Shown here: positions 1-32,996 of the stretch, one piece after another
Numbering within the stretch: the first letter of the stretch is position 1
Layout: each line of letters opens with the position of its first letter
Assembly: GCA_023251835.1 (NCBI GenBank)
Contig: JAHEXZ010000052.1
Coordinates: 5,479-38,474, forward strand
Source of the DNA: Bacteroidota bacterium
Lineage (GTDB): Bacteria > Bacteroidota > Bacteroidia > 2-12-FULL-35-15
Direction: 5' to 3'
DNA: 32,996 nt
Notes under the pieces: model-generated
What the model was told of the DNA's origin: nothing
The model's database searches: none
Seen by the model: only the letters and a program-made list of their open reading frames with translations
Position numbers and translations under genes: made by a program

Positions 1-15
1 TGAAACACAGTCAAT

Positions 16-462
16 TTATTTTTTCTTTTTACCTTTTTGGATTCCGGTAAAGGCGTACTCTTTTTTTACTTTTCCTTTTTTTGTTGTCCAAACAGCAGTT
101 CCTTCAATATCAATACCTTTTACAGTTCCTGTCCATTTTAAAACTTCATCATTTGAATTTTTAGCTTCAGCTTCAAAGCTAATGGCAGGCCCATCTGCGG
201 CTGATGAATCAACGGTAACGGTATAGGGTGCCGGTTCAAATTCAAAATCGGTTTTCATTATTTTAGAGGCAAGTTTATCCGTTTTGAAGCTGATTTCATC
301 AGCTTCCGGTTCAGCAGCTTTCTTTCCACCTTGTGCAGTTAATTCAATAGTGTATATTTTATTACCAAGAATTTTATCAGGTGCTTTTTTCTGAGCATAG
401 GCATTGGTAGTTAATGATAAAATAAATAGGATTATAGAGGGCGGTAACAAAATCTTTTTCAT
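16..462 (-). CDS. small secreted protein of unknown function
   Basis: This 148-residue protein starts with a clear Sec signal peptide: KK, then a hydrophobic run, then NAYAQ with likely cleavage near residue 23. The mature part is about 125 residues and looks beta-rich, with alternating acidic and Thr/Val stretches. It ends in a very lysine-rich tail (GKKKK). The phrase LKWTGTVKGIDIEGTAVW suggests a lipocalin-like or beta-sandwich fold, but I do not recognise a named family. No catalytic motif is visible. It lies downstream of the phasin-like operon on the same strand, beyond that operon's strong terminator hairpin, so it is probably transcribed separately. It is most likely periplasmic or exported. 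Confidence 0.75.
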   Translation of the reverse strand: MKKILLPPSIILFILSLTTNAYAQKKAPDKILGNKIYTIELTAQGGKKAAEPEADEISFKTDKLASKIMKTDFEFEPAPYTVTVDSSAADGPAISFEAEAKNSNDEVLKWTGTVKGIDIEGTAVWTTKKGKVKKEYAFTGIQKGKKKK

Positions 463-501
463 GGGATTATAGGTTTAAATTACGATACACAATTATGAAA
501 A

Positions 502-551
502 AAAGAGATGAAATATTGAAAGATTTTCAGGATTTCAATATTCATCTCTTT
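502..551 (-). terminator. strong intrinsic terminator of the phasin-like operon
   Basis: Positions 502-521 and 533-551 are inverted complements of about 19-20 bp with one bulged base and an 11-base loop. On the minus strand the hairpin is followed by a run of seven to eight U residues. It lies just downstream of the stop codon at 573, so it ends transcripts coming from 1955 and 1175. Confidence 0.85.
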
Positions 552-572
552 GAGTTAAAACATAACAAATTT

Positions 573-1175
573 TTAAACAGTTTGTTTTTTATCTTCCTGT
601 TTCCACCATTCAGAAGCCCATGCTGTAAATTTATTGAGGCCTTTGTATTGTAAGTTGAAAAGTGTTTCTATCTGGTTATTGATGCTTTCGCCAAATCTTT
701 GGTTGAAGTTTACAGCCAGATTAGTGTGTTTATTGTAGAAATCTAAAATTTCCTGTGTATTGTTATGAGTAAGTTTGTAAGAAGCCTCAAAATTTTCGTG
801 GATTAATTTTAAAATTTTTTCGTAGTTTTCACTGTATGTTGATTCTTTAATTGCATCAACAAGTTTAGTGTTAAAATCAACGTTTAACTCCATTTGTCTT
901 GTATACGAGTTGATAATGCTGTCTAATGCATCTTCAGCAAGTTCAACAGATTTACCAAATGTAGATTTTACGGTGTCAGTTACAGAGTCTTCGATTTCCT
1001 GTTGATTTAATTTTTCTTTGATTGAATCAACAATTTTTTTGTTTTGGTCTAATGCGTTACCAATGTGTTTGGTATTAGCATTAATGATCTCTCTGATGGT
1101 TTCTTTTGATTTTTCAGCAGTATTTTTGATATTGTGCTTAATCTTTTCTGCTTTTTCGTTTAATGTAGTGCTCAT
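573..1175 (-). CDS. phasin-like coiled-coil protein (second gene of pair)
   Basis: This 200-residue protein has no signal peptide or membrane segment. It is almost wholly helical, with charged and polar heptad-like repeats (for example KIKHNIKNTAEKSKETI) and a Trp-containing C-terminus (FTAWASEWWKQ). This is the general layout of phasins, amphipathic helical proteins that coat polyhydroxyalkanoate granules, and of apolipoprotein-like coiled coils. It begins 54 bases after the upstream 241-residue protein, which has similar architecture, so the two form an operon. No PHA synthase or depolymerase is present in the window, so granule binding is an inference. Other cytoplasmic coiled-coil roles are possible. 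Confidence 0.7.
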   Translation of the reverse strand: MSTTLNEKAEKIKHNIKNTAEKSKETIREIINANTKHIGNALDQNKKIVDSIKEKLNQQEIEDSVTDTVKSTFGKSVELAEDALDSIINSYTRQMELNVDFNTKLVDAIKESTYSENYEKILKLIHENFEASYKLTHNNTQEILDFYNKHTNLAVNFNQRFGESINNQIETLFNLQYKGLNKFTAWASEWWKQEDKKQTV

Positions 1176-1229
1176 TTTTTTTAGAATTTTGATGGTTATT
1201 ATTTAGATTTCAGGGATTTAGTTTAAAAG

Positions 1230-1955
1230 TTAGTTGTTTACTTCCGTTGTTTGTTTTTTTTTAGTGGTAGTATAATCAGCCGGGTTTTTTACATCAGCAT
1301 ATTTTGTAGCATAAGCGTTTGTAAATTCAGACCAAAGTTTAAGGTTTTCATTTACACCGGTATCGATTTGTTTATTCAGCTTATTAAACAATTCTTTGTT
1401 GGCTTCAACTGAAGGAGTTGTTAGCTTGTTATAAGTATCAACAATTTCTTTCATCTTTCCTTTAGAAGTTTCAACAGTGGTTTCAAACTCTTTTTTGAAT
1501 TTTTCTGCCCATGGTGTCCATGTTGTAGTATTCGCAAATTGTTTGCTAATTGTATCAAATGATTTTTTATTGAAAGCTGTAATTTCCTCTATCTGTTTTT
1601 TATAAGCATCAACTGCTTTAGCGATAGTTTCTTTTGAATAATTTTCTGAGCTGGTTTGTTTGCCAAATTCCCAAGCGGTTTTCATTGTAGTTTTTGAAAT
1701 ATTGGAAATGATTTCCATATTTTTTTGTAAGATATCTACCATTGTTTCAGAAATGCAGAATGCATTGCTCAAATTATTTGTATTCATGTTTTCGAGCGTT
1801 GCATGTATTGTTTTATTATAAATTTCACTTGCAGATTTCATTTGTTTTGTTTGTGTTTCAAGAATGGTAGCTGTAGTATCTTGTAACCATTTCATTGTTT
1901 CATTTACATTTTTAGTAAATGTTTCTGCTGCAGTTGTGAATTTTTCAGTTGTCAT
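1230..1955 (-). CDS. phasin-like coiled-coil protein (first gene of pair)
   Basis: This 241-residue soluble protein is predominantly amphipathic helix, rich in Lys, Thr, Asn and Glu and free of any signal peptide. Repeated motifs such as AAETFTKNVNETMKWLQ and FGKQ/FANTTTWTPWAEKFKKEFE resemble phasin_2-type proteins, which bind the surface of carbon-storage granules. It is the promoter-proximal gene of a two-gene operon with another phasin-like gene, and it has a good Bacteroidota promoter about 140 bases upstream, giving a long leader. The C-terminal tail is Lys/Thr-rich and probably disordered. The assignment rests on composition and layout only. A general stress or structural coiled-coil protein is the alternative. 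Confidence 0.7.
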   Translation of the reverse strand: MTTEKFTTAAETFTKNVNETMKWLQDTTATILETQTKQMKSASEIYNKTIHATLENMNTNNLSNAFCISETMVDILQKNMEIISNISKTTMKTAWEFGKQTSSENYSKETIAKAVDAYKKQIEEITAFNKKSFDTISKQFANTTTWTPWAEKFKKEFETTVETSKGKMKEIVDTYNKLTTPSVEANKELFNKLNKQIDTGVNENLKLWSEFTNAYATKYADVKNPADYTTTKKKQTTEVNN

Positions 1956-2413
1956 GTTGTTTTTTGTTTTTTTGTTGGTTAAATTTTATAAGACAATGGT
2001 ATAAATTAAATGATATTCTGTTGTTACCTTAGCTTTATTATTGTATTAACTAATCTTAATTTTTATTAGACGAAAGTTGTTTTTTGCGGCACAAAGATAT
2101 AATAAAATAATTTATCACCAACAAAATTGTTAATAACTTTTTTATAACATTAAAAATTATTTGATAAACAGGCCTCGTTTTATTTCGATATTACAAATCT
2201 TTTTTCTATTATTCTTTTTTAATTTATTAGTAATCAGATACTTGTTGTTCTTTCTGGGTTTGAAGATACAAAGTATATTTACCGTTTTTATTTAATTTTG
2301 CATTGCGGATTTCATTAATAAATTTTTCTTTCTCTAAGGAAAGATGGTGATATTATAAAAGTGGTTGTCTGATTTTTAGAGATTTTTAATATAAAGGCTT
2401 AATAATAAATTGT
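1956..2413. other. 458-bp divergent intergenic region
   Basis: This gap separates the phasin-like operon (leftward) from the MFS gene (rightward). It is extremely AT-rich and has no credible gene. It contains the phasin promoter at 2092-2121 and a plus-strand TAATTTTG at 2293-2300, which could be the -7 element for the MFS gene, although no good -33 partner stands at the right distance. Confidence 0.6.
2092..2121 (-). promoter_or_regulatory. Bacteroidota-type promoter for the phasin-like operon
   Basis: On the minus strand the sequence reads TTG (2119-2121), 19 bases, then TATCTTTG (2092-2099). This matches the phylum's consensus TTTG-N19-TAnnTTTG. It lies about 137 bases upstream of the start codon at 1955, implying a leader of roughly 130 nt. 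Confidence 0.65.
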
Positions 2414-3637
2414 ATGCTGAAACAAGGCGATAGCAATCCATTTAATATAGTGGTAATAGTAGCTGCATTGGGCTATTTTGTTGACATCTATGACTTGATT
2501 CTTTTTAGTATTGTAAGGGTTCCGAGTTTGCAGGCGATAGGGGTGCCTGCCGACCAGATTAAGGATTCCGGTATTTACCTTATAAATATGCAGATGGTAG
2601 GAATGCTTCTTGGAGGTATTGTATGGGGAGTAATGGGAGATAAAAAGGGGCGCTTATCTACTTTGTTTTTAACTATTCTGCTCTATTCTATTGCCAATAT
2701 TGCAAATGGTTTTGTTCAAAATCTCACTCAATATGCCTGGTTGCGGTTAATTGCAGGTTTTGGACTGGCAGGAGAGCTGGGGATAGGTGTTACACTTGTT
2801 TCGGAGGTGATGAGTAAAGAAAGCAGGGCATGGGGAACAAGTATTGTTTCAGGTATAGGTATATTAGGTGCTGCACTGGCATTTTATATTGCTGAATGGG
2901 GCTGGCAGGAAGCATATTGGACAGGAGGAGTGTTGGGATTGTTATTATTGGGATTGCGTGTTTATGTTCACGAATCCGGTATGTTTGATAATGCTAAAGT
3001 GGCCGGTGTAAAGCGAGGTAATTTTTTAGGTTTATTTACAAACGGAAAACGATTTATTAAATATTTGTGTTGTATCCTGGTAGGAATACCTGTTTGGTTT
3101 GCTGTTGGAATATTGATTACTTTTTCAAAAGAGTTTGGTGAAACACTTGATATTACAGGGGCTGTGAGCCCTGGTAAATCAGTGTTGTATCATTATATAG
3201 GAGCTGCTTTTGGAAGCATCATCACGGGGTTTATCAGTCAGAAGTTGAAGTCCAGGAAAAAGGCATTAATTATTGCATTACTATTTCTGGGTGGCTTTTG
3301 TGCCTGGTATTTTTCGGCAGCAGGGGCTACTCCAACGCTTTTTTACATTATCACATTTATATTGGGGTTGGCTATGGGTTATTGGGGAGTATTTATTACA
3401 GTTGCTTCTGAACAATTCGGTACCAATATTCGTTCTACTGTTACTACTACCGTTCCCAATTTTGTTAGAGGTTCAACTGTTCCTATGATTATATGGTGGA
3501 ATTATATGTCGGCAGAAATGGGTATGTTGCAATCGGCAGTAGTAGTGGCCGCAGTTGTTATTCCACTTGCTATTGTTGCAGTGTTTTTTTTACAGGAAAC
3601 ATACGGAAAGGATTTGGATTATATAGAAACTGATTGA
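2414..3637 (+). CDS. MFS transporter, 12 membrane spans
   Basis: This 407-residue integral inner-membrane protein has about twelve hydrophobic segments in two halves separated by a cytoplasmic loop near residues 190-210. The major facilitator motif A is present between spans 2 and 3 as GDKKGRL, near residues 75-82. An acidic residue (DIYDL) sits in span 1. The layout resembles sugar-phosphate/aromatic-acid symporters (the SP/AAHS branch), but the substrate cannot be read from sequence. The gene is monocistronic: its upstream neighbour is divergent and the downstream gene begins about 70 bases later. The length is typical of the family. Confidence 0.85.
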   Translation: MLKQGDSNPFNIVVIVAALGYFVDIYDLILFSIVRVPSLQAIGVPADQIKDSGIYLINMQMVGMLLGGIVWGVMGDKKGRLSTLFLTILLYSIANIANGFVQNLTQYAWLRLIAGFGLAGELGIGVTLVSEVMSKESRAWGTSIVSGIGILGAALAFYIAEWGWQEAYWTGGVLGLLLLGLRVYVHESGMFDNAKVAGVKRGNFLGLFTNGKRFIKYLCCILVGIPVWFAVGILITFSKEFGETLDITGAVSPGKSVLYHYIGAAFGSIITGFISQKLKSRKKALIIALLFLGGFCAWYFSAAGATPTLFYIITFILGLAMGYWGVFITVASEQFGTNIRSTVTTTVPNFVRGSTVPMIIWWNYMSAEMGMLQSAVVVAAVVIPLAIVAVFFLQETYGKDLDYIETD

Positions 3638-3708
3638 AAAAATAAGTTTTTCTAATGTATGACTCATAAATAACTACCGTGAAAGAAAAACATAGACCAT
3701 CCGAGCTG

Positions 3709-4797
3709 ATGAACGCACAAAATATAATCGTACTATTCGCTGTTTTACTTGTTCAACAGGTTTTTGCCCAGCGAAATCAGACAGACAGTGTTAAAATTGA
3801 TTATAAAAAAACAGGTGCTTATAGTCTGGACGGGAATGTTACGCCTGCTTTAAATATTCTGGAACACTATGATATTACTAAACTTTCTCAAGAAGATTTA
3901 AAGTTCAAAACTGAATTTGAAAATCGTTTTAGCTATAAAGAAGATAAAAGCGATTTTTTAGAAAGCAGAAAATCGCCCATCGCAGAACTGCTTAAGATTT
4001 ATGTCAGCTACTGGCACCTGTCATTAATAGACAATTCAAAAATTTACGATACGCTCTTAATTCAAAATATTACAAAATTTTTGACAACCAACTATCAACC
4101 TGCCCACAAGCTAACAGCAAATAAAGATAGTATAGATTTTTACGAAAAAAAATATATTAATTCTTTGGGGCTATACACAACAGGCTTCGGGAAAACCGGA
4201 AAATACTTCGACCTCCTCGTTTGGAAAACTGAAAAAGATACTACCTACTCTTTCAACATGAACAATGAGAAAACAAGTGCCAATGTAGTTTTTATGGATA
4301 ATTTTATTACAATAGGTTGGGAGGAATATGCAACACTTGGACGCGCTTATCCAGGTGGATGGGCAACTACAGAAGCTCTATATTGTGTAAGGAGTGCATA
4401 TGATTTAAACAGTGAAGATTTTATGGTCAACTACCTGGCTCATGAAAGCAGGCATTTTACGGATTATAAACTGTTTCCTAAATTAATGAGTGCCGATTTA
4501 GAGTACAGAGCTGAACTTACTCAATTGTGTATGGCGCAGACAACATTATATAGAATAATTGGCGGTTTTATAAATAATGCGAATTATGAAAGTGAAAATG
4601 GACATTCCGTTGCTGATTATTGTATAATAAGGGATTTATCTAAAATTTTATTTAAAGTCGAATTTGAAAAGGATATGAATAAGTGGAAAAAAATAAGTGT
4701 TAAACAAATTAATAAAACTGCTGGTGATCTTCTTAAGGCAAATACCCAAGCATTAAAAAAACAAGGTATTGGGGTTGAGAACTATATAAAAAAATAA
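3709..4797 (+). CDS. secreted protein with HExxH zinc-protease motif
   Basis: An ATG start at 3709 gives about 362 residues beginning with a clean signal peptide (hydrophobic run ending VFAQ). A longer GTG start at 3679 would add ten polar residues and bury the signal, so I prefer 3709. Residues 245-249 read HESRH in the context LAHESRHFTDY, the HExxH pattern of zinc metallopeptidases, and a downstream glutamate-rich stretch (DLEYRAELTQL) could supply the third ligand. I do not recognise the family. It could be a periplasmic or secreted metallopeptidase or a catalytically inert relative. It is not obviously in an operon with its neighbours. Confidence 0.7.
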   Translation: MNAQNIIVLFAVLLVQQVFAQRNQTDSVKIDYKKTGAYSLDGNVTPALNILEHYDITKLSQEDLKFKTEFENRFSYKEDKSDFLESRKSPIAELLKIYVSYWHLSLIDNSKIYDTLLIQNITKFLTTNYQPAHKLTANKDSIDFYEKKYINSLGLYTTGFGKTGKYFDLLVWKTEKDTTYSFNMNNEKTSANVVFMDNFITIGWEEYATLGRAYPGGWATTEALYCVRSAYDLNSEDFMVNYLAHESRHFTDYKLFPKLMSADLEYRAELTQLCMAQTTLYRIIGGFINNANYESENGHSVADYCIIRDLSKILFKVEFEKDMNKWKKISVKQINKTAGDLLKANTQALKKQGIGVENYIKK

Positions 4798-4928
4798 TGT
4801 TGAAAATGTTTGAATAGAAATGCTTACATCTATATTATGTGTTCTTCTTTTGACATAACACTATCCTGTTTTTTAGGAGAAATAGTATACTATGTGTTTG
4901 CTGAAATCAAATAAAAAATAAAGAAAAA

Positions 4929-5297
4929 ATGAAAAAAACGGTAGTAATTGGAGCTATAGATAATCCCGAAAAATATGCTTACAAGGCTACAATAGCTTTG
5001 CAAAGAAAGAATTACGAAGTAATTCCTGTTGGTATTAAAGATGGTGAAATAAACGGGATAAAGATTATTAATGTAAACAATGATAAGGGGAGTATTGCAA
5101 ATGTGGATACGGCTACCTTATATGTTGGTCCAAAGAATCAGCCGTTTTGGTACGATTATATTCTTGGGTTAAAACCTAAACGTGTTGTTTTTAATCCAGG
5201 TACAGAAAACCCGGAATTTGAAAGTTTACTTCGTCAAAATAACATTGAAGTGCTTCAGGCATGTACATTGGTGATGCTGTCAGTGGGTAATTATTAA
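4929..5297 (+). CDS. CoA-binding domain protein (YccU-like)
   Basis: This 122-residue protein is a single Rossmann-type CoA-binding domain. It opens with the strand and turn KTVVIGAIDNPEKYAYKA, followed by NYEVIPVGIK, a nucleotide-binding alternation of beta strand and helix seen in the CoA_binding_2 family. The later segment KRVVFNPGTENPEF matches the family's conserved (W/F)xQxGxxNxE-like region, with NPGTENPE in that position. Its length equals that of stand-alone family members. These small cytoplasmic proteins bind CoA or a related nucleotide, and their cellular role is mostly undefined. It ends two bases before the stop codon of the convergent aminotransferase gene. Confidence 0.85.
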   Translation: MKKTVVIGAIDNPEKYAYKATIALQRKNYEVIPVGIKDGEINGIKIINVNNDKGSIANVDTATLYVGPKNQPFWYDYILGLKPKRVVFNPGTENPEFESLLRQNNIEVLQACTLVMLSVGNY

Positions 5298-5299
5298 AA

Positions 5300-6487
5300 C
5301 TATCCAATTTCATCGATACACTGCAAAATAATGTTGCAGGCCATAACAATTTCATCTTCCGTAATAATAAGAGGTGGCGCAATACGCATGGAGTTGGCAT
5401 TAAATAAAAACCAATCTGTGATTACACCTTTTTCAATACATTTATCAATAATAGCTTTGTTTTGCTCATAGCTCTCAAATTCAACAGCAATAAGCAATCC
5501 CATACCATTGATTGATTTTATTTTAGGGTGCTTTAATAAGGTTCGGAATAGTTGTTCTTTTGGTGCTACCTGCTCTGCCAGTTGTTCTTCTAATAAAACA
5601 TTGAGCGTAGCTTCACTTGCAGCACAACATACCGGATGGCCGCCAAAGGTAGTAATATGGCCAAGTATAGGGTTATGTGTTAATGAATGCATGATTTCTT
5701 CGGACGAAATAAAAGCTCCAATTGGCATTCCGCCTCCCATTCCCTTAGCAATACAAAGTATGTCGGGTATAAAATCAAAATGTTCAAATGCAAATAGTTT
5801 CCCTGTCCGGCCAAAACCACATTGAATCTCATCGGCAACAAGCAGTGTTTTTGTTTCATTGCAGCGTTCACGCAATTGTTTTAGAAAATTATTTTGTGGA
5901 ACAACAGCACCAGCCTCGCCCTGTAGTGTTTCAACAAACACAGCCGCAGTTTTATTGGTAATATATTTTAAATCGTCAGAATTATTAAATCTGATTTGGC
6001 GGATATCCGGCAATAGAGGGCGGAATGCGGTTTTAAATTCTTCATTGCCCATGATGCTTAAACTGCCTTGTGTACTGCCATGATAAGCATTTTTAAAAGA
6101 TATGATTTCTGTTCTACTTGTATAACGTTTAGCTAATTTCATCGCACCCTCAACGGCTTCGCTGCCCGAGTTGACAAAATATACTGAATTTAAATTTTCA
6201 GGAAGGTTATCTGCCAGGAGCTTTGCTAATCTTACCTGCGGGCTTTGTATGTATTCCCCGTACACCATCAGGTGCATATAACGGTCAAGCTGGCAGCGGA
6301 TTGCTGCGAGTACCTTTGGGTGGCGATGACCTACATTGCTCACTGCAATACCGGAAATTAAATCCATATACTTTTTACCGGAAGTATCAAACAGGTAAAT
6401 GCCTTCCGCTTTTTCAATTTCGAGGGCCAGTGGAGTTTGACTCGTTTGTGCTATGTGACTATAAAAAAGCTGGCGGTAAGTTAACAT
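5300..6487 (-). CDS. class III PLP-dependent aminotransferase (acetylornithine/ornithine type)
   Basis: This 395-residue cytoplasmic enzyme has the full class III aminotransferase signature. NSGSEAVEGAMKLA (about 106-119) and FKNAYHGSTQG bind the phosphate and ring of PLP. ETLQGEAG follows at about 186-193. ADEIQCGFGRTG contains Asp219, which pairs with the pyridine nitrogen. K248 in CIAKGMGGGMPIGA is the Schiff-base lysine. Related enzymes transfer an amino group from acetylornithine, ornithine or 4-aminobutyrate to 2-oxoglutarate. No arginine-biosynthesis genes are adjacent, so substrate is not assigned. It ends close to the convergent CoA-binding gene and starts 19 bases downstream of the M13 peptidase, suggesting cotranscription. 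Confidence 0.9.
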   Translation of the reverse strand: MLTYRQLFYSHIAQTSQTPLALEIEKAEGIYLFDTSGKKYMDLISGIAVSNVGHRHPKVLAAIRCQLDRYMHLMVYGEYIQSPQVRLAKLLADNLPENLNSVYFVNSGSEAVEGAMKLAKRYTSRTEIISFKNAYHGSTQGSLSIMGNEEFKTAFRPLLPDIRQIRFNNSDDLKYITNKTAAVFVETLQGEAGAVVPQNNFLKQLRERCNETKTLLVADEIQCGFGRTGKLFAFEHFDFIPDILCIAKGMGGGMPIGAFISSEEIMHSLTHNPILGHITTFGGHPVCCAASEATLNVLLEEQLAEQVAPKEQLFRTLLKHPKIKSINGMGLLIAVEFESYEQNKAIIDKCIEKGVITDWFLFNANSMRIAPPLIITEDEIVMACNIILQCIDEIG

Positions 6488-6506
6488 CTCAATTTGTAAT
6501 TCGTTG

Positions 6507-8549
6507 CTACCATATTTTTACTCTTACATCCTTTTCACGATACATAACATCCCCTTTTTTGACATTGAAAGAATTATAAAATTCGTCAATATCTGAAAGA
6601 GGCCCATTGATGCGAAATTCTGCAGGTGAATGTACATCACTCATGATTTGTTTTGCCAGAGATTCATTGGTACGGTTTACCATCCAGGCATAAGCGTATG
6701 ATAAAAAATAACGTTGATCAGGGGTATAGCCGTTGACACGTTCGGCAGATTGTCCCTGTTGTGTTTTTTTAAATGCTTCGTAGCCCATGATAACTCCGCC
6801 TAAATCAGCAATATTTTCTCCCTGTGTGTTTTCACCCCTTACGTGCATACTATCAAGTACCTTGTAATTATTAAATTGTTCTACAATTAATTTTGTTTTG
6901 GCAACAAATTTTTCCCGATCTTCTTTTGTCCACCAGTCAGCGAGATTTCCATTTTCATCATATAAACTGCCCTGGTCATCAAAGCCATGTGTTATTTCAT
7001 GACCAAATGTGGAACCGCCAATAATCCCGTACAATACAGCATCATCCGGCATTCTGCCTTCAAAACCGGGAACTATGATGTTGCAGGCAGGTACTACAAT
7101 TTCATTGTTTGTTGGATTGTAATACGCATTATAGGTTTGAGGACACATATCCCATTCATCACGATCAACAGGTTTTCCGTATTTATTAATCATATAATTA
7201 TATTGCCACTTATTTACATTCAGTGTATTTGCTGCGTAATTATTACGATTGATTTCCAGGTTAGACATGTCTTTCCATTTGTTTGGATAGCCTACTTTCA
7301 TATTTATTTTGCTCAATTTGCTCAATGCTTTTTGTTTTGTGGCTTCCGACATCCAATCCAACGCCTTGATATGGCCGGCATATACCTCGCGGATATCGTT
7401 ACCTATTTCCTGTAGTTTCTCTTTTGTGCCTTTAGGTAGATATTCTTCTATATATACCTGACCAATCAGCTCACCAAGGGAAGCATCGGTGCTTTCAACA
7501 ATTTTTTTCCAGCGTGGTTTTTGTTCTTTTACACCTTCCAGTATTGTTGAATAAAAATGGAAATGTTCGTTTTCAATTTCTTTATTCAAATAATCAGCAT
7601 AGGCGTTTAATAACGACCATTTCAGGTATAGTTTCCAATCATCCATATTAACTTTTTTTAGTGTTGTTTCTAAGGCAGTGAAAAACTCTGGCTGGGCAAC
7701 AACAATTGTATCTATATTTTTCAATCCTAAATTATTCATCATTTCCTGCCATTTTATAGATGGTGTAATCTTGTTTACCTCTGCAACAGACATTTTATTA
7801 TAATTTTTATATGGGTCGCGCAGGTCTTCCATTCTTCTGCTAGCTTTGGCAATGGCTGTTTCTAATTTTAGAATATTGTCACTGTTTTTTTCGGCTGTTT
7901 TTTCTTCAACTCCCGTCAGACTAAACATTGATTTAATATGTTTTTTATACTCGCTGCGGATATTGCTTGTTCTGGAGTCGGTATTCATATAATAGTCCCG
8001 GTCAGGAAGTCCAAGGCGACATTGGGTTATATAAACGGCATATTGTGAGCTTTTTTTCTCATCTGTAGTTACACCAAACCCAAACATGGCAGAGATTCCG
8101 AATGATTTTAAATGAGCAACAGTGGTGAGTAATCCGGGAATATCTTTTATACTGTTTATTTTATCAAATTCGTCCGTTAATGCTGAAATACCATTTTTTT
8201 CAATGCTAATGGTATCCATACCACTATAGTAAAAATCACCTATTTTTTGTTTGTTACTCCCTTTCGCATGTGTTCCGGTAACAGATGATTCACATATTTT
8301 TCGGATGGATTCATTGATGGTATCCTGAATGGTGCGGAAAATACCATTGCTTTTTTCTGACGCAGGAATAGGATGTTGTTTGAACCAGTTGTTGTTGGCA
8401 AATAAAAAAAAATTCTGCCCAGGAGTATATGTAGAATCAATATGTTCAGTAAGCGGATCGTTTATATAATCTTCTTTTGTTGTTTTGGAACTGTTACAAG
8501 CAGTAAAAATAATAGTGGGCAGGATAATTAACAGGCTAATTCTTTTCAT
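6507..8549 (-). CDS. M13 (neprilysin/PepO) family zinc metallopeptidase lipoprotein
   Basis: The preferred start at 8549 gives about 680 residues beginning MKRISLLIIL with the lipobox FTAC, so this is a membrane-anchored lipoprotein. A start nine codons earlier would spoil the signal. The zinc site reads HEITH (about 517-521) in the typical context GSTFGHEITHGFDDQG. The second motif GENIADLGG (about 577) supplies the third ligand. NAYYNPTNNEIVVPA is the family's substrate-binding NAYY region. The C-terminus is VRVKIW, where many members end CRVW. M13 enzymes cleave short peptides in the cell envelope. The length is typical. Confidence 0.95.
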   Translation of the reverse strand: MKRISLLIILPTIIFTACNSSKTTKEDYINDPLTEHIDSTYTPGQNFFLFANNNWFKQHPIPASEKSNGIFRTIQDTINESIRKICESSVTGTHAKGSNKQKIGDFYYSGMDTISIEKNGISALTDEFDKINSIKDIPGLLTTVAHLKSFGISAMFGFGVTTDEKKSSQYAVYITQCRLGLPDRDYYMNTDSRTSNIRSEYKKHIKSMFSLTGVEEKTAEKNSDNILKLETAIAKASRRMEDLRDPYKNYNKMSVAEVNKITPSIKWQEMMNNLGLKNIDTIVVAQPEFFTALETTLKKVNMDDWKLYLKWSLLNAYADYLNKEIENEHFHFYSTILEGVKEQKPRWKKIVESTDASLGELIGQVYIEEYLPKGTKEKLQEIGNDIREVYAGHIKALDWMSEATKQKALSKLSKINMKVGYPNKWKDMSNLEINRNNYAANTLNVNKWQYNYMINKYGKPVDRDEWDMCPQTYNAYYNPTNNEIVVPACNIIVPGFEGRMPDDAVLYGIIGGSTFGHEITHGFDDQGSLYDENGNLADWWTKEDREKFVAKTKLIVEQFNNYKVLDSMHVRGENTQGENIADLGGVIMGYEAFKKTQQGQSAERVNGYTPDQRYFLSYAYAWMVNRTNESLAKQIMSDVHSPAEFRINGPLSDIDEFYNSFNVKKGDVMYREKDVRVKIW

Positions 8550-8562
8550 GTGTATATAATAA

Positions 8563-8838
8563 CTGATGTTACGCAAAATTTATATCTAATTCAGAATATC
8601 TCTATATTTCCACCTGTCATTTCGAACACAGTGAGAAATCTTGTCAATCAATTGCAAAGATTTCTCTTCCTGCTTTCAGCAGGATTCGAAATGACAATGA
8701 TAGTGAGTATGAATTTTTTAAAGCAGTCACTTTTATTGTCTTTTTGAGAAAATTACCCTTCTCTCTTTATCAATTCTCTTGTCCATTATAAGTATAAAAG
8801 TCTATCATTTTTAAATCTTTTTCTTTGCGTAACATGAG
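8563..8838. mobile_element. 276-bp MITE-like element with inverted ends and nested hairpins
   Basis: Left end 8563-8577 (CTGATGTTACGCAAA) and right end 8824-8838 are inverted copies matching at 14 of 15 positions. Inside are three nested inverted repeats: 8615-8626 with 8685-8696 (12 bp perfect), 8633-8642 with 8657-8666 (10 bp perfect), and 8669-8674 with 8678-8683 (CCTGCT/AGCAGG). There is no coding capacity. The left end shares 18 identical bases with the insertion-sequence end at 32844-32861, suggesting mobilisation by that transposase. It fills most of the 334-bp gap between the peptidase start and the gldA stop. Confidence 0.55.
8615..8696. repeat. REP-like palindromic repeat
   Basis: TGTCATTTCGAA at 8615 and TTCGAAATGACA at 8685 are perfect inverted copies enclosing two smaller hairpins. 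The wording (GTCATTTCGAA ... GAGAAATCT) resembles dispersed intergenic palindromes often met in Bacteroidota chromosomes. A shorter relative is present at 22550-22576. Confidence 0.6.
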
Positions 8839-8883
8839 ATAATAAGTATGATTGTTATTTGAGCAGAGAAATGTAAGTCATAT

Positions 8884-9792
8884 TTATTTTGTTAGCTGTT
8901 TAAATACATCCTCTAAGCGTTGTTCTTCTTTATGAAGCGTGAGTACAGCCATTCCGTTTTTTACAGCGTATTCAAAAATAAGTGGTCTTATATCTTTGTT
9001 TGTGTTGGATTCAATACGCCAGGTATTACCATTTACATTTTTAGCGTCATCCACTCCTTCTATATTTTTTAATAAGTTCGGTGATGTTTCTTTATCAAAT
9101 TCAACAGTGATGAACTGTTTGTTTGAGAGTTGTGTATTTTGCAATACGGTGGTAGTATCATTGGCTACGATTTGTCCTTTATTTATAATAATTACACGGT
9201 CACAAACAGCTTCAACTTCCTGCATAATATGAGTTGAAAGAAGAATTGTTTTTTGTTTGCCTGTTTCAATAATCAGATTGCGGATTTCAGCTAACTGATT
9301 AGGGTCTAAACCGGTTGTTGGCTCATCTAATATCAGCACTTTGGGATCATGTATTAAAGCCTGTGCAAGCCCAACCCGCTGACGATAACCTTTTGAGAGT
9401 GCTCCGATTTTTTTTTTCTGTTCTACCTGTAAGCCTGTTATTTCAATCATCTCAGCAATACGCTGTTTTACATTTTTTATATGGTGCAGCCCGGCAATAA
9501 ATTCTAAGTATTCTTTAATATACATATCTGTATATAGCGGGTTATGCTCGGGAAGATAACCAATATTTTTTCTAACCTGCAGGCTATCTTCGGTAACGTC
9601 AAAATCGCATACAGAGGCATTTCCGGATGTTTGCGGAATAAAGCAGGTAAGTATTTTCATCATAGTGGATTTTCCGGCACCATTGGGGCCAAGGAAGCCA
9701 ACTATTTCACCGGCATCTACTTCAAACGATACATTGTCTAATGCATGTTGGTTGCCATATACTTTTGTTATGTTGCTTACTTTAATCGACAT
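8884..9792 (-). CDS. gldA: gliding-type ABC transporter ATP-binding protein GldA
   Basis: This 302-residue cytoplasmic ATPase has all ABC motifs in order: Walker A GPNGAGKST at 35-43, Q-loop region near 80, signature LSKGYRQRVGLAQAL at 132-146, Walker B VLILDEP at 152-158, and the H-loop histidine at 188 (LLSTHIMQE). The C-terminal about 80 residues form the extra domain found in GldA/CcmA-like exporters. The sequence, especially IGYLPEHNPLYTDMYIKEYL, matches GldA, which with GldF and GldG forms an ABC transporter linked to gliding in Flavobacterium. The permease genes are not adjacent here, and GldA-like ATPases occur in non-gliding species, so motility is not proven. Confidence 0.85.
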   Translation of the reverse strand: MSIKVSNITKVYGNQHALDNVSFEVDAGEIVGFLGPNGAGKSTMMKILTCFIPQTSGNASVCDFDVTEDSLQVRKNIGYLPEHNPLYTDMYIKEYLEFIAGLHHIKNVKQRIAEMIEITGLQVEQKKKIGALSKGYRQRVGLAQALIHDPKVLILDEPTTGLDPNQLAEIRNLIIETGKQKTILLSTHIMQEVEAVCDRVIIINKGQIVANDTTTVLQNTQLSNKQFITVEFDKETSPNLLKNIEGVDDAKNVNGNTWRIESNTNKDIRPLIFEYAVKNGMAVLTLHKEEQRLEDVFKQLTK

Positions 9793-9796
9793 CTGC

Positions 9797-9935
9797 TACT
9801 ACGAATTACAAATATGGGCGAATAACGAATTGGTGCCTGATGTACTGCGAATATACAAATTGAAAAGTAATTTTTAGTTATTTGTATCGTTAAACATTCG
9901 TAATTCGTAAATTCGTATTCATTCGTTATTCGTAA
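9797..9935. repeat. degenerate ATTCGTAA repeats between gldA and rsgA
   Basis: The spacer between these divergent genes carries several copies of ATTCGTAA/ATTCGTTATTCG at 9894-9935 and inverted versions (ACGAATTAC, GCGAATAACGAATT) at 9799-9831. The two arms can pair partially. A related CTACGAATAACGAAT occurs at 32761-32775 upstream of pdhB, so this appears to be a dispersed repeat. It occupies the space where both promoters must lie. Confidence 0.5.
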
Positions 9936-9936
9936 C

Positions 9937-10854
9937 ATGAAGGGTATTGTAATAAAATCAACCGGAAGCCGGTATATAGTAAGGGGTGAAGCAGGCTCGC
10001 TTGTAGAGTGCGATATTAAAGGCAAATTTCGTATACAAGGTATTAAAGCTACCAATCCTGTTGCTGTAGGTGATGAGGTAGAATATGAAATGGATAACAA
10101 TGGGCGGGGTATTATTTTTAAAATAGAGGAGCGCAAAAATTACATTATCCGTAAATCTATTAACCTATCTAAGCAGGTACATATCCTGGCTTCTAATGTT
10201 GACCAGGCATTATTGGTTGTAACACTTGCATTTCCCCGTACTTCTGCCGGATTTATTGACCGCTTTCTAATAACTGCCGAAGCATATCATATTCCTGTGA
10301 TAATTATTTTTAATAAAATAGATTTATTTGAAGACGATGAAAATTTGATGAATGAGTTAAATACATTTATAGCCATTTATGAACGAATTGGATATCCCTG
10401 TTATAAAGTTTCGGCAACTCAGTCCGATTCTATAGAGCTGCTGCGACAGCTTACAAAGAATAAAACTACGCTGATAGCAGGCCATTCAGGAGTTGGGAAA
10501 TCCACTCTGGTGAATGCGATGGATGAAAACTTAAATATAAAAGTAGGAGAAATTTCAGAAGCACATTTAAAGGGTAAGCATACTACCACTTTTGCAGAGA
10601 TGCATTCATTGGAATATGGAGGATTTATTATTGATACACCGGGTATAAAAGAGCTGGGTATTGTTGATATGAAAAAAGAAGAAATTTCAGATTATTTTCC
10701 TGAAATGAGAGCTTTAAAGGGACACTGTAAGTTCAATAATTGCCTCCATCTGAATGAACCCAGATGTGCTGTTATTGAGGCTGTTGAACAGGGGAAAATA
10801 GCGACTTCCAGGTATAATAGTTATTTGAGCATTATGACAGGAGGGGAGATCTAA
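9937..10854 (+). CDS. rsgA: ribosome small-subunit GTPase RsgA
   Basis: This 305-residue protein is a circularly permuted GTPase that assists late 30S ribosome maturation. An N-terminal OB fold spans about 1-70. The G motifs come in permuted order: NKID at 126-129 (G4), SA at 159-160 (G5), GHSGVGKST at 182-190 (G1) and DTPG at 233-236 (G3). The C-terminal zinc knuckle has Cys264, Cys269, His271 and Cys277. The length is typical. It is divergent from gldA and is followed three bases later by dtd, so the two are cotranscribed. Confidence 0.97.
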   Translation: MKGIVIKSTGSRYIVRGEAGSLVECDIKGKFRIQGIKATNPVAVGDEVEYEMDNNGRGIIFKIEERKNYIIRKSINLSKQVHILASNVDQALLVVTLAFPRTSAGFIDRFLITAEAYHIPVIIIFNKIDLFEDDENLMNELNTFIAIYERIGYPCYKVSATQSDSIELLRQLTKNKTTLIAGHSGVGKSTLVNAMDENLNIKVGEISEAHLKGKHTTTFAEMHSLEYGGFIIDTPGIKELGIVDMKKEEISDYFPEMRALKGHCKFNNCLHLNEPRCAVIEAVEQGKIATSRYNSYLSIMTGGEI

Positions 10855-10857
10855 TTC

Positions 10858-11310
10858 ATGAAAGCAGTTATACAGCGCGTTACACAAGCATCGGTTACTA
10901 TCAATGGAGCGTTGAAAAACTCTATTGATAGCGGATTGCTTGTTTTACTGGGTATTGAGGAGGTCGATTTACAGGAAGATATTAATTGGTTAAGCTCTAA
11001 GATTATCAATTTACGCATCTTCAACGACCAAAATGGAGTAATGAATCTGTCTCTTAAAGATATAAATGGTGATTTGCTCCTCATCTCACAATTTACATTG
11101 TATGCTTCAACTAAAAAGGGAAATCGCCCATCTTATATTAAAGCTGCAAAGCCTGATGTTGCCATCCCTCTGTACAAAAAAATGATTGCTCAATTGCAAC
11201 AGGATTTACAAAAAGCAATTTATACCGGTGAATTTGGTGCTGATATGAAGGTTAGTCTGTTGAATGATGGGCCTGTAACAATAATTATTGATACAAAGAA
11301 TAAGGAATAA
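10858..11310 (+). CDS. dtd: D-aminoacyl-tRNA deacylase
   Basis: This 150-residue enzyme hydrolyses D-amino acids wrongly attached to tRNA. The catalytic and chirality-checking motifs are both present: SQFTLYA (about 77-83) with the threonine active site, and NDGPVTIIID near residues 136-145, which contains the cross-subunit GPVT motif. The start MKAVIQRVTQASVTI is the usual N-terminus of the family, and the length is normal for the homodimeric bacterial enzyme. It lies three bases after rsgA, so the two translation quality-control genes form an operon. Confidence 0.97.
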   Translation: MKAVIQRVTQASVTINGALKNSIDSGLLVLLGIEEVDLQEDINWLSSKIINLRIFNDQNGVMNLSLKDINGDLLLISQFTLYASTKKGNRPSYIKAAKPDVAIPLYKKMIAQLQQDLQKAIYTGEFGADMKVSLLNDGPVTIIIDTKNKE

Positions 11311-11336
11311 AAAATTATAAATGTTTGGCATCCCTA

Positions 11337-13724
11337 CTAAAACTCTATCCTGTAGCCACCATAAGGGAAACGCCCAAACTGGTATTCGGTTTGAACGGTT
11401 TTTGTGTCGGAATTATAGTTTTGTCTTAAAATATTTTTTGTGTCGAGTATATTTTCTATACTGATAAACAAACTTTGTGACGTTTTTTTCCTGTTTGTTT
11501 TATATGCAACTTTAACATCAAAACGGGAATAATCTTTCATCCGTTTTGAAAAAGCTTCACTGTCAATATATACAGCCGTTTCAGCTGCTTGTGATTTTTC
11601 TAAATCAATAGGAGTATACCTGTTGCCACCGGCCTGTGTATATTTAAGGTCAAGGGAAACAGAGCGGTTTTTGTTTTTATCCAGCTCTAATTCATAACCT
11701 CCCAGCATATTAAAAACATAACCTCCATCATAACTTGTATGGTATTGTATACCACTGCTGCCTTTATATGTAGATTTATACATAGATGTTGTTGCTAAAA
11801 AATAAAAATGCTTACTGAAAAATTTTTCAATGGTTAGTTCTATACCTCTGTTTTCTCCATACCCTTTATTTTCTAAGCTGTCAACTAATGGAATTCCTTC
11901 AAGTGCATTGCCAACGTTAATCATGGAAAAGGAAGAATTATAATTTTTCTGTACCGGTACATTATAAAGATATTGGTAATAGGTTTCGAATTTAAACCTG
12001 TAATTTTTAGCAAAGTTATAGTCGTAACTTAAAATGAGATGCTGGCTTTTGGTTAAATCTAAATTGCGGTTGCTCTTATAATATTGGTCGGTAGCCGGAA
12101 TATAGCTGTCATAGAAATAATAAATAACAGGCTGCATCTGGCTGTGCATACCATAACCCACGTTTATATTTTGTTTGGCCGATAGCTGATAACGTATTCC
12201 TAAACGAGGCTCCAAAGCCCAGCTATTGTTGAGCAAAAAGTTTTGGTAGTGAATGCCACTGTTAAAGGTAATTTTATCAGTAGGACGAAACTGCCAGTGG
12301 GCAAATCCCTGTAATAAGCTGGCTGTGGAACTTTTAACGTCTAAGCTATGAATAAATTTTCCATAAACATCAGAATAATCAGATGACAGCGCATCAAAAT
12401 AAATGGTTTGCCAGATTATACCTGTTTTAATTAAATGACGTGCATTGATTTTGGCTACAACAGTATAATTACCTATAAAATTCGCTTCTGTTGAATTGTT
12501 TTTAGAAACCTGAAATTTGGAGTTGTCTAAGGGGGAGAGAGTATCAATTGTTGCTATAAATTTACTTGATGATACCGATAAAGATAATTTACCAGATGTT
12601 TTGGGATTAAAAAAATGGGTGTTGGATACTCCTGTTGCACCCATATTGGTTTTATAAACTAAGTCTTCGCCTTTTGAAGTAAGTGCCCAATCTTCCTTTT
12701 TTTGCTGGCTGTCTAACAATGCTATAGAGCTGCTCCCGCCAACTCCCCAAACAGCAAAAATACCGGCTTTGGCAGTTGGAATGTTTATTTTATAGGATAC
12801 ATCCTGGTATTGAGGGCTGGCAGAAACACCAAAGTTGATTCCCAACCTGTTGAATATTTCTAACGTTGAATACCGGTAATTTACTAAGTAAGAGCTTCCC
12901 TGCTTTTTAGATATAGGGCCTTCTGCACCTAATTCAAAGCCGTTGATACCCACCTGGCCGGTGAATTCTGTCTGTTCGTTGTTTCCATTTCGTAATCTTA
13001 GGTCAAATACGGCTGCAGTTTTATTACCATATTCAGCCGGAAAGGCACCCGTTAAAAAATCACTGTTGCCAAGCAGGTTATTGTTAAGCATACTCATGGG
13101 GCCACCTGTAGCACCTTGTGCTGAAAAATGGTTGGGATTGGGAATATCAATTCCTTCCAGTCTCCATAGCACTCCTAATGGAGAGTTCCCACGTACAATA
13201 ATGTCATTACGGGCATCATTACCGGATGAAACACCAGCATAGTTGGAAACCATCCTGCTTGGATCGCCTCTGCTGCCTGCATAACGACCCGTTTCTTCAG
13301 CCTGGAAATTTCGTGCACTAACAGTTACCAAATCATTATTGGCTTTTGTTTTATCCGCTTCCACTATTATTTCAATTGTTTCAGATGAATACACTTTTTC
13401 GCGTAATTCAACGGTTAATACTACTTCTTTGGCCGAAGTAATAATAATATTGCTCAATACGGCATCCTCATAACCAATAGAGCTCACTTTAATGGCCCGT
13501 CTTCCAACCGGCACTTTTTCTAATCTGAATTTGCCGTCTACATCAGTTGTGGAACCAATTAATGTGTCACTGTTTAAAAGAATAATATTTGCACCAAACA
13601 AAGGCGATTTGGAATCAATATCAATTACCTTACCACGCAGGGTTTGAGAGTAGGTTTGCGCATCTGTATTTTTAGAGATGGAAAAGACAAGAAGCAATAA
13701 TAATATATGGGGCCATTTATTCAT
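11337..13724 (-). CDS. TonB-dependent outer-membrane receptor with carboxypeptidase-regulatory-like domain
   Basis: This 795-residue protein starts with a signal peptide (ending NTDAQ). A CarboxypepD_reg-like beta-sandwich follows at about 29-115, with the usual LRGKVIDIDSKSPLFGANI and TDVDGKFRLEKVPVG patterns. The plug domain contains NDIIVRGNSP and RLEGIDIPNPNHF. The rest is a 22-strand-type barrel ending in phenylalanine (YRIEF), as outer-membrane barrels do. Such receptors import substrates using TonB energy. There is no SusD partner adjacent and no visible substrate clue. The gene is monocistronic, with a likely -7 element immediately upstream. Confidence 0.93.
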   Translation of the reverse strand: MNKWPHILLLLLVFSISKNTDAQTYSQTLRGKVIDIDSKSPLFGANIILLNSDTLIGSTTDVDGKFRLEKVPVGRRAIKVSSIGYEDAVLSNIIITSAKEVVLTVELREKVYSSETIEIIVEADKTKANNDLVTVSARNFQAEETGRYAGSRGDPSRMVSNYAGVSSGNDARNDIIVRGNSPLGVLWRLEGIDIPNPNHFSAQGATGGPMSMLNNNLLGNSDFLTGAFPAEYGNKTAAVFDLRLRNGNNEQTEFTGQVGINGFELGAEGPISKKQGSSYLVNYRYSTLEIFNRLGINFGVSASPQYQDVSYKINIPTAKAGIFAVWGVGGSSSIALLDSQQKKEDWALTSKGEDLVYKTNMGATGVSNTHFFNPKTSGKLSLSVSSSKFIATIDTLSPLDNSKFQVSKNNSTEANFIGNYTVVAKINARHLIKTGIIWQTIYFDALSSDYSDVYGKFIHSLDVKSSTASLLQGFAHWQFRPTDKITFNSGIHYQNFLLNNSWALEPRLGIRYQLSAKQNINVGYGMHSQMQPVIYYFYDSYIPATDQYYKSNRNLDLTKSQHLILSYDYNFAKNYRFKFETYYQYLYNVPVQKNYNSSFSMINVGNALEGIPLVDSLENKGYGENRGIELTIEKFFSKHFYFLATTSMYKSTYKGSSGIQYHTSYDGGYVFNMLGGYELELDKNKNRSVSLDLKYTQAGGNRYTPIDLEKSQAAETAVYIDSEAFSKRMKDYSRFDVKVAYKTNRKKTSQSLFISIENILDTKNILRQNYNSDTKTVQTEYQFGRFPYGGYRIEF

Positions 13725-13744
13725 TGGATAAACTTTTGGTGTTG

Positions 13745-13752
13745 CAAAAATA
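13745..13752 (-). promoter_or_regulatory. likely -7 promoter element of the TonB receptor gene
   Basis: The minus strand reads TATTTTTG, matching TAnnTTTG, 20 bases upstream of the start codon at 13724. No clear -33 TTG is present at the expected spacing, so this is a moderate call. Confidence 0.4.
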
Positions 13753-13783
13753 GTATTTTACGTTATAATAATTAATTTAAGTT

Positions 13784-14497
13784 GCGACCTATATAAACAG
13801 GAAGTTGTTCATAAAAAGATAAAAAAGAGTAAAGTCTACTTCTCTTAAATGTTGATAATGGTGTTGCACCAACACTAGCAACAAGATGATAGACAATGCT
13901 ATTGCAGTATACTGCTTTTTGGACGATTATTTGAAAACAATTGCACACGAAGAAGATAAACAATGTAAAATGCGAAACTCTGAGATACTTCTGACAGGGA
14001 TTATATTGAGTTTGTATTTTAAAGGTCATCATAAAAATGCGATGACCTACGTTAAGGAAAGTAGACTTTGCAGCCATGTTTTGGAGAAAAGTAGATTTAA
14101 TAGAGGGCTTCATTCTATTGAAGAATTGATGGATGGCATTTTTCAATCTTTGGGTAGTATTCTTAAAAGTTTTAATACTCAAATGGAATATGTGATGGAT
14201 AGTTTTCCAGTAAAAGTGTGTCACAATATTCGCATATCGAATAATCGTATTCTTCCTTTGGATGAAGAGTATCGGGGCAAATGTGTTTCTAAAAGAGAGT
14301 ATTTTTATGAATTCAAGGTTCAGGTTATAGCCACAGTAGGTGTGGTTGCATCAGGTATATCTGAGCTTTTAGTTTTTCCCACAACTTCTATATTTTCCAT
14401 ATTGTTTTGTTAATAATGTCATTGATTATCATTTTTATGCCAAGTATCCATAGCATACCTTTAATGGTAAAGAAATCTTCCTGTAAACATAAATGGC
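13784..14497 (+). mobile_element. internally deleted IS982-family insertion sequence relic
   Basis: The region holds the N-terminal part of an IS982-type transposase. It is bounded by imperfect inverted ends: 13784-13804 and 14477-14497 agree at about 15 of 21 positions, including an identical inner ACAGGAAG. The distance is about 714 bp, shorter than the roughly 1 kb of complete elements, because the transposase lacks its C-terminal third. The element sits between the TonB receptor promoter and a DUF4142 gene. The outer limits are approximate and I found no convincing target duplication. Confidence 0.6.
13886..14413 (+). pseudogene. truncated IS982-family transposase
   Basis: The open frame encodes 175 residues, whereas IS982 transposases have about 290. 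The first 160 or so residues match the family pattern: an N-terminal helical part, then MDSFPVKVCHNIRIS near residue 105 with the first DDE aspartate, then YFYEFKVQVIATVGVVASGISELLVFP. After VFP the protein departs into a short unrelated tail (TTSIFSILFC) and stops. The later catalytic Asp and Glu are missing, so it cannot be active. Confidence 0.75.
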
Positions 14498-14542
14498 ATT
14501 CTTTTTTTTAATTAATAACTATTACAGAAAACTGATGAACAA

Positions 14543-15127
14543 ATGCACTATAAAAAAAGAAAAACAAGTATATACATAATAGCAAACATAATTATAGCAA
14601 TTGGTATACAGGCTTGTGACTTCCCGCAGAAAAAAGATTCCAAGAAGGTTGCCAATATGCATAACAACGCCAAATTTCATAATATAAACAGAGAGCAGGA
14701 AGCACATTTTCTTGTAGAAACATCAGAAGCTATGTTAAACCAGATATACCTGGCACAACTGGCAAAAAAAAACAGTATACAGGCAGAAATTCAGCAAACA
14801 GGAGAGACTATAGAAAAAGAATATACAAAATCATTAGATACGCTGAAAGAAATAACCACCCGGAGAATAATCACACTACCAACAGATATCAGTTTTAATA
14901 ATAAAAAGGTTTATAACAAATTGAATGAAGCAATAGCCGAAGATTTTGATAAAGCGTATTTTAAAATTGCGTTAAAAAGCCATGAAAGCATGATTCATCT
15001 AAGCGAAAAAAGCATTTCGCAATTGACGGATACAACAGTTAAAAATTGGGCGAGAAATAATTTAGAACTATTACAAAAAAATTTGAATCTGTTAACAAGC
15101 AAGCAAAAAACACTTGCGGTTAATTGA
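14543..15127 (+). CDS. DUF4142-family lipoprotein (ferritin-like fold), first copy
   Basis: This 194-residue protein begins with a basic start and a hydrophobic run ending IGIQAC, a lipobox, so it is probably lipid-anchored in the envelope. The mature part follows the DUF4142 pattern of a helical bundle: REQEAHFLVETSEAMLNQIYLAQLA, then the segment ending ITLP, then EDFDKAYFKIALKSHESMI and NNLELLQKNL near the end. The family is predicted ferritin-like, but no dimetal function is established. Its last eight bases overlap the end of the convergent rpoN gene. A second family member is encoded at 21020-21517. Confidence 0.8.
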   Translation: MHYKKRKTSIYIIANIIIAIGIQACDFPQKKDSKKVANMHNNAKFHNINREQEAHFLVETSEAMLNQIYLAQLAKKNSIQAEIQQTGETIEKEYTKSLDTLKEITTRRIITLPTDISFNNKKVYNKLNEAIAEDFDKAYFKIALKSHESMIHLSEKSISQLTDTTVKNWARNNLELLQKNLNLLTSKQKTLAVN

Positions 15128-16574
15128 GATTTAAAACCATTTTTTCATTTTTCCTCATCGTACTGTTAGGAACACCGGCAAGTTCACGGTATTTTACAAC
15201 AGTTCTTCTGGCAATTGTAATTTCCTTTTCTTTTAACAATTGCATTATATCTGTATCAGACAAAGGTTTTGACTTATCTTCTTTTTTAACGATTTGCTGT
15301 ATTAGCTCCTGAACCTGTATGGATGTGGAAGGCGATGAAGATATGTTTTCAGAAGGAATAGCACGCATAAAAAGATTTTTAAGGCTAAAAATTCCAAATG
15401 GTGTTTGTACATGTTTGTTACTTGTTATTCTTGATATTGTACTAATATCAAACCCTGTTGCATTAGCAATATCCTGCAGTATCATAGGCCGAAGCTCTTT
15501 TAGGTCACCCGTCTTAAAAAAAACAGGCTGCATCTCTACAATCACTCTCATTACACTCAACATGGTAGTTTCGCGTTCTTTTAAAGCATTAACAAGTGAT
15601 TTTGCATCCGAAATTAAATTTTTAAAATAATCATCTACCTGCTTTTTTTCCACATTATTAGAAATTTTCAGGTTCTCTACATTATATTCTGTATTTACTA
15701 AAACTTTAGTAAATTCAGAAGAAGTAAGTGAAACGTAAATCTCCTTGTCCTCAATTGTAATTTCAAAGTCAGGAATAATTTGTTCTTTTAGCAATTCATA
15801 TTTGTTTGCTTCCGTAACCGGTTTGGGATTAAGTTTACTTATGTACTGAATACATTTTTCCAACTCTTCATTTGTGACATTCAAAGATGCCTTTATTTTT
15901 AAAAACTGGCGCTGCACAAATGATTGATAATAGTTTTCCAGCAATTCTATAGCGTAGTTGTGTAACTTATTATTAACTATTTTTCTTTTTAATTGCAATA
16001 AAAGACACTCCTGAAGATTTCTGGCACCAATTCCTGCGGGTTCACATTTCTGTAGAACTCCTAATGCCTCCATTATCTTCTCTTCTCCAACAATTCTGGC
16101 ATTAGAAAACTCATAGTCATCAGTAACTTCTGTTAAAGGCCTTCTAAGATAACCATCGTCATCCAACTCATCCACTAAGTAACATATAGTATCCGTAAGT
16201 TCACCAGATAGATTCATCATATGGATCTGATCTTTCAGATTTTCCTGTAAAGAATAATATTGAACTACAGGAATCTCATAATAATCATCAGTATTACTAT
16301 GTGGCTGTTTATAATTTTTTTCAAATGTATCGTCCTCCGAATCCCATATCAATTCGCTATCAAACTCTTCCTCTATTGAAGGGGTTTCTGAATCCTCTGT
16401 TTCTGGCTCTGTGTCGAACTCCAAAACCGGATTTAACTCGATTTCATTAGCAATATATTCCTGTAATGCGTAACCAGATAAATGCATAATGTGCATCAAC
16501 TTCAAATGTTGTTGCGACATATAATAGCCCTGCTTCTGCTGCTGGCTTTGCTGTTGGTTCTGATATTGATTCAT
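15120..16574 (-). CDS. rpoN: RNA polymerase sigma-54 factor
   Basis: This 484-residue protein has the three regions of sigma-54. The N-terminal Gln-rich activator-contact region I is followed by QLKLMHIMHLSGYALQEYI-type helices (about 20-45). An acidic linker region spans about 50-100. The core-binding domain contains CEPAGIGARNLQECLLLQL. The C-terminal DNA-binding region ends with the RpoN box ARRTVVKYR at 455-463, which reads the -24 promoter element. It directs transcription only with AAA+ enhancer-binding activators, none of which is encoded in this window. It is convergent with the DUF4142 gene, and the YtxH/holin-like operon lies upstream on the same strand. Confidence 0.97.
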   Translation of the reverse strand: MNQYQNQQQSQQQKQGYYMSQQHLKLMHIMHLSGYALQEYIANEIELNPVLEFDTEPETEDSETPSIEEEFDSELIWDSEDDTFEKNYKQPHSNTDDYYEIPVVQYYSLQENLKDQIHMMNLSGELTDTICYLVDELDDDGYLRRPLTEVTDDYEFSNARIVGEEKIMEALGVLQKCEPAGIGARNLQECLLLQLKRKIVNNKLHNYAIELLENYYQSFVQRQFLKIKASLNVTNEELEKCIQYISKLNPKPVTEANKYELLKEQIIPDFEITIEDKEIYVSLTSSEFTKVLVNTEYNVENLKISNNVEKKQVDDYFKNLISDAKSLVNALKERETTMLSVMRVIVEMQPVFFKTGDLKELRPMILQDIANATGFDISTISRITSNKHVQTPFGIFSLKNLFMRAIPSENISSSPSTSIQVQELIQQIVKKEDKSKPLSDTDIMQLLKEKEITIARRTVVKYRELAGVPNSTMRKNEKMVLNLN

Positions 16575-16626
16575 AAAAAAATTAAATATTTAAATTTAGA
16601 AAACCGACAATTATCCTATAAAGCTC

Positions 16627-17001
16627 TCATTCTTTTCTGACAGCCAATTTACCGGCCAGATTACCAAACCATTTAATAATTTTAGATTTGTTACTTTCAA
16701 CAAGATTACTTGTAGTCTTTTTGACAATATATGGAACAACCAATTTTGTAATTAATCCGGAATTCCTTAATATCACCTTTTCGGTTATAAAATCCGCTAT
16801 ATATCCCAATGAAATTCCAAGTATACTGCTCCCTTTACCCGATAAAATTTCTTCTGTTTTTTTTGCAATTAATTTAGAAGCTGTTAACTCTAACTTTAGT
16901 TCTTCAATATCACGTTTTATCTCTGCCTCAAGAAAGTCCCCTCTGAACTTTAAATTGGTTTGTTCTGCCCTCAATTCTTCAATTGTATTAATTTTCGGCA
17001 T
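16627..17001 (-). CDS. unknown protein of the YtxH/holin-like operon
   Basis: This 124-residue protein has a charged helical N-terminal half (about 1-45, rich in Glu and Lys, probably coiled coil). A central Gly-rich, weakly hydrophobic segment (ILGISLGYIADFI) and a basic C-terminus follow. I do not recognise a named family. It overlaps the upstream holin-X-like gene by 14 bases, so the two are translationally linked. The whole set (17652 to 16627) looks like one envelope-associated operon. A peripheral membrane role is likely but unproven. Confidence 0.7.
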   Translation of the reverse strand: MPKINTIEELRAEQTNLKFRGDFLEAEIKRDIEELKLELTASKLIAKKTEEILSGKGSSILGISLGYIADFITEKVILRNSGLITKLVVPYIVKKTTSNLVESNKSKIIKWFGNLAGKLAVRKE

Positions 17002-17338
17002 TGATATTTGTTTTTCTTATAATTGCATCAGTTATAGGGTCCTTTATCCATCTGTTACGATTTAAAAACAACAGAATAGTAACTAACGTAAAAAAACCTG
17101 TTACGCAAAAAAAACCTATGAAAGTGCTGTGAAAATAATCGCCAAGCCATAATGCAGTCCCTATGCCAGCAAACAGAAATATGAAAGCCACTAACAATCC
17201 AAAAATAAATACTGCTGCTACTGAAGAAAATATTTCTGAAATTTTTTCTCTAACCGTTAAAGAAGCCAAACTTAAACGAACCTCAAAGTATTCTTTAAGA
17301 TGATTCAGCAATTTTTCAGCTTTATTTTTTAATTCCAT
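16988..17338 (-). CDS. holin-X-like (Phage_holin_3_6 type) membrane protein
   Basis: This 116-residue protein has an amphipathic N-terminal helix (about 1-35) and then two strong membrane spans: AAVFIFGLLVAFIFLFAGIG near 42-61 and IGFFCVTGFFTLVTILLFL near 74-92. A short basic tail follows. This is the layout of the putative Actinobacterial Holin-X family (PF07332), which is widespread in bacterial chromosomes and usually unrelated to prophage. It sits between a YtxH-domain gene and an overlapping gene of unknown function. No phage genes are near, so a lysis role is unlikely. Confidence 0.8.
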   Translation of the reverse strand: MELKNKAEKLLNHLKEYFEVRLSLASLTVREKISEIFSSVAAVFIFGLLVAFIFLFAGIGTALWLGDYFHSTFIGFFCVTGFFTLVTILLFLNRNRWIKDPITDAIIRKTNINAEN

Positions 17339-17364
17339 AGACTGGCTTCTAAAAAAAGCAACAA

Positions 17365-17652
17365 TTAACTATTTACAGAAGATTGCTTCACCTTGTTTTT
17401 AATAGCATCCAACTCACTCCCGGCTCTATTTTTAATGTCCTCGGCCTTGGAGGCAACTTTTTCTTTTAACTCCCTTAACGTTTCTTTTCCTTCACTAATT
17501 TTATCAGTCAACTCATCTATTAAATCATCGGCACTATCTTTTATCTTGTGCCTTAAATCGCTTCCTTTAGTTGGGGCAAATAATATTCCTAATGCCGCTC
17601 CCGCTGCTGCACCGAGCACCAATGCACCTATAACTTTTCCATTATCTGACAT
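17365..17652 (-). CDS. YtxH-domain protein
   Basis: The start at 17652 gives 95 residues beginning MSDNGKVIGALVLG. A longer open frame upstream encodes an unlikely hydrophobic leader and is rejected. The N-terminal Gly/Ala-rich segment (GALVLGAAAGAALGILFAP) is a single membrane span followed by TKGSDLR, the signature of the YtxH family. The remaining 65 residues form a charged amphipathic helix resembling LEA-type or apolipoprotein repeats. Relatives are often induced by general stress. It is the first gene of a three-gene minus-strand operon with the holin-X-like and unknown genes. Confidence 0.88.
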   Translation of the reverse strand: MSDNGKVIGALVLGAAAGAALGILFAPTKGSDLRHKIKDSADDLIDELTDKISEGKETLRELKEKVASKAEDIKNRAGSELDAIKNKVKQSSVNS

Positions 17653-18068
17653 AATTTTTATCTTTTTAATTATCGTTATTATAAAATTATTTGATAAATA
17701 CCAATGCAGTTTCAGTATAAACCAATCCTGCCAGAGATTCACTTATTAATATTGGGCATCAGAAACCATATTGATGTTTTACATTATCTAAGTTCCAATT
17801 AATTCTTTGAAATAAACTTGATCCGCATAAGTAATATCACAATAGAAACAGGAATAATCATGCCTAAATTTTATAATAGCTCTTCAAAGCAAATTCAAAA
17901 CAAATTGGGAATTTTATTCAACAAAATGTGGAATATATTGCCAATACATCTGTTTATTCCGTTAAAATTTATTTTCGACAAAAAAATAAGATGGCATAAT
18001 TTTATTATCATCCTGAAAATTATTGTATCACAAATTATCATGACCTGATTCATTAATAATTACCATCC
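17653..18068. other. 416-bp divergent intergenic region
   Basis: This stretch separates the leftward YtxH operon from the rightward DUF4136-like lipoprotein. It is very AT-rich. A 76-codon open frame at 17818-18048 has the Ile/Lys/Asn-rich composition expected by chance and no recognisable domain. I see no consensus promoter, repeat or RNA gene here, though both operons must start in it. Confidence 0.5.
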
Positions 18069-18716
18069 ATGAAATTAAAAATAGTATATATATTATCAGC
18101 CATTACTGCCCTGTTTCAATCTTGTGCACCAACAACAGTTATAACCGGAACATGGAAAAGTCCGGCTCAACCTCAAAAAAAACAGGAACGAATTTTGGTA
18201 GCTGCATTAACAAGTAATACTATAGCTAAAGAAATAGTAGAAAATGAAATGGCTATGGCCCTGGGCAATAAAATAAATGTACTAAAAAGCATTCTTGAAT
18301 TTCCACCGGACATAAGCAATTCCGATACCGACAGAGTAAGCATAATGAATAAAGTAAAAGACAAAAATATAGATGCAATTCTAACAATATCCCTGCTGAA
18401 CAAAGAAACAGAATCAAGATATATTCCCGGAAGATATCCCTATGAACCGCTATACCTCTATGGTTATTATGATAACTTCTGGGGATATTATTCTTATTGG
18501 TATCCTTATATGTTTAATCAGGGATATTACGTGCAGGAAAAAATTTATTTTATTGAAACCAATCTTTATGATGTTCGGACTGAAAAATTAATATGGTCTG
18601 CACAATCAAAAACATACGATCCGGCAGATTTAAAAAAATTCTCAAAAGAGTTTGCGGCTTTAATTGCTGCGCAGTTAAAAAAAGATGGTATTCTAAATGG
18701 AACACCACAAGCATAG
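18069..18716 (+). CDS. DUF4136-like lipoprotein
   Basis: This 215-residue protein starts with a lipoprotein signal (LFQSC, Cys near 19), so it is anchored to an envelope membrane. The mature part follows the DUF4136-like plan. ILVAALTSNTIAKEIVENEMA begins the domain, and the phrase DAILTISLLNKE lies near the middle. A Tyr-rich, Gly-rich insertion (YLYGYYDNFWGYYSYWYPY) follows, and then YFIETNLYDVRTEKLIWSAQSKTYDP. The terminal FAALIAAQLKKDGIL is typical. The function is unknown. It starts a plus-strand group with the Cys-rich protein, 20 bases downstream. Confidence 0.78.
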   Translation: MKLKIVYILSAITALFQSCAPTTVITGTWKSPAQPQKKQERILVAALTSNTIAKEIVENEMAMALGNKINVLKSILEFPPDISNSDTDRVSIMNKVKDKNIDAILTISLLNKETESRYIPGRYPYEPLYLYGYYDNFWGYYSYWYPYMFNQGYYVQEKIYFIETNLYDVRTEKLIWSAQSKTYDPADLKKFSKEFAALIAAQLKKDGILNGTPQA

Positions 18717-18736
18717 ATTATCAATTTTTTTGCAAA

Positions 18737-19069
18737 ATGGAAAACAAACAATTAATTGAAGAATTATATTTCTGCGAAGCTGCATGTAAACAGTTTCTGA
18801 AAGAATATATCGCGGAAAGAGAAAAGAAAAAATTAAAAAGATGTATGATGCTTGCGCAGGAATGTGCCGACATTTGCCGTGTAACAGCTGTTGTTGTAGA
18901 AAGGAAATCTGAAAACTCAGATGAATTTTTAAAACTATGTGCTAAAATATGTAACAACTGTGCAGGGGAATGTGAAAAATATAATATCGATTACTGCCAG
19001 AAGTGTGCGCAGGTCTGTTCCAATTGCTACGAAATGTGCACAAGACACATCATGGAAATTAAACTATAA
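18737..19069 (+). CDS. cysteine-rich four-helix copper-binding protein (Csp/DUF326-like)
   Basis: The start at 18737 gives 110 residues. The longer open frame to 18593 overlaps the upstream gene and is rejected. Fourteen cysteines are spaced in CxxxC and CxxC patterns along predicted helices (CEAAC, CMMLAQECADIC, CAKICNNCAGEC, CQKCAQVCSNCYEMC). This matches the four-helix-bundle copper-storage (Csp) and DUF326 family, where the cysteines line the bundle core and hold many Cu(I) ions. There is no signal peptide, so a cytosolic Csp3-like form is likely. It closely follows the lipoprotein gene, suggesting an operon. Confidence 0.87.
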   Translation: MENKQLIEELYFCEAACKQFLKEYIAEREKKKLKRCMMLAQECADICRVTAVVVERKSENSDEFLKLCAKICNNCAGECEKYNIDYCQKCAQVCSNCYEMCTRHIMEIKL

Positions 19070-19091
19070 ATCTCATTCTCAGGAGATAGCT

Positions 19092-19099
19092 TATATTTG
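19092..19099 (+). promoter_or_regulatory. likely -7 element of the histidine kinase gene
   Basis: TATATTTG matches TAnnTTTG and lies 47 bases before the start codon at 19147. It has no clear -33 partner, so the call is tentative. Confidence 0.4.
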
Positions 19100-19146
19100 T
19101 GAAATATGATAATGAGTAAAAAACAAAACACTTAAATCATATTCGG

Positions 19147-20310
19147 ATGAACAAGAATAATAGCTATCAACAGCTTTTACAAGATCTGCCTGCAGCAATA
19201 TATACATGCAACAAAAAAGGGATTATAACATTTTATAATCAAACTGCTGTTCAACTGTGGGGGCGCACTCCGGAACAGGGCATAGATTCATGGAATAGTT
19301 TCTGGAAAATATATAATAAGGATGGTGAGGTTCTGACAATTGCAAGATGTCCGATATCGATTGTACTCAATAAAGTCCGGCAAATCAATTCAGAAGAGTT
19401 AATCGTTATAAGGCCGGATGGGGAACAGTATCATTTATTATCTACTGCACAACCTGTTTTTGATGATTCAGGAAATTTCACCGGAGCTATGGATATGCTT
19501 GTAAATATTACTAAGCAGAAACATGAACAACAGCTATTCCGGGAGGTTCTTGAAGAAAAAAACAGAGAACTGGAACGGAGTAATAATGAATTAGCTTCAT
19601 TTAGTTATATTGCAAGTCATGATCTACAGGAGCCACTCAGAAAGATTATAACTTTTGCCGACAAACTGCTGGTAGAATCAAAATTCACGGAATCCGGGAA
19701 CACAAAAATATATCTTGAAAAAATTATTGCATCATCTGAAAGAATGAGGCATCTGATTGAAGATGTTCTCAATTTTTCACGCATTTCACACGAAGAAAAA
19801 TTTATTAAAACCGATTTAAATACACTGCTAAATACTATCGTGTCTGATTTTGACCAACTTATTTTCGAAAAAAATGCAACAATAAATATTTCTGACCTAC
19901 CCACAATTCCTGCTATTCCACTACAAATGAGGCAACTTTTTTACAACCTCATCAGTAATGCCCTTAAATTTACCAATGATCCGGTTCCCCCAACAATTGA
20001 TATTACAACCCACCCGGTTTCTCCGGAAGAACTGGCAAAATACCCCACTCTGAATAAAAACATATTCTATATAAAAATTCTTGTTAAAGACAATGGAATT
20101 GGCTTCTATCAGGAATTTTCAGAACGTATTTTTATTATTTTTCAACGTCTTCATAGTAAAAATGAATACTCAGGAACTGGCATTGGCTTAGCACTCTGCC
20201 GTAAAATTACCGACAATCATAAAGGCCTTATCTATGCCGAATCGCAGGAGGGGAAAGGAGCAACATTTCATGTAGTATTACCTTCAAAAATTGCATACCC
20301 TGATAACTAA
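19147..20310 (+). CDS. PAS-domain sensor histidine kinase
   Basis: This 387-residue kinase has no membrane span, so it is cytoplasmic. A PAS domain fills about 5-120 (QDLPAAIYTCNKKGIITFYN to DMLVNITKQ). A short coiled coil leads into the HisKA domain, where His158 in YIASHDLQEPLRK is the phosphorylation site. The ATPase domain shows the N box NLISNALKF near 267-275, G1 DNGIGF near 315-320 and G2 GTGIGLAL near 343-350. This bacteriophytochrome-like subtype is common in Bacteroidota. There is no response regulator adjacent, so the partner is unknown. The copper-type protein lies upstream on the same strand. Confidence 0.93.
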   Translation: MNKNNSYQQLLQDLPAAIYTCNKKGIITFYNQTAVQLWGRTPEQGIDSWNSFWKIYNKDGEVLTIARCPISIVLNKVRQINSEELIVIRPDGEQYHLLSTAQPVFDDSGNFTGAMDMLVNITKQKHEQQLFREVLEEKNRELERSNNELASFSYIASHDLQEPLRKIITFADKLLVESKFTESGNTKIYLEKIIASSERMRHLIEDVLNFSRISHEEKFIKTDLNTLLNTIVSDFDQLIFEKNATINISDLPTIPAIPLQMRQLFYNLISNALKFTNDPVPPTIDITTHPVSPEELAKYPTLNKNIFYIKILVKDNGIGFYQEFSERIFIIFQRLHSKNEYSGTGIGLALCRKITDNHKGLIYAESQEGKGATFHVVLPSKIAYPDN

Positions 20311-20323
20311 CTGCAAAATAAGG

Positions 20324-20386
20324 TATACTGAGCAGTATAAATTATTCATTCCACAAGGCCCATTTGTAACTGTGAATATTATTCAC
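20324..20386. repeat. two short palindromes downstream of the histidine kinase
   Basis: 20324-20339 is a perfect palindrome (TATACTG-AG-CAGTATA). 20372-20386 is a second (GTGAATA-T-TATTCAC). They lie between convergent genes and neither has a following U-run, so they may be protein-binding sites or a factor-dependent transcription end. Confidence 0.45.
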
Positions 20387-20449
20387 CGGAATTGTTGAAT
20401 TTTTTACACAACAAAAAAAATATTCTTACATATTCATTATAATAATTTT

Positions 20450-20812
20450 TCAACCTTTAACATCTTTATGCGCTCTCTTTTCAATGTTGTGTATATCTTT
20501 TACAAAATCGGATACATCCGGATCACTATACAAACCATAAGCATCTGTTAGCGTTCCTTTTTCACCTGTATCTGTTTCAATAGCATATAAAATAGCATTA
20601 TCCGAAGGATCCGATTCACCCTCAAAACGATAAAAACTATCTATTTTGACATTTTCTTTTTGATAAACCTTTCCCGTACCAAGCGATTTTAAACCATTTT
20701 TAATTGCTTTAAATTGTGTAACATATCCATCTTCTGCCAAAAGATTAAGACAGGAAGCTAATGTCCTTAAATCTTCCTTATTATTATCATTTTTAAAATT
20801 TTTCATTTTCAT
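20450..20812 (-). CDS. conserved small Bacteroidota protein (often labelled PRPP-synthetase-like)
   Basis: This 120-residue soluble protein resembles a family common in Bacteroidota that is often named phosphoribosylpyrophosphate synthetase in databases, although it lacks that enzyme's PRPP-binding loop and is far shorter. The visible conserved block is DSFYRFEGESDPSDNAILYAI followed by GEKGTLTDAYGLYSDPD. The start near 20812 (MKMKNFK) has two close methionines. The catalytic function should not be inferred from the family label. The gene stands alone between the kinase (convergent) and a DUF4142 gene (divergent). Confidence 0.75.
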   Translation of the reverse strand: MKMKNFKNDNNKEDLRTLASCLNLLAEDGYVTQFKAIKNGLKSLGTGKVYQKENVKIDSFYRFEGESDPSDNAILYAIETDTGEKGTLTDAYGLYSDPDVSDFVKDIHNIEKRAHKDVKG

Positions 20813-21019
20813 ATCTATTGTTTAATAATACAGAATTATAAAACCATACCAATTGTTCTTCGTTATACGGCACATTCATTTCCACTATATATAATAAAAT
20901 AAGATTTGTCCCTTATTTACATCTACTTTTTCCTAAAATTTTAATCATAAGAATAGTGAGAAAAAATTTCTCCATTAAAATAACAATTATAACCAGGCCA
21001 CTCAAAATAAAATACAACC

Positions 21020-21517
21020 ATGAAATCTTATATACTTATTATAATACTCATAATTACTATGCTTAGCATATACTCTTGTGAGCGTAAAGAAAAGGAAGAA
21101 TTAAATATCAAAGAATTTTTATCGGATGCTGCAGAAATAAATCAGAAAGAAACGCAACTAAGCATGCTTGCAAAAGATAAAGGTATGGCTGAAGAAGTTA
21201 AAAATATTGGAAAAGCTATAGAAACTGACCATATTCAATTGTTAACAGAATTACAGAATCTGGCCCAATTAAAGGCAGTCACTCTTCCTGCAACATCAGC
21301 AAAAGATGATTATGTAACACTAAGTAAGGCCGGGAATAAATTCGACAAAAAATATTGTGAACTGATGGCCGAAGAATATAAAAAATCAATACGACTTTAT
21401 GAAAAAGCTGTCGGGAAAAACAGTGATAGTGTAGTTAAAAACTGGATAAATCAAACCCTTCCTACTCTCCGAAAAAATTTAGATCTCGTTATGACATGCA
21501 ATGAAAAAATAAAATAA
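21020..21517 (+). CDS. DUF4142-family lipoprotein (ferritin-like fold), second copy
   Basis: This 165-residue protein has a lipoprotein signal ending LSIYSC (Cys about 19). The mature region fits DUF4142: FLSDAAEINQKETQLSMLAKDKG, then VKNIGKAIETDHIQLLTEL, then LPATS, then GNKFDKKYCELMAEEYKKSIRLYEKAV and the closing NWINQTLPTLRKNLDLV. It is a helical bundle predicted to be ferritin-like, exposed to the periplasm, with no proven activity. It is a diverged paralogue of the protein at 14543-15127, with very similar domain order. A coiled-coil lipoprotein gene follows about 110 bases downstream. Confidence 0.82.
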   Translation: MKSYILIIILIITMLSIYSCERKEKEELNIKEFLSDAAEINQKETQLSMLAKDKGMAEEVKNIGKAIETDHIQLLTELQNLAQLKAVTLPATSAKDDYVTLSKAGNKFDKKYCELMAEEYKKSIRLYEKAVGKNSDSVVKNWINQTLPTLRKNLDLVMTCNEKIK

Positions 21518-21626
21518 ACTGGTACGATATTTTAGTCCCCAATTTCCACCATCCTGCTACCCAATATAGAGAGGCTGACAGAAGCAGGTGATATGTAAAA
21601 ATAATTAACGAAAACAAGGTATACAC

Positions 21627-22499
21627 ATGAAAAAACTTTTAATAGCCATTATAGCAGTAGCAAGCATTTTTTTAGATGCCTGTAATAAAGAAACAGCAGA
21701 GCATGACAAGTTCGTACATAAACTTGATTCACTCAATCTTGTAGTTCGCGACAGAGATTCAACAATCAATGATCTTTTTTCTTCTATCGATGAAATAAAA
21801 CAAAATCTGGATTCGGTTGCTATCAGACAAAATATCATATCAACAGAAGTTGAAAAACAAAAAGGAGAAGTGAAAGGCAACATTAAAGAACATGTCAACT
21901 ACCAGATTGCTGCTATCAATAATCTGATGAACCAGAACAGAAAAAAAATTGAAGAACTGAATAATAAATTAAAAAAATATTCTATCCGGATTGATAAATT
22001 CCAGAAAATGGTTACCGGGTTAAATGAAGAAATTGTACAAAAAAGTAATGAACTTCAGTTACTCAATGAAAAATTAAGTGCTACTAATGCGCAGGTAGCA
22101 GAGTTACAGACATCTATTGGCACACTCACTACTACAAATACCTCTCAATCTCAACTCATTGCAGAACAAACAGCTTCCCTGCATACAGCTTATTATTTAG
22201 TTGGTAAATCAAAAGACCTGCAAGCTATGAATGTAATTAACAGAACAGGTGGAGTGCTGGGCATGGGTAAAACAACCAGGCTAAATTCTGATATAAACAA
22301 TAATAATTTTACAAAAATTGATTACACCGAAGTGCTTATTATACCTATTAATAGTAAAAAGGCAGAACTAATAACCAACCACCCAACTGGTTCTTATATA
22401 CTTGATAAAAGTGACAAAGGAGATGAATATACTGAACTTCGCATCACACAGCCGGAAAACTTCTGGAGCACAAGTAAATACTTAGTAGTAGCCATATAG
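21627..22499 (+). CDS. coiled-coil envelope lipoprotein
   Basis: This 290-residue protein has a lipobox FLDAC (Cys about 19). A long coiled coil follows at about 25-190, with heptad-like patterns such as KIEELNNKLKKYSIRIDKFQKMVTGLN (split by short breaks). A globular C-terminal domain of about 100 residues starts near HTAYYLVGKSKDLQAMNVINR and contains GMGKTTRLNSDI. That last phrase resembles a P-loop fragment but lacks the other ATPase motifs. The layout is common in Bacteroidota, where relatives are sometimes labelled Cbp1-type adhesins. A periplasmic spacer or structural role is the cautious reading. Confidence 0.75.
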   Translation: MKKLLIAIIAVASIFLDACNKETAEHDKFVHKLDSLNLVVRDRDSTINDLFSSIDEIKQNLDSVAIRQNIISTEVEKQKGEVKGNIKEHVNYQIAAINNLMNQNRKKIEELNNKLKKYSIRIDKFQKMVTGLNEEIVQKSNELQLLNEKLSATNAQVAELQTSIGTLTTTNTSQSQLIAEQTASLHTAYYLVGKSKDLQAMNVINRTGGVLGMGKTTRLNSDINNNNFTKIDYTEVLIIPINSKKAELITNHPTGSYILDKSDKGDEYTELRITQPENFWSTSKYLVVAI

Positions 22500-22524
22500 A
22501 ACGTTTATACTAAGCGAAGAGGCT

Positions 22525-22576
22525 GTCTAAAAAGTCATCAGTTTGAACCGTCATTTCTCGATAAACCCGAAATGAC
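22525..22576. repeat. IS-end-like sequence plus GTCATTTC hairpin
   Basis: Between convergent genes, 22550-22557 (GTCATTTC) and 22569-22576 (GAAATGAC) form a perfect 8-bp stem. It resembles the outer arms of the repeat at 8615-8696. Just before it, GAGGCTGTCTAAAAAGTCA resembles the terminal repeat of certain insertion sequences and may be a relic. There is no transposase beside it. Confidence 0.45.
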
Positions 22577-22618
22577 CTACCCATAGTGATTCTTTCATCC
22601 AATCCTTAATTCGCATTA

Positions 22619-23854
22619 TTAATGAAAAAACAAATAGGCTACAAGAATGGCTGCAATAACACCTGCCAGGTCGGCTATTAAGCCTGCTGTGACAGCATAA
22701 CGTGTTTTCTTTATCCCTACAGAGCCGAAGTATAAAGCAATAATATAAAACGTAGTATCCGCAGCACCCTGAAAAACACAGCTCAAACGGCCTACAAATG
22801 AGTCTGGCCCGTTTGTCTTCATTGCTTCTATCATCATTGCTTTAGCACCGCTTCCGCTCAATGGTTTCATAACGGCTGTTGGCAACGCTCCTACAAAATC
22901 AGTATTCACATTTAACACATTAAAAAGGTATGCAAAGCCATCCACCAAATACCCCATTGCTCCGGAAGCACGAAATACTGCAATACCCACCAGCATTGCT
23001 ACTAAATAAGGAATTACTTTTATACTTGTTTCAAAACCACTTTTGGCACCTTCAATAAAAACATCATAAACATTTACTTTTTTTCTGACAGCCCCTAAAA
23101 CAAAAACAACAATAATTGTAAAAAGAATAATATTAGCGCTTACCTTTGAAATTGTTGCAATCTGCTCCTGGGGTAATGTGCTGAAATACCAGATAATTCC
23201 ACCTATAATAGCACTGATTCCGAGTATCCAGCTCATCACAACCCGATTAAAAAGATTGATTTTCTGCCATATAGCAACGGCAATGAGTCCGGTTAATGTG
23301 GAACAATACGTTGCAATCAAAATAGGGATAAATATATCTGACGGGTCAGCAGCCCCAAGAATTGCCCGTTGAGCAAGAATAGTAACAGGAATAATTGTCA
23401 GGCCGGATGTATTCAAAACCAAAAACATGATTTGTGCATTGGAAGCCGTATCTTTATTCGGATTAAGCTCCTGCATACCATCCATTGCTTTAAGGCCCAG
23501 AGGAGTTGCCGCATTGTCTAACCCAAGCATATTAGCAGAAAAATTCATCATTATCTGACCATTTACAGGGTGGGATTTGGGGATTTCAGGAAACAGCTTA
23601 TTAAAAAAAGGCCCCACAATACGTGATAAAAAGTTAATTGCTCCCGCTTTTTCCCCAATATTCATTAAACCGAGCCACAGGGTCATAACGCCTACTAATG
23701 GAAGGGAAATATCCATTACAGCTAATTTGGATGAATCGAATGTAGCATCAATAATTGTTTTGAATACTTCTGTATCCCCAGTAACAATCAATTTCAGGAG
23801 TGCTACTATAAAAGCAATGAGGAAAAAAGCGATCCAGATATAATTTAAAACCAT
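22619..23854 (-). CDS. fused SpmA/SpmB-type nucleoside-recognition membrane protein
   Basis: This 411-residue inner-membrane protein has about eight to ten hydrophobic segments and two nucleoside-recognition (gate) domains. The first contains NFSANMLGLDNAATPLGLKAM, the SpmA signature. The second contains GALPTAVMKPLSGSGAKAMM and CVFQGAADTTFYIIALYFGS, the SpmB signature. In Bacillus, spore maturation proteins A and B are separate; here they are fused. The organism is not expected to sporulate, so the fused form must do something else, probably transport-linked. The substrate is unknown. The gene stands alone and is divergent from enolase. Confidence 0.88.
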   Translation of the reverse strand: MVLNYIWIAFFLIAFIVALLKLIVTGDTEVFKTIIDATFDSSKLAVMDISLPLVGVMTLWLGLMNIGEKAGAINFLSRIVGPFFNKLFPEIPKSHPVNGQIMMNFSANMLGLDNAATPLGLKAMDGMQELNPNKDTASNAQIMFLVLNTSGLTIIPVTILAQRAILGAADPSDIFIPILIATYCSTLTGLIAVAIWQKINLFNRVVMSWILGISAIIGGIIWYFSTLPQEQIATISKVSANIILFTIIVVFVLGAVRKKVNVYDVFIEGAKSGFETSIKVIPYLVAMLVGIAVFRASGAMGYLVDGFAYLFNVLNVNTDFVGALPTAVMKPLSGSGAKAMMIEAMKTNGPDSFVGRLSCVFQGAADTTFYIIALYFGSVGIKKTRYAVTAGLIADLAGVIAAILVAYLFFH

Positions 23855-23991
23855 GTTATCTAACAGCTATTTTATATTGCAGCAATTTACAAATTGTGCT
23901 TCCTCCCAAAAGATCAAAACTGTGTAAATATATCAACCAAAAAAAAGTATAAATTGTTAATAAAAACAAGTATTTCTTTAGCTTTTATTTT

Positions 23992-23999
23992 TACTTTTG
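23992..23999 (+). promoter_or_regulatory. -7 promoter element of enolase
   Basis: TACTTTTG matches TAnnTTTG and lies 37 bases upstream of the enolase start codon. The -33 element is not well conserved, so the call is based on the -7 box and distance. Confidence 0.45.
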
Positions 24000-24000
24000 A

Positions 24001-25332
<1,332 letters not shown>

Positions 25333-25355
25333 TTGGTAGTTAGTAGTTCGGAATT

Positions 25356-25389
25356 GGGAATTGGGAATTGGGAGTTGGGAGTTGGGGGG
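25356..25389 (+). repeat. 7-bp tandem repeat with G-quadruplex pattern
   Basis: Five G-runs at 25356-25358, 25363-25365, 25370-25372, 25377-25379 and 25384-25389 are each separated by four bases (AATT or AGTT). This is a perfect 7-bp period and the classic G3N4 quadruplex pattern on the plus strand. It lies just after the enolase stop codon, between eno and the citrate synthase gene. Confidence 0.6.
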
Positions 25390-25461
25390 AGATCTGCACT
25401 TAAAACCTGAAACCTGAAACATAATTTTATCACATTACTTTCTAATCTGATAAAAACCTTT

Positions 25462-25469
25462 TATCTTTC
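25462..25469 (+). promoter_or_regulatory. near-consensus -7 element of citrate synthase
   Basis: TATCTTTC differs from TAnnTTTG at the last base and lies 44 bases before the start codon at 25514. It is the best candidate in the spacer after the G-rich repeat, but the -33 box is weak. Confidence 0.35.
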
Positions 25470-25513
25470 GGAAGAAATAAGAACAGGAAGTATCATAAAA
25501 TATATCAAATACA

Positions 25514-26845
25514 ATGGATTCATTAAAAGAAAAGTTTGCGGCTAAAGCAGGCCCTATGGCTGCAGAAGTAAAAACACTTATCAAAGAAAAAGGTGATTTT
25601 AAACTGGGAGAATATACTGTGGCACAAGTATACCAGGGAATGAAAGGAATGATTGGTATGGTTACCGAAACGTCAAAGCTCGACCCCGAAGAAGGTATTC
25701 GTTTCAGAGGTTACAGTATACCGGAACTACGTGAAAAGCTACCTAAAGCACCTGGTGGCACCGAACCATTGCCTGAAGGTATTTTTTATCTGATGCTATT
25801 GGGGGAACTTCCCACACAGGAAGAAGTATTGAACTTAGGCAATGCATGGGCTCGCAGGGCAATTGTTCCAAAACATATATTTGATGTATTGGATGAGATG
25901 CCTGCTTCTACACACCCGATGACACAATTTGTTATTGCCGTAAATGCTATGCAAACAGAATCATTGTTTGCTGCCGCTTATAAAAAAGGCATAAACAAAA
26001 AAGATTATTGGGATTATGTGTATGAAGATTCCATGAATTTGATTGCACGTTTGCCACGCATTGCAGCCTATATCTACCGCAGAAAATATAAAAACAATGT
26101 TCATATTGAACCGGATCCTAAACTTGATTGGGCTGCCAATTTAGCTCATATGCTTGGTTATGAAGATTTTGACATGAAGCGTTTGATGCGTTTGTATATG
26201 ACAATCCATGTAGATCATGAAGGAGGAAACGTTTCTGCTCATGCCACTCACTTAGTAGGTTCCGCTTTAAGCGATCCTTATCTGGCATTTGGCGCTGGTA
26301 TGGCCGGCCTTGCAGGACCATTACACGGCCTGGCAAACCAGGAAGTATTAAGCTGGATTATTGAATTGCGTAATGAATTAGGAGGTGGTTTGCCAACAGA
26401 AAAACAAATTGAAGAATACATAAAAAAAACACTTGCTGATGGAAAAGTAGTACCCGGCTACGGACATGCTGTACTACGTAAAACAGACCCACGCTTCAGT
26501 GCCCAGCAGGATTTTTACAACCGTTATATAAAACCAAAAGGAAAAGACGATTTGTGTGAGATTGTTCAAATGGTTTATAAAGTAGCTCCTCCTATACTTG
26601 AAAATACAGGGAAAATCAAAAACCCATGGCCAAATGTGGATGCACACTCCGGGGTATTATTAACGCATTACGGAATGGTAGAGCATGATTTCTACACTGT
26701 ATTGTTCGGAGTATCACGTGCCTTGGGTGTATTGGCTTCCCTGATTTGGGACAGAGCATTGCGCCACCCTATTGAAAGGCCAAATTCAATTACCACAGAA
26801 GGTATCAGGAAAAAAATAGCAGCCGCAGAAGCAAAAGCAAAATAA
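25514..26845 (+). CDS. citrate synthase, eukaryotic-type
   Basis: This 443-residue enzyme condenses oxaloacetate with acetyl-CoA at the entry of the citric acid cycle. The catalytic triad is visible: the His in GPLHGLANQEVLSWI, the His in VPGYGHAVLRKTDPRF and the Asp in NVDAHSGVLLTHYG. The closing RALRHPIERPNSI supplies the substrate-binding arginine. Several stretches (ITETSKLDPEEGIRFRG-like and MPASTHPMTQF) follow the mitochondrial/eukaryotic type rather than the E. coli GltA type, as in many Bacteroidota. It is followed by a clear terminator at 26856. Confidence 0.96.
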   Translation: MDSLKEKFAAKAGPMAAEVKTLIKEKGDFKLGEYTVAQVYQGMKGMIGMVTETSKLDPEEGIRFRGYSIPELREKLPKAPGGTEPLPEGIFYLMLLGELPTQEEVLNLGNAWARRAIVPKHIFDVLDEMPASTHPMTQFVIAVNAMQTESLFAAAYKKGINKKDYWDYVYEDSMNLIARLPRIAAYIYRRKYKNNVHIEPDPKLDWAANLAHMLGYEDFDMKRLMRLYMTIHVDHEGGNVSAHATHLVGSALSDPYLAFGAGMAGLAGPLHGLANQEVLSWIIELRNELGGGLPTEKQIEEYIKKTLADGKVVPGYGHAVLRKTDPRFSAQQDFYNRYIKPKGKDDLCEIVQMVYKVAPPILENTGKIKNPWPNVDAHSGVLLTHYGMVEHDFYTVLFGVSRALGVLASLIWDRALRHPIERPNSITTEGIRKKIAAAEAKAK

Positions 26846-26855
26846 TATAACAGTA

Positions 26856-26886
26856 AAACTCTGGAAAATTTCGGAGTTTTTTTATT
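26856..26886 (+). terminator. intrinsic terminator of citrate synthase gene
   Basis: AAACTCTG (26856-26863) pairs with CGGAGTTT (26872-26879) with one G-U pair and an eight-base loop. It is followed by a T-rich run. It lies ten bases after the stop codon. Confidence 0.85.
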
Positions 26887-26935
26887 TTTATTTATGTTAA
26901 AATGAATTATTTCTTATTGAAATAGAAAAAAATAA

Positions 26936-26964
26936 TTGCAGAATAGAAAAAATATGTATCTTTG
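26936..26964 (+). promoter_or_regulatory. Bacteroidota-type promoter of rpmH
   Basis: TTG (26936-26938), 18 bases, then TATCTTTG (26957-26964) fits TTTG-N19-TAnnTTTG closely. It lies 65 bases before the rpmH start codon. Confidence 0.75.
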
Positions 26965-27029
26965 CAATCCGCTTTTGATAAAAGAATATTAATTCGGTTT
27001 CTGAAAAGGAAACATAAAAATAAAGTATC

Positions 27030-27185
27030 ATGTTACGTACGTTTCAACCATCTGTAAAAAAAAGAAAGAACAAACACGGTTTCCGTGAGAGAATGGCCAG
27101 TGCTAACGGCCGCAGAGTATTAGCTTCACGCAGAGCAAAAGGAAGAAAAAAATTAACTGTTTCTGACGAAAAAACTCATAAGTAA
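27030..27185 (+). CDS. rpmH: 50S ribosomal protein L34
   Basis: This 51-residue very basic protein begins [20 protein letters not shown] and continues with [21 protein letters not shown], the unmistakable L34 sequence. The family norm is 44-52 residues. It is a small component of the large ribosomal subunit near the peptide-exit region. It has its own consensus promoter and terminator, and dnaA and rnpA are not beside it, unlike in many bacteria. The second residue is Leu where Lys is usual (MKRTFQPS), a minor change. It is a convincing short gene despite its size. Confidence 0.97.
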
Positions 27186-27213
27186 AATTGAAAAATACAA
27201 AGAATATCAATTT

Positions 27214-27246
27214 AAAAAATGCTCCAGTAAATGGGGCATTTTTTTT
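27214..27246 (+). terminator. intrinsic terminator of rpmH
   Basis: AATGCTCC (27218-27225) pairs with GGGGCATT (27233-27240) with one G-U pair and a seven-base loop. It is followed by six T residues, with an A-run before the stem. It lies about 30 bases after the rpmH stop codon. Confidence 0.9.
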
Positions 27247-27354
27247 GTCCCAAACTGTCCCCATCCTTTTGAAAACTTGTTAATATAATTTTAAGTAAAA
27301 AGGTCTGCAAATAAGTACTTTCGTAAGCAAATTGAATACCTGGTTACGAGTCAA

Positions 27355-27392
27355 AAGATTCCTCCGCTTCGGTCAGAATGACGGACAGAGGT
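27355..27392. repeat. dispersed-repeat fragment upstream of carB
   Basis: AAGATTCCTCCGCTTCGG followed by TCAGAATGACGGA resembles palindromic intergenic repeats common in Bacteroidota. It retains short self-complementary parts (CCTC...GAGG, TCCG...CGGA). It lies only about 20 bases before the carB start codon, so it is part of the carB leader. Confidence 0.45.
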
Positions 27393-27414
27393 AGTAATAT
27401 AATAACAACAAACT

Positions 27415-30234
27415 ATGCCAAAAGATAATTCCATAAAATCAGTGTTAATAATAGGCAGCGGGCCAATTGTGATAGGACAAGCCTGTGAATTTGATTATTC
27501 AGGATCACAAGCAGCACGTTCATTGAAAGAAGAAGGTATCAGGGTTACGCTGATTAATTCCAACCCTGCAACCATTATGACGGATAAGGTAACGGCTGAA
27601 AATGTTTATTTGTTGCCACTGGAAGTAAAATCTATTGTTAAAATACTGGAAGAAAACCGGCATATTGATGCTGTGTTACCAACTGTAGGCGGCCAAACAG
27701 CTCTTAACCTTGCTATGAAATGCAATGAAATGGGCATTTGGAAGAAATATGGTGTTCGAATGATTGGTGTGGACACAGATGCTATTGAGATTACTGAAGA
27801 TCGTGAAAAGTTCCGTCAATGTATGGAATCAATAGGTATAAATATGGCTCCTTCCAAGATATGCCGTTCTTTCCTTGAAGGCAAAGAGATAACACAGGAA
27901 TTTGGCTTTCCGCTGGTGATTCGACCTTCCTTTACACTTGGTGGCAGCGGAGGTGCCGTAATTTATCAGAAAGAAGATTTTGACAAAGCCTTAGACCGGG
28001 GTTTACATACATCGCCCATACACGAAGTATTGATTGACAAAGCCGTATTGGGCTGGAAAGAATACGAATTAGAGCTATTGCGCGACAGCAATGATAATGT
28101 AGTGATTATCTGCTCCATTGAGAACTTTGACCCTATGGGAGTTCATACAGGCGACAGCATCACCGTTGCACCTGCTATGACACTCTCAGACACAACATTT
28201 CAAAAGATGCGTACCATGGCCATCAAAATGATGCGCAGCATCGGAAATTTTGCGGGTGGCTGTAATGTACAGTTTGCTGTGAGTCCGGATGTAACAGAAG
28301 ATATTATTGCCATTGAGATTAATCCACGCGTATCACGCTCATCTGCTCTTGCAAGCAAAGCAACAGGTTATCCTATCGCAAAAATAGCCGCAAAGCTGGC
28401 GATTGGCTTTAACTTAGATGAGTTAGAGAATCAAATTACCAAATCTACATCTGCTTTTTTTGAGCCTACGCTGGATTATGTGATAGTAAAAATCCCACGC
28501 TGGAACTTTGATAAATTTAAAGGAGCTAACCGTGAACTGGGTTTCCAGATGAAATCAGTAGGAGAAGTAATGGGTATAGGCCGCTGCTTCCAGGAAGCAT
28601 TACAAAAAGCTTGTCAGTCGCTGGAAATAAAGCGTAATGGTTTAGGTGCAGATGGAAGAGAAGTTACCAATCAGGCTGAATTATTAAAAAGCCTTGAACG
28701 ACCAAGCTGGAACCGTTTGTTTCATATTTATGATGCAATAAAATTAGGTATTTCTATTAAAACTATACAAAAACTAACCCGTATCGACCCCTGGTTTTTA
28801 AACCAGATTGAAGAACTGATTTTGCTGGAAGGTGAAATATCAAAATATACATTAGCAGAGCTGCCCCGTGAGTTGTTTTATGAAGCAAAACAGAAAGGAT
28901 ATGCTGATCGCCAGATTGCCCACCTGTTGAGGTGTTTAGAAAGTGAAGTGTTTAAACGCAGACAGGAACTGAATATTAAACGTGTTTATAAATTGGTAGA
29001 CACCTGTGCTGCGGAGTTTGAAGCTAAAACCCCTTATTATTACAGTACGTTTGAGGATGAGAATGAATCCATAGCTTCTGACAAGAAAAAAATTATTGTG
29101 CTGGGTAGCGGGCCAAACCGTATAGGACAAGGTATTGAGTTTGACTATAGCTGTGTACATGGAGTGCTTGCTGCTAAAGAATGCGGTTATGAAACCATCA
29201 TGATTAACTGCAACCCCGAAACAGTTTCTACTGATTTTAATATTGCAGATAAACTCTATTTCGAACCTGTTTTCTGGGAACATATTTATGATATTATACT
29301 AAATGAAAAGCCAGTTGGCGTTATTGTTCAGTTGGGCGGACAAACTGCATTAAAACTGGCAGAAAAGCTGGAACGTTACGGAATAAAAATTATCGGAACA
29401 GATTTCAAATCATTAGATTTAGCGGAAGACAGAGGTAGTTTTTCGCAGCTATTAAAAGATAATAATATTCCCTATCCTAAATTTGCAGTAATTGAAGATG
29501 CAGAACAGGCTGTGGAATTTTCAAAAACATTAGGGTTCCCTCTGTTGGTACGTCCTTCGTATGTATTGGGAGGTCAAAGCATGAAAATTGTTATCAATGA
29601 GTTGGATCTGGAGCAACATACTGTTAACCTGCTGAAAGACCATCCGGGCAACCAGGTGTTGATTGATCATTTTTTAGAAGGCGCAATAGAAGCTGAGGCT
29701 GATGCAATATGTGATGGAACTGATGTTTATATTATAGGTATTATGGAGCATATAGAGCCTGCAGGCATTCACTCCGGTGATTCCTATGCTGTGCTGCCTC
29801 CTTTTGATTTAAGTGAAAATGTAATCAACCAGATTAAACAACATACCAAAACCATTGCATTAGCTTTAAATACTGTTGGTTTGCTGAATATACAGTTCGC
29901 CATTAAAAATGAAGTAGTATATATTATTGAAGCGAATCCACGTGCTTCACGCACAGTTCCGTTCATAGCAAAAGCCTATGATGAGCCCTATGTAAATTAT
30001 GCAACTAAAGTGATGCTGGGCGAGAAAAAGATAAAGGATTTTAATTTTAAACCCCGCAAAATAGGTTATGCGATTAAAATTCCTGTATTCTCCTACAACA
30101 AATTTCCCGAAGTAATTAAAGAGCTTGGCCCTGAAATGAAGTCAACCGGTGAAGCTATTTATTTTATTGATGATTTAACAGATGAGTTTTTTCATACCAT
30201 TTACTCGGAGCGTAATTTGTATTTGAGCAGGTAA
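27415..30234 (+). CDS. carB: carbamoyl-phosphate synthase large subunit, short form
   Basis: This 939-residue enzyme makes carbamoyl phosphate from bicarbonate, ammonia and two ATP for pyrimidine and arginine synthesis. The two homologous ATP-grasp halves are intact: SGPIVIGQACEFDYSG and LGGSGGAVIY in the first, SGPNRIGQGIEFDYS and SYVLGGQSMKIV in the second, with the oligomerisation region between. It ends at MKSTGEAIYFIDDLTDEFF...YLSR, the end of the second synthase half. The C-terminal MGS-like allosteric domain of about 130 residues found in E. coli (1,073 residues) is absent. Its last 106 bases are repeated downstream. No carA is visible. Confidence 0.97.
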   Translation: MPKDNSIKSVLIIGSGPIVIGQACEFDYSGSQAARSLKEEGIRVTLINSNPATIMTDKVTAENVYLLPLEVKSIVKILEENRHIDAVLPTVGGQTALNLAMKCNEMGIWKKYGVRMIGVDTDAIEITEDREKFRQCMESIGINMAPSKICRSFLEGKEITQEFGFPLVIRPSFTLGGSGGAVIYQKEDFDKALDRGLHTSPIHEVLIDKAVLGWKEYELELLRDSNDNVVIICSIENFDPMGVHTGDSITVAPAMTLSDTTFQKMRTMAIKMMRSIGNFAGGCNVQFAVSPDVTEDIIAIEINPRVSRSSALASKATGYPIAKIAAKLAIGFNLDELENQITKSTSAFFEPTLDYVIVKIPRWNFDKFKGANRELGFQMKSVGEVMGIGRCFQEALQKACQSLEIKRNGLGADGREVTNQAELLKSLERPSWNRLFHIYDAIKLGISIKTIQKLTRIDPWFLNQIEELILLEGEISKYTLAELPRELFYEAKQKGYADRQIAHLLRCLESEVFKRRQELNIKRVYKLVDTCAAEFEAKTPYYYSTFEDENESIASDKKKIIVLGSGPNRIGQGIEFDYSCVHGVLAAKECGYETIMINCNPETVSTDFNIADKLYFEPVFWEHIYDIILNEKPVGVIVQLGGQTALKLAEKLERYGIKIIGTDFKSLDLAEDRGSFSQLLKDNNIPYPKFAVIEDAEQAVEFSKTLGFPLLVRPSYVLGGQSMKIVINELDLEQHTVNLLKDHPGNQVLIDHFLEGAIEAEADAICDGTDVYIIGIMEHIEPAGIHSGDSYAVLPPFDLSENVINQIKQHTKTIALALNTVGLLNIQFAIKNEVVYIIEANPRASRTVPFIAKAYDEPYVNYATKVMLGEKKIKDFNFKPRKIGYAIKIPVFSYNKFPEVIKELGPEMKSTGEAIYFIDDLTDEFFHTIYSERNLYLSR
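30129..30234 (+). repeat. carB 3'-end repeat, copy 1 (within carB)
   Basis: These are the final 106 bases of carB including its TAA stop. They are identical without mismatch to 31194-31299, 1,065 bases downstream. The last 35 bases before the final stop-codon base also match 31674-31708. Identity ends exactly at the stop codon on the right. Confidence 0.95.
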
Positions 30235-30243
30235 TTAAACAAA

Positions 30244-30274
30244 TTGCTTTCAACTATTTTTTGATTTATCTTTG
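30244..30274 (+). promoter_or_regulatory. promoter of the MNT-HEPN operon
   Basis: TTG (30244-30246), 20 bases, then TATCTTTG (30267-30274) closely matches the Bacteroidota consensus. The start codon at 30286 is only 11 bases further, so the mRNA would have a very short leader. The promoter lies just after the carB repeat and moves with the cassette. Confidence 0.7.
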
Positions 30275-30285
30275 CTTAACAGATT

Positions 30286-30603
30286 ATGGGCGACAATGCA
30301 ATATTAAAAATAATCAAATCTACGGTAAAATCATTCATACCAGAGGCCAGGGTATTGGTTTTTGGATCCAGGGCAAGAGGAGACTTTAATAAGGATAGTG
30401 ATTTTGATATTCTTATATTAACCGATGAAACTTATCCTGAAAGAGTAAAAATAACCTGGGAAACAACTATCCACAAAGCATTGGTTAAAGTATTACGGCT
30501 TCCTTTTGATGTGGTTATGCAAAGCGAAGAGGAGTTGTCGTACAAAAAGAAAATTCGTGGTCATTATCTGTATAGCGCCATGCAAGAAGCAATTGAACTA
30601 TGA
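30286..30603 (+). CDS. MNT-type minimal nucleotidyltransferase
   Basis: This 105-residue protein is a minimal polymerase-beta-fold nucleotidyltransferase. FGSRARGDFNKDSDFDILIL (about 26-45) carries GSxxRG and the metal-binding pair Asp39 and Asp41. A third acidic residue is Asp75 in LPFDVVM. The active site therefore looks intact. In known MNT-HEPN systems this protein is the antitoxin, which modifies the HEPN toxin with adenylate groups. It overlaps the HEPN gene by four bases (ATGA), starts close to its own promoter, and lies between two identical copies of the carB 3' end. Confidence 0.92.
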   Translation: MGDNAILKIIKSTVKSFIPEARVLVFGSRARGDFNKDSDFDILILTDETYPERVKITWETTIHKALVKVLRLPFDVVMQSEEELSYKKKIRGHYLYSAMQEAIEL

Positions 30604-31001
30604 CCCCGGAAAAAAAGGCTCTTTTAGAAAAGTGGTTACTTATTGCTGACCATGATCTTGAAGTTGCCAGGTATATTATTGAAGGTAATCCTATTGTTCT
30701 TGATGCCGCATGTTTCCACTGCCAGCAAGCCATAGAAAAATATCTAAAAGCATTCCTGACTTATAAAGAAGTAGTATTTCATAAAACTCACGATATAGAA
30801 TTATTGAATGAAGAATGCAACCAACTTGATAGCGATTTCGATTTTTTAGATTATAAAGAATTGAATCAATATGCAGTACGCACAAGGTATCCTGATGGGT
30901 ATGTGATGCCTACTATTCAAGAAACCAAAGAGTATCACAAGATTGCTCTTTCGGTGAAAGAGCTGGTTACTAAGAAGGTCATCTTATCCAAAACTTTATA
31001 G
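30600..31001 (+). CDS. HEPN-domain protein, partner of MNT
   Basis: This 133-residue helical protein is a HEPN domain of the PF05168 type. It has WLLIADHDLEVARYII near 12-27, CFHCQQAIEKYLKAFL at 38-53, THDIELL at 64-70 and the closing RTRYPD at 94-99. Toxic HEPN ribonucleases have an R-x4-6-H motif. No arginine here is followed by histidine at that spacing, so this one may lack RNase activity or use other residues. It is translationally coupled to the MNT gene. The pair could be a toxin-antitoxin module or a non-toxic nucleotidyltransferase pair. Confidence 0.9.
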   Translation: MTPEKKALLEKWLLIADHDLEVARYIIEGNPIVLDAACFHCQQAIEKYLKAFLTYKEVVFHKTHDIELLNEECNQLDSDFDFLDYKELNQYAVRTRYPDGYVMPTIQETKEYHKIALSVKELVTKKVILSKTL

Positions 31002-31325
31002 TTTTTAATGCAAAAGGAAGAACGATGCATTTTGGGTAAGGTCAGGAATTTATACGAAGCGAATAAACCTTATTTGAAATAACTTAAACTGGCTCCAATC
31101 TAATAATTTCCTTTCAAATTCCTACATCAATCACCAAAATATCATCCACCTGTTCTCTGTTAATGTTACACGAATAAAAACACACTTTTGAAACCCTGAA
31201 ATGAAGTCAACCGGTGAAGCTATTTATTTTATTGATGATTTAACAGATGAGTTTTTTCATACCATTTACTCGGAGCGTAATTTGTATTTGAGCAGGTAAA
31301 GAAGGGATTCTTGTTTCTGAAAGGT
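31002..31325. other. intergenic stretch with carB 3'-end copy and remnants
   Basis: This 324-bp gap follows the HEPN gene. Its left part (31002-31193) has no recognisable gene; a short minus-strand frame near 31125-31190 ends ...VDDILVIDVGI and may be a protein remnant, but it is too short to identify. Its right part contains the 106-bp carB copy at 31194-31299 and then the end of the HicB-type gene. No terminator is clear. Confidence 0.6.
31194..31299 (+). repeat. carB 3'-end repeat, copy 2
   Basis: This 106-bp sequence is identical to the last 106 bases of carB (30129-30234), including the TAA stop. It has no start codon or upstream carB sequence, so it is a non-functional duplicate. It separates the MNT-HEPN interval from the HicB interval. 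Confidence 0.95.
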
Positions 31326-31553
31326 TCAGGCAGTGAGGCTCAATGAATATTCCAATGTTGAGCTATCATCAGGGATATCTTCTCCTCTGGATTGCAACTC
31401 TTCAATGTATATCTCAATAGCTTCCTTTGCCATCAAAATGGCATGATCCACATTTTCCCCAAAAGTAATACAGCCAGGGAGGGCGGGAATTGTAGCAGTG
31501 TAACGTCCATCCGCTTCCTTATGCAATAGGATTTTATAAGTCAGTTGTTGCAT
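31326..31553 (-). CDS. HicB-family antitoxin-like protein without a HicA partner
   Basis: This 75-residue protein is a single HicB-type domain. It starts with strands LTYKILLHKEADGRYTATIP and continues with ALPGCITFGENVDHAILMAKEAIEIYIEEL, the family signature (PGC...GE...A...AKEAIE). It is too short for the C-terminal helix-turn-helix or ribbon-helix-helix domain that many HicB proteins add. No HicA-like toxin frame is visible on either side within the interval bounded by the carB copies. It lies on the minus strand, opposite to carB, and is probably either an orphan antitoxin or a solitary regulator. Confidence 0.88.
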   Translation of the reverse strand: MQQLTYKILLHKEADGRYTATIPALPGCITFGENVDHAILMAKEAIEIYIEELQSRGEDIPDDSSTLEYSLSLTA

Positions 31554-31673
31554 TTTTTCTTTGTTTTAATATACTTCGGCTGAAACATCTCTCATCAAAG
31601 ATACGAAACGTTACCTCTCCTTCCTAACCAGACTTTGCTCCTTACCTAAATATCTGCCATAGCTTTTCATGCG

Positions 31674-31709
31674 ATTTACTCGGAGCGTAATTTGTATTTG
31701 AGCAGGTAG
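31674..31709 (+). repeat. carB 3'-end repeat, copy 3 (partial, diverged)
   Basis: The 35 bases 31674-31708 match the last part of carB exactly, and the stop codon is TAG where copies 1 and 2 have TAA. Weaker similarity (TTTTCAT) extends a few bases upstream to about 31664. It lies 25 bases beyond the pdhB stop codon. It looks like an older or independently acquired copy. Confidence 0.85.
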
Positions 31710-31734
31710 ATTTGTGGTGTATGTCTTCGCAATC

Positions 31735-32721
31735 TCATTTAGCCGAAGTATACATCACCTCCTTAACTGCTTTTATTACACGGGCTGTATTAGGTAACGA
31801 AGCATCAATCAATGTTGGAGCATAAGGCAGCGGTACATCTGCCGAAGTTACCCGTAGCACTGGAGCGTCCAGATAGTCGAACGCTTCTTTTTGTACTTTA
31901 AATGCTACTTCAGTAGCAATAGAACCCAATGGCCATGCCTCTTCCACAATAACCAAACGGTTAGTTTTCTTAACCGAATTTATAACGGTTGCGTAGTCAA
32001 TCGGACGTACAGTACGTAAATCAACCACTTCTGCACTTATCCCTTCCTTTTCCAATTCAGTTGCAGCAGTTAATGCCTGTTTAATAATTTTACCAAAAGA
32101 AACAATAGTAACATCTTTACCTTCACGTTTTATATCAGCAACTCCAATAGGTATAAGGTATTCGCCTTCCGGGACTTCGCCTTTATCGCCATACATTTGT
32201 TCACTTTCCATAAATATAACAGGATCATTATCCCTGATGGCTGATTTCAAAAGTCCTTTGGCATCATAGGGATTAGACGGCACAATTACTTTCAATCCGG
32301 GGCAATTGGCATACCAGCTGTCAAATGCCTGTGAATGTTGGGAGCTGAGCATTCCTGCAGAAGCCGTTGGGCCACGAAATACAATAGGAACAGAATATTG
32401 CCCACCACTCATACTCATCATTTTAGCAGCAGAATTAACTACCTGGTCTATAGCAACCAGTGAAAAGTTAAATGTCATAAATTCTACAACAGGCCGTAAT
32501 CCATTCATGGCAGCACCCACAGCAATACCTGAAAAACCAAGTTCTGCAATAGGTGTATCAATAACACGTTTGGCACCAAATTCGGCAAGCATGCCTTTAC
32601 TTACTTTATAAGCGCCATTGTATTCTGCAACTTCTTCACCCATCAATAAAATTTTTTCATCTCTGCGCATCTCCTCATTCATGGCTTCACGAAGTGCTTC
32701 ACGAAATTCAATTGTTCTCAT
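31735..32721 (-). CDS. pdhB: pyruvate dehydrogenase E1 component, beta subunit
   Basis: This 328-residue protein is the beta chain of the heterotetrameric alpha2beta2 E1 enzyme, which decarboxylates pyruvate with thiamine diphosphate and feeds acetyl groups to E2. The start MRTIEFREALREAMNEEMRR and the segment LLMGEEVAEYNGAYKVSKGM contain the conserved cofactor-contact glutamate. TPIAELGFSGIAVGAAMNGL, FRGPTASAGMLSSQHSQAF and the C-terminal transketolase domain (VVIVEEAWPLGSIATEV) follow. No E1 alpha or E2 gene is adjacent, consistent with the split pdhB arrangement seen in Bacteroidota. Its 3' end faces the carB cassette region. Confidence 0.96.
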   Translation of the reverse strand: MRTIEFREALREAMNEEMRRDEKILLMGEEVAEYNGAYKVSKGMLAEFGAKRVIDTPIAELGFSGIAVGAAMNGLRPVVEFMTFNFSLVAIDQVVNSAAKMMSMSGGQYSVPIVFRGPTASAGMLSSQHSQAFDSWYANCPGLKVIVPSNPYDAKGLLKSAIRDNDPVIFMESEQMYGDKGEVPEGEYLIPIGVADIKREGKDVTIVSFGKIIKQALTAATELEKEGISAEVVDLRTVRPIDYATVINSVKKTNRLVIVEEAWPLGSIATEVAFKVQKEAFDYLDAPVLRVTSADVPLPYAPTLIDASLPNTARVIKAVKEVMYTSAK

Positions 32722-32741
32722 TCTTTTTATAATTATGTTGA

Positions 32742-32749
32742 CAAATTTA
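32742..32749 (-). promoter_or_regulatory. -7 promoter element of pdhB
   Basis: The minus strand reads TAAATTTG, matching TAnnTTTG, 20 bases upstream of the start codon at 32721. No clear TTG is present at the -33 spacing. Confidence 0.45.
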
Positions 32750-32843
32750 ATGCTTTTTAGCTACGAATAACGAATCCTGATTGGTTTCCTTACTCAATGG
32801 CTATCGGAACCGGAATTTTTTTTGAATTTTGACTTATTACTTT

Positions 32844-32996
32844 TAACTGATGTTACGCAAATTAAAAACTATGTATTTTTCTTTTTGTCTCTTAAGTAAC
32901 TACACTTCAACTACCTGTAAACCAAGATTTTTGGCTTGTCGTTTTAATCTCCTGATTTGATTTTCTTTAAATCCTTCCGTATATTTTTCTATTGGA
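32844..32996 (-). mobile_element. one end of an insertion sequence running off the window
   Basis: TAACTGATGTTACGCAAA at 32844-32861 is identical over 18 bases to the left end region of the element at 8560-8577, and inverted relative to 8824-8838. An open frame runs inward from 32900. The arrangement (terminal repeat, then 38 bases, then the stop codon of an inward frame) is that of an insertion-sequence end. Confidence 0.6.
32900..32996 (-). CDS. C-terminal fragment of a probable transposase (partial)
   Basis: The minus-strand frame entering from the window edge encodes 32 codons ending ...IRRLKRQAKNLGLQVVEV and TAG at 32900. The short basic, amphipathic tail is of the type seen at the C-terminus of several DDE transposases. 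The terminal-repeat sequence just outside supports that reading. The family cannot be named from this fragment, and the rest of the gene lies outside the window. Confidence 0.5.
   Translation of the reverse strand, partial: PIEKYTEGFKENQIRRLKRQAKNLGLQVVEV

Follow-up and report, generated by a model that had tools for sequence, protein, structure and literature searches.

Three copies of the carB 3' end

Why should the 3' end of carB, a gene of core metabolism, be found three times in succession, with other genes lodged between the copies? The question is raised by a stretch of Bacteroidota DNA 32,996 nucleotides long, hereafter called the window, whose positions are used throughout; the features concerned are collected in Table 1. 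The carB 3' end looks like a spot of repeated DNA entry, where the old gene end is pushed downstream; of the two displaced ends, copy 3 is most likely the older.

Table 1. Features of the carB array and its immediate surroundings (window positions)
Feature	Position	Strand	Basis and remarks
carB, carbamoyl-phosphate synthase large subunit, 939 aa	27415-30234	+	ORF and NCBIfam TIGR01369/NF003671; functional copy
carB 3' end, copy 1 (last 106 bp of carB, TAA)	30129-30234	+	Repeat search
Bacteroidota-type promoter match, TTG-N20-TATCTTTG	30244-30274	+	Consensus match only; begins 10 bp past the carB stop
MNT nucleotidyltransferase, MntA-like antitoxin	30286-30603	+	PF01909, 4.9e-14; GSRARG...DSDFD motif intact
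HEPN-domain protein, putative toxin paired with the MNT protein	30600-31001	+	PF05168, 8.9e-22
3'-end fragment NREQVDDILVIDVGI* inside cassette 1	31112-31156	-	Resembles a gene family elsewhere in the genome
carB 3' end, copy 2 (106 bp, 100%, TAA), probably the younger remnant	31194-31299	+	Repeat search
HicB-like lone antitoxin	31326-31553	-	PF15919, 2.4e-14
183-bp stretch between inverted TATACTTCGGCT motifs that belong to a family of dispersed palindromic repeats	31570-31752		
carB 3' end, copy 3 (45 bp at 31664-31708, 96%, TAG), most likely the oldest remnant	31664-31709	+	Repeat search and base-by-base comparison
Pyruvate dehydrogenase E1-beta-like gene (pdhB-like), convergent neighbour	31735-32721	-	

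The repeat search confirmed what a sequence-only reading of this DNA had described, namely three carB ends, the first two identical over their whole length and the third closed by a different stop codon. When compared base by base, all three copies share 35 identical base pairs (ATTTACTCGG...GAGCAGGTA); two substitutions towards the left end of copy 3 (CATACC / CATGCG) and one at the final base of the stop (TAA / TAG) set it apart from copy 1. The 20 bp on the 5' side of copy 3 are unrelated to carB, so the fading of similarity at about 31664, with two mismatches near the boundary, proved to be genuine. The carB gene itself is not truncated: the carB genes of genus relatives stop at the same RNLYLS(K/R) position.

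A search for the 35-mer, with up to three mismatches allowed, returned four matches in the 4.1-Mb genome, all of them carB ends, while the reversed control returned none. This excludes a chance origin of the copies and leaves standing the tie of the motif to carB, which scattered occurrences would have undone. The suggestion that copy 3 had been carried in from another species was not supported. None of the other genus genomes contained the 35-mer, and it was absent from the approximately 85,000 other genomes searched, a set from which the record of this genome itself may have been omitted. The codons AGC AGG, common to the three copies, occurred in none of the carB ends of the other genus genomes, which indicates that copies 1 to 3 all stem from the same or a very close lineage. 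Nor can the TAG stop be taken for the mark of a foreign lineage, since the two stops are almost evenly spread over the genus (15 TAG and 17 TAA in the 32 other carB genes listed). Among exact repeats lying within 4 kb of each other, no second gene-end repeat of the carB kind was detected in the 0.96 Mb of this genome that was screened in stretches.

Modules between the copies and the pdhB side of the array

The first intervening segment, cassette 1 (30235-31193), holds the MNT and HEPN genes. With adjoining NTP_transf_2 and HEPN genes and the catalytic GSx10DxD motif, the pair is a putative MNT-HEPN (type VII) toxin-antitoxin module; the NCBIfam match of the MNT protein to MntA (1e-8) falls under the MntA cut-off, and it is thus not the MntA equivalog. 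Cassette 1 may be expressed on its own from the putative promoter just past the carB stop. It also contains a second stranded gene end, the minus-strand fragment NREQVDDILVIDVGI*, whose gene family is multicopy in the genus. Cassette 2 (31300-31663) holds the HicB-like gene. A search of the genus for further copies of either cassette yielded only HEPN homologues situated away from carB and the common gene-end fragment; HEPN homologues are sporadic across the phylum.

The 183-bp palindrome-bounded stretch contains copy 3 together with an altered C-terminus of the pdhB-like protein. The alteration falls exactly within this stretch (EVMYTSAK, compared to EVMYVAK in genome G019), which suggests a further rearrangement on the pdhB side, so the native sequence downstream of copy 3 may have been lost. 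The palindromic, REP-like repeat is intergenic; besides this place it occurs at about 30 sites in the 0.96 Mb screened, in the form TATACTTCG(G/A)CTGAATGAGTTTGC...GCAAACTCATTCGCTCAGTATA, often with a second part that ends in AAGATTCAGTATA. It was considered as a mobiliser of copy 3 and set aside, the remaining copies having no such ends. Another intergenic dispersed repeat, elsewhere in the window (8669-8788), shares at least 120 bp exactly with contigs C9, C35, C39 and C40.

Recurrence in other Bacteroidota

A survey was conducted on 112 carB loci, comprising those of the genus and those of 80 other genomes. Downstream copies of the carB end were present in the window, in the sister species G007 and G049, and in Spirosoma utsteinense LMG 31447. 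G007 and G049 carry a plain tandem duplication of about 150 bp, made of the carB end and spacer (L108, 549-769; L112, 505-783). In S. utsteinense, two genes follow carB, one for an RHH-like protein of 71 aa (with a weak match in Pfam) and one for a PIN-domain protein of 143 aa (PF13470, 1.1e-17), and after them comes a 53-bp carB end (94%). A related small protein is encoded in S. spitsbergense, followed by what appears by eye to be a decayed carB end, under the score threshold. At a further locus (L317), a small protein like the RHH-like antitoxin of S. utsteinense is encoded immediately after carB, at 19-327 downstream of it, with no recognisable carB remnant.

A second survey, by pattern search in the family to which G421 belongs (222 genomes; presumably Spirosomaceae, judging from the likeness of the carB ends), brought G556 and G557 to light. 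Multiple matches to the carB end also turned up in G630, G650, G657, G593 and G611. Copies of the carB end were found as well in their relatives G554 and G555, and those of G557, G555 and G554 sit behind differing cargo.

As a control, other gene ends were treated in the same way. At an alignment score of at least 20, a downstream copy was found for 6 of 137 carB ends, part of which were fetched after the first matches, some because they looked promising, and which include related, hence not independent, genomes; the corresponding figure was 5 of 626 for other gene ends. The top-scoring of these five matches were paralogue-like, with similarity reaching far upstream, or did not extend as far as the gene end. 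Comparing 6/137 with 0/626 in a Fisher test gives 3e-5, a value to be taken as a guide only, the five other-gene matches having been set aside by reading. In a limited literature search, we did not find a description of TA and R-M cargo recurring at carB in two or more lineages.

Which copy is the old one

The order of events could be approached in G556, a genome from another genus, where carB is followed by genes for Vsr, an HATPase with weak similarity to Mrr, and a C5-methylase, and then by a 114-bp carB end. This distal end and about 250 bp downstream of it align continuously, over about 360 bp, with the carB end, terminator and small-gene module of the sister species G557, which represents the empty site. 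Since it is followed without a break by the terminator and module found directly behind carB in G557, the distal copy of G556 is, from the alignment, the old native carB end, and a 4.5-kb island with a new terminator separates it from carB. Likewise, the distal copy of G555 keeps the terminator and neighbour gene that it has in common with G557.

Conversely, the last 30 bp or so of the G556 carB gene contain the codons TAT, CTA, CTT and AGT, which are absent from six relatives, and the remnant has the common codons at these places. This points to the carB-proximal end as the newcomer, and going by the codons some 30 bp of carB end most likely arrived with the incoming DNA. The native stretch from about -114 to -31 is present twice in G556; a plain replacement is thus insufficient, and a joining event that duplicates this stretch is needed.

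By analogy with the native distal copy of G556, copy 3 of the window is probably likewise an older remnant, perhaps the original carB end, as the sequence-only reading had supposed. It is also the shortest, the most distal and the most diverged of the copies. No genus member examined has carB beside pdhB, and the window accordingly has no empty-site relative; copies 1 and 2, identical over 106 bp, display no visible boundary between donor and recipient.

A proposed displacement array at carB

Built on the observed repeats, their cargo, their recurrence in other lineages, the polarity in one relative and the variable boundaries, the reading that we favour, and hold to be somewhat better than an even bet, is a 'displacement array' formed sequentially by homology-anchored insertion resembling homology-facilitated illegitimate recombination (HFIR). 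The three in-register carB ends with unrelated cargo in between speak for it, as does the independent recurrence in S. utsteinense. Accessory modules would arrive right behind carB, each accompanied by a carB 3' end of its own. That end would recombine with the resident carB, probably by homologous recombination, leaving carB intact, and the far end of the incoming DNA would presumably be joined by a non-homologous process, at a point lying between a few tens of base pairs and some 100 bp upstream of the old end of carB. This old end would remain downstream as a left-truncated remnant, and repeated rounds would stack the modules with the newest beside carB. In the window, the likely order would be entry of the HicB module, leaving copy 3 behind, followed by entry of the MNT-HEPN module, leaving copy 2.

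Repeat boundaries and rival explanations

The remnants measure 45, 53, 69, 106 and 114 bp, with a degenerate one of about 51 bp in addition, and their left junctions therefore vary. Several copies, those of the window, S. utsteinense, G556 and G557, have their right limit at the stop codon; the repeat ends about 21 bp short of the carB end in one relative, and in another it extends past the stop into the terminator. A fixed core with constant boundaries, as for a site-specific element, was thus not found, and the idea that the 35 bp shared in the window form a recombination core was not supported. The same boundaries weigh against site-specific cassettes, tiny non-autonomous elements for which the carB 3' end would be the attachment site and whose recombinase would act in trans, in an integron-like manner. 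Such cassettes would account for the use of one gene end again and again, the right limit common to several copies, cargo typical of cassettes (TA, R-M) and a newest-first order. However, the left part of the G556 remnant is native-like and not donor-like, the opposite of what an attP arm would predict. No integrase was recognised, by eye, among the ORFs listed up to 3.5 kb downstream of carB at the genus loci, and none is present in the cassettes of the window (only MNT, HEPN and HicB-like genes) or in the Vsr, HATPase and methylase cargo of G556. In the viral, phage and plasmid collections searched, neither carB ends nor DNA matching the array turned up; an Rfam search of positions 29900-31900 gave no match, and a donor sequence was not found. 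We consider site-specific cassettes rather unlikely, and less likely than homology-anchored insertion. The bolder proposal of a dedicated, Bacteroidota-wide entry site at the carB 3' end, serving minimal TA or R-M cassettes that carry a carB tail and depend on a recombinase in trans, is a long shot.

Local tandem duplication of the carB end, with cargo inserted between the copies afterwards, accounts for G007 and G049, with their plain duplications, but not for the remaining cases, and is improbable as an explanation of the array. Neither in the window nor in G556 do the copies have related sequences behind them; in G556, the distal copy has native sequence downstream and the proximal one a new terminator and an atypical end; moreover, two independent steps would be required for each module. 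That the assembly, or a mixture of strains, had placed a single carB end several times is a concern raised by the fragmentation of the genome (171 contigs) and by the fourth 35-mer match, which lies at the end of contig C21, where an IS-type transposase lies directly against copy 2 and the first part of cassette 2, so that some junction is ambiguous. The overlap of C21 with the window is 120 bp long, beyond which the contig enters the DUF772/DDE transposase; this may be a strain variant or an unresolved assembly junction. On the other side, contig ends of this genome repeatedly have exact overlaps of 119-120 bp, which implies an assembly k-mer of about 120, longer than the 106-bp repeat; copy 3 is distinct in sequence; and the pattern is present in further assemblies, including the strain record of S. 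utsteinense LMG 31447. An artefact is therefore highly improbable, and the array is probably real. The transposase gene of C21 (L005, 120-1742) lies within GGG(T/G)CTACTGAAAAA inverted ends, with carB copy 2 on one side and an MBOAT-like gene on the other.

Homology-anchored insertion fits the varying left limits, a right limit situated where the conservation of the gene stops, the newest-first order and the lack of a recognised recombinase.

Comparison with known systems

Small toxin-antitoxin and restriction modules are often scattered over genomes with no visible vehicle; at carB, the remnants record both the order of insertion and the new end. As carB can be aligned across the phylum, it may offer a handy gauge of how frequently defence-like modules enter, from which donors, and by what joining chemistry.

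Integrative elements are known to reside at gene 3' ends, as SGI1 does at trmE. Like these, the carB arrays have direct repeats of a gene 3' end around accessory DNA, with the gene restored; unlike them, the carB loci have no recognised integrase, the length of the repeat varies and the modules are very small. Integron cassette arrays also consist of small modules stacked newest-first, often of the TA type, but the carB arrays involve a single locus with a coding gene end as the repeat, and no integrase was recognised there.

Further parallels are offered by HFIR. In the studies of S. pneumoniae, Acinetobacter and P. stutzeri, as they are cited in PMC5361080 and PMC2884548, incoming DNA is anchored by homology at one end and joined without homology at the other, as proposed here; in contrast to those studies, our case is inferred from sequence only, and G556 requires a duplicated native stretch. 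HFIR has also been proposed for the arrays of orphan immunity genes at V. cholerae T6SS loci (Kirchberger et al. 2017, PMC5361080). There, as at carB, modules enter beside a conserved anchor, and the old modules and 3' gene ends are moved further back. The anchor at carB, however, is the gene of a housekeeping enzyme that stays intact, and the cargo consists of TA, R-M or unassigned small genes instead of effector-immunity pairs. The process is thus known in kind, and carB provides a clean new setting for it at a core metabolic gene.
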